This document shows positions 1 through 58,254 of a stretch of 58,254 nt of DNA, piece after piece. Below the pieces are notes generated by a model. It searched no databases. It saw nothing but the letters and a program-made list of their open reading frames with translations, and was not told where the DNA came from. Numbering within the stretch: position 1 is the stretch's first letter; every line of letters begins with the position of its first letter. Origin of the DNA: an uncultured Verrucomicrobiota bacterium (lineage in GTDB: Bacteria; Verrucomicrobiota; Kiritimatiellia; Kiritimatiellales; Tichowtungiaceae). Made by a program: the position numbers and the translations under genes. The DNA lies in assembly GCA_903831085.1 (NCBI GenBank), contig CAIKWE010000003.1, positions 87,468 to 145,721 on the forward strand. Direction: 5' to 3'.

Positions 1-16
1 CCTCACCCGGCGGATT

Positions 17-127
17 TTTCCAAGGTATGGAAACGTAGACGCGGTGTCCTCACCGCGTTTCCAAGGTTTGGAACTTTTGAACCGCGAATAGACGCAAATG
101 ACCGCAAAATTTTCAATGTTTGGAAAA
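17..127. repeat. Cluster of three TTCCAA palindromes plus a perfect hairpin
   Basis: Three members of the window-wide TTTTCCAA-N3-TTGGAAAA family sit at 17-33, 58-73 and 110-127; the last lacks one C in the left arm. Between the first two is a perfect 8-bp hairpin with a 4-nt loop (ACGCGGTG-TCCT-CACCGCGT, 39-58). The group lies just downstream of the stop codon of the DpnI-like gene. No gene is visible in bases 1-133. Confidence 0.8.
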
Positions 128-133
128 ATGTTG

Positions 134-949
134 TCAGCGGGCCGCGCCCTCAACATCAATTAGTGAATTATCTGACCCCGTTCTCGGTATCAACCAACAA
201 CCACGTTCAACATGAATCAATAGCTCTGCGTCTCTCAAAACTTGAAGTTGTTGGCGGATTTTTTCTCGGACATGACGATTTTCAGGATGCAATCGTTCGA
301 GATAAGGAACAAGCTTGTAAGCGTCATCCGTCGTAAATTCGGTTTTACCAAGCGAGCGGATGGCATTAAGCACATCCAATGTCCATCCCCGCTGTTTGAC
401 AGCGATATCCTTCAACGGTTTTATTTGTAGAAACTTTCGACGCACTTCGTTCGCGGCTACAATTTGACGATTCCTTACCACATAAATCCGTGCCTCAGCG
501 GGGATATTGTTTAGAGAAATATTACAACCAACCCATCCGGCTCTTCTCGCGGTAGGCGAAAGTGGATTTCGTCTAATGATTGCTGATTCAGAAAACGCAA
601 AGCTTGGAACAAGCAGAAGATTCTGAATCTGCCATGATTCTAAATCGTAGTGCATGAAATAAAAGTTTGGTGTTTTATCGTTACGAATGGCCTCTATCAT
701 CGAGGCGAAAGCGCCGTCACTAACCTGATTACCAATTCGCGTTTTTTGCCCTTTAAGCTGATACCAAAACCCACACTTTACGCAGGAAAAGTCACCGACT
801 TTAGTGTTATTGCGCAATCTCGACAGTTTTGGAGAGGAGCAGTTTGGACAATATAGATTATCTTCCGCCCATAATTCGGTTACAACACGGGCGCGCTGAG
901 ACCCGCTACGATAACCCAGCGAAACTTTACTGCACATTGTGATTTGCAT
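134..949 (-). CDS. dpnI: DpnI-family methyl-directed type II restriction endonuclease
   Basis: DpnI cuts GATC only when the adenine is methylated, so it works without a companion methylase and attacks Dam-methylated incoming DNA. The 271-residue product matches my memory of pneumococcal DpnI along its length: a PD-(D/E)XK nuclease domain to about residue 180, then a winged helix. Visible signatures are the zinc-binding cysteines C34, C37, C56 and C59, the motif PTARRAGWVGCNI around residue 135, and KIRQQLQVLRDAELL in the winged helix. The catalytic positions appear as D53, Q64 and K66; the middle acidic residue of DpnI is glutamine here. Composition looks AT-richer than the neighbouring housekeeping genes, suggesting horizontal acquisition. 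The ATG at 949 gives a DpnI-like N-terminus; ATG at 937 is an alternative. No methylase gene is nearby, as expected for this class. Confidence 0.93.
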   Translation of the reverse strand: MQITMCSKVSLGYRSGSQRARVVTELWAEDNLYCPNCSSPKLSRLRNNTKVGDFSCVKCGFWYQLKGQKTRIGNQVSDGAFASMIEAIRNDKTPNFYFMHYDLESWQIQNLLLVPSFAFSESAIIRRNPLSPTARRAGWVGCNISLNNIPAEARIYVVRNRQIVAANEVRRKFLQIKPLKDIAVKQRGWTLDVLNAIRSLGKTEFTTDDAYKLVPYLERLHPENRHVREKIRQQLQVLRDAELLIHVERGCWLIPRTGSDNSLIDVEGAAR

Positions 950-953
950 TGCC

Positions 954-977
954 GGATGCTACATTAGCTGAGCATCC
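954..977. other. Inverted repeat just upstream of the dpnI start
   Basis: GGATGCT (954-960) and AGCATCC (971-977) form a 7-bp stem with a 10-nt loop, ending about 5 bases before the dpnI start codon on the minus strand. It has no U-tract, so it does not look like a terminator. It could cover the ribosome binding site, which is not otherwise evident, or be a protein-binding site. Function is unknown. Confidence 0.35.
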
Positions 978-987
978 AGCTTCAAGC

Positions 988-1401
988 TCACAACAGCAAC
1001 TCCGGCTTTCTACACACATTAAATGCGACTGGATCGTCGAGCTGCATAGACGCAAAACGCTCATCCGGCAAAAACCCAAATTTCAGGAACCACTCAACGA
1101 ACTTGTCTCGCCAAGGATGATCTGTCCAGCCGATAGGTCCGGCATCGAGTCGGAACTGATATTTATCAGCAAGCAGGCAGAGTTCGTTCATCGCCTGAGT
1201 GGCCACACCTCGCCTACGGAGTAGATTGGGAACTTTAATTTCGCCGATGTGAACTACGGTCGGCGCACCACTATCTCTGTTTGGGCTGAGAAGAAGCACT
1301 GCACCGAGTTTCGTTTCAACGGCGAACGCATCAAACTTCGTCCATCGCACTTTCCCAAGCTCTTGGAAAATGAACTCCGATGATTCTAAGTTTGGGTTCA
1401 T
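988..1401 (-). CDS. GNAT-family N-acetyltransferase-like protein
   Basis: This 137-residue protein has the core of a GNAT acetyltransferase. A beta strand leads into the acetyl-CoA-binding loop RRRGVATQAM near residues 62-71, followed by a helix and a late FVEWFLKFGF segment typical of motif B. Substrate cannot be predicted. It lies 38 bases upstream of the DpnI-like gene on the same strand, so the two could be co-transcribed, and it shares the AT-richer look of dpnI. A link to restriction is only positional. The ATG at 1399-1401 is the first in-frame start. Confidence 0.7.
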   Translation of the reverse strand: MNPNLESSEFIFQELGKVRWTKFDAFAVETKLGAVLLLSPNRDSGAPTVVHIGEIKVPNLLRRRGVATQAMNELCLLADKYQFRLDAGPIGWTDHPWRDKFVEWFLKFGFLPDERFASMQLDDPVAFNVCRKPELLL

Positions 1402-1646
1402 TCAAACAATCGATCCATATGCGCAGTTCACAAACAAGATCGTTTTAAATTTTAAGTGAGTTCGCCACCGAATATTCGAACTGAGATCGCCGAATATTTT
1501 GACAACAAAGGAACCAGAAGTTGGAAATTTAACGACCGTCGTGTCGTCCCAAATGCATGGCATCAAGCCGCACAAAGCTAAAGAATAGCGACTCTCACAT
1601 CCAAACCTTGGAAACACTCTGCGCCTTGGCGGCTTTACGCGAGATC
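1402..1646. other. Intergenic region with repeat fragments
   Basis: No convincing gene is seen. It contains a partial palindrome (TCCAAACCTTGGAAA, 1600-1614) and, at about 1617-1646, a fragment with the words TGCGCCTTGGCGGCTTT and GCGAGATCC. A related string in the other orientation occurs near 24279-24330. The fragment abuts the stop codon of the aspartate kinase gene. Confidence 0.5.
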
Positions 1647-2999
1647 CTAAATCCCGAAAAAGGCTTTACCGAGAGCGCGGAGAGCTTTTTCGCGGTCGGC
1701 ATCTTTGACGGCGAACATCATGCTGATTTCCGACGCACCCTGGTTGATCATTTCCAGGTTCACACCGGCGGCGGACATGGCCTGCGTGGCTTTGGCGGCC
1801 ATACCGACCGCATAGTGCATTCCTTCGCCGACCACCATGATCAGCGCAAGTCCGTGTTCGACCAGCACCGCGTCGGGTTTCAGTTCGGCTTTAATGCGGG
1901 CGACAACCTTTTCTTCCCGTGCCGCAGGAAGATTGGCCGACGCCAGAATGACGGACATGTTATCGATCCCTGACGGCGTGTGCTCGAAGGAGATTTTTTC
2001 GTCTTCCAGAATCTGGAGCAGGCGGCGGCCAAAACCGATTTCGCGGTTCATCATGTATTTATCAATGTAAACGGCGCAGAAGCCGGGAGCACTCGAAATG
2101 CCGACCACGGTCCGTTCGCTGGGGGCGCGCTTCGGCACAACCATGGTGCCGGGAGCCGCAGGATTGTTGGTGTTCTTGATGCAGATCGGAATGTTGGCCT
2201 GAACCGCCGGAATGATCGCTTCATCGTGGAAAACGCCGAATCCGGCGTAGGAAAGTTCGCGCATTTCGCGGTAGGTCATGCAGTCGATGGCGGGCGGATT
2301 TTCAATAATGCGCGGATCCATCGAGCAGACCGAATCCACGTCGGTGAAGTTTTCATAAACGTCGGCTTTAACCGCCGCCGCGAGAATCGCGCCGGTAATG
2401 TCCGAGCCGCCGCGCGGGAAAGTCGCCACGTCGCCAGCCTTGGTGACACCGAAAAAGCCGGGAAAAATCACGATTTCCTTGATGTTTTTCAGTGCGGCCA
2501 GTTTCGGATAGGACTCGTCGAGCACCTGCGCGTTGCCGAAGTCGTCGCTCAACAGCATGCCCGCTTCACCGGGGTTGACATACTTGGCGGGGAATCCGGC
2601 CTTGGTGAAGGCCTCGGCGATAGCGCGGGCGGCACAGTCTTCGCCGGCGGCTTTCATGGCGTCCATAAACTGGGCGTCGTTTTTGCCGCGGCCTTTAATG
2701 CGTCCGCGCAGATCGGCTTCGATAGTTTTGATCACCGCCTCCGGCAGTTTCAGGTCGCGCTGAATTTCGGCGTAGCGATTCACCACCGCCATCAGGTCGG
2801 TCTCAAAATCTTTTCCGGCGATCACGGTGTTCGCCAAAGCGATCAGCAGGTCGGTGACCTTGGTGTCGGCTTTATTGCGTTTGCCCGGCGCGGAAACCAC
2901 CACAATGCGGCGGTCGGCGTCAGCCGTGACAATTTTTACAATCTTCGAAATCTGTTCTGCGTTGGCGACGGATGTCCCGCCGAATTTCACTACTTTCAT
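1647..2999 (-). CDS. lysC: Aspartate kinase
   Basis: Phosphorylates L-aspartate with ATP, the first step toward lysine, threonine, methionine and diaminopimelate. The 450-residue product opens with the family signature KVVKFGGTSVANAEQ. A kinase domain fills roughly residues 1-290, with FPRGGSDITGAILAAA near the middle, and paired ACT domains at the C-terminus end in GASEISMMFAVK. The true start is the ATG at 2999; a longer open frame to 3146 has no family similarity upstream of that methionine and runs through a repeat. It follows homoserine dehydrogenase on the same strand with 85 bases between, so the two probably form one unit. The ACT domains imply end-product inhibition; lysine or threonine cannot be chosen from sequence alone. 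Confidence 0.95.
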   Translation of the reverse strand: MKVVKFGGTSVANAEQISKIVKIVTADADRRIVVVSAPGKRNKADTKVTDLLIALANTVIAGKDFETDLMAVVNRYAEIQRDLKLPEAVIKTIEADLRGRIKGRGKNDAQFMDAMKAAGEDCAARAIAEAFTKAGFPAKYVNPGEAGMLLSDDFGNAQVLDESYPKLAALKNIKEIVIFPGFFGVTKAGDVATFPRGGSDITGAILAAAVKADVYENFTDVDSVCSMDPRIIENPPAIDCMTYREMRELSYAGFGVFHDEAIIPAVQANIPICIKNTNNPAAPGTMVVPKRAPSERTVVGISSAPGFCAVYIDKYMMNREIGFGRRLLQILEDEKISFEHTPSGIDNMSVILASANLPAAREEKVVARIKAELKPDAVLVEHGLALIMVVGEGMHYAVGMAAKATQAMSAAGVNLEMINQGASEISMMFAVKDADREKALRALGKAFFGI

Positions 3000-3010
3000 T
3001 TTAATCCCCG

Positions 3011-3079
3011 TTAACCACGGAATACACCGAATACACTGAATGGAACCTTTTCCGTGTTTTCCGTGTGTTCTGTGGTGAA
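3011..3079. repeat. Inverted-repeat element between hom and lysC
   Basis: The left arm (3011-3036, beginning TTAACCACGGAATACACC) is an imperfect inverted copy of the right arm (3054-3079, ending GTGTGTTCTGTGGTGAA). Similar CCACGGAATACACC strings occur between genes in many bacterial genomes. It fills nearly the whole hom-lysC spacer and could form a long stem in the transcript. Confidence 0.7.
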
Positions 3080-3084
3080 TTTTT

Positions 3085-4368
3085 TTATTCAAAATCCTCA
3101 ATAGCCATGCGGACGGGTTTGCCGTCCACCACATCCAGCCGCTCAATCTCTTCCATCGCGGCGGCGTAATCCTTTTCCAGCGCTTTGTGGGTCAGAAACA
3201 CTACCGGCACCTGCTCGCCCGCGTTCTGTTCCTTCTGAATCATCGACGCGATGCTGATCTTGTTTTTGCCGAGCACATGCGCGACCTGCGCGATCACATC
3301 GGGCTGATCCTTCAGCGACAGCCGCAGATAACAGCGAATCAAAATATTTTTCGGATCGCACACCGGCAGAGCCTTGTGCTTCAGCAGCCAATCACTGCAT
3401 CCGCCCTTGCCCGCCGCCGCTTCCATGATGTCGCCGATCACCGCGCTGGCGGTCGGCAGACGGCCCGCGCCGCGCCCGTAATACAGGGTGCTGCCGACAA
3501 TGTCGCCGTCCACAAAGACCGCGTTGTACGCATCGTGCACTTCCGCCAACAGGTGCTTTTTCTGCACCAGCGACGGCTCGACGCGCATTTCGATTTCGCC
3601 GTTCACCTCGCGGATGACGGCCAGCATTTTAATCCGGTAGCCCAGCTCACCGGCGTATTCGATTTCGCGGTGTGACAGTCCGCGGATGCCTTCAATGGTG
3701 AACGCATCCATCGAAACCGGCGCGCCATAAGCGAGCGAAGCCAGCACGACCGCTTTATGGGCAGTGTCAATGCCGTCGATATCGAGATCCGGCGGGGTTT
3801 CGGCATAGCCCAGCTTCTGGGCGTCGGCCAGCGCCGCGTCAAAATCGAGACCTTCGCGCTCCATGCGGGTCAGGATGTAATTGCAGGTTCCGTTCAAAAT
3901 GCCGTACATGCTCTTGATCTTGTTGCCGACCAGGCCGTCGCGCAGAGCACGCAGCACCGGAATGCCGCCGCCGACGCTAGCTTCAAAGTAAAGCCCCGCC
4001 CCGCTCTTCGCGGAAGCTTCGAACAGCTCACGACCGGCTTCGGCCAAAAGCGCCTTGTTGGCGGTCACGACCGGTTTACCGTTCTTGAGCGCCCGCAGTA
4101 CAAAATCCTTGGCGACCTTGACGCCGCCGATCAGCTCGACGATCACATCAATTTCGGGGTCGTTAATCACGGAAAGCGCGTCGGTCGTCAGAAGTGATTT
4201 ATCCACTTTGACGCCGCGGTCGGTTTTGATGTCGAGATCGGCGATTTTTCCAATGACTGGAAAAAGCCCGGTGCGCTGCGCCATCAGTTCGCCGTTTTTG
4301 AGGATGCCCTCAACCACGCCCGCGCCGACCGTGCCGAATCCCAGAATTCCGATTTTGATTTTCTTCAT
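3085..4368 (-). CDS. hom: Homoserine dehydrogenase
   Basis: Reduces aspartate semialdehyde to homoserine using NAD(P)H, the branch toward threonine and methionine. The 427-residue protein has the N-terminal Rossmann motif GILGFGTVGAGVV, the NKALLAEAG segment, and the catalytic-domain signature around GILNGTCNYILTRM and DAQKLGYAE, with a C-terminal ACT domain (about residues 345-427). This is the standard bacterial layout. ATG 4368 has a good ribosome binding site (AAGGA, 6-base spacer). An in-frame TTTTCCAG-type palindrome (4245-4265) encodes the LFPVIGK stretch near residue 36. It lies upstream of lysC in the same orientation. Confidence 0.96.
   Translation of the reverse strand: MKKIKIGILGFGTVGAGVVEGILKNGELMAQRTGLFPVIGKIADLDIKTDRGVKVDKSLLTTDALSVINDPEIDVIVELIGGVKVAKDFVLRALKNGKPVVTANKALLAEAGRELFEASAKSGAGLYFEASVGGGIPVLRALRDGLVGNKIKSMYGILNGTCNYILTRMEREGLDFDAALADAQKLGYAETPPDLDIDGIDTAHKAVVLASLAYGAPVSMDAFTIEGIRGLSHREIEYAGELGYRIKMLAVIREVNGEIEMRVEPSLVQKKHLLAEVHDAYNAVFVDGDIVGSTLYYGRGAGRLPTASAVIGDIMEAAAGKGGCSDWLLKHKALPVCDPKNILIRCYLRLSLKDQPDVIAQVAHVLGKNKISIASMIQKEQNAGEQVPVVFLTHKALEKDYAAAMEEIERLDVVDGKPVRMAIEDFE
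4245..4265. repeat. TTCCAA palindrome inside hom
   Basis: TTTTTCCAATGACTGGAAAAA (21 bases here, one arm mismatch) is read in frame on the minus strand as FPVIGK in the N-terminal domain of homoserine dehydrogenase. Confidence 0.7.
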
Positions 4369-4585
4369 AAAATGTCCTTCGGACAGACTTCAGTCCTCAG
4401 ACTTGAGACTTCAGGGTAAAATCCCTGCGGTCTGACGCCTGCGGCCTGCGGCCTTTTTAATGAGCGCAAACATTACCTCAAACCCGTTGAAGCTCAAGGC
4501 GAAAGCCGGATTTTCCAAGGGTTGGAAAAATATTTCCGTTTTTTTCCAATGGTTGAAAAAAACAGATTCTGGTATATCTGCCGGT
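4369..4585. other. Intergenic region with two palindromes upstream of the TA pair
   Basis: Bases 4385-4455 hold short overlapping direct and inverted words such as CAGACTTCAG and GCCTGCGGCC with no coding character. Two palindromes follow: TTTTCCAAGGGTTGGAAAAA at 4511-4530 and TTTTTCCAATGGTTGAAAAA at 4541-4560. They end about 25 bases before the antitoxin start and could act as operator sites, though the same palindrome occurs widely elsewhere. Confidence 0.6.
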
Positions 4586-4801
4586 ATGACAACACTGGCA
4601 ATTGACAAGATGACTGTCGCCGAAAAACTTTGGGCAATGGAACAGCTTTGGGACGACTTCTGCCGCCAGGCCGAACCTATGCAGTCGCCGGACTGGCACC
4701 GCGACGTTCTTCTGATCCGCGAAGAACAGGTGAAATACGGGACTTCAAGCTTCTTGGACTGGTCTGAAGCCAAAAAACGGATACAGGATCACACATCGTG
4801 A
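4586..4801 (+). CDS. Antitoxin of a type II toxin-antitoxin module (addiction module component)
   Basis: A 71-residue acidic protein with a short N-terminal helix-rich segment (VAEKLWAMEQLWDDF) and an ERxxQVKYG-like stretch (REEQVKYGTSSFLDWSEAKKRI). This resembles the putative addiction module component family that accompanies RelE/ParE toxins. The start chosen is ATG 4586; an upstream ATG at 4460 would read through two palindromes and add 42 unlikely residues. Its stop overlaps the toxin start by four bases (GTGA), so translation is probably coupled. By analogy it would bind and neutralise the toxin and repress its own promoter. Confidence 0.8.
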   Translation: MTTLAIDKMTVAEKLWAMEQLWDDFCRQAEPMQSPDWHRDVLLIREEQVKYGTSSFLDWSEAKKRIQDHTS

Positions 4802-5088
4802 AAGTCCAAATTCTGCCTCAAGCCGAGCAGGATCTGATTGACGGTTTTTATTTCTACGAAATGCAGCAGGCTGGACTGGGCAGATATTTTCTCGACGCAC
4901 TGTTTTCAGAAATTGAATCTCTCGAATTTTTCGGCGGCATTCATGCAAAGGTTTTCAACCATCACCGCCTGCTTGCCAAACGGTTTCCGTTCGCTGTCTA
5001 TTATCGGGCAACCGATGAATATATTCAGATTTACGCTGTTCTGGACTGCCGCCGGAATCCGGCATGGATTCATGACCGGTTGCATTGA
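4798..5088 (+). CDS. RelE/ParE-family toxin
   Basis: A 96-residue protein with the RelE/ParE fold pattern: QILPQAEQDLIDGFYFYE at the start, a helix with a LFSEIESL segment, and the closing strands RFPFAVYYRATDEYIQIYAVLDCRRNP followed by a short basic tail. RelE members cut mRNA on the ribosome, while ParE members poison gyrase. The sequence alone does not decide between them, although the final R-x-P-x-W segment is common in the ParE/RelE plasmid-stabilisation group. The start is GTG 4798, overlapping the antitoxin stop. A TTCCAA palindrome begins one base after the stop codon. Confidence 0.85.
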   Translation: MKVQILPQAEQDLIDGFYFYEMQQAGLGRYFLDALFSEIESLEFFGGIHAKVFNHHRLLAKRFPFAVYYRATDEYIQIYAVLDCRRNPAWIHDRLH

Positions 5089-5107
5089 TTTTCCAAACAT
5101 TGGAAAA
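5089..5107. repeat. TTCCAA palindrome after the toxin gene
   Basis: A perfect TTTTCCAA-ACA-TTGGAAAA copy starts directly after the toxin stop codon, so the toxin-antitoxin pair has family members on both sides. Confidence 0.8.
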
Positions 5108-5169
5108 GTTGAAACTTGCGTGGCGGAAGCGGATCGGTACGATGGACGGCTCATTTAAGGAGTTAGCCC

Positions 5170-6585
5170 ATGAAGATCAATCCGTCCCCCAGCTACAGTA
5201 TCGATCTGACCGTTAAATCGCCCCTCGCCCGCGCGGCGCTCGAAAAACTCATTATTGCCGCCGAAGGCGTGCCCGCCCTTTCCGAAGGCGTCGCCAGCCC
5301 GTTCCGCTTTGTCGTCAACTGCCGCAGCAGCGAGCACCAGCAGGAAATTATCCAGGCTTTGGAAGCCTCCAAAAACACCTGCGTGGTTTCCGCTGAGGAA
5401 ATCACCTTCCGCTCGCACATCGGCGGCAAGATTGAAGTGACGAGCAAACTCGACCTGACCGCCAAAGGCGCGCTGGCGATCGCCTACACGCCGGGCGTCG
5501 GCCGCGTCTGCATGGCGATCAACGAAAACGTCGCCCGCGCCGATGCGCTGACCGTTAAAAAGAATATGGTGGCGGTCGTCTCCGACGGCACAGCGGTACT
5601 CGGCCTCGGCGATATCGGCCCGGAAGCCGGTATGCCGGTGATGGAAGGCAAGGCGATGCTGTTCAAGGAATTCGGCGGCGTGGACGCCTTCCCGATCTGT
5701 CTGGCGACCAAAGACACCGAGGAAATCATCCGCACCGTAAAACTGCTGGCACCGACTTTCGGCGGCATCAATCTGGAAGATATTTCCGCGCCGCGCTGTT
5801 TTGAAATTGAAGAGCGGCTCAAGGCAGAACTTGATATTCCGGTGTTTCACGACGACCAGCACGGCACGGCCGTGGTTTCGCTGGCGGCGCTTTATAACGC
5901 GCTCAAGATCACCGGCAAAAAAATGGAAAATCTGAAAGTGGTCGTCAACGGCGTCGGCGCGGCCGGCGTGGCCTGTTCGAAAATTCTGCTGGCGGCGGGT
6001 GTAAAAAACCTGATCGGTTTTGACCGCACCGGCGCGATCTACCGCGGACGCAAAGACGGTATGAATTCCGTCAAGGAATGGTTTGCCCAGAATACCAACC
6101 CCGACAACGAACAGGGAACGCTGAGCGAGTCCTTAAAAGGTGCCGATCTGTTCCTCGGTGTTTCCGCGCCGGGCTGCATCACTGCCGACGATGTGAAAAA
6201 TATGGCCAGAGACCCGATTGTTTTCGCGATGGCCAATCCGATTCCGGAAATTATGCCGGAGGTCGCCAAGCCGTGGGCGCGCATCATGGCGACCGGCCGT
6301 TCGGATTATCCGAACCAGATCAACAACGTGCTCTGTTTCCCCGGCATCTTCAAAGGCGCCCTGCGCTGCCGCGCCAGCGCGATCAGCGAAGGGATGAAAC
6401 TGGCCGCGGCCCGCGCGATCGCCGATCTGGTTTCCGCCGACGAGCTTTGCGAGGAATTTATCATCCCGTCGGTCTTTGACCGGCGCGTGGGCGATGCGGT
6501 GGCGGATGAAGTGGAACGTGTGGCGCGCGCCGAATGTCTCGCCCGCGAAGTGATCGACAGCAAGACGCTCTACACGCTCCGCTGA
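5170..6585 (+). CDS. NAD-dependent malic enzyme with N-terminal ACT-like domain
   Basis: Oxidatively decarboxylates malate to pyruvate and CO2. The 471-residue protein has a small ACT-like domain at about residues 5-80. A malic enzyme core follows, recognised by AYTPGVGRVCMAI, the VSDGTAVLGLGDIGPEAGMPVMEGK signature region, the FHDDQHGTA motif that supplies metal ligands, the NAD-binding VNGVGAAGVACSKILL, and MANPIPEIMPE. The ACT-fused short form is common in bacteria and may be regulated by an amino acid. A strong Shine-Dalgarno AAGGAG (5157-5162) precedes ATG 5170. It converges on, and overlaps by 16 bases, the 3' end of the Hpt gene. Confidence 0.93.
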   Translation: MKINPSPSYSIDLTVKSPLARAALEKLIIAAEGVPALSEGVASPFRFVVNCRSSEHQQEIIQALEASKNTCVVSAEEITFRSHIGGKIEVTSKLDLTAKGALAIAYTPGVGRVCMAINENVARADALTVKKNMVAVVSDGTAVLGLGDIGPEAGMPVMEGKAMLFKEFGGVDAFPICLATKDTEEIIRTVKLLAPTFGGINLEDISAPRCFEIEERLKAELDIPVFHDDQHGTAVVSLAALYNALKITGKKMENLKVVVNGVGAAGVACSKILLAAGVKNLIGFDRTGAIYRGRKDGMNSVKEWFAQNTNPDNEQGTLSESLKGADLFLGVSAPGCITADDVKNMARDPIVFAMANPIPEIMPEVAKPWARIMATGRSDYPNQINNVLCFPGIFKGALRCRASAISEGMKLAAARAIADLVSADELCEEFIIPSVFDRRVGDAVADEVERVARAECLAREVIDSKTLYTLR

Positions 6586-6938
6586 TTTTTGGCGATAAAG
6601 TCGCGGGCCCAGCGGATCAGTTCTCTACTGAGAAATTCACAGCGCTCTTTCTGACCGGCTTCGTGTGTCAGCTCGACTTCCTGCGCCAGCACGGAAATCT
6701 CAGGCAGTCCCATCGTGCCGCCCATTCCCTTAATGGAGTGCGCCGCCACGTGAGTTTTCTTTTTATTAGAAGTGTCCAGACCGGACCGCAGATCGGTGGA
6801 CAGCCGATCAAGTTCTTCGCAGAAAGCGGCGAGCAGTTCATCGTCCATCTCAAAATCTTCCACCTCGAACCGGCCGATCCGCCCGTCCAGATCAGGAACC
6901 AGCTTGCGAACCATCTCGATTGCCCGTTCGATTACCAT
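6570..6938 (-). CDS. Hpt-domain histidine phosphotransfer protein
   Basis: A single-domain protein of 122 residues (134 if the GTG at 6974 is used) carrying the histidine phosphotransfer signature AAHSIKGMGGTMGLPEISVLAQEVE; the histidine of HSIKG is the expected phosphorylation site. Such proteins shuttle phosphate between a hybrid kinase and a response regulator. No partner lies beside it, but the large sensor kinase cluster at 44540-57962 is in the same window. ATG 6938 is preferred because AGGGG lies 8 bases upstream; the GTG has no clear ribosome binding site. Confidence 0.85.
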   Translation of the reverse strand: MVIERAIEMVRKLVPDLDGRIGRFEVEDFEMDDELLAAFCEELDRLSTDLRSGLDTSNKKKTHVAAHSIKGMGGTMGLPEISVLAQEVELTHEAGQKERCEFLSRELIRWARDFIAKNQRSV

Positions 6939-7067
6939 AACCTCATCCCCTGTGTTCAGGCGTATTATAGCCACTTTAAGCCCGCAGACGCAAACCTTTC
7001 GCCCGCTTCCGAAATCAAAATCAAGGTGTTGAAGAAGGTGCCGAGTTGAGACAGTATAGCACTCCAG

Positions 7068-9206
7068 ATGCAGAATGTTTTCACAGACTATCCTGACGTC
7101 CCCTGGAAGCAGGGCTGGAAATTCCTATCCGGCCCGGAGGATCGCACACCGTTTGTCACCGTCGCGGCCTCCGGCGCGCTCATCGGGCCGTGCGGCGAGT
7201 GGACGCTGCAACTGATCGATCCGGCGGCCCTCTGCACAACCCGTCTCTTTTCCAACGGATTTTCGATCGAAGCCCGCAAACATCCCGAACAGAACCGAAT
7301 CGACGCGCTGGTCATTGAGCCCGGCCTGCTCTGCGGCACGGTGTCCGGCCTGCCGATGCCGCGACTGACCACAAAGGCAGAAATCAAAGAAAACAACGGT
7401 TCGGTCTGGGCGCAGAGCGGCCACCGTACGGTTCTGCTTCTGCAGCAGGACGGCCGTTTCACGCTCGTCTGCGGCGAATTCACCCCCGAGCGGGCTTTGA
7501 TAAAAGCTGAGGCCGCGCTGGAGGAGAATCTTGACGCGCGGATTCAAAGAGAAACCGGAGCGCGCAAAAACATCAGCCGCCTGTTCAGTGCCAATCCGCG
7601 TCATAATCCGCCGGTCGCGCTCGCGGCGGAAACCCTGGAGGCCCGTCTGCGCGACCGCACACCGGCCCTACACGGACTCTGGAGTATGGCGGAAGGCTTC
7701 GCCAACGAAACATTTTCGCTCAACGAACTGTATCCCCTCGTCCGCGCCTGGAATCTGATTGATCCGCCGGTTGCGCTCGAACTGGCGCAAACCGCACTGA
7801 CCCTTCAGCAGGGCAATGGCGGCTTCCCTGCATGGGTCGAAGCCAGCGGACTCACCTCGCCCGTTGCGCCGTGGCCTTTGATTGCGCAGTCTTTTGAACT
7901 GGCCTGGCAAAGCAGCCGTGATCCAGCGCTGTTGAAAAAACACCTGCCGGGTCTGCGTAAATATGTGCAGTGGGCTGTTCGCCGCTTCGATCCGCATCGC
8001 GACCTCATCCCCGCCTGGCAGAGTGAGCAGGAAACTTTCGTCCCGGAAAGTTTTGAGCGCGGCAAAGCGACGCCTGAACTCACCGTTTTGCTGATCGCTG
8101 AAATGGAAGCCGTTCTGCGCCTTTGTGAAGAGGACGAAAATAGCGGCGGCGCGACGGAATCGCTCGTCGAAGATCGTGACCAGCTGGTCAAGACGCTCAA
8201 CACGGTTTTCTGGAATCCGGTCGGCAAAGCATTTTCCAATGTTTGGAAAGACGGGCACTACCTGCACCAGCCCTCCTTCGGATCCTTCACGCCGCTCTTC
8301 TGGCGCGGACTGGATGAAGAAAAACAAACGGCTCTGGTTGAGGATTTTGAAGAAACCCACGGGTTTCCCGGACATCACCAGCCCGCCTCGTGGAAGCAGG
8401 AGGAGATCGACGACGCCGCGCATCTGCCCGCCATTCACCAGTTTATGGCCTTTGAAGCGCTCCGGAATGCCGGCGGCACCGCGCTCATGCTTTTTGTACG
8501 CCGTGCCCGCGAAGGGTTTTCCGCCTGGTTCGAGCGTGAATGCATTGTGGCGGCCCGCGGCGAAACGGCCGGAACACCTGCCTACGCGCTCGGCCCCGTC
8601 ACGGCGGCGCTCATCCTTACCGTACAGGAAGAATTTGAGCGCGAAGCAGCCAAAGCGCCTTCGTCGGCACAGCAGATTTTGCAGTGGGCCCACCGGCTGC
8701 GGATCAGAAAAACCGACCTGCGCATCACTGCGGTCGTTCTGCTCTCCATTCTGATTGTACATCTGGCGTACACTCTCCCTCGCAACCGCGACGCGGATGC
8801 CCGTGTCGCCGAGGCCGCGCTGAACTATCAGCAGGGCCGCTATACCGAAGCCATGCGGATCTGCCGGCGTTATTCAAACAGTGACCTCTCCCGCCTTCTG
8901 CAGGCCAATATGCTGATGTTGGCCGAACGGCCCGATCAGGCAGAAAAGCTTTACCGCCAGACTCTCACACAGGAAACCGAAAGTCCCTCTGCGCTCCTCG
9001 GACTGGCGCTTGCCCTGCAAATGAACGGAGATTTCAAACAGGCCGAAAAGCGCTACGCCGATTTCATCGACATCCACGAAACACGCCAGCCGAAAGCCGC
9101 GGAACTGGCCGATGAATTTATGCAGCTTTGCCGTGAAAAATTCAGCAAACCGCCGGGCTGGAAGAGAGTTTATTCGCTGCCCATGATGAACGACCTTGGA
9201 TTATGA
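7068..9206 (+). CDS. Predicted glycosidase-like (alpha/alpha)6 protein with TM segment and TPR tail
   Basis: A 712-residue fusion. Residues 1 to about 540 resemble the six-hairpin glycosidases (MGH1/GH63 or glycogen-debranching type), with repeated helical hairpins such as LLKKHLPGLRKYVQWAVRRFD and PELTVLLIAEMEAVLRLCEE and late FWNPVGKAFSN and GSFTPLFWRGL segments. A single transmembrane helix follows at about 551-571 (DLRITAVVLLSILIVHLAYTL), then TPR-like repeats (NYQQGRYTEAMRIC, EKLYRQTL, GDFKQAEKRYADF) to the end. There is no signal peptide and the flank before the helix is basic, so the glycosidase part is probably cytoplasmic and the TPR part periplasmic. Catalytic residues are not certain and it may be inactive. 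A TTCCAA palindrome (8232-8249) lies in frame as FSNVWK. Confidence 0.6.
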   Translation: MQNVFTDYPDVPWKQGWKFLSGPEDRTPFVTVAASGALIGPCGEWTLQLIDPAALCTTRLFSNGFSIEARKHPEQNRIDALVIEPGLLCGTVSGLPMPRLTTKAEIKENNGSVWAQSGHRTVLLLQQDGRFTLVCGEFTPERALIKAEAALEENLDARIQRETGARKNISRLFSANPRHNPPVALAAETLEARLRDRTPALHGLWSMAEGFANETFSLNELYPLVRAWNLIDPPVALELAQTALTLQQGNGGFPAWVEASGLTSPVAPWPLIAQSFELAWQSSRDPALLKKHLPGLRKYVQWAVRRFDPHRDLIPAWQSEQETFVPESFERGKATPELTVLLIAEMEAVLRLCEEDENSGGATESLVEDRDQLVKTLNTVFWNPVGKAFSNVWKDGHYLHQPSFGSFTPLFWRGLDEEKQTALVEDFEETHGFPGHHQPASWKQEEIDDAAHLPAIHQFMAFEALRNAGGTALMLFVRRAREGFSAWFERECIVAARGETAGTPAYALGPVTAALILTVQEEFEREAAKAPSSAQQILQWAHRLRIRKTDLRITAVVLLSILIVHLAYTLPRNRDADARVAEAALNYQQGRYTEAMRICRRYSNSDLSRLLQANMLMLAERPDQAEKLYRQTLTQETESPSALLGLALALQMNGDFKQAEKRYADFIDIHETRQPKAAELADEFMQLCREKFSKPPGWKRVYSLPMMNDLGL
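8232..8249. repeat. TTCCAA palindrome inside the glycosidase-like gene
   Basis: TTTTCCAA-TGT-TTGGAAA is read in frame on the plus strand as FSNVWK. Confidence 0.75.
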
Positions 9207-9245
9207 AGTTTACCCGCACCCCGATTCATTATATTTTCCACGCTT

Positions 9246-9575
9246 ATGAAAACGCACATCAAAAAACTGTTCCTTCTCACCGCCCTGCTTCTATTGGCCG
9301 GGTGCTTCCGCAACGACACTCGCACGGAGACCTTTCAGATTAAACAGCTCCGTTCACAGGAGGCTGTGCAAATCCTCGCCAAGGCTCTACGCCCGGTATC
9401 CGGCATTAAAGAGCTCCGGCCCGACATTGCAAACCACAAGCTAACCGTTGTTTTCAACGGGCTTGAGGGTTATATCAAAAACATTGAATACGCCATTGTC
9501 AAAGCGGGCTTCGACCTGCCGAACTGGCCCGCCGACCCCGCCGACAAAGCCAAACTGCCTGAGGGCCTGCGCTGA
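9246..9575 (+). CDS. Small predicted lipoprotein
   Basis: A 109-residue protein with a basic N-terminus, a hydrophobic stretch and a lipobox (LLAG-C, cysteine at residue 20), so probably a lipid-anchored envelope protein. The mature part has a beta-alpha-beta pattern (FQIKQLRSQEAVQILAKAL, then LTVVFNGLEGYIKNIEYAIVKAG) that recalls small heavy-metal-associated or secretin N-type modules. It lacks a CxxC metal site, so no function is assigned. Its stop overlaps the pepA start (TGATG), suggesting translational coupling. Confidence 0.7.
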   Translation: MKTHIKKLFLLTALLLLAGCFRNDTRTETFQIKQLRSQEAVQILAKALRPVSGIKELRPDIANHKLTVVFNGLEGYIKNIEYAIVKAGFDLPNWPADPADKAKLPEGLR

Positions 9576-11047
9576 TGAAACTGTCCCTGACCGCCCGCCC
9601 GCTCGAAACACAGGCCAAAGAAGCCTGGATTATTTTTGTGCAGAACAAAAAACCGCTACTCAGCGGTCATACGGAACTGATCAAACTGCTCAACAGCCAG
9701 ATTAAAAAGACCGGCTTCAGCGGCGACTATGCGCAGACGCTCGTTTTTCCAACCTTTGGAAAAGTTCAGGCTGAAAATATTGTGCTCGCCGGACTGGGCG
9801 ACCGTAAACATTTCCGCATGGAATATCTTGAACGCGCCGCGTCGGCCGCCGTGCGTGCCGGAAAAAGAGCCGGTATCAAAAATTTCGCCACCGTCACCGC
9901 TACAGAAATCAGCAAGGTCTCCGAAGCCGCCTTTGTACGCGCTGTCGCCCGCGGCGCCGCGTGGGGCTCCTACAGCTTTGACACATTCAAAACCGGCAGC
10001 AAAAAACGCGAACTGTCGATCACCTTCGCCGGGCCGTGCGAAAATTCGGCCGCCTGCCGCAAAGCGCTGAGCGAAGCCGAACTGGAAAGCCAAGCTCTGC
10101 TCGCCACCGCCGACCTCGCCAACCTGCCCGGCAACGAAGCCACACCGCAGAAGATTTCAAACTGGGCGCAGAAAATGGCTAAAGAAAACGGCCTCGCCTT
10201 CTCCGTGCTCAACAAAGCCGAGCTCAAAAAGAAAAACTGCAACGCCATCCTCGCCGTCGCGGCGGGCAGCGCGCAGGACGCCAAGATCATCACGCTCAAA
10301 TACAAAGGCACCAACCCCAAAGCTAAACCGATCGTCCTCGTCGGCAAAACCATCACCTTCGACTCCGGCGGACTCTCGCTCAAAACCGGCAAACACATGG
10401 AATGGATGCAGTACGACAAGAGCGGCGGCATGGCCGTCCTCGCCGCTATGCAGATGGTCGCTCAGCTCAAACCGGCCACGCCGGTCATCGGCATGCTGGC
10501 CGTCGCCGAAAATATGCCCAGCGGAAGCGCAGCCCGCCCCGGAGACATCGTCAAAGCCCACAACGGCAAAACAATTGAAATTCTCAACACCGACGCCGAA
10601 GGCCGCCTCGTGCTGGCCGATGCTCTCTCGCTCGCGAAACTTCATAAACCCGCCGCCATCGTTGACCTCGCCACGCTGACCGGCGCGGTCGTCGTCGCGC
10701 TCGGCTACACCGCCGCCGCCATCGTCGGTAACGATCACAAATTCAACCAGACGCTGATCAAAGCGGGCGACGCCGCCGGTGAACGCCTTTGGGAACTGCC
10801 GCTCTGGCCGGAAAACATGGACGACATGAAGGGCACCTTTGCCGACCTGCGGAACATCAGCAAATCCAGCACCGCCGGAACCACCAACGGCGCGGCGTTC
10901 CTCGCTAACTTTGTTCCGGAAGAAATTCCGTGGGCGCACCTCGACATCGCCGGCACAGCCTACGAAGAAAGTTCCAAACCTTGGACCGATGCCGGCGCTA
11001 CCCTTTTCGGCGCCCGCACACTCATTGAGTGGATAAAAGGGCTTTAA
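9575..11047 (+). CDS. pepA: Leucyl aminopeptidase (M17 family)
   Basis: A two-metal cytosolic aminopeptidase that releases N-terminal amino acids from peptides; some PepA proteins also bind DNA. The 490-residue length is normal. The C-terminal catalytic domain shows VGKTITFDSGGLSLKTG, the lysine-containing YDKSGGMAVL, the M17 signature NTDAEGRLVLADAL, and LATLTGAVVVALG. Starts at ATG 9575, overlapping the lipoprotein stop, and its own stop overlaps the next start (TAATG). A TTCCAA palindrome in frame encodes FPTFGK near residue 59 in the N-terminal domain. Confidence 0.96.
   Translation: MKLSLTARPLETQAKEAWIIFVQNKKPLLSGHTELIKLLNSQIKKTGFSGDYAQTLVFPTFGKVQAENIVLAGLGDRKHFRMEYLERAASAAVRAGKRAGIKNFATVTATEISKVSEAAFVRAVARGAAWGSYSFDTFKTGSKKRELSITFAGPCENSAACRKALSEAELESQALLATADLANLPGNEATPQKISNWAQKMAKENGLAFSVLNKAELKKKNCNAILAVAAGSAQDAKIITLKYKGTNPKAKPIVLVGKTITFDSGGLSLKTGKHMEWMQYDKSGGMAVLAAMQMVAQLKPATPVIGMLAVAENMPSGSAARPGDIVKAHNGKTIEILNTDAEGRLVLADALSLAKLHKPAAIVDLATLTGAVVVALGYTAAAIVGNDHKFNQTLIKAGDAAGERLWELPLWPENMDDMKGTFADLRNISKSSTAGTTNGAAFLANFVPEEIPWAHLDIAGTAYEESSKPWTDAGATLFGARTLIEWIKGL
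9744..9763. repeat. TTCCAA palindrome inside pepA
   Basis: TTTTTCCAA-CCT-TTGGAAAA is read in frame on the plus strand as FPTFGK in the N-terminal domain of the aminopeptidase. Confidence 0.8.
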
Positions 11048-11772
11048 TGAAACTGACAGGTAAGCGGGCTTTAGTGACCGGCGGCGCGGTACGAATCGGC
11101 CGCGCAATCACCGAAGCGCTGATTGCCGAAGGTGCGGAGGTGATTGTTCATTTCCAAACCTCGGAACGCGAGGCCGATGCGTTCTGGCCGAACATCATTC
11201 AGGCCGACCTGAGCGATCCGGCGCAGTGTGAAAACCTGCTGGCACGAGTTTCGGAACAGTTCGGCACCGTTGATATTCTCATCAATAATGCCGCGGTCTT
11301 TCATCAGACGAAACTGGCCGACGCCACGCACGACGTGGTCATGGACGAACTCCAGATTAATCTGCTCGCGCCGCTGGCGCTGATCCGCGGGTTTGCGCGG
11401 CAGACCCAAACTGGAAAAATCATCAACCTGCTCGACCGGCGCGTCACTTCGCACGACACGACCTGCGCGCCGTACATGCTCAGCAAAAAAGGACTCGAAG
11501 AGCTGACGAAACTGGCGGCGCTCGATCTGGCGCCCGGCATTACCGTCAACGCTGTCGCCCCCGGCGCGATCCTTCCGCCGCCGAAACATGCCGATAATCC
11601 GGCGTGGGAATATGCCGGAACCATTCCTCTCGGCAAACGTCCAACGCCCGCCGATGTCGCCGGGGCGGTTCTTTATCTGCTCAAAAGCGACCACATCACC
11701 GGACAGACTCTTTTTATCGATGGCGGCCAGCATTTATTGGGAATAGAATTTACAGAAGGAAACAAAGGATAA
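11047..11772 (+). CDS. SDR-family pteridine/dihydromonapterin reductase-like protein
   Basis: A 241-residue short-chain dehydrogenase. The cofactor loop reads VTGGAVRIGRAI, with the arginine in the Gly-rich motif that marks the PTR1/FolM branch. The catalytic serine of ordinary SDRs is replaced by aspartate (INLLDRR) ahead of YMLSK, as in pteridine reductases. Together with the neighbouring dihydroneopterin aldolase, a role in reducing dihydrofolate or dihydromonapterin is likely but inferred. Starts at ATG 11047, overlapping the pepA stop. The last residues (TEGNKG and the stop) are encoded by the left arm of an inverted-repeat element, so the C-terminus appears reshaped by that element. Confidence 0.85.
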   Translation: MKLTGKRALVTGGAVRIGRAITEALIAEGAEVIVHFQTSEREADAFWPNIIQADLSDPAQCENLLARVSEQFGTVDILINNAAVFHQTKLADATHDVVMDELQINLLAPLALIRGFARQTQTGKIINLLDRRVTSHDTTCAPYMLSKKGLEELTKLAALDLAPGITVNAVAPGAILPPPKHADNPAWEYAGTIPLGKRPTPADVAGAVLYLLKSDHITGQTLFIDGGQHLLGIEFTEGNKG

Positions 11773-11835
11773 CGAAGGTTGCTTAACTCCCAAATCTATT
11801 CATGCTTTCCTTTGTTCATCTTCGTTACCTTCTGT
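11752..11835. repeat. Inverted-repeat element, ACAGAAGG family (copy 1)
   Basis: The left arm 11752-11780 starts ACAGAAGGAAACAAAGG and continues to AACGAAGGTT. The right arm 11809-11835 (CCTTTGTTC to ACCTTCTGT) is its imperfect inverse. A second copy with nearly the same arms lies at 25688-25930. Here the left arm supplies the final codons and stop of the SDR gene, and the right arm ends just before the folB ribosome binding site. Confidence 0.85.
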
Positions 11836-11867
11836 AGAAATATTTTTTGTCCTCCAAAGGAGTTCAC

Positions 11868-12224
11868 ATGGATCGAATTTACATCAGAGACCTGGCGCTG
11901 AGATGCATCATCGGGCTTTATCCCGATGAGCGGAAAACGAAGCAGGACGTCCTTATCAATGTGACGATGGAAGCCGATCTGCGCGCCGCCGGAAAGAGCG
12001 ATGCGCTCAAAGACACCGTGGACTACAAGGCTATCAAACTGGCGATTCTGGATTTCGTGGAAAAAAGCGGCTTCCATCTGATTGAATCATTGGCTGAGGG
12101 GATTGCCACCATCTGCCTGAAAGATAAGCGCGTTCAGGGCGTCACCGTCACCATTGATAAGCCCGGAGCGCTGCGCTTTGCCCGCAGTGTCGCCGTCGAA
12201 ATCACAAGAAGTCGTACTGCGTAA
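11868..12224 (+). CDS. folB: Dihydroneopterin aldolase / epimerase
   Basis: Splits 7,8-dihydroneopterin to 6-hydroxymethyl-dihydropterin in folate synthesis, and some members also epimerise. The 118-residue protein has the FolB pattern IYIRDLALRCIIGLYPDERKTKQDV, the DYKAI segment, the catalytic-region LIESLAEGIA, and VTVTIDKPGALRFA near the end. ATG 11868 is chosen over 11847 because AAAGGAG (11856-11862) sits at the right distance. The stop codon lies within the start of a dispersed repeat (ACTGCGTAACGAG). It forms a probable folate pair with the SDR upstream. Confidence 0.92.
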   Translation: MDRIYIRDLALRCIIGLYPDERKTKQDVLINVTMEADLRAAGKSDALKDTVDYKAIKLAILDFVEKSGFHLIESLAEGIATICLKDKRVQGVTVTIDKPGALRFARSVAVEITRSRTA

Positions 12225-12365
12225 CGAGTAATACCAAATTCCCACAATCCTCGGTTTTTACTACCGCGCCCACCGAGCGCGGCTACAGGAAATTGTCTTA
12301 CTGTGGGTGAGCCCGGTGGGCTCGCCATATATTCCGAGGCCACCGGCCTCGGCTACAGAAAACCA
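12218..12365. repeat. Dispersed repeat, TGCGTAACRAGTAA family (copy 1) with hairpins
   Basis: Bases 12218-12310 match 16255-16350 closely: both carry TGCGTAACRAGTAATACCA, then TACCGCGCCCA and GCGGCTACAGGAAAT, and both reach CTGTGGGTG. This copy continues into two perfect short hairpins, GAGCCC-GGT-GGGCTC (about 12309-12323) and CCGAGGCC-ACC-GGCCTCGG (about 12334-12352). It supplies the folB stop codon. Confidence 0.8.
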
Positions 12366-12395
12366 GACAAACAAAAATCCCCTCCAGCGGAGGGG
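12366..12395 (-). terminator. Rho-independent terminator of accA
   Basis: On the minus strand a CCCCTCC-GCT-GGAGGGG stem-loop is followed by ATTTTTGTTTG, 57 bases after the accA stop codon. Confidence 0.7.
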
Positions 12396-12451
12396 TGCGT
12401 GAGCGAAGCGAACCGCGAGATGGGCTTCCAGAGTTTGGAACTCGCCAGGAA

Positions 12452-13408
12452 TTATTCCGTGAAAACGCCCATGGCGCGGAATTTGTCGTAGCGCGCGTTC
12501 ATGAGCTGTTCCGGAGATTTCTCTTTCAGTTCTGCCAGATTGCGCAGAATCGCCGCCTTGAGATTATCCGCCGCGGCTTTCTGATCCGTATGCGCCCCGC
12601 CCTTCGGTTCCGGCACAATTTCGTCGGCCAATTTATTTTCGATGAGGTGCTGCGCGGTGATCTTGAGCGCTTCGGCCGATTTGTCGGCATAGGCGCGGTC
12701 TTTGAAAAGAATCGCGGCGCATCCTTCGGGTGAGATCACAGAGTAGTAGGCGTGTTCAAAAATCAGGATGCGGTCGCCGATACCGATACCGAGCGCGCCG
12801 CCGGAACCGCCTTCACCAATAATGGTGACGATGATCGGCACGCGCAGGTTGAACATTTCGCGCAGGTTGAGGGCGATGGCTTCGGCGATATGGCGCTCTT
12901 CGGATTCCAAGCCTGGGAAAGCGCCGGGGGTATCAATGAGAACGACAATCGGCGTATTAAATTTATCAGCCATTTTCATCAGGCGCAGCGCTTTGCGGTA
13001 GCCTTCGGGATAGGCGCAGCCGAAATTGCATTCGAGATTACTGCGGGTGTCGCGCCCTTTCTGCGAGCCGATGAGCATAACTTTCTGTCCATCGATTTTT
13101 GCAAAGCCGCCAATGATGGCGCGGTCGTCGCCGTGGATGCGGTCGCCATGGATTTCGACGAAATCAGTCGTCATGTTTTTGATGTAGTCCATGGTGTAGG
13201 GCCGCTCAGGATGGCGCGCGACCTGGACTTTCTGCCATGCGGTGAGGTTGGTGTAGATCTGGGCGCGGGTGGCTTCGATCTTTTCCTTCATCCGCTCGAT
13301 TTCATGCGAAACGTCAATTTCCTGATTTTTGCTGAAGCTCTCAAGCTCGTGCAGTTTTTTCTCCAGCTCAAGGACAGGTTTTTCAAAAGACAGTGTAAAA
13401 GGAGGCAT
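12452..13408 (-). CDS. accA: Acetyl-CoA carboxylase carboxyltransferase subunit alpha
   Basis: Together with AccD it transfers the carboxyl group from carboxybiotin to acetyl-CoA, the committed step of fatty acid synthesis. The 318-residue length is typical. Visible are the N-terminal coiled-coil region, RPYTMDYIKNMTTDFVEIHGDR, the oxyanion region VVLIDTPGAFPGLESEERHIAEAIA, and GEGGSGGALGIGIGDRILIFEHAYYSVISPEGCA. ATG 13408 has an AGGAG 8 bases upstream. It lies 20 bases after the start side of the L,D-transpeptidase unit on the same strand and ends at a clear terminator. Confidence 0.97.
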   Translation of the reverse strand: MPPFTLSFEKPVLELEKKLHELESFSKNQEIDVSHEIERMKEKIEATRAQIYTNLTAWQKVQVARHPERPYTMDYIKNMTTDFVEIHGDRIHGDDRAIIGGFAKIDGQKVMLIGSQKGRDTRSNLECNFGCAYPEGYRKALRLMKMADKFNTPIVVLIDTPGAFPGLESEERHIAEAIALNLREMFNLRVPIIVTIIGEGGSGGALGIGIGDRILIFEHAYYSVISPEGCAAILFKDRAYADKSAEALKITAQHLIENKLADEIVPEPKGGAHTDQKAAADNLKAAILRNLAELKEKSPEQLMNARYDKFRAMGVFTE

Positions 13409-13427
13409 AGCAAAACTCCTGAGTTGG

Positions 13428-14420
13428 TTATTCGCTGATTATGACTTCTGTCCGCGGCGGGATCAGCATGTAGAGTTCTTCGACATCTTCGTTGAGCATA
13501 CGGATGCAGCCATTACTGGTTTCGGCGCCGATACTGTCGCGGGCGGAGGTGCCGTGAATTCCAAAGCCTTTGATTTCGGGACGGGTCGCGTCCTGAATAG
13601 ACATCCAGCGGGTGCCGAGAAGGTTCTTCGGGTCACCGAACTTGATGATGCCGCCGCCCGGAGGCGTCCAATCGGGGTTGGTCTGGTGCACAACGGTCTG
13701 AAATTTTCCAACCGGCGTTTTACCGTTCACGCCAAGTCCAACAATGTAGCGCTTGAACAGCTTGCCGTTCATGGTCAAATCGACGGTTTTGGCGGATTTA
13801 TTCACCTGCACGACAAACGGCGCGGCGGGCAACAGCAGGCGTCCGCCCGGATAAATCGTGCTGTTTTCCATTTTGTTTATTTTGCGGATCAGATCAACCG
13901 TGGTTTTGTTCACCCGCGCGATTTTATCAAGCGAGTCGCCAGGCTGAATGACGTAGCTCTTTTTCTCAGGGGTCGGCGTGGTTGAAAGGAAAAGCTGCAC
14001 GTTGACCCGGCCCTGGACGCGCATTGCGTTGTTTTTCAGACTCTCATCGGTCGCCGTTGCGATCACTTCACCGAGCAGATCGCGCGCCTGTAACAAACTG
14101 CCGGCGGCGGCAAGGGTCTGGGCGCGGGCGAAAAGCTGCTGCGCCTTGGAATCAGCAGTCGGAACCGCCGGAGCAACCGGCACAACCGGCACGGCCGAAG
14201 AGATCGGCGCCGGAGCCGGAACCGAAGCTTTGGCAGGCTGAGCAACTGGCTTTTCCTGAACCGCCGGTTTGACCTCCCGCGCTTTGGCCGAACGGGCGTC
14301 CATCCATAGACAAAGGCCGATCACGACGGCGGTTACCGCCAGCACGATCAATGCCGTTGTCACCAGCCTTTTATGGGGCTTATGCGGCTCATCATAGGGT
14401 CTTACAAAAATATCTGACAT
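13428..14420 (-). CDS. LysM-domain L,D-transpeptidase (YkuD family)
   Basis: Makes or modifies peptidoglycan crosslinks, or attaches proteins to peptidoglycan. The 330-residue protein has an N-terminal membrane anchor (about 18-42, LVTTALIVLAVTAVVIGLCL), a low-complexity Ala/Pro/Val linker, and a LysM motif (YVIQPGDSLDKIARVNKTTVDLI, about 165-205). The catalytic domain carries GFGIHGTS and SNGCIRM, whose cysteine is the nucleophile. The arrangement puts the enzyme in the periplasm, bound to peptidoglycan. GGAAGAG precedes ATG 14420. It is divergently transcribed from the rhomboid gene. Confidence 0.93.
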   Translation of the reverse strand: MSDIFVRPYDEPHKPHKRLVTTALIVLAVTAVVIGLCLWMDARSAKAREVKPAVQEKPVAQPAKASVPAPAPISSAVPVVPVAPAVPTADSKAQQLFARAQTLAAAGSLLQARDLLGEVIATATDESLKNNAMRVQGRVNVQLFLSTTPTPEKKSYVIQPGDSLDKIARVNKTTVDLIRKINKMENSTIYPGGRLLLPAAPFVVQVNKSAKTVDLTMNGKLFKRYIVGLGVNGKTPVGKFQTVVHQTNPDWTPPGGGIIKFGDPKNLLGTRWMSIQDATRPEIKGFGIHGTSARDSIGAETSNGCIRMLNEDVEELYMLIPPRTEVIISE

Positions 14421-14499
14421 TTTTCTCTTCCGGAGCTGTTAAATTGAGGGGCGAAACTAATTCAAAGCGCACGCTTTTGCAATTCATTAAAAAACGGTT

Positions 14500-15273
14500 A
14501 TGATGCCATCTATGAGAACCGCAACCCAAGACGCCTACGGCAACCCGACCGAAATGACTTTCGGTGTGCAGGTGCTGCTTATCGCCAACATCGCCGCCTA
14601 CGTGATTGAACACATTTTCGGATTTCCGCTGAGTCATTTCGGCGCTTTGCAAGCCGACTGGTGGACCACCTTCGGTTTCTGGCAGCTCATCACCTACCAG
14701 TTCATCCATCAGGGCCTCGGCCACCTTTTCTCCAATATGCTGGGCCTCTACTTCCTGGGTCCGGAAACCGAGCGTGCGCTAGGCACCAACCGCTTTTTCG
14801 CCCTCTACTTCCTCAGCGGCGTGCTCGGCGGACTCGGCTGGTCGCTGCTCTCGTACGGCGGAGCCACCTGCGTCGGCGCTTCCGGCGCCATCTTCGGCAT
14901 CCTCGGCGCCTACGCCGCGCTCTACCCCAACCGCGAAATGATCATCATCTTCTTCCCATTCATGCCGATCAAAGCCTGGCTCTTCGTCCTCCTGATTGGC
15001 GCGTATGAATTCATGCACACCCTTGCCGTCGGATCCGGCGGACACATCGCCAACTCCGCGCATCTCGGCGGCGGCATCGCCGGCTACATCTACGCGCTGG
15101 TCGTCGCCCATCCGGACGCCCTGCATAAGATAAAAGAAAAGTTCCGGCGGAAGGAAAAGCCGCCCGTCAGCCGCGCCGAGATCGACCGCATCCTCGACAA
15201 AGCCACGCAACAAGGCCTGCATTCGCTGACGAGCCACGAACGCGCCCTGCTCAAACGCGCAGGGAAACAATAA
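14500..15273 (+). CDS. Rhomboid-family intramembrane serine protease
   Basis: Cuts membrane proteins within or near the bilayer. The 257-residue protein has about six transmembrane segments. Rhomboid marks are the TYQFIHQGLGHLFSNMLGL segment, the nucleophile motif GASGAIFG (serine near residue 128), and the catalytic histidine in NSAHLGGGIAGY. A soluble C-terminal tail (SRAEIDRILDKATQQGLHSLT then HERALLKRA) is seen in many bacterial rhomboids. ATG 14500 is used; in-frame ATGs at 14503 and 14512 are possible starts. Confidence 0.93.
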   Translation: MMPSMRTATQDAYGNPTEMTFGVQVLLIANIAAYVIEHIFGFPLSHFGALQADWWTTFGFWQLITYQFIHQGLGHLFSNMLGLYFLGPETERALGTNRFFALYFLSGVLGGLGWSLLSYGGATCVGASGAIFGILGAYAALYPNREMIIIFFPFMPIKAWLFVLLIGAYEFMHTLAVGSGGHIANSAHLGGGIAGYIYALVVAHPDALHKIKEKFRRKEKPPVSRAEIDRILDKATQQGLHSLTSHERALLKRAGKQ

Positions 15274-15308
15274 GAGAGTCTCGCTTGAACTGAAACGGGA
15301 AGATTTGA

Positions 15309-15503
15309 ATGCCGCTGATCCTACAAGTCGTGCTGTCATTTATCTGGTGGGCCATTGGGTTCCCGGTTGTGTGGATAATCGTAACCCCAGTAATTTTTGT
15401 GATCTCAATATTTGGCAAGGGTAGTTACTGGACAAAAATAAAAACGTACTACGGTGCAGCAACCGAATTCTGGAAAGAATTGGGTATACTTCTAGTGCCG
15501 TGA
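15309..15503 (+). CDS. Small membrane protein of unknown function
   Basis: A 64-residue open frame with two predicted membrane segments (about 3-22 and 25-36) and a conserved-looking aromatic tail, GSYWTKIKTYYGAATEFWKEL. The composition is more AT-rich than its neighbours. A weak GGGA lies upstream of ATG 15309. I recognise the general pattern of small, widely scattered hypothetical membrane proteins but assign no function. It ends 4 bases from the convergent rnc gene. Confidence 0.55.
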   Translation: MPLILQVVLSFIWWAIGFPVVWIIVTPVIFVISIFGKGSYWTKIKTYYGAATEFWKELGILLVP

Positions 15504-15507
15504 GTGC

Positions 15508-16191
15508 CTATTTAACCATACTCAGCACAGCCTTTTCGGCGGCGTTTTTTTCGGCTTCTCGGCGGCTGGTTCCCTCACCGCGATAGGCGTAAGTCGAAAC
15601 GGTCACTTCGACGCAATAACGGCGGGCGTGATCCGGCCCGCTCGCCTCAGTCACTTTATACTCAGGAACCGCATAGCCCTTCTTCTGGGCGTATTCCTGA
15701 AGAATCCCCTTCGGATTATTCAGCACCGGCTCAGCGTTTTCCAAACATTGGAAAATGTTGCGCTCAAAAAATTTCCGCGCGGCCTTCAGTCCGCCGTCGA
15801 GCCAGACCGCGCCGAGCAGCGCCTCCAGCGCATCTTCGAGATTTGATTCACGGTCCGCGCCGCCGCTGGCGGCCTCGCCCTTGCCCAGCCGCAGGTGTTC
15901 GCCCAGTCCAAGCGCGCGCGCCGCTGAGGCCAGCGCTGTGCCGGAGCTGATCGCGCTTTTGAGTTTGGTCAGTTCGCCTTCCGCCGCCTGCGGATTCCGC
16001 TCCATCAGGATATCGGCGGCCAGCAAGCCCAGCACCGCATCGCCGAGAAATTCGAGCCGCTGGTTGTCGGACTCCGCGTCCGGCATCTCATAGCGGTACG
16101 ACGGATGCGTCAGCGCCGCCTCCAGCAGAGTCTTTTTCTTAAAGCGGTATTTAATTCGTTTCTCGAATCCAGGAAATTTAGAACGTTTCAT
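15508..16191 (-). CDS. rnc: Ribonuclease III
   Basis: Double-strand-specific endoribonuclease that processes rRNA precursors and structured mRNAs. The 227-residue protein has the catalytic signature NQRLEFLGDAVLG (about 43-55), the second acidic motif NLEDALEALLGAVWLDGG, and a C-terminal double-stranded-RNA-binding domain from about residue 158 (GILQEYAQKKGYAVPEY to AEKNAAEKAVLSM). In the linker, a TTCCAA palindrome in frame encodes IFQCLENAEP, making the linker between the domains partly repeat-derived. Confidence 0.96.
   Translation of the reverse strand: MKRSKFPGFEKRIKYRFKKKTLLEAALTHPSYRYEMPDAESDNQRLEFLGDAVLGLLAADILMERNPQAAEGELTKLKSAISSGTALASAARALGLGEHLRLGKGEAASGGADRESNLEDALEALLGAVWLDGGLKAARKFFERNIFQCLENAEPVLNNPKGILQEYAQKKGYAVPEYKVTEASGPDHARRYCVEVTVSTYAYRGEGTSRREAEKNAAEKAVLSMVK
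15737..15755. repeat. TTCCAA palindrome inside rnc
   Basis: A perfect TTTTCCAA-ACA-TTGGAAAA copy is read in frame on the minus strand as IFQCLEN, near the boundary between the nuclease domain and the RNA-binding domain. Confidence 0.85.
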
Positions 16192-16231
16192 TCCGTCGTT
16201 TATACGCTCCGCCCCGTATCAACCGGAAGGC

Positions 16232-16251
16232 TTTTTCCAATATTTGGAAAA
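16232..16251. repeat. TTCCAA palindrome upstream of rnc
   Basis: TTTTTCCAA-TAT-TTGGAAAA lies 40 bases upstream of the rnc start and 3 bases from the TGCGTAAC-family repeat. Confidence 0.8.
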
Positions 16252-16254
16252 GAA

Positions 16255-16437
16255 TGCGTAACAAGTAATACCATTTTCGCATGACTTCCGATTTTTATTA
16301 CCGCGCCCAACGGACGCGGCTACAGGAAATCGTTCTTGCTGTGGGTGCGGACGATGGCCGCGCCTGTACCGAATATCATACGGTTTTGGTATAATTCGCA
16401 ACCGGGGAGTTGTTTATTACGTTTTACTCGTTACGCA
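16255..16437. repeat. Dispersed repeat, TGCGTAACRAGTAA family (copy 2) with terminal inverted repeats
   Basis: The left half matches the repeat at 12218-12310. This copy has inverted ends: TGCGTAACAAGTAA at 16255-16268 and TTACTCGTTACGCA-like sequence ending at 16437. It therefore looks like a small non-autonomous mobile or palindromic unit of about 183 bases. It ends directly at the xerD stop codon. No gene is visible in 16192-16437. Confidence 0.75.
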
Positions 16438-17325
16438 CTACGCTCTGGGATGAAACTGGCGGTGAACGCCTTTGAGACGGTCAGGATCAACGTGCGTGTA
16501 AATCTGCGTCGTGGCGATGTCGGCGTGGCCGAGCATTTCCTGAATGATGCGCAGCGGCGCGCCGTTGGCCAGCAGATGACTGGCGAACGAATGGCGCAGG
16601 GTATGCGGATAAATCGTCTTGGTGATACCGGCGTCGCGGGCGCACTTTTTGATCATATCCCAGATCGTTTTGCGCGACATCGGCTGACGGCGACTGCTCA
16701 GAAATACCGTCTGCTCCTGCGGGCCGGGTGTAAGCTGCGGGCGAACCGACTGGACATACTGCTTCACTTTTTCGATAGCTTCTTTGCCGACCGGCACCAC
16801 GCGCTCTTTGCGTCCTTTGCCGATACAGCGCAGGAAATGTTCGTCAAAATGGAGATCGGTCAGTTGCAGACCGGCCAGTTCGGAAACGCGCAGTCCAGAA
16901 GCGTAGAAAATCTGTAATATGGCGAGGTTGCGGATACCAAGCGGCGTTTTGAGATCCGGCGCGGCAAACAGCCGGTCGATTTCTTTCGGCGTCAGCACGC
17001 TCGGAAGCATCTTCCAGACCTTGGGTGACTCCATCGTTTCGGCGACGTTGATGCTGAGCAGCCCTTCCTGCGCGAGGTAACGGAAGAAAACTTTGAGCGA
17101 AACAAGATGCCGCGACAGCGAGTTGGCCGCCAGACCGCGCGCTTTTTCCGCCATTAAGTGGTCGAGAATCTGTTTGCGCGTCACCGTATTGATGGAACGG
17201 ACGCCCTTTTCCGCCAGCCAGTCGAGAAAGCGCCCGATGTCGTCGGCATACGCCGCGCGCGTGTTTTTGCTTAAGCCCAGCTCAAGGGAAATATAATCTA
17301 AGAACTGCTCTAAAAGCGCTCTCAG
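16438..17325 (-). CDS. xerD: Tyrosine recombinase XerD, probable CTG start
   Basis: Resolves chromosome dimers at dif together with XerC. Starting at the CTG at 17325 gives 295 residues with an intact N-terminal SAM-like domain (LLEQFLDYISLELGLSKNTR onward). The active-site residues then fall at R146, K170, H241, R244, H267 and Y276, in step with those I recall for E. coli XerD (R148, K172, H244, R247, H270, Y279). The first conventional in-frame start, GTG 17184, would remove 47 residues of that domain. The CTG overlaps the purC stop (CTGA) and has GGAG five bases upstream, mimicking the ATGA overlaps elsewhere here. XerC rather than XerD cannot be fully excluded. Confidence 0.9.
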   Translation of the reverse strand: MRALLEQFLDYISLELGLSKNTRAAYADDIGRFLDWLAEKGVRSINTVTRKQILDHLMAEKARGLAANSLSRHLVSLKVFFRYLAQEGLLSINVAETMESPKVWKMLPSVLTPKEIDRLFAAPDLKTPLGIRNLAILQIFYASGLRVSELAGLQLTDLHFDEHFLRCIGKGRKERVVPVGKEAIEKVKQYVQSVRPQLTPGPQEQTVFLSSRRQPMSRKTIWDMIKKCARDAGITKTIYPHTLRHSFASHLLANGAPLRIIQEMLGHADIATTQIYTHVDPDRLKGVHRQFHPRA

Positions 17326-18212
17326 AGTTTCGCTCCGGTCAAACGTTCGTAGGCTTCGAGGTACTTGGCCTGCGTTTTGGTGATGATTTCTTCGGGAAGC
17401 GCGGGCGCGGGCGGAGTTTTGTCCCAGTCGAGCGTTTCGAGATAGTCGCGGACAAACTGTTTATCGTACGACATCGGCGAGGAGCCGACTTTGTAGGTGT
17501 CGGCGGGCCAGAAGCGCGAGCTGTCCGGCGTGAGCGCTTCATCGATCAGAATGATTTCGCCGTCAAGTTCACCGAACTCGAATTTGGTGTCGGCAATGAT
17601 GATGCCTTTGGTCAGCGCGTATTCGGCGGCCCGTTTGTAAAGCGCGATGCTGACCGATTTCAGTTTTTCAGCTTTAGCCGCACCGACAATTTCTTTGGCG
17701 CGCTCGAAGGAGATGTTTTCGTCATGGAGCCCCTGCTCCGCTTTGGTGGACGGGGTAAAAATCGGTTCGTCGAGTTTTGAGGCCATCTGATAACCGGCGC
17801 GCAGCGGCATGCCGCCGATCGTACCGCTCTGCTTGTATTCCTTCCAGCCGGAGCCGATCAGGTAGCCGCGCACGATGCACTCGACCGGAAACACGGTGGT
17901 TTTTTTGACGAGCATGGAGCGGCCCGCGAGCTGGTCAGCGTGCTGATTGAACGGCGCAGGAAATTTGCTGACATCGGTGGTGATCATGTGGTTTTTGACG
18001 ATGTCGCCGGTGCGCTCGAACCAGAACTTAGAGATCATGTTGAGCACGCTGCCTTTTTTCGGAACGCCGTTCGGCATCACGCAATCGAAGGCGGAAATAC
18101 GGTCGCTGGCCACAAACAGCAGTTTGTCGCCCGCGTCATAAATTTCACGCACCTTGCCGCTGCGCGGGTTGCCCGCTCCGGGAATCCGAATTTTTGTCAA
18201 AGCCTGATTCAT
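17322..18212 (-). CDS. purC: Phosphoribosylaminoimidazole-succinocarboxamide synthase (SAICAR synthetase)
   Basis: Joins aspartate to CAIR with ATP in purine synthesis. The 296-residue protein is of the longer bacterial/eukaryote-like form. Signatures include GKVREIYDAGDKLLFVASDRISAFD, the ECIVRGYLIGSGWKEY segment, and IIIADTKFEFGELDGEIILIDEALTPDSSRFW. ATG 18212 is preferred because AGGAG lies 5 bases upstream; a GTG at 18218 is in frame. It sits between nifS and xerD in a tightly packed unit. Confidence 0.96.
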   Translation of the reverse strand: MNQALTKIRIPGAGNPRSGKVREIYDAGDKLLFVASDRISAFDCVMPNGVPKKGSVLNMISKFWFERTGDIVKNHMITTDVSKFPAPFNQHADQLAGRSMLVKKTTVFPVECIVRGYLIGSGWKEYKQSGTIGGMPLRAGYQMASKLDEPIFTPSTKAEQGLHDENISFERAKEIVGAAKAEKLKSVSIALYKRAAEYALTKGIIIADTKFEFGELDGEIILIDEALTPDSSRFWPADTYKVGSSPMSYDKQFVRDYLETLDWDKTPPAPALPEEIITKTQAKYLEAYERLTGAKL

Positions 18213-18227
18213 GTTCACTCCTGATGG

Positions 18228-19385
18228 TTAAACAACAAACGGGGAAAGTTCACGAAGACGTTTTACAACTTTTGGCAGTTCGGTCAATACCGCGTCGACA
18301 TCTTCGTCCGAATTATAGGTGCTGAAGCTGAACCGGATGGAGCCGTGAACGGAAACGCCGGCCACGTTCATGGCGCGCAGAACGTGCGACGGCTCCAGCG
18401 AGCCGGAGGCGCAGGCCGAACCGGTCGAGGCGCAGATACCGCGGTCGTCGAGCATCAGCAGAATCGCTTCGCCCTCAATGAAATCAAAGCTAATGTTGGT
18501 GGTGTTGGGCAGACGGCTCTTCGGGTCGCCGTTGAGGCGCGCTCCGGGACAGGTTGAGAGAATGCCCTGCTCCAGCCGGTCGCGCAGCGCCTTGACACGG
18601 GTGTTTTCCTCTTTCAGGTGTTTGGCCGCCAGATCACAGGCCACGCCGAGTCCGACGATATACGGCACATTTTCGGTGCCGGCGCGCCGCCCGCGCTCCT
18701 GATATCCGCCGAGGATCAACGGTTTCACCTTGGTGCCGCGCCGGATGTAGATAGCGCCGACGCCTTTGGGCGCATGCAGTTTGTGGCCGGAGAGCGAAAG
18801 CATATCGATCGGCAGGTCGCGCACCTTCATCGGAATCTTGCCGACGGCCTGCACAGCGTCAGTATGAAAAATTCCGCCCGCCTCATGCACCATTTCGCCG
18901 ATCATTCCGACCGGAAAAATCACGCCGGTTTCATTATTCGCCCACATGATCGAGGTGAGCGTTTTACCGGCCTTCACTTCACGCCGCAGTGTGTCCAGAT
19001 CAAGGCGACCGAGCTGATCCACGTCGAGTTTGGTCAGGCGAAAGCCGCGATCTTCGAGGTAGTGGCATGGCCCGGAAACGGCGGCGTGTTCCACCTTGGA
19101 CGTGATAACGTGCGGCGGCTTATCCATCGCCTCCGCGCCGCCGCGAATAGCCAGATTGTTGCTCTCCGAACCACAGCTGGTGAAGGTGATTTCCTGCGGG
19201 TCGGCCGCGCCGATTAAAGCGGCGACCTGTTCGCGGGCGGCTTCCACATATTTTTTAACCTGCCCGCCGAAGGTGTGCATGCTGGACGGATTGCCCCACA
19301 GATTCGTCAGGAACGGCATCATCGCCTCGCGTACTTCGTCCGCGATCTGTGTGGTGGCGTTGTTATCAAGATAGACCGTGCGCAT
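18228..19385 (-). CDS. nifS: Cysteine desulfurase NifS
   Basis: A PLP enzyme that removes sulfur from cysteine and passes the persulfide to the NifU scaffold. The 385-residue protein has YLDNNATT at the N-terminus, the PLP-lysine region SLSGHKLHAPKGVGAIYIR, and the sulfur-carrying cysteine in GSACASGSLEPSHVL. ATG 19385 shares its first base with the nifU stop (TGATG). No nitrogenase genes are in the window, so the pair most likely serves general Fe-S assembly (NadA, Ech, HydE). Confidence 0.95.
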   Translation of the reverse strand: MRTVYLDNNATTQIADEVREAMMPFLTNLWGNPSSMHTFGGQVKKYVEAAREQVAALIGAADPQEITFTSCGSESNNLAIRGGAEAMDKPPHVITSKVEHAAVSGPCHYLEDRGFRLTKLDVDQLGRLDLDTLRREVKAGKTLTSIMWANNETGVIFPVGMIGEMVHEAGGIFHTDAVQAVGKIPMKVRDLPIDMLSLSGHKLHAPKGVGAIYIRRGTKVKPLILGGYQERGRRAGTENVPYIVGLGVACDLAAKHLKEENTRVKALRDRLEQGILSTCPGARLNGDPKSRLPNTTNISFDFIEGEAILLMLDDRGICASTGSACASGSLEPSHVLRAMNVAGVSVHGSIRFSFSTYNSDEDVDAVLTELPKVVKRLRELSPFVV

Positions 19386-20221
19386 CACTTGACCTCCTCA
19401 ACACGAATGTTTTCGGAAACATTGTCTTTCAGCCGCGCTTCGACCACATCCTTGAGCGTGATCGCAGAAACCACGCAACCGGAACAGGCACCGCGGAAGC
19501 GGACTTTGACCGTATTGCCGTCCACATCAATCAGCTCCAGATCGCCGCCGTCCTGGCGCAACGCCGGACGGATTTCGCGGTCAATGACATCCTCGATCAA
19601 ATGAATCCGCTGTAAGTTCGTCAGCTGTTTTTTCTCCGGCGCGGCGGAAGCCGCCTGCTCGCCGTGAACACGGTCGATAATTTTCTGAAGTTCCGGCAGA
19701 CAGTTGCCGCAGCCGCCCCCGGCCTTGCAGGCGTTAGTCAGAGCTTCCAAAGTCTGAACGTTGTTTTCGCGGGTAACGCGTTCGATCTCTTTATCCGTCA
19801 CGCCGAAGCAATGGCAGACCACTTCGCCTTCGAGTTCTTTGTTCCACGTCTTGCCGGTGCGGTAGTTGTAGATCGCCGCTTCGAGAGCCTCGCGCCCCAT
19901 CACCGAACAATGCACCTTCTGTTTCGGCAGGCCGCCGAGATATGCCGCGATGTCCTTGTTGGTGATTTTTTCCACTTCGTCGAGCGTCTTGCCGATAATC
20001 ATTTCGGTCAGCGCCGAAGAGGAGGCAATCGCGCTGGCGCAACCGAACGTCTGGAATTTCGCCTCTTCGATGCGGCCCGCGCCATCCAGCTTGAACATCA
20101 GCTTGAGCGCATCGCCGCATGCCAGTGAGCCGACCTCGCCGGTTCCGTCGGGGTTTTCAATTTTCCCGACGTTACGCGGATGCTTAAAATGGTCGTTCAC
20201 TTTGTCTGTATAGTCCCACAT
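19385..20221 (-). CDS. nifU: Fe-S cluster scaffold NifU (three-domain)
   Basis: Scaffold that assembles Fe-S clusters and hands them to target proteins. The 278-residue protein has the full NifU layout. The first domain is IscU-like, about 1-125, with cluster cysteines in SLACGD, TFGCAS and KVHCSV. A BFD-type [2Fe-2S] domain follows, about 130-180 (VVCHCFGVT and GGGCGNC). The C-terminal Nfu domain has GACSGC, about 205-275. AGGAG lies 7 bases before ATG 20221. It is co-directional with nifS downstream and nadA upstream (51-base gap). Confidence 0.96.
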   Translation of the reverse strand: MWDYTDKVNDHFKHPRNVGKIENPDGTGEVGSLACGDALKLMFKLDGAGRIEEAKFQTFGCASAIASSSALTEMIIGKTLDEVEKITNKDIAAYLGGLPKQKVHCSVMGREALEAAIYNYRTGKTWNKELEGEVVCHCFGVTDKEIERVTRENNVQTLEALTNACKAGGGCGNCLPELQKIIDRVHGEQAASAAPEKKQLTNLQRIHLIEDVIDREIRPALRQDGGDLELIDVDGNTVKVRFRGACSGCVVSAITLKDVVEARLKDNVSENIRVEEVK

Positions 20222-20272
20222 GGCATTTCTCCTGAAAGGTGACCGGGATATTCGGGTTTAAAGCTTTCTTGG

Positions 20273-21178
20273 TCAACCGATTTCGAGCATTCGTTCAATT
20301 GAGCTGACCGCGCGGCGGGCGATAGCCTTCGGCACCGTCACCCTCTCTTTCATATCCTGAAGGCACCAAAGCACCTTTTCGAGCGTGATCTTCTTCATAT
20401 TCGGACAAACCGCGCGATCCGGGTTGACCGGATAGAATTTTTTTCCCGGATTTTCATTCCTCAGGCGGTAGTTGATCCCCATCTCGGTGGCGATGATGAA
20501 CTCCTTGTGATCTGAAGCCTGCGCGAAGCGGCACATCTGCCCGGTCGAAAGCAACTCGTCGGCCAGATCGCGCACCGGCTTATTGCACTCCGGATGCGCC
20601 AGCACCAGCGCATCCGGATGTTCTGCCTTCATCTCCAGCACATCGCTGTCGCGGATGCGTTCGTGCGTCGGACAAAAACCGTTATAGAGAATCATCTCGC
20701 GTCCCAGCCGTTCGGCCACGAACGCGCCAAGATTGCGGTCGGGAACAAAAATAATTTCCACATCGCCGAGCGACTGCGCCACCTTCACCGCATTCGACGA
20801 CGTGCAGCAGATATCGCTCTCCGCCTTCACCTCCGCCGAACTGTTCACATAGCAGACCACCTTCGCGCCGGGATGCGACCCCTTGAGCGCGCGGAGCTTC
20901 TCCGCCGTCACCATGTCGGCCATCGGACAGCCCGCTTGCGGATCGGGAATCAGAATCGTTTTTTCCGGCGAAAGGATTGCAGCGGTCTCGGCCATAAAAT
21001 GGACACCGCAGAAAACCACCACTTCGTTGGGAAGCGTCGCGGCCTTACGGCTCAGCTCCAGCGAGTCGCCTGTGAAGTCGGCAATCGCCTGCACCTCATC
21101 GACCTGATAGTTGTGGGCGATAATCACCGCGCCGCGTTTTTTCTTCAGCGCCGCAATCTGCTCTTCAATCGTCTTCAT
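20273..21178 (-). CDS. nadA: Quinolinate synthase
   Basis: Condenses iminoaspartate with dihydroxyacetone phosphate to quinolinate in NAD synthesis, using an oxygen-sensitive [4Fe-4S] cluster. The 301-residue protein shows AHNYQVDEVQAIADFTGDSLELS, the first cluster cysteine in VVFCGVHFMAETA, the second in CCTSSNAVKV, and the third in CPNMKKITLEKVLWCL. It is the first gene of the apparent unit nadA-nifU-nifS-purC-xerD, which places an Fe-S enzyme directly with its cluster-assembly genes. Confidence 0.97.
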   Translation of the reverse strand: MKTIEEQIAALKKKRGAVIIAHNYQVDEVQAIADFTGDSLELSRKAATLPNEVVVFCGVHFMAETAAILSPEKTILIPDPQAGCPMADMVTAEKLRALKGSHPGAKVVCYVNSSAEVKAESDICCTSSNAVKVAQSLGDVEIIFVPDRNLGAFVAERLGREMILYNGFCPTHERIRDSDVLEMKAEHPDALVLAHPECNKPVRDLADELLSTGQMCRFAQASDHKEFIIATEMGINYRLRNENPGKKFYPVNPDRAVCPNMKKITLEKVLWCLQDMKERVTVPKAIARRAVSSIERMLEIG

Positions 21179-21246
21179 CGCGTTGAATATACCACCGTTC
21201 TTCCGAACTTTGGAACTTTTCAGTCAATTTTTGTCGTTTCCAGCCA

Positions 21247-21278
21247 GAAAAAAAGCACCCCGAATATTTGGGGTGCTT
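21247..21278 (-). terminator. Rho-independent terminator of the PEP-CTERM gene
   Basis: On the minus strand an AAGCACCCC / GGGGTGCTT stem with an 8-base loop (21253-21278) is followed by a run of seven T. It lies 27 bases after the PEP-CTERM stop codon. Confidence 0.85.
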
Positions 21279-21304
21279 GCTTGCAGTGACAACGGGAATT
21301 CCGG

Positions 21305-22093
21305 TCAGCAACGCAATTTGAGCCGCAGAAGCCAAGCCAATCCGCCGCCAAAGGCCAGCAGAAGAACCGTTGCCGGCTCAGGGATGACTGGCGTCACTGA
21401 CGCGTACGTCGTTCCGAGACGCAACTCATCCACATCCAGTTTTTCGGTTCCGCCGGACTGAATGCGGAAGGTATCAAAGGAAAAATTTGTGAAACTCATA
21501 CTGGCACTCGCTGTGACAGGCGCGCTGCCGCCCATCGTGGAGGGATTAACGTACAAACTTATCATCCCGGCGATCCCATCCAATTTCACCACAAGGAATC
21601 CTGTCGCATTGCTGACGGTTGTTACGGTCGAATCCACACCGCCCAACCCGAATCTCTCTATGCCCCACTTGGTATCGACATAGCGCTGGCCGAAGAAAAA
21701 CTTCTCCGTGCCGCCACCCAGGAAAAGAGAAACACCGGCGTAACTGTTGCCGACGCTCTGATCCACCTGCATCAGCGCGCTAAGCCAGAGAACTTGACCC
21801 GCCGTGCTGTTCGTTACACCAAGTGCGCGGAAAATCCCCTGATTGTTACCCTGAACCTCCACACTGTCTCCGGAAATGGACAGGTTTGAATAAGTTAAAT
21901 CACCCGTTTCCATAATAGCAGTTGTAGCGCCGGTCCAGTTTTTCCCCGCCGTGGGCCAGTCACTGTTACTTCCCTGACCGACAATCTGACTGCCGACTGC
22001 ATAGGAAAATTCATCCTGAGCAAGCAACGTCGCTTGGGCCGTCTGAATCATCAGCCCCGTAGCACTCACCGCAACTATTAGATACCGTATCAT
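21305..22093 (-). CDS. PEP-CTERM domain secreted protein
   Basis: A 262-residue exported protein with an N-terminal signal peptide (cleavage likely after TAQA near residue 22). The body is beta-rich, Ser/Thr/Gly-rich and cysteine-free, with a LamG-like look (WLSALMQVD, SLYVNPSTMGG). It ends in a classical PEP-CTERM sorting signal: VIPEPATVLLLA, a short hydrophobic helix, and a basic end (RLKLRC). Such proteins are processed by exosortase and exported to the surface or matrix, and the gene for that enzyme is not in this window. A strong GGGGG ribosome site precedes ATG 22093 and a terminator follows, so it is a single-gene unit. Confidence 0.92.
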   Translation of the reverse strand: MIRYLIVAVSATGLMIQTAQATLLAQDEFSYAVGSQIVGQGSNSDWPTAGKNWTGATTAIMETGDLTYSNLSISGDSVEVQGNNQGIFRALGVTNSTAGQVLWLSALMQVDQSVGNSYAGVSLFLGGGTEKFFFGQRYVDTKWGIERFGLGGVDSTVTTVSNATGFLVVKLDGIAGMISLYVNPSTMGGSAPVTASASMSFTNFSFDTFRIQSGGTEKLDVDELRLGTTYASVTPVIPEPATVLLLAFGGGLAWLLRLKLRC

Positions 22094-22185
22094 TTTGTGC
22101 CCCCTGTATTTCGATTTATAAACCCGTATTGAATGACGGCATTTTATCCCCCAACCTGCGAGAAAACAAGCCGCAATTCAGGTCA

Positions 22186-22890
22186 TCACTCCGCATTCGC
22201 GGTGACCTGCTCAGCGGCCGCCTGCTCCAGGGCAGGCGGAGGAAGCGGGCCGGATCTTACGGCGTATTGTTTCGGCGAAAGCATGCCGCCCGAAACACAC
22301 ATTTTGATACCGTCTTCAACGGTAATGTCGGTGAAGGTCACATCCTCTTCCGGCAGCAGGAGAAGAAATCCGGAGGTTGGATTCGGTGTCGTGGCGACAA
22401 ACACACGGTAAAGGGTTTTTCCCTGCGGATTGAGAATCGTGCCGGTGATAAACCCGACGGCCAGCGATCCGGTATGAGGAAACTCAACCAGCACGGTGGC
22501 TGTGAACGCCGCTTTGGTTGAGCTGGAAAAGGTGTCCATCACCTGCTTGGAGGCGGAATAAACCGATTTCACAATCGGCAGTCTCAACATCAGTTTTTCG
22601 CCCATCAAAATAAACCGGCGTCCAATCAAATGGGTGGTAAACATGCCGACCAGGTAAATCATCAGCAGGGCGAGAACCGTCGCGATAAAGACAAGAACCC
22701 CTCCAGGCAGATCTTTGAGCACCGGAAGCTCTTCAAGCACCGGCAGAACAAAAGCGGTCAGCGCGGCAAAAATCAGTTTGAGAATAAACAGAGTGATGAC
22801 CAGCGGACCGAGCACCAGCAATCCTGAAATCATCCGGGCTTTCAGATGTCCGCCGGGTTTGATCTCCGTTTTCTTTTCCATGTTTTCCAT
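22186..22890 (-). CDS. DUF502 family membrane protein
   Basis: A 234-residue inner-membrane protein with two transmembrane segments (about 20-45 and 65-90) and the DUF502 pattern: LVLGPLVITLFILKLIF, a PGGVLVF stretch, and the soluble MLRLPIVKSVYSASKQVMDTF and VATTPNPTSGFLLLLPEEDV segments. The family is widespread and has no firm function. It lies 29 bases downstream of the permease on the same strand. AGGAG precedes ATG 22890. Confidence 0.88.
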   Translation of the reverse strand: MENMEKKTEIKPGGHLKARMISGLLVLGPLVITLFILKLIFAALTAFVLPVLEELPVLKDLPGGVLVFIATVLALLMIYLVGMFTTHLIGRRFILMGEKLMLRLPIVKSVYSASKQVMDTFSSSTKAAFTATVLVEFPHTGSLAVGFITGTILNPQGKTLYRVFVATTPNPTSGFLLLLPEEDVTFTDITVEDGIKMCVSGGMLSPKQYAVRSGPLPPPALEQAAAEQVTANAE

Positions 22891-22919
22891 TAATTATTCT
22901 CCTAAATATTCAGTGACCA

Positions 22920-24197
22920 TTACACGCCCCACACCCACCAGACAAAAGCGCAGGCGGAAACAACCGCCGCGACGGTGAAGGGAACTCCAATCCGCATAAA
23001 CTCCTTGAACCCGACCTGATAACCGCTCTTCTTCAAAATGCCAAGGGTGACGACATTGGCGGACGCGCCAATAGGCGTCAAGTTTCCGCCAAGGCATGCG
23101 CCGATCAGCAGACCGAACATGAGCAGAGGAACCGGCGCGCCGATCTGGTCGGCCACTTTCTGAGCGACAGGAATCATCACCAGTAGGAACGGCACGTTAT
23201 CCACAAATCCCGACACCAGAACCGAAAACAGCACGATGACCGTAAAAGCGAGCGCCGCGTTGGAGCCGACCCATCCGACCATGCCGGAAGCCAGCTTGTC
23301 CATCCAGCCGGAGTCGCTAAGACCGCCCACCAGAACGAAGATACCGATCAGGAAGAACGTCGTATCCCAGTCAAGGGTTTTGGCAAGCTTACGCAAACTG
23401 CCCCAGCGCGCGATTACACGGAACCAAACCAGAGCAATCGCGCCGAGAATCAAGGTGTAGGTTCCGGCAAACCACTTGAAGTCCGGATCGAACAGCGTGG
23501 CAAACGAAAGCCCGACGACCAGCAGACCCAGCAGAGAAGCGGGAACCCATGATCGGGCTTGCTCCTGCGCCAGCAAAACCGATTTTGTGCGATGACCGCG
23601 AAATAGCCAGGCCAGCACCAGCAATGAAGCAACTGCACCGATCTGAACGGCGAAGAAAATGCCGGGCCGTCCTTCATACGCAAAGAAATCCCAAAAACCC
23701 ATGCGCATATATCCGGCCAGAATCATGCTCGGCGGATCGCCGATCATCGTCGCCGTCCCTTGCAGATTACTGCTCACGGCAATACCGATCAGCAACGGCA
23801 CGGGACTGACTTTCAGTTTATCGGCCAGACTCAATGCGACCGGCGCGAGCAGAAGCACCACGGCGACGTTTTCAACAAACATGGAAATGACACCGGCCAG
23901 CGCGCATAGAATCAGCATCGCGACGCGCGTGCTTTTGGCCTTATCGACCAGCCATTCGGCCATAACCGCCGGAACGCGCGACATCATAAAAATCTCGGCC
24001 AGAATCAAGGTGCCGAAAAAGAGACCCATCACGTTCCAGCTGATCTTGATGAAAAACGCATCCTGCCATGTCAGCACACCGGTCGCGATCAGTAGAGCGC
24101 CTCCGGCACAAGCGACCCACGAACGTTTTCCCGGCAGGAAGACGAACAGAACGTAACAGAGCACAAATACGGCCAGACTGATCCACTCTTTTGTCAT
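22920..24197 (-). CDS. SLC13 / ArsB-NhaD superfamily permease
   Basis: A 425-residue protein with about eleven membrane segments and the duplicated layout of the ion transporter superfamily. The first half has SMFVENVAVVLLLAPVALSLA and IGDPPSMI. The second repeats the same pattern with SGFVDNVPFLLVMIPVA and GGNLTPIGASANVV. These paired motifs occur in NhaD, ArsB and related anion permeases. The substrate (Na+, arsenite or a dicarboxylate) cannot be decided from sequence. AGGA lies 7 bases before ATG 24197. Confidence 0.85.
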   Translation of the reverse strand: MTKEWISLAVFVLCYVLFVFLPGKRSWVACAGGALLIATGVLTWQDAFFIKISWNVMGLFFGTLILAEIFMMSRVPAVMAEWLVDKAKSTRVAMLILCALAGVISMFVENVAVVLLLAPVALSLADKLKVSPVPLLIGIAVSSNLQGTATMIGDPPSMILAGYMRMGFWDFFAYEGRPGIFFAVQIGAVASLLVLAWLFRGHRTKSVLLAQEQARSWVPASLLGLLVVGLSFATLFDPDFKWFAGTYTLILGAIALVWFRVIARWGSLRKLAKTLDWDTTFFLIGIFVLVGGLSDSGWMDKLASGMVGWVGSNAALAFTVIVLFSVLVSGFVDNVPFLLVMIPVAQKVADQIGAPVPLLMFGLLIGACLGGNLTPIGASANVVTLGILKKSGYQVGFKEFMRIGVPFTVAAVVSACAFVWWVWGV

Positions 24198-24337
24198 AAA
24201 CAGTTCCTGTTTTCCAATGATTGGAGCGCACGGTTATACTGGCGGGCCGAAGTGTTGTAAACTGTTTTTGGGCGTCTCGCGCCAAGACACAAAGCCGCCG
24301 CCAACCCTCTGCGCCTTTGCGAGGAACAATCCCTACA
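24198..24337. repeat. Intergenic region with palindrome and repeat words
   Basis: Contains a TTTTCCAA-TGA-TTGGA palindrome (24210-24225). At about 24279-24330 there are repeat words (GTCTCGCGCCAAGACACAAA, then CTCTGCGCCTTTGCGAGG) related in inverted form to 1617-1646. No gene is visible. It separates the hypC-hydE stop from the permease start. Confidence 0.6.
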
Positions 24338-25654
24338 TCAGCCAAGCTTGGAGAGCGAAGGCGTGGCGACGCCGAGGTCGCTGGGAGCGCGGCCAAGGCG
24401 GTCGAGGAGCTGGATGATGGCGCGGGTCTGGTCGGCAATACTTTCGGTGGCGTGGGCGCGACCGTCGTAGATAGCGTAGTCGGCGCGGTAACGGAGCGGC
24501 GTAACATTCAACATGACCGAGCTGGCGCCGGACATCAGTCCGCGTTCGCGGGCGTTCGGCGACAACGTTTCAAATGCGGTGGTGACCAGCACCTTAGCCT
24601 GCGGCGGCGCGGCGAGCCGGGCGGCGGCCAGCGCACGAAGCATTTGCGATTCGGTGGCCGGAATAATGTCGCGGCGGCGGTGACTGGCCAGTACCGGGCC
24701 GAAGCTGAACATTTCGGCATTCAATTCACCCGCCAGCAGAATGTCGTCGGCCAGCGAATCCACGGTCTGGCCGGGCAGACCGATCAGTCCGCCGGTAACG
24801 GTCAGCCAGCCGGTCTTGAGCGCGTGGCGCAAATGACTGAGGCGGGCATCCAGCGTATCGCCGGGATGAAGCGCGGCATAGAGCTTGGCGTCCGACGTTT
24901 CGAAGCGCATCAGCAGAGCGCGGGCTCCGGCTTCGTACAGCATGTCGAGACCGTCGAGGCCGACTTCGCCGAAGCTGACGCAGATGAAGACGCCGTGACG
25001 GCGTTTGATCTCGGCGACGATTTCGGCCAGAAACGCCGGCGTGTACGCCGGGTCTTCGCCGGACTGGAGAACCAGCGACTTAAAGCCGAAACCTTCGATC
25101 GCTTCCTTGGCGGCTTCGAGAATTTCGTCGCGGGTCATGCGGTAGCGCCGGGTCAAAGTGGAGTTGACCGCCAGACCGCAGTAGAGACAGTCGCTGGAGC
25201 AGTAGTTGGAAATCTCAAGAATGCCGTGCACACAGCAGGAGTTGCGGTGGTGCAGATGGCGGACGGCGTTGGCGGTGCGATAGAGCCGTTCAAGGCGATC
25301 CGGCTCTTCGACGGTCAGCAGATAGCGCAACTCATCGCGGGAAATTTGTTCGCCGGCGCCGGCCTTGTCGAGAATGTCCTGTAGCGGCCGGTCATTGGGT
25401 TCCGGTGCGGGCTTTTCCGACATGGCGGTATCGCGTTCCTGAAGAACCAGAAACAGTTCATTCCAGGTATCGAGCATTTCGCGGGCGAAGTCGGGATCGA
25501 CTTTTTCAATGACGTAACCGCCCTGCGCATAGACATAGTCGCCGGGCCGGATGTTGGTAAGTTCACAGAGTGCCGAACGGATTTCGCCGAAGTAGCTGAT
25601 TACTGCATTGCGGCCGCTGATCTCTGTCACAACACCTGGAAGCGCGTAGCACAT
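24338..25654 (-). CDS. HypC-HydE fusion: hydrogenase chaperone plus radical SAM maturase-like protein
   Basis: A 438-residue two-part protein. Residues 1 to about 72 are a HypC/HupF chaperone domain, starting MCYALPGVV with the essential cysteine at position 2 and containing IRPGDYVYAQGGYVIEKVD. HypC normally carries the Fe(CN)2CO group to the large subunit of [NiFe] hydrogenases. After a linker, residues from about 95 are a HydE-like radical SAM enzyme: the cluster motif ISNYCSSDCLYCGL (CxxxCxxC), RRYRMTRDEILEAA, LVLQSGEDP, GGLIGLPGQTVDSLADDIL and TAFETLSPNARERGLMSGA. HydE normally acts in [FeFe]-hydrogenase H-cluster assembly, yet this gene follows an Ech [NiFe] operon. BioB and PylB are weaker matches. 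Function of the fusion is inferred. Confidence 0.88.
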   Translation of the reverse strand: MCYALPGVVTEISGRNAVISYFGEIRSALCELTNIRPGDYVYAQGGYVIEKVDPDFAREMLDTWNELFLVLQERDTAMSEKPAPEPNDRPLQDILDKAGAGEQISRDELRYLLTVEEPDRLERLYRTANAVRHLHHRNSCCVHGILEISNYCSSDCLYCGLAVNSTLTRRYRMTRDEILEAAKEAIEGFGFKSLVLQSGEDPAYTPAFLAEIVAEIKRRHGVFICVSFGEVGLDGLDMLYEAGARALLMRFETSDAKLYAALHPGDTLDARLSHLRHALKTGWLTVTGGLIGLPGQTVDSLADDILLAGELNAEMFSFGPVLASHRRRDIIPATESQMLRALAAARLAAPPQAKVLVTTAFETLSPNARERGLMSGASSVMLNVTPLRYRADYAIYDGRAHATESIADQTRAIIQLLDRLGRAPSDLGVATPSLSKLG

Positions 25655-25687
25655 TTAGTTTTTCACACTCCGATTTTTTACGATTTT

Positions 25688-25930
25688 ACAGAAGGTAACC
25701 AAGGATAACGAAGGTTGAAGAATGAACTTCCGGGCAATTGTCCAGAGCATGTACCGACTTAAATGCCGCCTCTCCTTCTTGTAGGACAGGCTTCCTCGGT
25801 ATTCCGAGGAGCCTGTGTCTTTTATCATCACACGCTCCCGGATACGGGAAGCGCGTCCTACAACCACAAAGTAATACGACGCTTTAAACGTTATTTGCTC
25901 TAGCCTTTGTTCCCCTTCGTTTCCTTCTGT
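25688..25930. repeat. Inverted-repeat element, ACAGAAGG family (copy 2) with a nested repeat
   Basis: The left arm 25688-25716 (starting ACAGAAGGTAACCAAGG) and right arm 25904-25930 (CCTTTGTTCCCC to TCCTTCTGT) match the arms of the element at 11752-11835. Nested inside is another inverted pair, TTGTAGGACAGGCTTCC (about 25778) and GGAAGCGCGTCCTACAA (about 25847), around a TCGGTATTCCGA hairpin. It fills the 286-base gap between hypA and the hypC-hydE gene and may split the operon. Confidence 0.85.
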
Positions 25931-25940
25931 AAAAAAATGT

Positions 25941-26285
25941 TTAAGCTAAGTCCACATCAAGCACCCGCAGGCCGGAACGGTGGCCGCAGGGACGACCGGG
26001 TTTAGCGCATTGAGGACAGGTAAAGACGCCGGGCTGGCGTTCAAATTCGGCATTGCAGGCAGGACAAAAAAGGCGCGGCGGCACATGGCGGTATTCGATT
26101 TTGGCGTCAGCCATCGCCGGTTCTTCGGCCAGATGGGATTCAAGGTGCATTTCCACCGAGATCTCGTCCATGTGGGAATCGGGACTCAACTCAAGAACGA
26201 TACGATTGACCTTCGACGCGCCAGCGGCCAGTATCCGCCGCTTCACATCTTCGATGACGCCGTCAATGAGGTGGTCTTCGTGCAT
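25941..26285 (-). CDS. hypA: HypA-like nickel insertion protein
   Basis: HypA delivers nickel to the large subunit of [NiFe] hydrogenases. The 114-residue protein starts MHE, the conserved nickel-binding N-terminus, and has two zinc-binding pairs, LFCPAC and FTCPQC, with the expected spacing. Between them are the family's beta strands (KVNRIVLELSPDSHMDEISVEMHLE). A further CGHRSG near the end gives an extra cysteine. It begins one base after the echF stop codon, so it belongs to the same transcript. Confidence 0.88.
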   Translation of the reverse strand: MHEDHLIDGVIEDVKRRILAAGASKVNRIVLELSPDSHMDEISVEMHLESHLAEEPAMADAKIEYRHVPPRLFCPACNAEFERQPGVFTCPQCAKPGRPCGHRSGLRVLDVDLA

Positions 26286-26286
26286 A

Positions 26287-26616
26287 TCAAAACGTTTCCC
26301 AGTCCTTCGTCACGGTCGGAATACCATGATCGCCGGTCAGATGCAGACATTTCTTCGGGCAGACTTCGACGCAGCAGTTGCAGGAGATGCAGCGCAGACG
26401 GTCGATGTGCCACTTCTTATTCGTCCGGTCGACATTCAGCGCCTGAGTCGGACAGCGCTTGGCGCACAGGGTACAGAAGATGCAGTCGGAGATTTTGATA
26501 TCCAGACGGCCGCGCGAGCCGGGACATATCTTCCGGGGTTCGAACGGATATTTGGTCGTGACCGGCGTACGGAATGTCCACGCCAGAATCATTTTTTTCA
26601 TTTGGAAGAATGCCAT
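26287..26616 (-). CDS. echF: Ech hydrogenase subunit F (two [4Fe-4S] ferredoxin-like)
   Basis: Electron-transfer subunit, equivalent to NuoI/HycF, that passes electrons from reduced ferredoxin to the hydrogenase core. The 109-residue protein has two [4Fe-4S] motifs, CIFCTLCAKRCP (about residues 45-56) and CISCNCCVEVCP (about 75-86), with the usual preceding KYPFEP segment. AGAGG precedes ATG 26616. It sits between echE and hypA with gaps of 5 and 1 bases. Confidence 0.92.
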   Translation of the reverse strand: MAFFQMKKMILAWTFRTPVTTKYPFEPRKICPGSRGRLDIKISDCIFCTLCAKRCPTQALNVDRTNKKWHIDRLRCISCNCCVEVCPKKCLHLTGDHGIPTVTKDWETF

Positions 26617-26621
26617 GGTGT

Positions 26622-27701
26622 TTACCTCTCCGTGCAGCTGATGCAGGGGTCAATTGTCAGTACCAAAACCGGAACGTCGGCCAATTCGCAGCCCGCCAGC
26701 ATTTTGACCAGCGGCGGAACGTTGGCAAAGGTCGGCGTGCGGGCGCGGAAACGGGTCAGATTCTTAGTGCCGTTACCCTTGATGTAATAAACCACTTCGC
26801 CGCGGGGCTGTTCGACGCGCGAGAAAAATTCGCCGTCGGGATTGCCGGTCACTTTAACAGCGATTTCGCCTTCCGGCATTTTCGCCGCCGCCTGACGGAT
26901 CAGGTCGACCGACTGGAACAGCTCGGCACAACGCACCGCACAACGGCTGTAAGAATCGCCGTCCGTCTTCGAGATCGGCTGGAAATCCAGATTGCCAAAG
27001 GCGGCGTACTTCAACAGGCGCATGTCATCGGCAACGCCGCTGCCGCGCAGAGTCGGGCCGACCGCGCCCAGCGAAATAGCATCTTCTTTAGAGATAACGC
27101 CAACGCCGCAGAGACGGTGCTTAACCGAATTGTCGTTCATGAAGACATCGACGATCAGCTGCATTTCCTTCTCAACCGTTTCCAGTTGAGCCAACAGCCA
27201 GCTCATTTGTTCCGCCGGAATATCGCGGCGGGTGCCGCCGACTTTACAGGAACCGAAAATGACGCGGCCGCCGGTGGTCGCTTCAATGAGGTCAAGAACC
27301 TGCTCACGGACGCGCCAGCTGTGCATGAACAGCGACTCGAAGCCGAATGCATCAGCCATCAGACCGAGCCACAGCAGATGGCTGTGGATGCGGGAAAGTT
27401 CGCCCCAGATCGTGCGTAGATATTTGGCGCGCGTCGGAACTTCAATCTTCATGATCTCTTCAACGCCCTGGCAGTAGGTCTGGCCATGAATGAAACTGCA
27501 GATACCGCAGATGCGCTCGGCAACGTAGACGTACTCGATGTAGTCCTTCTTCTCGACCAGCCTTTCCAGTCCGCGGTGGATAAATCCGATGGAAGGAACA
27601 GCCTCGACTACTTTTTCGTCTTCAACCACCAGATCGATATGAATCGGCTCCGGAAGCACCGGGTGCTGCGGGCCGAAAGGAATGATTGTGCGGGTACCCA
27701 T
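26622..27701 (-). CDS. echE: Ech hydrogenase large subunit (group 4 [NiFe])
   Basis: Carries the Ni-Fe site that reduces protons to H2. The 359-residue protein starts at ATG 27701 (GGGAGG upstream); a longer frame to 27869 lacks family similarity. All four metal-binding cysteines are present: ERICGICS (C65, C68) near the N-terminus and DPCISC (C353, C356) at the end. This separates it from NuoD and from Ni-free relatives. The protein ends only three residues after the last cysteine, so there is no C-terminal extension to be removed and no maturation protease should be needed, as I recall for other Ech/Coo types. Co-directional with the other ech genes in canonical order. Confidence 0.96.
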   Translation of the reverse strand: MGTRTIIPFGPQHPVLPEPIHIDLVVEDEKVVEAVPSIGFIHRGLERLVEKKDYIEYVYVAERICGICSFIHGQTYCQGVEEIMKIEVPTRAKYLRTIWGELSRIHSHLLWLGLMADAFGFESLFMHSWRVREQVLDLIEATTGGRVIFGSCKVGGTRRDIPAEQMSWLLAQLETVEKEMQLIVDVFMNDNSVKHRLCGVGVISKEDAISLGAVGPTLRGSGVADDMRLLKYAAFGNLDFQPISKTDGDSYSRCAVRCAELFQSVDLIRQAAAKMPEGEIAVKVTGNPDGEFFSRVEQPRGEVVYYIKGNGTKNLTRFRARTPTFANVPPLVKMLAGCELADVPVLVLTIDPCISCTER

Positions 27702-27703
27702 GA

Positions 27704-28093
27704 CTATTGACCTCCCTTGGCCGGAGCCGCAGCGGGAGCCGGCGCGGCGTCTTGAATGAATGGATGTTTCATGGCGGTCTTGTAAAAGTTGCCTTTGAAA
27801 TCGAGGGCGTTGCCGTCCACCTGAACGCCGAACAGGTCGCTGATCTCGTTCTCGTAGGTGAAGGCGCACCAGTAGATGCCGCTGACACTCGGAACGCGGG
27901 CGCCAATCTTCGGCTGCATGAAGCGGAAGTTAACGAACTTGCGGTTGAGGTCAAAGGTGTAGTCCAGCTGGAGTTCTTCGCCCAGCCGCGTGACACAGAT
28001 CTGAACCAGCCGGTATCCCTGCTCTTTCATTTTCCGCGTTTCGGCCACCAGCGTCTCCGGCATGACGGTGATTATGGTTTGTTCTTCAATCAT
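27704..28093 (-). CDS. echD: Ech hydrogenase subunit D (NuoC-like)
   Basis: Soluble-arm structural subunit, related to the NuoC 30-kDa subunit. The 129-residue protein has the family pattern YRLVQICVTRLGEELQLDYTFD and the hallmark YENEISDLFGVQ, followed by FKGNFYKTAMKHPF and an Ala/Pro-rich tail. ATG 28093 overlaps the echC stop by four bases (ATGA) and has GGAG upstream; the longer frame to 28120 is not supported. It precedes echE by two bases. Confidence 0.9.
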   Translation of the reverse strand: MIEEQTIITVMPETLVAETRKMKEQGYRLVQICVTRLGEELQLDYTFDLNRKFVNFRFMQPKIGARVPSVSGIYWCAFTYENEISDLFGVQVDGNALDFKGNFYKTAMKHPFIQDAAPAPAAAPAKGGQ

Positions 28094-28995
28094 TTGCGCT
28101 CCTTCTGCAGATAAACCCAATTCACCGTCGGGGTGAAAAGTTCGGTCCGAACCTGCCGATACCCCATCTTCTCGTAAAGGTGCAGGTTCCGCAGGCTTTG
28201 GTGACCGGTGAAGGCCTCGTAGATTTTGACATCACCGACTTCCTGCTCGATCTGCTTGATCAAGCGGGTAGCGAGTCCTTTGCCCTGGAAATAAGGATGA
28301 ACGGCCACGCGGCTGATGTAGGCCATATCTCCGTCGCGGCGGCCGCGGATTGAACCGACGATTTTGCCGTTAGCGACAGCCTTGAGGAAAATCATCCGGT
28401 CGAAGTCGGCGGTGATCTCTTCCATCGTCTGGCCAAGCGCCGGAACGCTATCGCTTCCATAAAGCTCAGCCTCGCTACGGTAAGCGATCTTCTGCAGAGC
28501 GAGAATCTCAGGAATATCCTTTTGGTTGGCCCGGTTGATCATCAACCCGCCGCCGACCGCGCCGGCGGAAGTTTCCATAAACCTGTGCTTCATCTCCAGA
28601 ATATCGAGAGCACGGACCACGCCGTCGATGATCGCCTCGGGGCGGGCCGCGCAACCTGGAACGTAGACATCCACCGGGATCACCGTGTCGATGCCGCCGA
28701 GGACGTTGTAACATTCGCGGAAGATGCCGCCGGACGTGCCGCAGATCCCGATGGCGACGACCACCTTGGGTTCGGGCATTTGAGCGTAGATATTGCGGAC
28801 GACCGGCGCATTCTGAACATTAACCGAGCCGGTGACCAGAAAGATGTCGGCATGTTTCGGATTGCCGGTGTTGATGATGCCGAAACGTTCGACATCAAAG
28901 TTTGGCATCAGGCAGGCAAGCACTTCGATGTCGCAGCCGTTGCAGCTCGACGCATCGTAATGGATCACCCAGGGAGATTTTTTAAAAGCGGTCAT
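28090..28995 (-). CDS. echC: Ech hydrogenase small subunit fused to a GNAT acetyltransferase
   Basis: Residues 1 to about 150 are the NuoB-like small subunit that holds the proximal [4Fe-4S] cluster. Its four ligands are visible: C18 and C21 (SSCNGCDIE), C85 (GICGTSGG) and C115 (YVPGCAARPE). Residues from about 152 to 301 form a complete GNAT domain (INRANQKDIPEILALQKIAY, YISRVAVHPYFQGKGLATRLIKQIE with the acetyl-CoA loop QGKGLA, and LRNLHLYEKMGYRQVRTELF). The reading frame is continuous through the junction, so this is a real fusion rather than two adjacent genes. Typical EchC proteins are about 150 residues. The acetylation target is unknown. Confidence 0.93.
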   Translation of the reverse strand: MTAFKKSPWVIHYDASSCNGCDIEVLACLMPNFDVERFGIINTGNPKHADIFLVTGSVNVQNAPVVRNIYAQMPEPKVVVAIGICGTSGGIFRECYNVLGGIDTVIPVDVYVPGCAARPEAIIDGVVRALDILEMKHRFMETSAGAVGGGLMINRANQKDIPEILALQKIAYRSEAELYGSDSVPALGQTMEEITADFDRMIFLKAVANGKIVGSIRGRRDGDMAYISRVAVHPYFQGKGLATRLIKQIEQEVGDVKIYEAFTGHQSLRNLHLYEKMGYRQVRTELFTPTVNWVYLQKERK

Positions 28996-29008
28996 GCAGG
29001 TGTTCCTC

Positions 29009-31855
29009 TCATTTCCAAAGGGCTAAAAGAATCAGGTTGGCCACCGCCAGCACCAGACTTACCGCCCAGGCGCTCTTGATGGCAAGCTGCCACTTCAGGC
29101 GGGCGAAGGTGTTGTCGACGAAGATCATGAAGAAGAAAACCAGAACCATGGCGGCGGCGCCGACCCACAGGTTGAAAGCGAAGAACAAACCAACCCATGC
29201 GAAGAGAATCACGTTCTCATACCAGTGAGCGATTTCGATCAGCGCCAGCATTTTGCCGGAGAATTCGGTGGTGATCCCCTTGACCAGTTCCTGATGGGCG
29301 TGGTGCGAGGTCGACAAGTCGAACGGCGATTTGCGGAACTTGATTTCCAGAATGTAGAGGAAGCCGATGAAGATCAGGAGCAGCTTGAGCGAATTGGCCG
29401 GACTGGCGTTGAGGAAGATGTCGTCGATGCGGAAACTGCCGGTGGTCATATACATACCGACCGCGGCGATCAGCACCATCGGCTCGTAGGCGACCATCTG
29501 GATCAGTTCGCGCTCGGCGCCGATGAAACTGTAGGGCGAACTCGCCTTGTAGGCCGCGAGGACAAAGAAGATGCCGGCCAGCGTCAGCGAGAAGATCATC
29601 AGCAGCAGGTCGGAACCGCAGAAGAAAAGCGCGCCGGTGAAGACGACAAAAAGGAAGAAGAACAGAATGTAGAAGTTCTGCGAGCGGCGAACCACGATGC
29701 TCTCCTTGCCCCAGAGCTTGGCGACATCGTAGAAGGCCTGCCGCACCGGCGGTCCGCGACGGCCCTGCATGCGGGCTGTCAGTTTGCGGTCGATACCGGC
29801 CAGAAAACCGCCGATGAGCGGCGCCAGCACCAGATAGGCTGCCAGGCGGATTAAAACCTCTTTGAGCGAAAGCATGTGCGGGGCGATCGTACGAATGGTT
29901 TCCTCCGGCATGCCGATCGGCAGCAGGAAGCTTCCGGCGAGCGCGATCAGTGTCGCGACAGCGATCCAGAATCCGGTTTTGAAAACCCGCTCCTCGCCGA
30001 GCAGCTGGCCGATGTAGTAGTTATGCATCGACATGTCGCGGATGATGCCGGCCGAACCCTGGAAACGGGCCTGACCATCAGTCGATTCGACATTGGCGCC
30101 GGCAAGATAGGCATCGACCACCTTCACCTTGCGGTTGTAATTGAAAAAGCTGAGCGGGAACATCGCCACCATACCGAGCATCAGCCCCATGACAATCAGG
30201 TTGCTGGCACCCAAAACGCTGTCCGCCGCTTTGAAACCGCCGCCGATGTACGGTTCAATGAACTGGTTGGAAATGAGCGGGAAGCACATGCAGGTGAGAA
30301 TGGTTAAAACCGACAAGGAAATCAGGGCAGTCCATTTTCCGCCGCTGATATTCTTTTCCTTCTTTTCCATCGGGCCGGTGATCTGCAGCAGCTTGCCCAG
30401 CCACTTGACCCAGAAGAAAAGTGTGGCCGAGCTGCCGAACACGATAAAAATCGAGAAAAGCGGATGGGCGTCGACGATTGCTTTAAGAACGGCCCATTTG
30501 CTGATCAGCATACCGAAGGGAGCCAGGAACATACCGGCGATACCAATTTCGATCATTACGGCGAGCTTAGGCAGGCGCAGAACCAGTCCGGCCATATTCT
30601 CGATATCACGGCTGTGTATCTTGTGCTCAACAACACCGACGCAGAGGAAAAGGAGCGCCTTGGCCACGGCGTGAAAGATAATCAGCAGGATACCGGCCCA
30701 AAGGGCCTCTTTGGTGCCGATGCCGCCGCAAATGACGATCAGGCCAAGGTTGGCGACCGTTGAGTAGGCAAGAATCTTCTTGGCATCACTGGTGCAGATC
30801 GCGACAAGCGAACCGGCAACGAAGGTGACCGCACCGATCAGGGCAACCACCATACCGACCTTGGTTCCTTCCAGATTAGGGGCAAGGCGGAGAACCAGAT
30901 AGACGCCGGCCTTCACCATCGTGCTGGAGTGCAGCAGCGCGGAGACCGGCGTCGGCGCCACCATCGCGCCGCGAAGCCAGCCAGTGAACGGAAATTGAGC
31001 CGCCTTGGTGATCCCGGCAAACGCAAGCAGTCCGGCGGCAATAACCATCACCTGCGAAGCGGAACCCTGACTGCGTAGATCGATCAGGCTGCTGACCCCG
31101 TTATTGCCCAGCAGGACGATCGCCAGAGCGAAACCCAGGCCGCCCATCAGATTCATCGTCAGGGCGCGCATGGCATTGGTCTTGGACTCTGCCGTCTCTT
31201 TATAGCCGATCAGCAGAAAAGAACTGAGCGTGGTGATTTCCCAGAAGAAGTAGAGCCAGTTTAAGCTGTTGGAAAAAACGATACCGAACATCGCGCCCAA
31301 GAAGATAAAAAACGTGGCGAAGAACATCGGGCGACGGTCACGGTACTCCGGATGATGGTTGTCGTGAAATTCCTTCATGTAGCCGGGGGCATAAATGCAG
31401 ATCAACCCGCCGATGATACCGATGACCAGAACCATAATCACGGAAAGCTGGTCGCAGAGAATCCAGGGAGAAACGGTGGCGACTGCAGAAGCAATTGATT
31501 CGGTCGCTGATGTCGGCTTGAGCATCTCGTGGATTTCAAAACCTGCCACCAGAATGAACTGCGTCAGAAGCAGACCCAGAGCCAGCCAGTTTTTCGCCTT
31601 CACCGTGACCCACACAATAAAACCGGCTATCAAAGCCTCAACGACGAGCATTGCGAGACTGATGCTGTGGGCAGAGCCGTCCAGAAGCGTCGTGTTCTGA
31701 TTGGACTTCCAGGCCAGAAGGATTGATCCGGCCATAATGACAGCCGTGAAGGCATAAACCGCGTAGCGCCGCAGGGTGTCACTGGAGATAAAAAACAGGA
31801 CAATACCCGCCAACAGAGGAAAGGCCACCATCCACGGAATCAGATTCTCAATCAT
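29009..31855 (-). CDS. Ech hydrogenase EchA-EchB fusion (ion-pumping membrane subunits)
   Basis: A 948-residue membrane protein. Residues 1 to about 655 are the antiporter-like EchA (NuoL/MrpA family), with SLNWLYFFWEITTLSSFLLIGYK, KAAQFPFTGWLRGAMVAPTPV, SALLHSSTMVKAGVYLV and HAVAKALLFLCVGVVEHKI. Residues from about 660 are EchB (NuoH family): RMQGRRGPPVRQAFYDVAKL, ERELIQMVAYEPMVLIAAVG and LEIKFRKSPFDLSTSHHAHQELVKG. In described Ech operons these are separate genes in the same order, so the fusion is unusual. The complex would use the energy of H2 evolution to pump H+ or Na+. AAGGTGG lies 7 bases before ATG 31855, and a good promoter precedes it. Confidence 0.93.
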   Translation of the reverse strand: MIENLIPWMVAFPLLAGIVLFFISSDTLRRYAVYAFTAVIMAGSILLAWKSNQNTTLLDGSAHSISLAMLVVEALIAGFIVWVTVKAKNWLALGLLLTQFILVAGFEIHEMLKPTSATESIASAVATVSPWILCDQLSVIMVLVIGIIGGLICIYAPGYMKEFHDNHHPEYRDRRPMFFATFFIFLGAMFGIVFSNSLNWLYFFWEITTLSSFLLIGYKETAESKTNAMRALTMNLMGGLGFALAIVLLGNNGVSSLIDLRSQGSASQVMVIAAGLLAFAGITKAAQFPFTGWLRGAMVAPTPVSALLHSSTMVKAGVYLVLRLAPNLEGTKVGMVVALIGAVTFVAGSLVAICTSDAKKILAYSTVANLGLIVICGGIGTKEALWAGILLIIFHAVAKALLFLCVGVVEHKIHSRDIENMAGLVLRLPKLAVMIEIGIAGMFLAPFGMLISKWAVLKAIVDAHPLFSIFIVFGSSATLFFWVKWLGKLLQITGPMEKKEKNISGGKWTALISLSVLTILTCMCFPLISNQFIEPYIGGGFKAADSVLGASNLIVMGLMLGMVAMFPLSFFNYNRKVKVVDAYLAGANVESTDGQARFQGSAGIIRDMSMHNYYIGQLLGEERVFKTGFWIAVATLIALAGSFLLPIGMPEETIRTIAPHMLSLKEVLIRLAAYLVLAPLIGGFLAGIDRKLTARMQGRRGPPVRQAFYDVAKLWGKESIVVRRSQNFYILFFFLFVVFTGALFFCGSDLLLMIFSLTLAGIFFVLAAYKASSPYSFIGAERELIQMVAYEPMVLIAAVGMYMTTGSFRIDDIFLNASPANSLKLLLIFIGFLYILEIKFRKSPFDLSTSHHAHQELVKGITTEFSGKMLALIEIAHWYENVILFAWVGLFFAFNLWVGAAAMVLVFFFMIFVDNTFARLKWQLAIKSAWAVSLVLAVANLILLALWK

Positions 31856-31940
31856 TATCTAACCACCTTGTTGCTCCGCCAACTTCGTTCCGGATCACTT
31901 GAAAGAATTTAGCAGGAGAATGCCGCGTAAAAAGCGGAGA

Positions 31941-31968
31941 ACTATAGGGATTGTCTACCGGCTTTCAA
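31941..31968 (-). promoter_or_regulatory. Candidate promoter of the ech operon
   Basis: On the minus strand TTGAAA (31963-31968) and TATAGT (31941-31946) are separated by 16 bases. Each differs from the sigma-70 consensus at one position. Transcription would start near 31934, about 80 bases upstream of the echAB start codon. Confidence 0.55.
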
Positions 31969-31999
31969 CCAGATTTATCAACTAACTTTCAGGGCGGAT

Positions 32000-32905
32000 T
32001 TACCGGCCCAATTGCGGGTCGTCCCAGGAGGCCGGATCTTCCAAAGATTCCAGATGGCTGAACACGGTGACATGCGGCAAGGCATTGCAAAGATCGGTCT
32101 CAATGTGATCGATTAGTTGGTGCCCGCGGGCCACCGTCCAGTCCCCCGGAACGAGCATATGAAAAGAGATAAACCGCTGCGCCCCGGCCTGCCGGGTGCG
32201 CAGAGCATGGTACTGAGCACCCTCTTCCAAATGGGCATCCAGGATGCTCCGCACCTTCTGCTGGTCTTCGGCGGATATGGCTCCGTCCATCAGGCCGCCC
32301 ACCGAATCGCGCATAATACGGACACCGGTATAGACAATGTTGGCGGCAACCAGCAGAGCAACGATGGGATCCAGACACACCCAGCCGGTCCATGCCACGG
32401 CACCAATACCAACCAGAACACCCACCGAAGTCCACACGTCGGTCAGCAGGTGATGCGCATTGGCTCTCAGCGTGATGGAATTATGGCGTCGCCCCGCCTG
32501 AAGCAGAATCAGTGCCACCACCAGATTCACAAGCGATGCCGCGAAGCAAATGCCAAGCCCGAGCCCGAGCTGTTCAAGCGGTTTCGGAAAAATAAGCCGA
32601 TGAACAGCGGCCACGCCGATACTGACAGCCGCGACCAGAATCAGCGCGCCCTCGACAACACTGGAAAAATACTCAGCCTTGCTGTGTCCATACGGATGGT
32701 CCTCATCCGCAGGGCGGGCGGCAACGGTCAACATGGCCACAGCCATCAGTCCGCCGACCAGATTGACAACCGACTCAAGAGCGTCGGAAAGCAGACCAAC
32801 CGAGTCCGTCAGGAAATACGCGGCGGTCTTCATGCAAATTGTAAGAATGGCCGCCCCCGTGGACAGCCAGGCAAACCGGATGAGACCTTTGCGTGATACT
32901 TCCAT
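32000..32905 (-). CDS. Cation diffusion facilitator family transporter
   Basis: Exports divalent metal ions (Zn, Fe, Mn or similar) in exchange for protons. The 301-residue protein has six membrane segments, with the metal-binding pairs in DSVGLLSDALESVVNL (segment 2) and NAHHLLTDVWTSVGVL (segment 5, HxxxD), the family signature DEDHPYGHSKAEYFSSVVEG, and a C-terminal cytoplasmic domain (about 205-301). Metal choice is not certain. It ends 145 bases upstream of the ech genes. Confidence 0.92.
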   Translation of the reverse strand: MEVSRKGLIRFAWLSTGAAILTICMKTAAYFLTDSVGLLSDALESVVNLVGGLMAVAMLTVAARPADEDHPYGHSKAEYFSSVVEGALILVAAVSIGVAAVHRLIFPKPLEQLGLGLGICFAASLVNLVVALILLQAGRRHNSITLRANAHHLLTDVWTSVGVLVGIGAVAWTGWVCLDPIVALLVAANIVYTGVRIMRDSVGGLMDGAISAEDQQKVRSILDAHLEEGAQYHALRTRQAGAQRFISFHMLVPGDWTVARGHQLIDHIETDLCNALPHVTVFSHLESLEDPASWDDPQLGR

Positions 32906-33017
32906 ATAGAATTCTCTCGATACTAAAGTTGAAGCAGAAAAACGTCCGGCTTAGATACCCTTTGGTCGTCACTATAGCCAGAAAAAACGCCTGACCGGCT
33001 TTTTCCAACGAACGGTT

Positions 33018-33046
33018 TTGATTTGTCACCTGCCGCCTGTCATAGT
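33018..33046 (+). promoter_or_regulatory. Possible promoter of uppP
   Basis: TTGATT (33018-33023) and CATAGT (33041-33046) with a 17-base spacer, about 45 bases upstream of the likely start codon. The match to sigma-70 consensus is moderate. Confidence 0.35.
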
Positions 33047-33090
33047 GCGCGGGTTTTATATGTCGAACAGATATCTGTATGGGATGCCAA

Positions 33091-33906
33091 ATGACCGTTC
33101 TGCTTTTTTTGAAAACACTTCTACTGGGGGTGATTGAAGGAATCACCGAGTTCCTCCCCATCAGCAGCACGGGACATATGATCCTGGCCGATGAATTCAT
33201 CCGGCTTTCGGAAAACCCGGTGTTCACAAAAGCCTTCGAGGTTTTCATTCAATCAGGAGCCATTCTGGCGGTTGTCGTTCTCTTCCGGCGCGAACTGTGG
33301 CCTTTTACAGGAACAAAGACGGAACAACGTAATAAATGGCTCCTGTGGGCGAAAACGCTCGTCGCGTTCATCCCTGCCGCTATCGCCGGAGTGCTCTTCC
33401 ACGGGTTTATAGAAGCGCATCTTTTCAATTCCGTCACCGTTGCATCAACGCTGATCTTCTACGGAATCATCATTATTCTTTTTGAGCGGAGTCATCGCGT
33501 GAAAGAGAACGCGCTGCATTCGATTGACGGCCTTACCTTTCGCACAGCGTTTTTGATCGGAGTCATACAGTGCCTTGCGCTGATTCCTGGAACCTCCCGC
33601 TCAACCGCCACCATCCTCGGAGGTCTTTTCCTGGGGTTAGACCGGATACTGGCCGCGGAATTTTCCTTCTTTCTGTCCATTCCCACCATTGCCGCCGCCA
33701 GCGTCTTCCAGCTTCTTAAAAGCGGTGTCGCATTTTCAGCGACAGAATACCTCATGCTCGGCGTAGGTTTCACGGTCTCTTTTCTCGTGGCCGCCGTCGT
33801 TATCAAATGGCTGATGCATTACCTGCGAAACCACAGCCTCATCCCGTTCGGCTGGTACCGGATTATCCTCGGAGTGATCGTGCTTGGATGGTGGTTCACG
33901 AAGTAG
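33091..33906 (+). CDS. uppP: Undecaprenyl-diphosphatase UppP (BacA)
   Basis: Recycles the lipid carrier for cell wall synthesis by removing phosphate from undecaprenyl diphosphate, and confers bacitracin tolerance. The 271-residue multi-spanning protein has the signature motifs GVIEGITEFLPISSTGHMIL near the N-terminus and PGTSRSTATILGGLFLGLDR in the middle; both are active-site segments. ATG 33091 has GGGA six bases upstream; the ATG at 33079 is in frame and possible. Convergent with recJ. Confidence 0.96.
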   Translation: MTVLLFLKTLLLGVIEGITEFLPISSTGHMILADEFIRLSENPVFTKAFEVFIQSGAILAVVVLFRRELWPFTGTKTEQRNKWLLWAKTLVAFIPAAIAGVLFHGFIEAHLFNSVTVASTLIFYGIIIILFERSHRVKENALHSIDGLTFRTAFLIGVIQCLALIPGTSRSTATILGGLFLGLDRILAAEFSFFLSIPTIAAASVFQLLKSGVAFSATEYLMLGVGFTVSFLVAAVVIKWLMHYLRNHSLIPFGWYRIILGVIVLGWWFTK

Positions 33907-33915
33907 AGCCGCCTA

Positions 33916-35622
33916 TCACTGCACTGCCGGACGCAGATCGCGGATGTTGAGCTGAACCGTCGTGCGGCCGTTCCAGACGTTTTCCTGCAGCGTGAAAGCG
34001 ACATCAATCGGCCCGGCGGGCAGTTTTTCGGCCAGATTAAAACCGATCGCCTCACACCGCGTCTTTCCGTCTGAAAGCGTCAGCTTGAGATGTTTCTCTT
34101 TCAGGATGCGGCTGTCCACCGCGTTGACTCCGCAAACCGCCCAGACCGGCTCGGGATTATCCTGCCCAAACGGGCCGGTGCGTTTGAGTCCATCCATCAG
34201 CGACGAATCGGCCTCATCGAGAGTGACAATGCGGTCAATCTCAAGAATGGATTGCAGATCTGAGCCTTTAATCTGCGCGGCGACGGCTTCGTTAAAACGA
34301 ATCTTGAAGGCTTCGAGGTTGCATTCCTCCACTTCAAGCCCGGCGGCCATGGAATGCCCGCCGAACTGTTTCAGAATATCGGCACAGGCGCCGAGTCCGT
34401 CGAGAAGGTTATACCCGTCAATACTGCGACAGGAGCCTCGTCCGCTGTCGCCGTCCATACCGATCACGGCGACAGGACGGCTGTAGCGCTGTACCAGTCG
34501 CGAAGCGACGATGCCGATGACGCCGGTGTGCCACCCTTCGCGCGCAATAACGAGGCCGAAGTTCTTCTCTGCGTCAAAATAAGAATCAATCTCTTCGATT
34601 GCTTCACGAACCATATCTTTTTCGATCGCCTGCCGTTCGCGGTTGGCGCTGTCGAGCAGTTGCGCCAGTTCATCGGCGCGCGCCGGCAGATCAGTGAGGA
34701 GCAGTTCGAGCGCGGCATCAGGACGCCCTACCCGTCCAGCCGCGTTGATCCGCGGCCCGAAGGCGAAACCGGCGTGCCACGTTTCGACGGTTCCGGTGAT
34801 GCCCGCCAGTTTTTTCAGCGCGTTCCAGCCCGCCCAGCAGGAATTTTCCAAAGCCTGGAAACCGGCGCGCACCAGCACGCGGTTTTCGCCCAGCAACGGC
34901 ACCATGTCGGTGACGGTGGCGACGGCGACAAAATCGAGATACTTTTTGAGATCCACAGAAGCCGAAACGATACAGCCGTTGCCGCGTCCGTCTTTGATGA
35001 GCGCATGACAAAGCTTAAAGGCAACGCCAGCGCCAGCGAGAATACGCGCCGGATGATCCGTTACGCACTTGGCATTCACCACCGCAACGGCTTTCGCAAT
35101 CTGTCCGCCGGGTTCGTGGTGATCGGTAATGACCACATCCACGCCGGCGGCGCGGGCTTTTTCGACAGCCTCGACCGAACCGGTGCCGCAGTCGACGGTG
35201 ACGATCAGCGAGGGTTTATGTTCGGCGATGCAGGTGGTCAGCGCATCGGCTGAAAGGCCGTAGCCGTCGTCGAAGCGGCTGGGAATAACGGCGGAGACAT
35301 TGCCGCCGAGTTCGCGCAGAACCCGCACCAGCATGGCGGTACTGCAAACGCCGTCCACATCGTAATCGCCAAAGACAGTGATTTTTTCGCCGCCGGAAAG
35401 CGCGCGGCGGATCCGCGCAGCGGCCTTGTCCATGTCGGGCATTTCAAACGGATCGCGCAGTGTGGAGAGCGCCGGGTTGATGAACCGTTCGGCTTCTTCA
35501 ACGGTTTTGCAACCGCGCTGAGCCAGCAGCGCGGCGAGCGGCTTCGGTATTTTTTCCAAGGTTTGGAAAAACTGCTCAGCCAACGCGTCGTCGCACGATT
35601 TAAATTTCCACTGTTTGGACAT
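33916..35622 (-). CDS. recJ: Single-stranded-DNA-specific exonuclease RecJ
   Basis: A 5'-3' exonuclease acting in recombination and mismatch repair. The 568-residue protein has the DHH-family motifs: FGDYDVDGVCSTAML, SRFDDGYGLS, TVDCGTGS, and the DHH itself in VVITDHHEPGG. The DHHA1 region (GRGSCRSIDGYNLL then FGGHSMAAGLEVE) and a C-terminal OB-like domain follow. The N-terminal tryptophan segment (KQWKF) supports ATG 35622. There is no ribosome binding site: the start codon sits four bases after the T-run of the secDF terminator. Two TTCCAA palindromes lie in frame, encoding FFQTLEK near residue 18 and GFQALENS in the middle. Confidence 0.96.
   Translation of the reverse strand: MSKQWKFKSCDDALAEQFFQTLEKIPKPLAALLAQRGCKTVEEAERFINPALSTLRDPFEMPDMDKAAARIRRALSGGEKITVFGDYDVDGVCSTAMLVRVLRELGGNVSAVIPSRFDDGYGLSADALTTCIAEHKPSLIVTVDCGTGSVEAVEKARAAGVDVVITDHHEPGGQIAKAVAVVNAKCVTDHPARILAGAGVAFKLCHALIKDGRGNGCIVSASVDLKKYLDFVAVATVTDMVPLLGENRVLVRAGFQALENSCWAGWNALKKLAGITGTVETWHAGFAFGPRINAAGRVGRPDAALELLLTDLPARADELAQLLDSANRERQAIEKDMVREAIEEIDSYFDAEKNFGLVIAREGWHTGVIGIVASRLVQRYSRPVAVIGMDGDSGRGSCRSIDGYNLLDGLGACADILKQFGGHSMAAGLEVEECNLEAFKIRFNEAVAAQIKGSDLQSILEIDRIVTLDEADSSLMDGLKRTGPFGQDNPEPVWAVCGVNAVDSRILKEKHLKLTLSDGKTRCEAIGFNLAEKLPAGPIDVAFTLQENVWNGRTTVQLNIRDLRPAVQ
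34844..34861. repeat. TTCCAA palindrome inside recJ (internal copy)
   Basis: TTTTCCAAAGCCTGGAAA, with one arm mismatch, is read in frame on the minus strand as FQALEN. Confidence 0.6.
35550..35571. repeat. TTCCAA palindrome inside recJ (N-terminal copy)
   Basis: An extended perfect copy with arms TTTTTTCCAA and TTGGAAAAA around GGT. It is read in frame on the minus strand as FFQTLEK, near residue 18 of RecJ. Confidence 0.85.
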
Positions 35623-35625
35623 TTT

Positions 35626-35658
35626 CAAAAAAAACAGCGCCCCGAAACTTCGGGGCGC
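35626..35658 (-). terminator. Rho-independent terminator of secDF, directly before recJ
   Basis: On the minus strand GCGCCCCG-AAGTTT-CGGGGCGC (35637-35658) is followed after two bases by eight T (35627-35634), 29 bases after the secDF stop. The recJ start codon lies immediately beyond the T-run, so recJ may depend on read-through. Confidence 0.88.
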
Positions 35659-35686
35659 CGTTCCATTATTCCGGAATTCCCATCCC

Positions 35687-38182
35687 TCAGTCTTTTTTCT
35701 CTCTGTGCCAGAGCAGCGCCACCGGTGTGGCGACGTAGATGGACGAATAGGTTCCGACCGTGAAACCGATTAAGAGGGTCAACGCGAAATCAAAGATCGC
35801 TCCGCCGCCAAACAGTAACAAGGAGATCACCGTGATCACCACCGTCAACGAAGTCAGAACGGTGCGCGACAGCGTCTGGTTGATGCTGATGTTGGAAATT
35901 TCGGCATACGAGGCTTTGGTGCCTTTCATCAGCTTGATGTTTTCGCGGATACGGTCAAAGACCACGATGGTGTCGTTCACCGAGAACCCGATGATCGTCA
36001 GCAATGCGGCAATGATGGTCAGATTGAGTTCGCGGCCCAGGAGACAGTAGAGACCGATGGTGATAAGCACGTCGTGCACTGTGGCTACAATCGCGCCGAT
36101 CGCGAAACCGAACTCAAAACGGAAGGCGATATAAATGGTAATGCCGATCAGAGCCAGAATCATCGACATGGCACCCTTCCTCTTCAGCTCCTGACCGATC
36201 TGCGGCCCGACCGCATCGTTAGCGATGTCCTTGTAGCCCTGTGCCGCAAAAGCGGTTTTAATTGTATTTATTGCAGTCGCGCCGTTTTCGTAGCTGACTT
36301 TGACTTCGAGCGTCTCGCTCTTCTTGGCATTTTCCGCCGCAACCAGCTCGCCGTGATACTGAATGGCGGCGTCTTTTATGCCGGCTTTTTCAAGTTCCGC
36401 ACGAACCTTTTCCGCCGGCGCCTTCTGTTCGAATGCGAAAGTGATCGAGGTCCCTCCAGTGAAGTCCACGCCTAAGTTCTTTTCTCCCTTATGGAACAGG
36501 ACGATCCAGCTCAGGATGATGATCGCCCAGGACGTGCCGATGGCGATATAGCGTTTGCCCATAAAATCGATATTCGTTCTCGGGAAAAACGAAAACATCT
36601 TGATGGTTTTGAGCTTCATTTTCTCAGCCATCGTGTCGAGCAGCAACCGGGTGAAGACCAGCGCCGTCAGCATGCTGACGAGAATACCGGCGGTCAGAGT
36701 CACCGCGAACCCGCGGATAGATCCTGAGCCCTGCCAGAACATAATGACAGCGGCCAGCAACGTGGTGAGGTTGGAGTCAAAAATAGTGCTGAACGCCTTC
36801 TCATATCCGGCGGAGATCGAATTCACAACACTCTTGCCGAGAGCCAGCTCTTCTCTTATGCGCTCATAGATCAGCACGTTGGCATCCACCGCCATCCCGA
36901 GAGTAAGCACGATACCGGCAATACCGGGCAGCGTCAGCACAGGCAGTCCGGCCGACGCGCCGGCTCCAGCGGCAAACAGACTGAGTATGCCGGAGGAAAA
37001 CCACATACCAAACGGCAGCATCAGCATGAGCATGATCAGCGAAATATCGGCGACCATGCCGGCGAGGAGATAATAACCTGCCATGAAAACAACCACACCA
37101 ATCGCACCATAGATACAGGCGCGCATACCGCTGTCGATAGAGTCTTTACCGAGTGACGGATCGACGGTGCGTTCCTCAACAATATTCACCGGTGCGGGCA
37201 GTGCACCGGCGCGCAGCACATTGACCAGACGGGTGCATTCATCCACGGTGAACGAGCCGGTGATCTGAGCATTGCCGCTGTAGATGGCATCCTGAATGAC
37301 CGGCGCGGAATAGAGCTTGCCGTCAAGGATAATGGCAAGACGGCGACCGGTGTCGCTGTTCAAATTGTTTTCGCCGCGCGGGGCATAGGCGGCGGTGACC
37401 TTGCCGAAACGCTCGCCGCCGGCTTTATTGAAAGAAAGCGAAACGTAAGGCCGGTTGTTTTGCGGTTCGTATTCAACCCGGGCATCCTTAAGCGCTGATC
37501 CGGTCAGCTGTTTGCGCACTTCGATATAAGCCGGTTTATAAACCGTGGAACCATCCCGCAGAGTTTCCTTTTCCAACATGAACTCGGCGCCGCGTTTGGT
37601 TCCGAAGCGTTTCAGGTCTTCCCAGAACGCGCGGTCCAAGGCTTTATCCTCAACCGCCTTGCGGTCACGCACATAATAAGACTGATTACCGACATGCACC
37701 GGATTAAAGCCGGGCGGTGTCAGACCGGCGGTAAACAGTTCGTTGGCCCAGACATCACTCTCGGCATGTACCAGACGAAACTCAAGAAAGGCTACGCTCA
37801 GAATAGAGGCTTTGGCTTCAGCGCGTTTGTTGGCATCCACACCCGGCAAACGGATAACGATGCGGCTGTCGAGCAGAGGATAAATTTCCGGCTCGGCGAT
37901 GCCGAGGCCGTCCACACGGCTGCGGATGACTTCCAGCGCCACGCTTTGCGTCTTCTTGACGGCGGCCTGAACGGCGGATTCAAGCGCGGCGCCTTCAATT
38001 TTGGCGTCACTTTCCAGAATCTGTTTGCGGACCTCGTTACGATCCACTTCCACCGTAAAGCTCGTTCCGCCCTTGAGGTCGAGGCCGAGTTTTATTTTTT
38101 CTTTGAATGGAGTCACCAAAGCCAGCGACCAGGCGGTCAGCACGATCAGTAATAGCCACTTCCACATTGCGTTTTTGTTCAT
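35687..38182 (-). CDS. secDF: Fused protein translocase subunits SecD-SecF
   Basis: Proton-driven accessory complex that helps pull exported proteins through SecYEG. The 831-residue protein joins SecD (about 1-510; KLGLDLKGGTSFTVEV, the periplasmic domain, then GMAVDANVLIYERIREEL) to SecF (about 530-831; LGVDFTGGTSITFAFE, then SVNDTIVVFDRIRENI). Each half has six membrane segments and a large periplasmic domain. Fused SecDF is known in several phyla. ATG 38182 is chosen over the upstream TTG 38188. It lies downstream of yajC on the same strand, the usual partner arrangement, and ends at a strong terminator. Confidence 0.97.
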   Translation of the reverse strand: MNKNAMWKWLLLIVLTAWSLALVTPFKEKIKLGLDLKGGTSFTVEVDRNEVRKQILESDAKIEGAALESAVQAAVKKTQSVALEVIRSRVDGLGIAEPEIYPLLDSRIVIRLPGVDANKRAEAKASILSVAFLEFRLVHAESDVWANELFTAGLTPPGFNPVHVGNQSYYVRDRKAVEDKALDRAFWEDLKRFGTKRGAEFMLEKETLRDGSTVYKPAYIEVRKQLTGSALKDARVEYEPQNNRPYVSLSFNKAGGERFGKVTAAYAPRGENNLNSDTGRRLAIILDGKLYSAPVIQDAIYSGNAQITGSFTVDECTRLVNVLRAGALPAPVNIVEERTVDPSLGKDSIDSGMRACIYGAIGVVVFMAGYYLLAGMVADISLIMLMLMLPFGMWFSSGILSLFAAGAGASAGLPVLTLPGIAGIVLTLGMAVDANVLIYERIREELALGKSVVNSISAGYEKAFSTIFDSNLTTLLAAVIMFWQGSGSIRGFAVTLTAGILVSMLTALVFTRLLLDTMAEKMKLKTIKMFSFFPRTNIDFMGKRYIAIGTSWAIIILSWIVLFHKGEKNLGVDFTGGTSITFAFEQKAPAEKVRAELEKAGIKDAAIQYHGELVAAENAKKSETLEVKVSYENGATAINTIKTAFAAQGYKDIANDAVGPQIGQELKRKGAMSMILALIGITIYIAFRFEFGFAIGAIVATVHDVLITIGLYCLLGRELNLTIIAALLTIIGFSVNDTIVVFDRIRENIKLMKGTKASYAEISNISINQTLSRTVLTSLTVVITVISLLLFGGGAIFDFALTLLIGFTVGTYSSIYVATPVALLWHREKKD

Positions 38183-38206
38183 AGTCAAATTCCCGGCGGG
38201 TTAAAC

Positions 38207-38551
38207 TTAAATTTCGGACGGAAGCTCCCCTTTATCGTCCAGAACCTGAGCGACGGCGGTCTTGAGCACTTCAACTTTCGTTTTTTCAGCGATGCGTACA
38301 ATCAGGGTCTTTTCCTTCACATTGGCGATCTCGCCGATGATGCCGCTGGCGAGCAGCACACGGTCACCGCTCTTCACGGCTTCGATCAGAGCTTTGCGCT
38401 CTTTTTCGCGGCGGCGCTGCGGGCGGATCATCACGAAATAGAAAATGGCGACCATGAAGACCATCCAGCCGACGGTGAACCCCGGCGAAGTCTGTCCTTG
38501 AGCACCGTCCGCACCCGGAGTTGGCCCCATAGCAATTGTCTGTAAAAACAT
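38207..38551 (-). CDS. yajC: Preprotein translocase subunit YajC
   Basis: Small inner-membrane partner of SecDF. The 114-residue protein has one membrane helix (about 27-44, FTVGWMVFMVAIFYFVMIRP) followed by the family motif RPQRRREKERKALIEAVKSGDRVLLASGIIGEIANV. It directly precedes secDF on the same strand with a short gap, which supports the assignment. Confidence 0.95.
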   Translation of the reverse strand: MFLQTIAMGPTPGADGAQGQTSPGFTVGWMVFMVAIFYFVMIRPQRRREKERKALIEAVKSGDRVLLASGIIGEIANVKEKTLIVRIAEKTKVEVLKTAVAQVLDDKGELPSEI

Positions 38552-38596
38552 ACTTTTCTCCCTTACTTTTTCATAAAAAACACGAAGGCCGACATG

Positions 38597-39328
38597 CTAG
38601 AGTCCGCCCATGTACTTGGCAAGCTTCAATCCCGTCGTTTGCTTACTCCTTGTCAGATCGTCGTAAAAGGCCGTCGTGGCGGCCATAAAGTACGGTGCCA
38701 GCCAGATAAAACCGACTCCCAGCGTTAAAATGCAGAGGATCTGCCAGCCGATAAAACGAAGCCAGAGCAGTCCCAGCCGCCAGTAATTGCCCTTCATCAG
38801 CCCTACACTGCGGCGAACCGCCTCCCGGGCGCGAACGGCCGGATCGTCAGCCACCACATAAAGAGCGAGACTATAGCGCATCTGAAGCAGGATCATGAAA
38901 AAAACCGCACTGAGAATCAGTATCGCTTCCAGCGCAAGCATAGTCAGCGGAGGGAAAACAGCCGGATCAGGATGAACAAAAACCTTCACCAAAACTATCG
39001 AAACGACAAATGGCACCATCCAGGCGAACAGAATGATCAAAACCAGCAAAGCGGTGCAAAGCGAGGTTCCAAAGCAGTTGAAGCCGGAAAACAGCAGACT
39101 GAACGGGTTATACTGTTTTCGTACGGTCGCCAAAAGATAAGTGGTCATTCCGACCACCATCGGCGCGGAGAAAACAAACTGCATCGCCGGTCCGGCGACG
39201 GGGATCAGGCTCACGCCTGTCAGCAAAATCAGGTAAACAACCATCACACCGATGGTTTTTCCCCAGTTACCGGAAAGCCCAGCACGGGCTGCGGCGGTCA
39301 GGTCACGGATAGGTGTTGTGCTTTTCAT
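38597..39328 (-). CDS. DUF975-like integral membrane protein
   Basis: A 243-residue protein with about six membrane segments. The N-terminus resembles DUF975 proteins (a short helix with ARAGLSGNWGKTIGVMVVYLI), and the C-terminal half has the family string AREAVRRSVGLMKGNYWRLGLLWLRFIGWQILCILTLGVGFIWLAPY followed by AFYDDL. These proteins are common in bacteria and have no firm function. It sits between the ABC ATPase pair and yajC, all on the minus strand. Confidence 0.8.
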   Translation of the reverse strand: MKSTTPIRDLTAAARAGLSGNWGKTIGVMVVYLILLTGVSLIPVAGPAMQFVFSAPMVVGMTTYLLATVRKQYNPFSLLFSGFNCFGTSLCTALLVLIILFAWMVPFVVSIVLVKVFVHPDPAVFPPLTMLALEAILILSAVFFMILLQMRYSLALYVVADDPAVRAREAVRRSVGLMKGNYWRLGLLWLRFIGWQILCILTLGVGFIWLAPYFMAATTAFYDDLTRSKQTTGLKLAKYMGGL

Positions 39329-39342
39329 GAGGTTCTCCTTAA

Positions 39343-40113
39343 TCAGGCCAGAGCTTTATCAATATCCGGCACGGCGGAAAGCAGTTTTTGCGTGTAATCG
39401 TGCTGGGGTTGGTCACAAACCTGATCGGCGGTGCCGGTTTCCACGATTTCGCCTTTAAACATGACGGCGATACGGTTGCTCATTTCGCGCACGACGGCCA
39501 GATCGTGGCCGATAAAAAGATAGGCCAGTCCGCGCTCGCGCTGAATCCGTTTCAGAAGTTGAATGATGTCCGCCTGCACCGATACATCGAGCGCCGAAAC
39601 CGGCTCGTCGGCCACCAGCAGTTTCGGCTCCAGCGCCAAGGCGCGGGCAATGCCGATGCGCTGGCGCTGCCCGCCGCTGAATTCGTGCGGATAACGGCTC
39701 AGCCAGTCTGGATTGAGGCCGACATCTTCGAACAGCGCAACGGCTCTTCCCCGCCGGGCGGCCCGCGAGCCGCCAATGCCGTGAACATAAAGAACCTCTT
39801 CAATCGCCGCGCCGACACTCATTCGCGGGTTGAGCGAACCAAACGGATCCTGAAAAACCATTTGCGCCTGCCGGCGGAATTGTTTGAGCGCCGCGCCTTT
39901 CAGTCCGGTAACATCGCGTCCCTCAAACGCCACCCTGCCCGCCGCAACCGGTTCCAGTGCCAGAATAGCGCGGCCAAGCGAGCTTTTGCCGCAGCCGCTC
40001 TCGCCGACCAGCCCCAGCGTTTCGCCCGGCTTCAGTGAAAGGCTGACGCCGCGCACCGCTTCGAGTTCGCCGTAACGGACGCTCACTTTTTCAACTGTCA
40101 GCAGTTCATTCAT
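39343..40113 (-). CDS. Oligopeptide-type ABC transporter ATP-binding protein (OppF-like)
   Basis: ATPase half of a peptide or nickel-type importer. The 256-residue protein has Walker A GESGCGKSSLG, signature FSGGQRQRIGIARAL, Walker B LLVADEPVSALD and the switch histidine in LFIGHDLAVV. The NPRMSVGAAIEEVL segment is typical of OppF/DppF. It overlaps the OppD-like gene by eight bases (ATGAATGA). No permease or binding-protein genes are adjacent, so the substrate is open. Confidence 0.92.
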   Translation of the reverse strand: MNELLTVEKVSVRYGELEAVRGVSLSLKPGETLGLVGESGCGKSSLGRAILALEPVAAGRVAFEGRDVTGLKGAALKQFRRQAQMVFQDPFGSLNPRMSVGAAIEEVLYVHGIGGSRAARRGRAVALFEDVGLNPDWLSRYPHEFSGGQRQRIGIARALALEPKLLVADEPVSALDVSVQADIIQLLKRIQRERGLAYLFIGHDLAVVREMSNRIAVMFKGEIVETGTADQVCDQPQHDYTQKLLSAVPDIDKALA

Positions 40114-40918
40114 TGGTTTTATGCAACCGGGGCACGGCCTTCAGCAATTTTTTGGTGTAGTCATGCTGCGGGGTGCGCAGAACCGTTTTGGTTTCGCCGG
40201 ACTCGACGATTTTCCCGTTGTTCATCACATACACGCGGTCGGCGACATGGGCGACGATGCCGAGGTTGTGGGTGATCAGCAGAATGGAAAGTCCGCGCGT
40301 TTTGCGCAGCTCGACGAGCAGATCAAGGATTTGCTTTTGCACCGTCACATCGAGCGCGGTGGTCGGCTCATCGGCGACGAGCAGGTCGGGATTGCAGGCA
40401 AGCGCCATGGCGATCATGGCGCGCTGCTGCATGCCGCCGGAAAGTTCATGCGGATAGGCCTTGGCCGTGCGCGCCGGATTAGGCAGTCCGACATCAGCGA
40501 GCAGTTTTTCGACTTCCGTTTTTACTTTGACGCCTTTGCGGTGCAGGCGGAGGGCTTCGCCAATCTGCCAGCCGACGGTGAAAACCGGATTGAGCGAAGT
40601 GGCAGGCTCCTGAAAAATGTAGGCGATCCGCGCGCCGCGCAGTTTCCGAAGTTCGGAACCTTTCAGTTTAAAAACTTCCAAGGTTTGGAACGTTACCGAA
40701 CCGCCAGCGATCCGTCCGGCAGGTTCCGGAACCAGTTTAGCCAGTGCCAGCGCGCTGATGCTCTTGCCACTGCCGCTTTCGCCGACGAGGGCGACAATTT
40801 CGCCGGGGAAAATCCGGAAGTCCACGCCGTCCACCGCGCGAACCGGATCGGAAACCGGGCCGAAGTGAACTTCAAGACCCTGAACATCCACAAGCGGTCT
40901 GGCAGTGCATATCGTCAT
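40106..40918 (-). CDS. Oligopeptide-type ABC transporter ATP-binding protein (OppD-like)
   Basis: Partner ATPase of the OppF-like protein. The 271-residue protein has Walker [13 protein letters not shown], the OppD-type [22 protein letters not shown], signature [15 protein letters not shown], Walker [13 protein letters not shown] and LITHNLG. ATG 40918 is chosen; the longer frame to 41017 overlaps the LptF/G-like gene and lacks similarity. A TTCCAA palindrome in frame encodes TFQTLEV around residue 80. Together the pair may energise permeases encoded elsewhere. Confidence 0.92.
40676..40690. repeat. TTCCAA palindrome inside the OppD-like gene
   Basis: TTCCAA-GGT-TTGGAA is read in frame on the minus strand as FQTLE. 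A second, GA-centred variant (TTTCCGAAGTTCGGAA) lies at 40643-40658. Confidence 0.7.
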
Positions 40919-40919
40919 T

Positions 40920-42002
40920 TCAACGCATCCGGTGAATAAAAAGAGGGCTGGCCGCGCCGAAGACGATGACGGGCAGCCAGCCGCCGAGAAATGCAGAAAT
41001 GATTTCCTGTTTACCAAGCGCCTGAGCGGTGAGCTGCAGGATGTAGAAACCGAAGAACAGGCTCATGGCGACCAGGATGCCGGCAAACGCGCCGCGCCGT
41101 CCGGTGTGCGCGCCGATCGGCACACCGATGAGAGTAACAATCAGGCAGGCGAAGGGCGTGGCAAGGCGGCTGTGCATATCGACCAGCAGACGGGCGCGAG
41201 TATTGCTGGAGACGTCTTTTTTGGCGCGAAGGTAATGGCGCATTTCACTGGCAGAGAGATACTGCGGCTCTTTGATCTCCGCCATGAAGGTCTCCGGAGT
41301 TTCGCGCAGGTCGCGCATTTCCTTCTGGAGAATGATTTCAGGCGGACCGTTCAGGTCGCCGTTTTCCTTGTAGGCCTGCACCGTGAGATCCATAAACCAC
41401 CAGCGCCCGTCGAGCCAAAGCGCTTTTTCAGCATGGTATTTAACAGCATCGGAGCCGTCGGGCCGCTGCTCAATCAGTTCGACGTTATACATGGAGTAGT
41501 CGCGCGTATCGAACTTCTGCGCCATCCAGACATGGTTGCGGTCTTTCAGCGCCAGGTTGCTGGAAAAGAAGATTTTTTCGTCCCGTCCGGCTTTCTGGTA
41601 TTTAATAAATTTTTCGGCGCGCCAGCCGGCGTTGGGAGCGATCTTTTCGTTGATGAAAGCGGCGATCAGGGTGGCGGCAATGCCGACGCCGATGAACGGC
41701 ATGACGATGCGATAGATGCTGACCCCGCCGGCGCGCATGGCGATGATTTCGCTGTGGCGGGTCAGGCGGGAAAGGCTGTGGAGCATGGCCAGCAGCAGGC
41801 AGGCGGGCAGGATCAGCACGGTGACCGGCGGCAGCATCTGGCTGTAGTAATAAAGGACTTCGAGCGGACGCATGCTGTTTTCAAAAAAATCAGTGAAGTT
41901 ATCGAACAGGTCGCTGATGATGAAAATAAGGGTGAACCCAATCAGACAGTAGAACAGCGGAGCCAGCAGACTTTTCAGAAGGTATTTGGTGAGGATTTTC
42001 AT
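40920..42002 (-). CDS. LptF/LptG family lipopolysaccharide export permease
   Basis: Membrane component of the LptBFG transporter that extracts LPS from the inner membrane, which indicates a Gram-negative envelope. The 360-residue protein has the family layout: two N-terminal helices (YLLKSLLAPLFYCLIGFTLIF), the LSRLTRHSEIIAMRAGGVSIYRI segment, a periplasmic beta-jellyroll domain (about 130-265), and the closing helices starting SRLATPFACLIVTLIGVPIGA. LptF and LptG cannot be told apart here. It is immediately upstream of the ABC ATPases, but those are of the peptide type rather than LptB-like. Confidence 0.92.
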   Translation of the reverse strand: MKILTKYLLKSLLAPLFYCLIGFTLIFIISDLFDNFTDFFENSMRPLEVLYYYSQMLPPVTVLILPACLLLAMLHSLSRLTRHSEIIAMRAGGVSIYRIVMPFIGVGIAATLIAAFINEKIAPNAGWRAEKFIKYQKAGRDEKIFFSSNLALKDRNHVWMAQKFDTRDYSMYNVELIEQRPDGSDAVKYHAEKALWLDGRWWFMDLTVQAYKENGDLNGPPEIILQKEMRDLRETPETFMAEIKEPQYLSASEMRHYLRAKKDVSSNTRARLLVDMHSRLATPFACLIVTLIGVPIGAHTGRRGAFAGILVAMSLFFGFYILQLTAQALGKQEIISAFLGGWLPVIVFGAASPLFIHRMR

Positions 42003-42140
42003 AAATCGGGCACTACCCTAGCTGGTTCGCCATTTCCCCGCAAGTTTGGAAGCTGCGGAGTAACGAGTAATCCGTAATGCTTCGCTTGAAGAGCGCGGAT
42101 AAATACCCGATACTCACCGCAACCAGAACGGAGACCGCCG

Positions 42141-43634
42141 ATGTCCACGCTTGAAGTCCGTATTGAAGAACCGGTGACGTTTGTCATTTCCGGGGCATCG
42201 GGCGACCTGACTCGCCGCAAGCTGATCCCTGCTCTCTACACGCTTTTCAAGGAAGGCGCGCTGGCCGGCGACTTCGCGATTGTCGGCTTCGCACGGCGCG
42301 ACTACGACAACCACAGCTTCTGCAAACTGATGGCGGACGCTCTGCGCGAACACAGCCGCACGACGGCGGACGAACCGTCGCTGAAAGCTTTCTGCTCGCA
42401 TTTGAGTTATCACCGCGGCGACCTGTCTGATCCGGCGGCCTACACCGGACTCAAAGCGAAATTCGACGACGGTGCCTTGCCTCAAAACCGTCTCTTCTAT
42501 CTTTCCATCGCATCTGAACTGATTGAATCCACCGTGACCGGCCTGCGGAATGCCGGACTGATTACGCCGCCGGATTCCAACCCTTGGACGCGGGTCGTGG
42601 TGGAAAAACCGTTCGGCCGCGATCTGCCAAGCGCCAAAGCGTTGAACCGGATGCTGCTCGACCATCTCGACGAAACACAGATTTACCGCATCGACCACTA
42701 CCTCGGCAAAGAGACGGTGCAGAACATTCTTTCGTTCCGCTTCGCCAACACGATTTTCGAGCCGGTCTTCAACCGTTCGTATGTGGATCACATCCAGATC
42801 ACGGCGGCGGAAACCGTCGGTATGGAAAGCGGGCGCGGCGCGTTCTATGACCAGACCGGCGCCTTGCGCGACATGGTGGTCAACCACCTTTTTCAACTGC
42901 TCTGTCTGGTGACGATGGAGCCGCCGGACGGGCTGGATGCGCGTTCCATCCGCAACGAAAAGATGAAAATCCTGAGGACATTGAAACCGGCAAACGCAAG
43001 CAAGCACCATCCGGCGGTCTGCTTCGGGCAGTATGGCGGCGATGAAAAAACCGCAGCCTTCCGTGCGGAAGAGCGCGTCAGCCCGCAGTCAAAAACCGAA
43101 ACCTTCGCCGCGCTGCGGATGGAAATCGGCAACTGGCGCTGGGCGGGCGTGCCGGTCTATCTGCGCACCGGCAAGCGGCTGGCGAAAAAAACGACCGAGA
43201 TCGCCATTCAGTTTAAAACGCCGCCGCTTTCGCTCTTCCAGCATGTCGCCTGCCGGGGTGATGTGTGCGACCTGACCGGCGTGAAACCCAACACACTGAT
43301 TTTCCGCATTCAGCCGGACGAAGGCATCTTCCTGCAGGTCTCAGCCAAACGCCCCAGCATGCAGATGGTGGTTGAAAGTGTGAACATGGACTTTTCCTAC
43401 TCGGGCAAATGGGACAAAGCGCTGCCGGAAGCCTACGAACGCCTATTGCTCGACGCGATGCGCGGCGACTCCACGCTCTTCACCCGCTCCGATGAAGTCG
43501 AAGCGGAGTGGGAAGTGCTTGATGCCGTCCTCGCCGGCGCGCCGGAGAGCGAACCGTTCGTCTATGCGCCCGGTTCATGGGGGCCGGCGGAAGCGGATGC
43601 GATCCTGTTTTCCAATGGTTGGAAGAATGAATAA
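42141..43634 (+). CDS. zwf: Glucose-6-phosphate 1-dehydrogenase
   Basis: First step of the oxidative pentose phosphate pathway, making NADPH. The 497-residue protein has the nucleotide-binding motif ISGASGDLTRRKLIPALY, the EKPFGRDL segment, the active-site signature RIDHYLGKE (residues 183-191), and RNEKMKILRTLKP. Length and motif spacing are normal. The final residues (LFSNGWKNE) are encoded by a TTCCAA palindrome at 43608-43624. It is transcribed divergently from the LptF/G gene. Confidence 0.97.
   Translation: MSTLEVRIEEPVTFVISGASGDLTRRKLIPALYTLFKEGALAGDFAIVGFARRDYDNHSFCKLMADALREHSRTTADEPSLKAFCSHLSYHRGDLSDPAAYTGLKAKFDDGALPQNRLFYLSIASELIESTVTGLRNAGLITPPDSNPWTRVVVEKPFGRDLPSAKALNRMLLDHLDETQIYRIDHYLGKETVQNILSFRFANTIFEPVFNRSYVDHIQITAAETVGMESGRGAFYDQTGALRDMVVNHLFQLLCLVTMEPPDGLDARSIRNEKMKILRTLKPANASKHHPAVCFGQYGGDEKTAAFRAEERVSPQSKTETFAALRMEIGNWRWAGVPVYLRTGKRLAKKTTEIAIQFKTPPLSLFQHVACRGDVCDLTGVKPNTLIFRIQPDEGIFLQVSAKRPSMQMVVESVNMDFSYSGKWDKALPEAYERLLLDAMRGDSTLFTRSDEVEAEWEVLDAVLAGAPESEPFVYAPGSWGPAEADAILFSNGWKNE
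43608..43624. repeat. TTCCAA palindrome at the 3' end of zwf
   Basis: TTTTCCAA-TGG-TTGGAA encodes FSNGWK, the last residues of G6PDH, just before the stop codon. Confidence 0.75.
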
Positions 43635-43640
43635 TTTTTT

Positions 43641-43732
43641 GGAGTGCGGCGATAAAGCCCTCGGGCGTATCGCCGCTTTGTGAGGATAACAAGAAAAGCG
43701 GTGATATGGCTTCGCCTTTATCACCGCAGTCC
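43641..43732. repeat. Inverted-repeat element between zwf and cutA
   Basis: The left arm 43641-43665 (starting GGAGTGCGGCGATAAAG) and right arm 43708-43732 (ending CCTTTATCACCGCAGTCC) are imperfect inverses, with an inner pair around GCCGCTTT and AAAGCGGTG. The right end runs into the AAAGGGG ribosome binding site of cutA. Confidence 0.8.
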
Positions 43733-43741
43733 AAAGGGGCT

Positions 43742-44053
43742 ATGAAAACAAAACTGATTTATGTGACCGCACCCAGCCGCAAAGAGGCGGAGAAGATTGC
43801 TGAAACGGTCGTGACGGAACGGCTGGCGGCCTGCGCCAATATTCTCGACAGCGTCACCTCCGTCTTCCATTGGGAAGGAAAGCTCTGCCGCGAAAACGAA
43901 GCCGTGCTGATTTTGAAAACAACGGAAGAAAAGACGACCGCATTGACCACGCGGATTAAAGAACTCCACTCCTACGAATGCCCCTGCATTGTTGTCCTGC
44001 CGATTGAGGGCGGGAATCCGGCGTTTCTGGAATGGCTTGAGCGCGAAGTCTGA
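43742..44053 (+). CDS. cutA: Divalent cation tolerance protein CutA
   Basis: A small trimeric protein linked to copper and other divalent metal tolerance. The 103-residue protein has YVTAPSRKEAEKIAETVVTERLAACANI, VFHWEGKLCRENEAVLILKTT, and the closing ELHSYECPCIVVLPIEGGNPAFLEWL, all typical. AAAGGGG lies six bases before ATG 43742; the longer frame starting at 43706 lies within the inverted repeat and is not used. Confidence 0.95.
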   Translation: MKTKLIYVTAPSRKEAEKIAETVVTERLAACANILDSVTSVFHWEGKLCRENEAVLILKTTEEKTTALTTRIKELHSYECPCIVVLPIEGGNPAFLEWLEREV

Positions 44054-44057
44054 ACCG

Positions 44058-44501
44058 TCACCCCCGGAGGAGACGCTGACGCAACTGGATTTTTATGGGG
44101 TTTGGCTGTTTTTCCTGCGCCAGCCGGGCTCCCTCATCAATCTGTTCGGGCGGCATTTCTTTCATGATAATGGCTTGCCACTCTGCCGCATCCTTATACC
44201 CCTGTGCCGCGGCCATTCCGAGCCATGCATACGCGCTTTCAATATCCTTCGGAACCCCTTTGCCTGAACTGTAGGCGCGGCCCAGATAGAACTGCGCCCG
44301 GGCATCTCCCTGTCTGGCGGCCAGAATGAACCACCGCATCGATTCTTTGACATTATGAGGGATGCCATCGCCTTCGTGATAACAAAGCCCCAGCTCGGAT
44401 TGCGCGGCGGCATTCCCCTTTTCCGCAAGACGAAGAAGCTTCTCTATCCTTGTCTCGACCTTTCCGGTCGCCAGCCAGCGTAAACTATCTGTAAATTTCA
44501 T
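44058..44501 (-). CDS. Sel1-like repeat protein
   Basis: A 147-residue protein with two to three Sel1-type (SLR) helical repeats of about 36 residues, for example GNAAAQSELGLCYHEGDGIPHNVKESMRWF and GDARAQFYLGRAYSSGKGVPKDIESAYAWL. These scaffold protein contacts. No signal peptide is seen, so it is probably cytoplasmic. Function is unknown. It is the last gene on the minus strand after the signalling cluster and converges on cutA. Confidence 0.85.
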   Translation of the reverse strand: MKFTDSLRWLATGKVETRIEKLLRLAEKGNAAAQSELGLCYHEGDGIPHNVKESMRWFILAARQGDARAQFYLGRAYSSGKGVPKDIESAYAWLGMAAAQGYKDAAEWQAIIMKEMPPEQIDEGARLAQEKQPNPIKIQLRQRLLRG

Positions 44502-44539
44502 ACGTCTCTTCCCGTTGCGGCCACGAAGATAAAAACCCC

Positions 44540-44980
44540 TTACTTTTGGTGCGGAAGCTCGACGATGGTGAGCCAGAAGTTTTCGATAATTTTGATCACT
44601 TCGATGAAGCGGCCGAGGTCGATCGGCTTGCGGACGTAGCAGTTGGCGTACATCTGGTAGGCCTTGGCGACATCGTCGTCGGCGTCGGAGGTGGTGAGAA
44701 TCACGACCGGAATGGCGCGCAGCGTTTCATCGGTTTTGATTTCGGCCAGCACTTCGCGTCCGTCTTTTTTCGGCATATTCAGATCGAGAAGAATCAGGTC
44801 GGGCCGGGGCGCGTCTCTAAACCCATTCATCCGGCGGAGGAATTTCATGGCCTCGACGCCGTCTTTGGCCACATGCAGTTTGTTGCAGATTTTATTCTCG
44901 GCGAGCGCCTCCTGCGTGAGGCGGACATCTCCGGGGTTGTCTTCCACCAGTAATATTTCAATCGCTCTATATGCAGCCAT
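44540..44980 (-). CDS. Single-domain response regulator (Rcp1-like)
   Basis: A 146-residue stand-alone receiver domain with acidic pocket residues near E13/D14 (LLVEDNPGD), the phosphoacceptor D66 in LILLDLNMPKKDG, a threonine in VILTTSDADDD, and the conserved lysine in CYVRKPIDL. It resembles Rcp1-type regulators that pair with phytochrome-like kinases. It lies two bases downstream of such a kinase (HisKA motif ASHDMQEPLR), so that kinase is the likely partner. There is no output domain, so it may relay phosphate or bind another protein. Confidence 0.92.
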   Translation of the reverse strand: MAAYRAIEILLVEDNPGDVRLTQEALAENKICNKLHVAKDGVEAMKFLRRMNGFRDAPRPDLILLDLNMPKKDGREVLAEIKTDETLRAIPVVILTTSDADDDVAKAYQMYANCYVRKPIDLGRFIEVIKIIENFWLTIVELPHQK

Positions 44981-44982
44981 GG

Positions 44983-47900
44983 TTATTTTTCTCCTTTTTT
45001 AGGCAGTGTGAACCAGAATGAACTTCCCTTGCCAAATTCGGACTCTACGCCGGTCTCTCCTCCGTGTCGCTCAATCACTCGCCGGCAAACCGCCAGGCCG
45101 ATGCCGGTGCCGGGATATTCTGAACGGCTGTGCAGGCGCTGGAAAATTTTAAAGATTCTATCCTGATATTGAGGCTCAATACCGATCCCGTTATCGCGCA
45201 CCGTGATTTTCCAATGCTTGGAAAGTTCCTCGGCGGCGATATGCGCTTCGGGAGATTTGTCTCCGCTGAATTTAAGCGCGTTGCCGATGAGGTTCTGGAA
45301 AACGAGACCGAGCTGCAGGGCGTCGCCAATGACTTGCGGAAGCGGACCGGCGGTGATGTTCGCGCCGGTTTCAAGAACCCTCCCTTCCAGATCGCGCAAA
45401 ACCCGGGAAAGAACCTGATTCAGATCAACCGGTTCAAACGGCTTCTGGCGGCTCTGCACCCGGGAATATTCCAGCAGGGAGTCAATCAACTGCTTCATGC
45501 GCACCGCGCCGTCCACGGCGTAACCGATAAACTCGTCGGCCTCCGGATCGAGTTTATCCTGATAGCGCTTCTTCAGAAGCTGCATATAGTTGGACACCAT
45601 CCGCAGAGGCTCCTGCATGTCGTGCGAGGCGACATAGGCGAACTGCTCCAGATCCTGATTGGACGCCCGCAGATTCTTCATCATGGCAACCATATTACTT
45701 TCAGCCTGCTTACGTTGCGTAATGTCACGCATCACCGCCACCGCGCCCAGCAGGTTGCGCTGCGCATCAAAAAACGGACAACTTGCAGCCAGGATGTACC
45801 GGGACGGCTGACCTTTGGCGACGATCGTCATTTCGGCATCGCGGACGGTTTCGCCGCGGAATGAACGAAGTAGCGGAACAGATTCGGCGGGTAGCGGCGT
45901 GATCCCGTCCGGCCCGTAAAGATTATAGTGTTCACCCCACTCTTCGGGCGGAATGGCGAGCGGATCCATGCCGTGCCACTCACGCGCGACCTGATTAAAC
46001 AGGATCAGCTTCCCTTGGGCGTCACAGGCCACCACGCCGTCAGCGAGATTATCCAGCAGCGCGCGCTGAAATTCCTGTTCCCGGCTAAGAGCCGCCGTCA
46101 TCCGCCTGCGTTCGGTCACGTCCATCGCCATACTGACGACGAGCCGCCGTCCGTCGGGCAGGCGGCCCAACGGAGCGGAACTGAATTCCCAAATGCGCAT
46201 GTCGCCGGTCTTGGTGCGAATCGTGTAGTCGCCCTCATATTTCCGGCGATCCAGTCCGTAGAGCGCGTCAATGTCGGCTTGAACCAGCGCCTTCCGGGTT
46301 CCATAAGCCCGTTCAGTCCAGTCGCCGATGGTGGCGAGTTCCTCGCGGGTGTAGCCGGTGATTTCGCACCATGCGTTGCTGGCCTGAAGCACCGCGCCGT
46401 CCTCGGCGTGCAGCAGAATGGGAAACGGAGAGTCCACGATGGCGAGGCGGAAGCGCTCCTCGCTCACTCTCAGCGCATCCTCGGCCTGCTTGCGCTCCGT
46501 GACATCGCGGAAGGACCACACCCGGCCAACGAGAGCGTCATCTGAGATCATCGGTTTAGAATACCGTTCAAAAACCCGGCCGTCCTTAAAGGCGAACGTG
46601 TCCATGGACTCAGCGTCCGAATCGTAAAGCGACTGCACCTTTCTTCGAAACGCTTCGGGATCGCTCAGCTGACTCAGCACGAAGTCCAGCAGAGCCTGGT
46701 CATCGCGGCGCTCCGCGAGAGACGGGGGAATCCGCCAGAGTTCGAGGAACCGCCGGTTGGCCTGTATCACCTTTCCCTTGTTGTCCACGGCAAGAATGCC
46801 GTCGGCGGTGGATTCGAGCGTGACCCGAAGCTGGGTTTCGCGCTCCCGCAACGCCATCTCAGCCTGCTTCCGCTCGGTGATGTCCTGGATGACACCGAAC
46901 ATCTCGATCACTTCGCCCGCGTCATTACAGCGGATCTGCCCCAGTCCGTGCACCCAGCGGACAGCTCCATCACTGACGCGAACGATCCGGTATTCCCTGT
47001 CGAACGGTTGCCTCCCCATCACGACATGATTGAGAAAGTAGGCCAGTGTATCCTTCCGATCATCGGGATGAACGAGTTGCGACCAGCTCGCGATATTCCT
47101 CGGATAGGAGGCATCGATGCCAAACAGGTTGTCCAGCATTTCCGAACTCGTCCAATTTCCAGCGCGGACGTCGAGCTCATAGTTTCCCAGTCTGGCCACC
47201 TCTTGCGCCTGCTTAAGCTTGTGTTCGCTCTCCCGCAGTGCTTCCGCCGCATTCGCTTTCTCCCGGTAGAATCCAACACGCTGATGCCGCCAGATCATGC
47301 CCACACAGGCCGCCGCGCAGAAAATCAAAGAGCCGACCATGGCGATCGTTTGCCAGAGTCGTGCCCGCATTTCCACGACCACTTCCGCGATATCCCGGCG
47401 GGCCACCATAGACCACGGCGAATCCGGAATGGGCTGTGTGTCGGCAATCACCGGCACGCCCCGGTAGTCTATGCCTCTCATACTGCCCTTCTTGCCCATG
47501 GCGGCCTGAACGGCGGGCAAATCGACACGGGTAAACGGTGCGCGCAGATTCAGCGCGGTATTCGTCTGAAACCGCAGTTCATTCAGAAAAACCGCTTCGT
47601 TACCTTCCCGGCGGACGATCAGCGTCTCCGCCGTTGCGCTGGGTACAGGCCAGCGCTGGAGGAAGGGATAAAGATAGGTGGCCGGATCAATCCTCAGAAG
47701 AATCATACCCAGAGGACGGTTGCCGTCCGCTTCGTCGAAAATGGGAACCAGTACCGCCAGATAAATGCGATGGTCGTATTCGTTCCGGTAGAAATCCTGA
47801 AACGTCACCTGGCCTGTCCGCAGGACTTCGGATATCTCCCGCACAAAGAAAGAACTGATGGGCGGCAACTTGGCTGGTACGGACAGGCGGGAGACGCCCT

Positions 47901-48288
47901 GCGTATCCAGCAAACGAATCCGGTCATAGCCGTGATGCGCCGGGAATGCACTCAACCAGTCCAGAAGCTGGCGCTGTGCCTCGGCATCCTCCGGCTTTTC
48001 CAGAAAGCGCCGCGCCAAGTCGGAGAAGGTGCGGTTCTTGAAAAAGATGAGGCCATCCGCCCTTCGCGCTTCGCGCCACCGCGTGATTTCGCCGGCTTTC
48101 AATTCCGTAATGGCTGTAAGCTGCCGCTCGGCTTCGCTGAAATACTGCCGCTCATGACTCTTGAAGGAAAGATAACCGACCGTGACAATGCCTTCCGCCA
48201 GGAGAATAAAGATCAGAAGAAAGAGAAGCGCCGGCTTGGCGCCGTCTCCCGGAGGGGCGTCCCTGCCAGGGAATGAAACCCGTTTCAC
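44983..48288 (-). CDS. Membrane sensor histidine kinase with multiple PAS domains
   Basis: An 1101-residue kinase. A first membrane helix (about 20-42) and second (about 314-335) bound a periplasmic sensing region, likely Cache-like (LLDTQGVSRLSVPAKLPP, then DSPWSMVARRDIAEVV). Four PAS/PAC domains follow between about 365 and 870. The phosphoacceptor is H889 in ASHDMQEPLRMVSNYMQLL (phytochrome-kinase type), and an ATPase domain has NLIGNALKFSG, DNGIGI and GTGIGLAVCRR. The start is GTG 48288, overlapping the previous gene by four bases (GTGA). The neighbouring single-domain regulator downstream is the likely partner. An in-frame TTCCAA palindrome (45207-45224) encodes LSKHWKI in the ATPase domain. 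Confidence 0.92.
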   Translation of the reverse strand: MKRVSFPGRDAPPGDGAKPALLFLLIFILLAEGIVTVGYLSFKSHERQYFSEAERQLTAITELKAGEITRWREARRADGLIFFKNRTFSDLARRFLEKPEDAEAQRQLLDWLSAFPAHHGYDRIRLLDTQGVSRLSVPAKLPPISSFFVREISEVLRTGQVTFQDFYRNEYDHRIYLAVLVPIFDEADGNRPLGMILLRIDPATYLYPFLQRWPVPSATAETLIVRREGNEAVFLNELRFQTNTALNLRAPFTRVDLPAVQAAMGKKGSMRGIDYRGVPVIADTQPIPDSPWSMVARRDIAEVVVEMRARLWQTIAMVGSLIFCAAACVGMIWRHQRVGFYREKANAAEALRESEHKLKQAQEVARLGNYELDVRAGNWTSSEMLDNLFGIDASYPRNIASWSQLVHPDDRKDTLAYFLNHVVMGRQPFDREYRIVRVSDGAVRWVHGLGQIRCNDAGEVIEMFGVIQDITERKQAEMALRERETQLRVTLESTADGILAVDNKGKVIQANRRFLELWRIPPSLAERRDDQALLDFVLSQLSDPEAFRRKVQSLYDSDAESMDTFAFKDGRVFERYSKPMISDDALVGRVWSFRDVTERKQAEDALRVSEERFRLAIVDSPFPILLHAEDGAVLQASNAWCEITGYTREELATIGDWTERAYGTRKALVQADIDALYGLDRRKYEGDYTIRTKTGDMRIWEFSSAPLGRLPDGRRLVVSMAMDVTERRRMTAALSREQEFQRALLDNLADGVVACDAQGKLILFNQVAREWHGMDPLAIPPEEWGEHYNLYGPDGITPLPAESVPLLRSFRGETVRDAEMTIVAKGQPSRYILAASCPFFDAQRNLLGAVAVMRDITQRKQAESNMVAMMKNLRASNQDLEQFAYVASHDMQEPLRMVSNYMQLLKKRYQDKLDPEADEFIGYAVDGAVRMKQLIDSLLEYSRVQSRQKPFEPVDLNQVLSRVLRDLEGRVLETGANITAGPLPQVIGDALQLGLVFQNLIGNALKFSGDKSPEAHIAAEELSKHWKITVRDNGIGIEPQYQDRIFKIFQRLHSRSEYPGTGIGLAVCRRVIERHGGETGVESEFGKGSSFWFTLPKKGEK
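45207..45224. repeat. TTCCAA palindrome inside the sensor kinase gene
   Basis: TTTTCCAA-TGC-TTGGAAA lies in the ATPase domain coding region, read in frame on the minus strand as LSKHWKI. Confidence 0.75.
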
Positions 48289-51251
48289 GGTTTTGACTCC
48301 TGAATTTGCAGGAGCGCTTCATAAAGCTGTTCCGGTTTGATCGGGCGGTCAATGAATGCGGAAAAACAGTTTTTCACCCACTCATCCGGCTGTTCAGTCC
48401 AGTGCGAAAAGGCAATCCACGGAACGTCGGGTTGGACTTTGCGGAATTCGAAAAGCTTTTCCATGAGCCCCGGCAGGTCGAGATTACACAGCACCGCGTC
48501 CGGCGGAACTTCATGGGTCAGGTTGCCGCTGATTACATCTATCGTTTCAGCATAACGGGGCATGACGCCGCAAAGATCCAGAAGACTCTCCGCGGCGTGC
48601 ATATCGGCCGGATCATCGGTCCAAATGCAAACGCACCGGCCCTTCCATTTTCCGCGAACATCGCTGGCCGTTATCCGGCTTCTCGAAACAGTTTGATCGG
48701 TGATGTGAAACTTAAAAATCGCCCCCCGGCCTTGGCGGCTTTGAACCTCGATCGTTCCACCCATCATCTCGACCAGATTTTTTGAAATCGCCAGTCCCAG
48801 TCCGGTGCCGCCGTGAGCGCGGGTGTTGGAGTTGTCGCCCATCTGGAACGGTTTAAAAATCCGCTTCAGGGTCTCATCGCTCATCCCCTCGCCGCTGTCT
48901 TCGACCGAAAATCTGATATGGCGGACCCCGGACGGCAGAATCCGGCTTTTCACGACCAGCCGCACAAAGCCCTTTTCTGTGAATTTGAGCGCATTATTCA
49001 GCAGATTGGTCAGCACCTGTTCCAGACGGATCGGATCGCTGGTGATTTTTTCCGGAACGTTTTCTTCCACGTCCCAGGTCAGCGCAATATTTTTCTTTTT
49101 CGCCTGATGAGAAACCATCTCCACGGCGCTGTGAACCGTTTCGCGGAGGCTAAACACTTCGTTTCTAACTTCGATTTTTCCAAGCTCGATTTTGGCGAAA
49201 TCCAGCAGGTCGGTCACCAGCGTCAGCATCATCTCCCCGCTGGCGCCCACGGTCCGGACATGATCGCGCTGCTCTTCGGTAAGCTCTGAACCCTGGAGGA
49301 TTTCGGAGAATCCGATGATGGCGTTCAGCGGCGTGCGCAGTTCATGGCTCATGTTGGCCAGAAACCGCGACTTGGCCAGACTGGCCGCCTCGGCGGCATC
49401 GCGCGCATGAAGGATCGCGATGGCGGCGTTTTTCTGATCCGTGACATCGGAAAAAACGGTGGCGAACTGTCCGGCACGGGGCGAATAAGCAGAAATCGAA
49501 TAGTGCCGACCGAGCACTTCGGAAAAATCCTCGATGTTTTCCGACCGGCCGGTCAGCGCAACGCGGCCGTAGGCCGCGATCCAGTGCTCTTCCGTCTCAG
49601 GCATAATCTCTTTGACGGTTCGCCCGATCAGGTCTTCCGCCTTCAACCCGGTCATTTTTTCAAACGCCGCGTTGACTTCCAGAAAGCGGTAATCGCACGG
49701 GACGCCGTTTTTATCGCAAATGATTTCGTGCAAAGCGAAGCCGGACTGCATCGCTTCAAACAACTGGCGGTAACGCAGTTCGCTCGCTCGAATATCCCAC
49801 TCCGCCTGTTTGCGGATCAGCGCTTCGCCAAGATGCGCGGCGATGGATTCCAGCCGCTCAATCGTGTCGAGGCTGAACTGTTTTTTGCGCCGGTCATTGA
49901 GCTGAATCAGCCCGGCAATCTTGTCCTTGATCCGGATGGGAATCAGCGCAAAGGAGGCATAGTCCTGATGGATACACTTGTTGCGCGGATTAAGCCGGGG
50001 ATCCTGGTCGGGCGGAAGAATGAGCAGCGGAGCCGAATCATTCGTCCAGAAACTTCCACCCTTTGTAAAAAGCGGGTTGGATGGATCGGTCTTGCCGGAA
50101 AGAACCAGCCCGCAAGTTCCTTCCAGACAGGCGCTACCGTCTGCGTTCCGGCACACCCCGCCGTCCGCGTCGCGCTGAACCAGCGTGTTCTCCGTCAGCA
50201 GAAAATCACTGTCGAACCCGTCCTGAACAAAATAGGGAAAATCGTCCCCTTTTTTCAGGCGGATGCCCACGGCATCCAGACCGGTCCACTCCTTCAAGAC
50301 CGCCAGAACGCGCCCGATGGATTCCGCCATTTCTCCCGGCTCGTTCAGCGCCGCCAGAACTTCCCGCCGGATTCCTTTATACAATTCGGCCTGCCGGACC
50401 GCCGTGATATCGCGGGCCAGATGAATGGCGCCGATCATCTTGTTCTTGTCGTAGATCGGCGAAACGCTGACATTAAACCAGCCTCCCAAAATCTCCGAAT
50501 ACATCTCGCGGGTGTGTTCCTTTCCGTCGCGGAGCATGGCCTCATGCGGGCAGTCAGCGGTCGGACAGCCTGTGCCGTGAACGTATTCAAAACATTTTTT
50601 CCCGATCATCTCCACCGCAGGAAAACCCAGCCCGTCAGCCATCGCTTTATTGACGCGCACGATGTTGTGGTCGGTGTCAAAAATGGCCGCCAGATCGGGC
50701 ATGGCGTCAAAGGTCTTTTCCCACATGGCATAAGCCCGGTCGGTGGTTCCGCTGTCCGTTCTTCGATGCAGAAGATTCAGGATGCCCATGTCATGCTGGC
50801 GCTGGGTCAGTTTTTCCAGTTCCTCTCTGGCCTCCACCAGCTGAGTCGCCGCGGTGCGGAGCGCAACCTCAGTCACTTTTCCGGGCTGAATCAGCTGGCT
50901 GATCGTTTCCACCGCCTGATCAAATTCTGTGGATTTGTTGAAGAAAAAACCCGCGCCCGCATCCAGACATTTTCGGCGGTACTGCGCGTAAGGATAGTTG
51001 GTCATGATGATGACCGTCGTGCCGGGACTTTTCTGTTTAATTTCGCCCAGCGCCTTGATGCCGCCGCCGCCCGGCATGCGGATATCCAGCACCGCCACGT
51101 CCGGCATAAAGGCGACCATCTGCCGGAGCGCCGCCGGCGTATCCTCCGCCTCGGCAAGCTGCACATCCGGAAAACGCGAAAGCCTCTCGATCAGCCGTGC
51201 GCGGATCGGTTGCGAATCATCTGCTATAAGAACCTTCATTGAGGACGACAT
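48285..51251 (-). CDS. Hybrid kinase: receiver-PAS-GAF-PAS-HisKA-ATPase with a degenerate C-terminal receiver
   Basis: A 988-residue soluble protein from ATG 51251; the longer frame to 51377 is not supported. Order: an N-terminal receiver (about 5-120, D56 in [10 protein letters not shown]), PAS (about 175-290), GAF (about 300-480, with [27 protein letters not shown]), PAS (about 490-610), HisKA ([23 protein letters not shown]), and an ATPase domain ([26 protein letters not shown]). The end (about 870-988) looks like a second receiver, but the phosphoacceptor position is asparagine (N923 in VLCNLDLPG) and the conserved lysine is arginine (FIDRPIKP). A receiver at the N-terminus suggests it takes input from another kinase. 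Confidence 0.92.
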
Positions 51252-51385
51252 CTTACCTGTATTTTCGCAATAAAAATATCGGGGTTCGGCTGTTCTTTGC
51301 GTGGGGGAAATCCTTACAAGAGGTGGATTGTCTCGCGCCATTCGACGGCTCATGGCAGGCAACCCTCGGAAAACCAATTAACCAA

Positions 51386-54300
51386 TCATCCCTTTTTCTG
51401 AAGCGGGATGGTTCCTTCGATGCGCGTGCCTTTGCCGGGCGCACTTTCGATGTCCAGTTCTCCGCCAAGATTCTCAATGCGTTCGCGCATACCGAGCAGA
51501 CCGAACGAGGTCGGCTTGTCCGCCGCGCCGGGCGCCATGCCGCGCCCGTTGTCGGTGATCGTGACGTTGACCGCCTGATCATCGGCAACCAGATTAATTT
51601 CGACTTTAGAGGCTTGCGCGTAGCGCGAGACGTTGGTGAGCGCCTCCTGAACCATACGGAACACAGCGGTCTTGACCTCGTCGGAAAGCGCTTCGTCGTC
51701 CACATCGGAGCACATTGTGCATTCCACCAGATTGCGGACCTTCCAGTCTTCCATCAGACCTTCGAGAGCGTCAGACAGGTCCAAATCGTCCAGCGCGCCG
51801 GGGCGCAACTGGCGGCAAAGCGTATGAACGCTTTGAATCCCGTCGAGCAGTAACTGCTGAATGCCGGCCATTTTGCCTTTCGTATTGCCTCCGCATTGGC
51901 AGTCGGCCTGCACCCCGACCATATCAATTTTTATCGCGGTGAGAATCTGGCCGATGTCGTCGTGCAGTTCGCGCGCGATCCGTTTACGTTCCTCTTCGCG
52001 CACCGTTTGCAGATGCTGAACCAGCAGGCGAATGCGCGCCTCCGCCTTCCGGCGGTCGGTGATATCCAGAAAGACCACGATCGCGGCGGTGGTTTTCCCC
52101 TGCGAGTCGGTGATGGGCGCCGCGTTGGCAACAACAATGCGGTCGTCATGGTCTGCGCGCCGGATGATAAATTCGCGCTGGCCGGTCTCTCCATACTTGA
52201 TGGCGCGCGCCAACGGCACTTCGTCAAGGGGCAGCGGAGTGCCATCGACTCTAAAAAGCTTCCAGCTGGCGACATACGCGTCAAGTCCGACGCCGCGAAC
52301 CACCTCTTCGTGTGTGCCGCCGCGAATGAATAAGGCCGCCTTGTTCACATAACGCAATTTGCCGTCCGGGGCATCGGCAACGACGATGCCCGCCGGACTG
52401 TGATCCATGGCCGCCTGAAGAATCCCTTTGGCGTCCTGCAACTCTTCCTCTGCCCACTTGCGCTCCGTGATGTCCCAGCAAACGCCGGTGACCTTCAGCT
52501 GCTGATCGCCGTCATCGAGGAAAAGATGCGCGCGGGCGGCGACGTGGCGGATCGTCCCGTCCGGCCAAACCACGCGATGTTCTATATCATAGGGTGCGCG
52601 CCGCTCAACGGTCCGGGTTAAAGCGTCTTTGACTTTTTCCCGGTCAGCGGGATGCACTGCGGCAAGAAACTCCTCTTCTGTTCCGCCGAATGTACGCGGA
52701 TCAATCCCCAGAAAAGTACAGGTCTGGCGATCATACGTGTATCTACTGCTGATAACATCCCATTGCCACACTCCCATCAGGGCTGACTGTAAGGCTAAAT
52801 CGAGCTTCGTCTGACTCGACCACAACGCCGCTTCGGCATGCTCGCGGCTGGTCACGTCGTGGAAACTCCATACGCGGCCCAGCACACCGTCATGAACCTT
52901 CTGCGTCTGAGAGGTGCGTTCAAAAACCCTGCCATCCTGGAAGTGCAGCACATCGAAGCTTTTCTCTTCCGGGTTCCGATACAACTCCCGAACTTTGGCC
53001 AGAAACTGCTCCGGATCGCAAAGCTGCTCCAGAACAAAGTTCATCACGACCTCATCGTCGTCCGACTCGGCAATGGATTCCGGAATCCTCCACATTTCTA
53101 TAAATTTTTTGTTATGACGAAGAATCTTCCCCTTGCCGTCCACCACCAGAATTCCGTCGGTTGTCGCGTCCAGCGTCGCCGCCAGAAGGGCCAGCGACTT
53201 CCGGATATCCTCCTCGGACTTCTTGCGACTGGTGATGTCAGTGAACGTGATCACCGTGCCGACCACCTGACCGTTTTCATAGATGGGCGTGCTGTCGTAT
53301 TGAACGGGAAAACAGGTGCCGTCTTTCCGCCAGAACACCTCGTCGATCGAATGCTGGGCCTGTCCATCCCGATAGGTGGCGTAAATTTTGCATTCTTCCG
53401 CGGGATAAGGGGTTCCGTCCGGTTTGGAATGATGCCAAAGGCTGTGACTCGGCCTGCCGATCAGCTCTTCGGCCTCATAGCCCAGCAGTTTTAGCGCGGC
53501 CGGATTAACGAACCTGTGGTTGCCCTGCAAATCCAGTCCGAGAATCCCTTCCACCGCCGAGGTCAGGATCAGCTCATTCTGCTTGTTGAGGTGCGCCAGA
53601 TTTTCCTGCGCCAGTTTAAGTTCGTCGGTGCGGCGCTCGACCTGTCTTTCAAGAACGATCCGGCGGTTGGTGATCAGAGCGGCTAAAGAAGTGACCAAAA
53701 GGGTCATCAGCAGGCCGATACCGAAAGCAGTCCGACCGTTTTGCAACGGATGTTCCGCCAGCCAGATCGGACCGGGAACCACCCGGAAAGAGTAGGCTTT
53801 GCCAAACCGGAAAACCGGAACCGTGATGCGCAAACCGTAATCCTTATCGTCCCAGCACGGCAGACCGCACGAGTCGCTCGACCCGGCCAGAAAAAACGGT
53901 TCCTGCCCCGGGCTCAACTGAAACAGGCAGATATTCAGATTCTTGTTTTTTCGCACCGATGCGGCCAGCAGGAGCTCCGGACGGATCGTAACCGCCACCA
54001 GCCCCTTCTGAGAACGGGTCTGCACCGGCAGAAAAACAAAAAATCCGTGTGGCGAATCATTGGTCGCCGTGATGAATTGGATCGGATCGCTGGCGGAAGC
54101 CAGCCCGGTGCTCAACGCCTCCTGAATCGCCACGCTGCGTTTCGGTTCCGAGTTTATATCGAAACCCAGTGCGCCTTGATGTCTGGACAGCGGTTCAATA
54201 TAGAGCGCGGGATAATAGACCGGGCGAAGCGCGACCGGCTCGTTGCGCCCTTCCTTATTTTTCTGCCAAATGGAAAAATCCGGAACCCCGGAGGCCCGCA

Positions 54301-55339
54301 CCTCTTCAGTAAAAGAGCTGACCTCTTTGCCCGGCACGGCCGGTATCCAGACGATCGAATCGGCCAGATTTTTTCCATCCATCGCATTACAATAGGCGCG
54401 GAATCCTTCGCGATCAACATACTGGCTCGATTCAAAAAAGTACCTTATCTCCTGCAGCATGCCGCGAAGATCATATATCTTTCCCGCGTCGGCGCTGGCC
54501 TCAGCATGAGCCAGCGAATTAAACGTGTGCCGCCGCTCCGCGCGTTCCCTCTGATCAAAATATGCGGTCAGCACCAGAGTCAGCAGGAACATGAACACGG
54601 CGCATAAAACGGGTTCGGTATGCCTCTTCCGCCCGGCGCGCCGCGCTGAATGCCGGCGCAGATATTCCAAAATCAGGTCGCTCAGCAACAGGACAACGAG
54701 CAGCGCAAAAGTGATCCAGACAGGAGCCGCCCGCGCCCGCAGAACGGCGGCCTGCCATTCGACGGCTTCGGCATCCAAGCCGACCGCCGCCAGCACCTCA
54801 CCCGTGTAGGAATCCACTATTGGGGCCAGCGCCGTCACGTGCGTTCTGTTTTTATCCTTGAAGGAGCCCCAGACCTGCGGCTGGCCTTTTTCGAAAACCT
54901 CAAAATTCTGCTGATCCGGATTTTCGTAGACTGTTCCGGGCTGAGAAACGCGCTGATGGCTCCCGATCAAACTTTCCGGGCCGGACACAATCTGCCCGTC
55001 CCGCAACCCGATGATGTAAAGACGGCCCGGCCCGGAGACCTCGGCATAGTCCCGCATCTGGGCGCACATCCGCTGAAATCTGACCTGCTCTTTATCGTCC
55101 GCCGTGAAGGAGAGCTGGTTGATATCCTGAACATTAAACGCGGCCGCCACATCGGTGACGCGACTCACCAGCTTGAAGCGCATCTCACGGTCGGCTGCCT
55201 CGCCCGACTGATGGGCCGCCCAGAGCCCGGCCAGCAAAACCATCAGCGCCGTTGTGCCAATCACCCAGCGGCTTGCCCTCACAGCAAAAAACTTCTCGAA
55301 GCGATGCTCGTTCTCTCTTACGACCGTTTGGGTTTCCAT
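51386..55339 (-). CDS. Large membrane sensor kinase, CHASE and multi-PAS, NarL-type (HisKA_3)
   Basis: A 1317-residue protein. A first helix (about 24-41), an extracellular domain (about 45-200), two close helices (about 205-227 and 240-262), a CHASE-type domain (about 285-520; EGFRAYCNAMDGKNLADSIVWIPAV and DINSEPKRSVAIQEALSTG), and a further helix (about 545-567) precede four PAS domains (about 590-1090). The kinase core is HisKA_3 with H1126 in ARELHDDIGQILTAI, and an ATPase domain with VQEALTNVSRYAQAS, DNGRGM and GLLGMRERIENLGG. This class usually pairs with NarL-type regulators; the LuxR-type regulator upstream in the cluster is the positional candidate. It contains two sensory regions in one protein, an uncommon load. 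Confidence 0.92.
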   Translation of the reverse strand: METQTVVRENEHRFEKFFAVRASRWVIGTTALMVLLAGLWAAHQSGEAADREMRFKLVSRVTDVAAAFNVQDINQLSFTADDKEQVRFQRMCAQMRDYAEVSGPGRLYIIGLRDGQIVSGPESLIGSHQRVSQPGTVYENPDQQNFEVFEKGQPQVWGSFKDKNRTHVTALAPIVDSYTGEVLAAVGLDAEAVEWQAAVLRARAAPVWITFALLVVLLLSDLILEYLRRHSARRAGRKRHTEPVLCAVFMFLLTLVLTAYFDQRERAERRHTFNSLAHAEASADAGKIYDLRGMLQEIRYFFESSQYVDREGFRAYCNAMDGKNLADSIVWIPAVPGKEVSSFTEEVRASGVPDFSIWQKNKEGRNEPVALRPVYYPALYIEPLSRHQGALGFDINSEPKRSVAIQEALSTGLASASDPIQFITATNDSPHGFFVFLPVQTRSQKGLVAVTIRPELLLAASVRKNKNLNICLFQLSPGQEPFFLAGSSDSCGLPCWDDKDYGLRITVPVFRFGKAYSFRVVPGPIWLAEHPLQNGRTAFGIGLLMTLLVTSLAALITNRRIVLERQVERRTDELKLAQENLAHLNKQNELILTSAVEGILGLDLQGNHRFVNPAALKLLGYEAEELIGRPSHSLWHHSKPDGTPYPAEECKIYATYRDGQAQHSIDEVFWRKDGTCFPVQYDSTPIYENGQVVGTVITFTDITSRKKSEEDIRKSLALLAATLDATTDGILVVDGKGKILRHNKKFIEMWRIPESIAESDDDEVVMNFVLEQLCDPEQFLAKVRELYRNPEEKSFDVLHFQDGRVFERTSQTQKVHDGVLGRVWSFHDVTSREHAEAALWSSQTKLDLALQSALMGVWQWDVISSRYTYDRQTCTFLGIDPRTFGGTEEEFLAAVHPADREKVKDALTRTVERRAPYDIEHRVVWPDGTIRHVAARAHLFLDDGDQQLKVTGVCWDITERKWAEEELQDAKGILQAAMDHSPAGIVVADAPDGKLRYVNKAALFIRGGTHEEVVRGVGLDAYVASWKLFRVDGTPLPLDEVPLARAIKYGETGQREFIIRRADHDDRIVVANAAPITDSQGKTTAAIVVFLDITDRRKAEARIRLLVQHLQTVREEERKRIARELHDDIGQILTAIKIDMVGVQADCQCGGNTKGKMAGIQQLLLDGIQSVHTLCRQLRPGALDDLDLSDALEGLMEDWKVRNLVECTMCSDVDDEALSDEVKTAVFRMVQEALTNVSRYAQASKVEINLVADDQAVNVTITDNGRGMAPGAADKPTSFGLLGMRERIENLGGELDIESAPGKGTRIEGTIPLQKKG

Positions 55340-55372
55340 TTAAATTCTCCGCCGTATCCCGCCCGTCATCTC

Positions 55373-55391
55373 TTTCCGATCATTGGAAAAA
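55373..55391. repeat. TTCCAA-like palindrome between two kinase genes
   Basis: TTTCCGATCATTGGAAAAA, an arm-mismatched copy, lies between the stop of the 55397-57202 kinase and the start of the next kinase gene. Confidence 0.5.
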
Positions 55392-55396
55392 TCGTG

Positions 55397-57202
55397 TCAT
55401 CCGCCGTCCGCTTTCATCTCCGCCGGGAAAACAATCCGCACACAGGTTCCTTCGTCCTCGGCTGAGCGCGCCGTCACCGATCCGCCCAATACGTCCAGAG
55501 TGCGCCGAACGATGGCCAGCCCCAGCCCGACCCCGGTCCGCCCCCCGCCGATGTGGCGTAAGGCGGCGAACGGTTTAAACAGGCACGGCATAAATTTCTG
55601 CGAAATCCCCGGCCCGTTATCTTCAATTTCAACAAAAACCCCGCCCTGTTCCGTCGCTCCGGTTCGCAAGGTCAATACCCCGTCCGGCGGCATGGCTTCA
55701 ATGCTGTTTCTGATCGGGTTGACCAGTGTGAGTATCACCGCTTTAGGAGGAAGCGTGACCGGCGGGATTTTTTCGGCGCGCTCATCCTTCAACTGCGTGC
55801 GGCGCTCTTTCATCCGGGGGCTCACCATGATGAGCGCGCTGTCCAGCAGCGCATTGATGTTGATGGCGGTACACTCCGGCGAAAGCGGTTCGTGAAAGCG
55901 GTACATCTGTTCAACCAGATCCGCCATGCGCGACAGCTCCTGTGAAGCCATCTCGACCAGTTCATAATGCGGACTGGTCGGCGAGATCTCTCCGCGCATC
56001 AGTTCAAACGCATTGCGCGCATCCGCCAGCGGTGTGCTGAGTTCGTGCGCCATGCCGGTCGCCAGATCGCCCAGCATGGCAAGCCGCTGGCGTTGCAGTT
56101 CGCGGCGTTCTTCGGCCAGCAGTTCCGGGGCCGGAATTTGCGCCCGCGCCTCGACTGCGGCTTTTACGACCGGCTCGGTTTGCTGTCCGGATTTTTCGCG
56201 CAACATGCAGTAGATCTGTTCGCCGCCCGTTCCGCTCCGCAAAGGCAATGCACTCAACTCCACATTCAGCAGAACGCCGTCGCCCCGGCGCAGTTCCAGC
56301 GCCACGTCCACCGCCGCACCGCCATTTTTTAATCCGTCCAGACACGTCTGAAAATGCTGGCGCCCCCTCCGGGTGAGCAGCTCACTGAACGGCTTGCCGA
56401 CCACTGCGCCGCGCTCCAGCCCGGTCAAACGAAGCCAGGCCGGATTCACTTCGAGAATCCGGCCCGCGTTATCCAATAACTGATACGGCAGAGGCGCCTG
56501 TTCAAAAAGCAGTCGGAATTTGCGCTCGCGGCGTTCCAGTTCATCCTGCATGCGCATTTGGGTGGACACATCGTTATAAACCGCCACCACCTCACCGCCG
56601 GGACGGCGGTAAACAAAATTATCGCGCCAGCCGAAAATCCGGTCGTCCTGATAATAATGCATCGGGAAGCCCTCGGGTCGCCCGGTTTTCCAAACCCGTT
56701 TCAGCACATCCAGCAAACCGAACTTCTCGATGCTGGGAAAAGCTTCTGTCAGCCGCCGTCCGACCATATCCTGCCGCGTTGTTTTCTCAATCCGCTCCGC
56801 CGCCGGATTCATGTCGCGGATAATAAAATCGTGCCCCTTATCCACCGCTTCATACACCGCAACGCCACTGGTGATTTTTTCAAAAAGCTCGCCCAGCGGG
56901 GTGACCTCGGGAGCCTCCGGTTTGGAATAGAGCCGGCGCATCAGCGGCGCGAGCGCGAACAGACCAGCCACCAGCAGAAGAGAAATCACAAAGGCAATCG
57001 TCCCGGCGTAGAGATCCGGTGGATGGAAGAACGCGGTCGTCCGGTGCGCCGCCATCAGCAGCAGCGCAACAGAAATCATAATCCATGCGGGCGCGTTGCG
57101 GGAAAGCCTCATCAGACGGAAGGCGAGAAACGCCGCGCAAAACTGCAACAGCATCGATGCCATAAGCATCGCGGGAAGAACAAATTGTGAAACTGCATTC
57201 AT
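55397..57202 (-). CDS. Membrane-anchored PAS histidine kinase
   Basis: A 601-residue kinase from ATG 57202 (AAAGGCG upstream). Three to four N-terminal membrane helices (about 5-25, 35-55, 65-90) are followed by two PAS domains (about 105-220 and 230-345). The phosphoacceptor H386 lies in ATGMAHELSTPLADARNAF, and the ATPase domain has LVNPIRNSIEAMPPDG, DNGPGI and GVGLGLAIVRRTLDVLGG. The asparagine-box form (NPIRNSIEA) is that of the NtrB-like class. No regulator is fused to it. It is directly downstream of the LuxR-type regulator gene (70-base gap). Confidence 0.9.
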   Translation of the reverse strand: MNAVSQFVLPAMLMASMLLQFCAAFLAFRLMRLSRNAPAWIMISVALLLMAAHRTTAFFHPPDLYAGTIAFVISLLLVAGLFALAPLMRRLYSKPEAPEVTPLGELFEKITSGVAVYEAVDKGHDFIIRDMNPAAERIEKTTRQDMVGRRLTEAFPSIEKFGLLDVLKRVWKTGRPEGFPMHYYQDDRIFGWRDNFVYRRPGGEVVAVYNDVSTQMRMQDELERRERKFRLLFEQAPLPYQLLDNAGRILEVNPAWLRLTGLERGAVVGKPFSELLTRRGRQHFQTCLDGLKNGGAAVDVALELRRGDGVLLNVELSALPLRSGTGGEQIYCMLREKSGQQTEPVVKAAVEARAQIPAPELLAEERRELQRQRLAMLGDLATGMAHELSTPLADARNAFELMRGEISPTSPHYELVEMASQELSRMADLVEQMYRFHEPLSPECTAININALLDSALIMVSPRMKERRTQLKDERAEKIPPVTLPPKAVILTLVNPIRNSIEAMPPDGVLTLRTGATEQGGVFVEIEDNGPGISQKFMPCLFKPFAALRHIGGGRTGVGLGLAIVRRTLDVLGGSVTARSAEDEGTCVRIVFPAEMKADGG

Positions 57203-57272
57203 TTGCGCCTTTGAGTGTTGCAGACTACCCGAGGCGTAAACCATCCGCAAGACGTTTCAAATGAATGCGCCG

Positions 57273-57962
57273 CTAGGACGGCTCGCCGGCCTGAAGCACC
57301 TCCGAAAGGGGCAGCCTCTGCTCGCGAACAAAACAGGTCGCGTGGTACAGCAGTTCGCCGCCGTCCGTCAGCCCCAGCTTCTCGCGAATCCGCTCACGAT
57401 ACGTTCCGATTGTTTTTACGTTCACCTTGAGCATGTCGGCAATCCGCTTGGGCATATGCCCGTGTCCGGTCAGACAAAACACCTCGTACTCTCGATGCGA
57501 AAGCCGTTCAAGAGGCGACTCCTTTTTCCGGGCGCGCAGGCCGGACTCTGCGGAGAGCTTTTTGCGCAGGGCCGGGCTTAAATAGACCTTACCTTCCGTG
57601 ATCGCTTCCACGGCTTTCAGCAGATTCTCGCCGGGCTCATCCACTGAAATATACCCAGAGGCCCCGGCGCAGATCGCCCGATCCGCATAAAGATGGTCGT
57701 GATGCAGATAAGAAAAAGCCAGCAGCCCAATCGCCGGAAACTGCCGGCGGATCAGACGCAGCAAGGACATGCCGCCGCAATGCCGCATGGAAATGTTCAG
57801 AATAATCACATCCGGACGGATCTGCTCGGTCTGCTTCAGGGCCTCTTCACTGGTTGCCTCTTCGAAAACCTCAAGGCCCGGACTTTGCCGCAACCCTTCC
57901 GCGAACAATGTTCTGCAAAGATGAAAATCATCGACCAGCAGAATTCTCTTTCCACCATTCAT
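57273..57962 (-). CDS. LuxR/NarL-type response regulator with a degenerate receiver
   Basis: A 229-residue DNA-binding regulator. The receiver (about 5-125) keeps the acidic pair D11/D12 (LLVDDFHLC), but the phosphoacceptor position is asparagine (N56 in VIILNISMRHCGG) and the usual lysine is missing (GASGYISVDEP). The C-terminal LuxR helix-turn-helix (about 150-215) is intact: LSHREYEVFCLTGHGHMPKRIADML and VKTIGTYRERIREKLGL. It probably acts without ordinary phosphorylation. GGGAGG lies seven bases before ATG 57962. It is the first gene of the signalling cluster. Confidence 0.92.
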   Translation of the reverse strand: MNGGKRILLVDDFHLCRTLFAEGLRQSPGLEVFEEATSEEALKQTEQIRPDVIILNISMRHCGGMSLLRLIRRQFPAIGLLAFSYLHHDHLYADRAICAGASGYISVDEPGENLLKAVEAITEGKVYLSPALRKKLSAESGLRARKKESPLERLSHREYEVFCLTGHGHMPKRIADMLKVNVKTIGTYRERIREKLGLTDGGELLYHATCFVREQRLPLSEVLQAGEPS

Positions 57963-58106
57963 AAAAAAACCTCCCGCCTATCTCGGGTTTCCCGATTATC
58001 CGGACAATAAAAGCAGTCGCTGGATTTTAAAAGATAAAAAAGAATTGATGCTATTAGAATCAGAGAAGCTGCCCGCCCCCTGGTTCAAGCCGGGCTCACC
58101 GTGCTT

Positions 58107-58125
58107 TTTTCCATGGTTTGGAAGA
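58107..58125. repeat. TTCCAA-like palindrome upstream of the tRNA
   Basis: TTTTCCATGGTTTGGAAGA, an arm-mismatched copy, lies about 5-25 bases upstream of the possible -35 box of the tRNA promoter. Confidence 0.55.
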
Positions 58126-58131
58126 AAGTGC

Positions 58132-58159
58132 TTGTGCGGAACCGAATAAAGTCTATCTT
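58132..58159 (+). promoter_or_regulatory. Possible promoter of the initiator tRNA
   Basis: TTGTGC (58132-58137) and TATCTT (58154-58159) with a 16-base spacer; both boxes match the consensus only moderately. The tRNA begins 18 bases after the -10 box. Confidence 0.35.
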
Positions 58160-58177
58160 CTGCCCTTCGCAAATAAC

Positions 58178-58254
<77 letters not shown>

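Follow-up and report, generated by a model that had tools for sequence, protein, structure and literature searches.

The window, namely the whole stretch of DNA analysed here (58,254 nucleotides from an uncultured Verrucomicrobiota bacterium), carries a single open reading frame of 438 amino acids in which a HypC domain is fused to a HydE-like radical SAM domain. The position given for it in the initial annotation, 24338–25654, stands, and the gene is read from the minus strand, where its ATG lies at 25654 and its stop codon ends at 24338; the plus-strand frame across the same interval is interrupted by a stop. Upstream of the fusion, on the same strand, lie the genes echA-B, echC-GNAT, echD, echE, echF and hypA (Table 1). 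The nearest solved relative of EchE by sequence is 6cfw_L, the subunit alpha of a membrane-bound hydrogenase. EchA and EchB form one frame of 948 amino acids, as they do in one genome of the same genus, and the in-frame fusion of EchC to a GNAT acetyltransferase is also present in two same-genus genomes. The terminal inverted repeats of the 251-bp element that separates hypA from the fusion gene are imperfect, and the element contains an additional, inner inverted repeat. In two same-genus genomes the element is absent and the stop codon of hypA overlaps the start codon of the fusion as TGATG; because of this overlap in the sister genomes, the element looks like a recent MITE-type insertion.

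Table 1. Coordinates of the fusion gene, of its domains and motifs, and of the neighbouring features in the window.
Feature	Coordinates	Strand	Basis or remarks
EchA-EchB fused membrane subunit	29009..31855	-	Pfam and NCBIfam; same-genus comparison
EchC small subunit fused to GNAT acetyltransferase	28090..28995	-	Pfam and NCBIfam
EchD	27704..28120	-	Pfam
EchE large subunit, Ni-Fe ligand motifs RICGIC and DPCISC	26622..27701	-	Pfam; start codon chosen by eye
EchF, 2x[4Fe-4S] subunit	26287..26616	-	Pfam and NCBIfam
HypA	25941..26285	-	Pfam PF01155
MITE-like element of 251 bp between hypA and the fusion gene	25684..25934	.	31-nt terminal inverted repeats
HypC-HydE fusion protein	24338..25654	-	438 aa; Pfam/NCBIfam matches, AlphaFold2 model, orthologues
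HypC domain, residues 1-76 (Cys2 at 25649-25651)	25427..25654	-	PF01455, TIGR00074, PDB 2z1c
HydE-like radical SAM domain, residues 90-428	24371..25387	-	
CCVHG motif, residues 140-144, opposite V51-H52-I53-R54 of T. maritima HydE	25223..25237	-	alignment
Radical SAM cluster motif C152-x3-C156-x2-C159	25178..25201	-	sequence motif and alignment

The two halves of the protein are recognised independently. PF01455 (HupF_HypC) matches residues 1–64 with 48.5 bits, above its curated cut-off of 28.5, and the NCBIfam HypC model TIGR00074 covers residues 1–76 with 43.2 bits, below its cut-off of 48; furthermore, the T. kodakarensis HypC structure 2z1c matches this domain with 8.3e-11. Pfam Radical_SAM covers residues 147–305 with 64.4 bits, above its cut-off, and the best NCBIfam model for the second half is HydE (TIGR03956), at 218.3 bits, below the equivalog cut-off of 254.6, which is reached by 11 fusions from other genomes (278.9 bits in G440, for example). 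Scores for PylB (123.4 bits), BioB (75.7), ThiH (68.4) and HydG (63.4) are weaker. The AlphaFold2 model of the fusion has a mean pLDDT of 91.2 and a pTM of 0.90. The second half shows the HydE fold together with the radical SAM CxxxCxxC motif, and profile scores and fold rule out its descent from BioB or PylB, a case that the initial annotation had named as one that would refute it. The motifs on which that annotation relied (MCYALPG, RRYRMT, LVLQSGEDP, GLPGQT and CxxxCxxC) are all found in the sequence, and its single continuous frame is borne out by orthologues in other genomes: two same-genus genomes carry the fusion at 97% and 95% identity, three more genomes of the phylum at 43–49%, and its occurrence across many phyla rules out a frameshift or an assembly error at the junction.

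The distribution of the fusion was followed by a wide scan, in which contigs of species genomes were searched with an N-terminal alignment and two patterns, one of them containing CCVHGI. Among the 157 relatives obtained, 80 loci were examined and all 80 contain the fusion, several of them cut by contig ends; 76 were recognised by the start motif, and the remaining four (L076, L097, L107 and L117) start slightly differently. The hosts are mostly Omnitrophota, accompanied by Margulisiibacteriota/WOR-1/Saganbacteria, Elusimicrobia, Verrucomicrobia, Scalindua, Deltaproteobacteria, Aenigmatarchaeota, Brevinematales, Chitinispirillaceae, Atribacteria and WOR-3. In the 387 genomes of the phylum of the window at least six fusions are present (G000, G029, G003, G110, G132 and G275), six being the number among the matches listed, down to about 1e-45. 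Carriage by phages or plasmids finds no support in the searches made: no relative of the fusion was found in viral_contigs, and the 15 plasmid records that match all fall short of 80% query coverage, with HydE or unannotated proteins in the five listed.

An alignment of 77 full-length fusion rows (at least two pairs of which, G003/L057 and G132/L125, are one gene taken twice) with 35 separate HydE proteins and T. maritima HydE, whose residue numbers are given here as chain numbers minus ten, revealed a consistent replacement of residues in the HydE-like half. At the positions of V51-H52-I53-R54 in T. maritima HydE, all 77 fusions carry C140-C141-x-H143; within this stretch of HydE only the arginine is conserved among separate HydE proteins (35/35), and its position is taken by the histidine in 77/77 fusions. 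Likewise, the position of Arg155, an arginine in 35/35 separate HydE proteins, is glycine or alanine in every fusion. Both Arg54 and Arg155 have an active-site role in HydE. Further changes concern Thr134, replaced by Phe, Cys or Ile in 72 fusions, and Pro292, replaced by Leu in 73. Since CCVHGI was part of one scan pattern, the conservation of Cys-Cys-x-His owes something to the search itself; the motif is nevertheless shared by the six fusions that were obtained independently of this pattern. In the HypC half Cys2 is kept in 77/77 rows, and the sequence reads A-Q-G-G-Y where HypC 2z1c has V-H-T-G-F, A-Q-G-G being invariant in 71 rows. In a tree built with a quick method and rooted on HydG, whose rows contain no BioB or PylB, the 44 sampled fusions form one branch beside 36 HydE proteins, with an SH-aLRT value of 95.

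The neighbourhoods of the fusion are dominated by genes of [NiFe] hydrogenases and of their maturation. Large subunits of [NiFe] type that carry both CxxC motifs are encoded in 52/80 loci, hypA in 50, a hydrogenase protease in 44, and, within 1 kb of the fusion, hydG in 30 and a Rex-like regulator in 16; either the large subunit or an adjacent hydG is present in 64/80. The 28 loci in which the available stretch holds no large subunit with both motifs include many short contigs, and the fusion also stands without nearby hydrogenase genes at L070 and L131, whose records span the whole genome. No match to HypD, HypE or HypF was found within the 80 loci. The hydrogenase types seen beside the fusion include Ech and group 3b-like enzymes. 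Among large-subunit-like frames longer than 700 nt in the 80 loci, 52 of 53 have both CxxC motifs and the remaining one begins at a contig end. An Ech-like complex devoid of a metal site is ruled out for these 52 subunits, in which both cysteine motifs are intact.

Where the relevant genes are covered, the fusion follows those for hydrogenase, protease and HypA in most loci. Two orders are common, beta-gamma-delta-alpha-protease-hypA-fusion-(rex)-hydG, presumably of group 3b type, and echA-F-hypA-fusion; at L063, L071–L073 and L089 hypA precedes the hydrogenase genes, and hydG is ahead of the fusion in three loci (L069, L090 and L121). In 17 of the 30 loci with a nearby hydG, its open frame, as distinct from its start codon, opens ahead of the fusion end or no more than 100 nt away from it. 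Pfam searches recovered the protease, HypA, Rex and radical SAM/BATS domains at L096, HypA at L131 and the protease at L087. In G110 a group 3b-like hydrogenase, with both small and large subunits checked by Pfam, precedes the protease, hypA and the fusion. At L096 a gene for a Rex-like redox repressor (11311–11946, Pfam-checked) lies between the fusion and hydG, and similar placements occur at L092, L094, L102, L108, L120 and L122. At L100 (10001–16296) a large subunit (DPCLSCAVHVM) presumably of group 1 type comes after the fusion and hydG, which ties a further hydrogenase type to this gene pair. At L073 (12739) hydG is followed by a short frame whose likeness to HydF is confined to the C-terminal part of that protein, and the corresponding genome, G402, has no full HydF match.

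The maturation genes accompanying the fusion were searched in 61 genomes, six from the search of the phylum and 55 reached through the loci of the wide scan. HypD was found in none of them (0/6, 0/5 and 0/50), and HypF above cut-off in none either (0/6 and 0/55), most fusion genomes giving weak, single-domain HypF matches, the best of which, in G422, has 125 bits over the C-terminal part; HypE above cut-off was absent from the first six (0/6). Nearly all of these genomes are MAGs, with completeness figures for the set of the first six and none for the 55, and this would favour a reading in which HypD, HypE and HypF are present but were missed in incomplete genomes, the fusion being a specialised HypC joined to an unrelated radical SAM activity. 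We consider this highly unlikely, since the HypD search works in relatives (above cut-off in 122/387 genomes of the phylum, the six fusion genomes not being among them), HydG was recovered in 56/61 of the same assemblies, and HypD is lacking also in the three genomes with a genome-long record (L070, L131 and L134) and in five fusion genomes of 91–97% completeness. Within the genus of the window, HypD is found in two of four genomes for which the matches listed include no fusion.

The initial annotation had expected the fusion to occur without hydG and hydF. For hydG this proved wrong: HydG, above cut-off in 5/6 and 51/55 genomes, is the usual companion of the fusion. HydF exceeds its cut-off in 18/61 genomes and falls just below it in G392 and G393. 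The statement of the initial annotation that neither HydF nor HydG is present holds for the window but not for its genome, where both lie on another contig (C17) together with an [FeFe] hydrogenase and a HydE distinct from the fusion, and the fusion is therefore not the sole HydE of this genome.

Separate HydE proteins, identified by reading match positions by hand, occur in 15/55 wide-scan genomes; with G392 and G393 included, HydF is present in exactly this set. The remaining 40/55 have neither, and 37 of those 40 have HydG, which leaves the fusion as the one HydE-like partner identified for HydG in these 37. A further HydE-like frame in G421, one of the 37, is shorter (221.8 bits) and was not counted among the separate HydE proteins. 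Among the first six fusion genomes HydF is present in five and a separate HydE in four. These figures bear on the possibility that the fusion is part of [FeFe] H-cluster assembly, or acts for both hydrogenase types, with the HypC half as an accessory. Its second half does fall within the HydE family, the genome of the window does have an [FeFe] hydrogenase, and G110 (L047 and L055), with HydG near a contig end, has HydF, HydG and the fusion with no separate HydE found in the assembly; yet the fusion sits among [NiFe] genes, HydF is missing from 40/55 wide-scan genomes, and a separate HydE accompanies it in 15/15 of those that have it and in 4/5 of the HydF genomes of the first six, which makes this reading very improbable. 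Service to both types, proposed in the initial annotation, accordingly fails as a general rule, although in G110, with HydF and HydG and no separate HydE, the fusion may have a part in [FeFe] maturation as well.

In another reading, the fusion would replace the HypD scaffold while CO and cyanide would come from other sources, HydG being present for other reasons. In its favour, HydG above cut-off was not found in five fusion genomes: four of the 55 (G388, which corresponds to the genome-long record L134, G393, G408 and G437) and G275. Against such an arrangement, which we regard as improbable, stand the closeness of hydG to the fusion in 30/80 loci, 17 of them with the overlapping or close frames described above, and the 37 genomes in which HydG is accompanied by neither HydF nor a separate HydE. 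The HydG proteins themselves have the expected cluster ligands, in that the radical SAM cysteines, the histidine of G-P/A-H-T and three C-terminal cysteines are kept in 72/72 rows, a set in which certain genes are represented twice. The G-P/A-H-T histidine holds the extra iron of HydG. In 14/72 rows the C-terminal cysteines have a shifted spacing, CTAGYRC instead of CxxCYR, and this variant is seen at L069, L090, L092, L096, L119, L129, L131 and other loci.

The genomes show which genes occur together, how they are arranged and which residues of HydE are exchanged, and on this we base a proposal whose chemistry and direction of transfer we infer: the fusion is probably the core of a route for [NiFe] maturation that is independent of HypD, HypE and HypF and works with HydG. 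According to PMC12752695, HydG generates Fe(CN)(CO)2(Cys) by turning over tyrosine twice and delivers this synthon straight to HydE, where it is reduced through radical adenosylation; according to PMC11565642, HypCD binds Fe(CN)2CO through Cys2 of HypC and Cys41 of HypD. Given these two properties of the parent proteins, the fusion is placed to receive with its HydE half and to deliver with its HypC half. HydG would split tyrosine and build a mononuclear Fe-CO/CN unit, as suggested by its known chemistry and by its conserved cluster ligands; the HydE-like domain would take this unit, as HydE takes complex B from HydG, and remodel it through SAM radical chemistry. Cys2 of the HypC domain and probably the Cys-Cys-x-His site, a candidate stand-in for the HypD Cys41 ligand of the classical scaffold, would then hold Fe(CN)2CO, which the HypC domain would pass to the apo large subunit, while HypA may help to insert nickel and the protease, where present, may trim the C-terminus. 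A link between a radical SAM step and the delivery of iron ligands to the [NiFe] site, as the initial annotation had surmised, is strongly supported by the position of the fusion after hydrogenase, protease and hypA genes, by the frequent proximity of hydG, and by the lack of HypD and of a full HypF in the 61 genomes.

The step that remains unsolved in the proposed route is the ligand mismatch, for the product of HydG has two CO and one CN, whereas the [NiFe] site has one CO and two CN. Two turnovers of HydG give two CO and two CN, and a balance of ligands would thus be possible in principle. In known enzymes the PRG and P-S/T-x(2-3)-N motifs of the large subunit hold the two CN ligands. Both are kept in 52/52 large subunits with both cysteine motifs, and an ordinary Fe(CN)2CO site is therefore expected. 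Alternatively, the fusion and HydG could make a variant Ni-Fe(CO)2(CN) site matching the ligand ratio of HydG, a reading in line with the composition of the HydG product reported in PMC12752695 and with the lack of HypF (0/61) and HypE (0/6) above cut-off; the retention of the CN-binding motifs argues against it, as does the Fe(CN)2CO cargo normally carried by HypC (PMC11565642), and we judge it unlikely. It is similarly doubtful, if conceivable, that, within a further route in which HydG and the fusion replace HypC, HypD, HypE and HypF, some of the [NiFe] enzymes carry an unprecedented Ni-Fe(CO)2(CN) site.

If the HydG-dependent route is correct, HypD, HypE and HypF would not be universal for [NiFe] hydrogenases, tyrosine would be one anoxic source of CO (and of cyanide) for these enzymes, a source termed elusive for CO in PMC11565642, and [NiFe] and [FeFe] maturation would share a radical SAM core. 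Furthermore, the set formed by the fusion and hydG is compact and could be tested in E. coli, and genome surveys should consider that missing hypD, hypE and hypF genes need not mean an unmatured [NiFe] hydrogenase. The initial annotation knew of no described example of the fusion, and in the open-access PMC literature searched, as judged by titles, the openings of abstracts and selected passages, we likewise found neither a HypC-HydE fusion nor a [NiFe] maturation free of HypD, HypE and HypF. In particular, the words maturation, HypC, HydG and HydE are absent from a 2019 study of Margulisbacteria hydrogenases (PMC6349859), a 2022 survey of clostridia calls the assembly of Fe(CN)2CO by HypCDEF well-conserved (PMC9431212), and the main text of a 2025 review does not contain the words HydG, FeFe or radical (PMC12134894).

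Compared with the known systems, the fusion shares with HypC/HybG (PF01455) the MC-x-A-x-P start, Cys2 and the place beside hypA and [NiFe] genes, but differs from them and from the HypCD scaffold in the lack of HypD (0/61), in A-Q-G-G-Y instead of V-H-T-G-F and in the fused radical SAM domain. Unlike HydE (TIGR03956), it has an additional N-terminal HypC domain, replacements of Arg54 and Arg155 and a branch of its own, and it occurs in genomes mostly without HydF (above cut-off in 18/61); its likeness to PylB and BioB is clearly weaker (123 and 76 bits, respectively, versus 218 for HydE). The proposed route resembles the HypCDEF pathway in its target large subunits, which have the same ligand motifs, and in its HypA and protease partners, and departs from it in that HypD and HypF are absent, HydG is mostly present and the ligands would derive from tyrosine rather than from carbamoyl phosphate. 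The parts each belong to a known family, and the pathway that they form in combination fits none of the known maturation systems.
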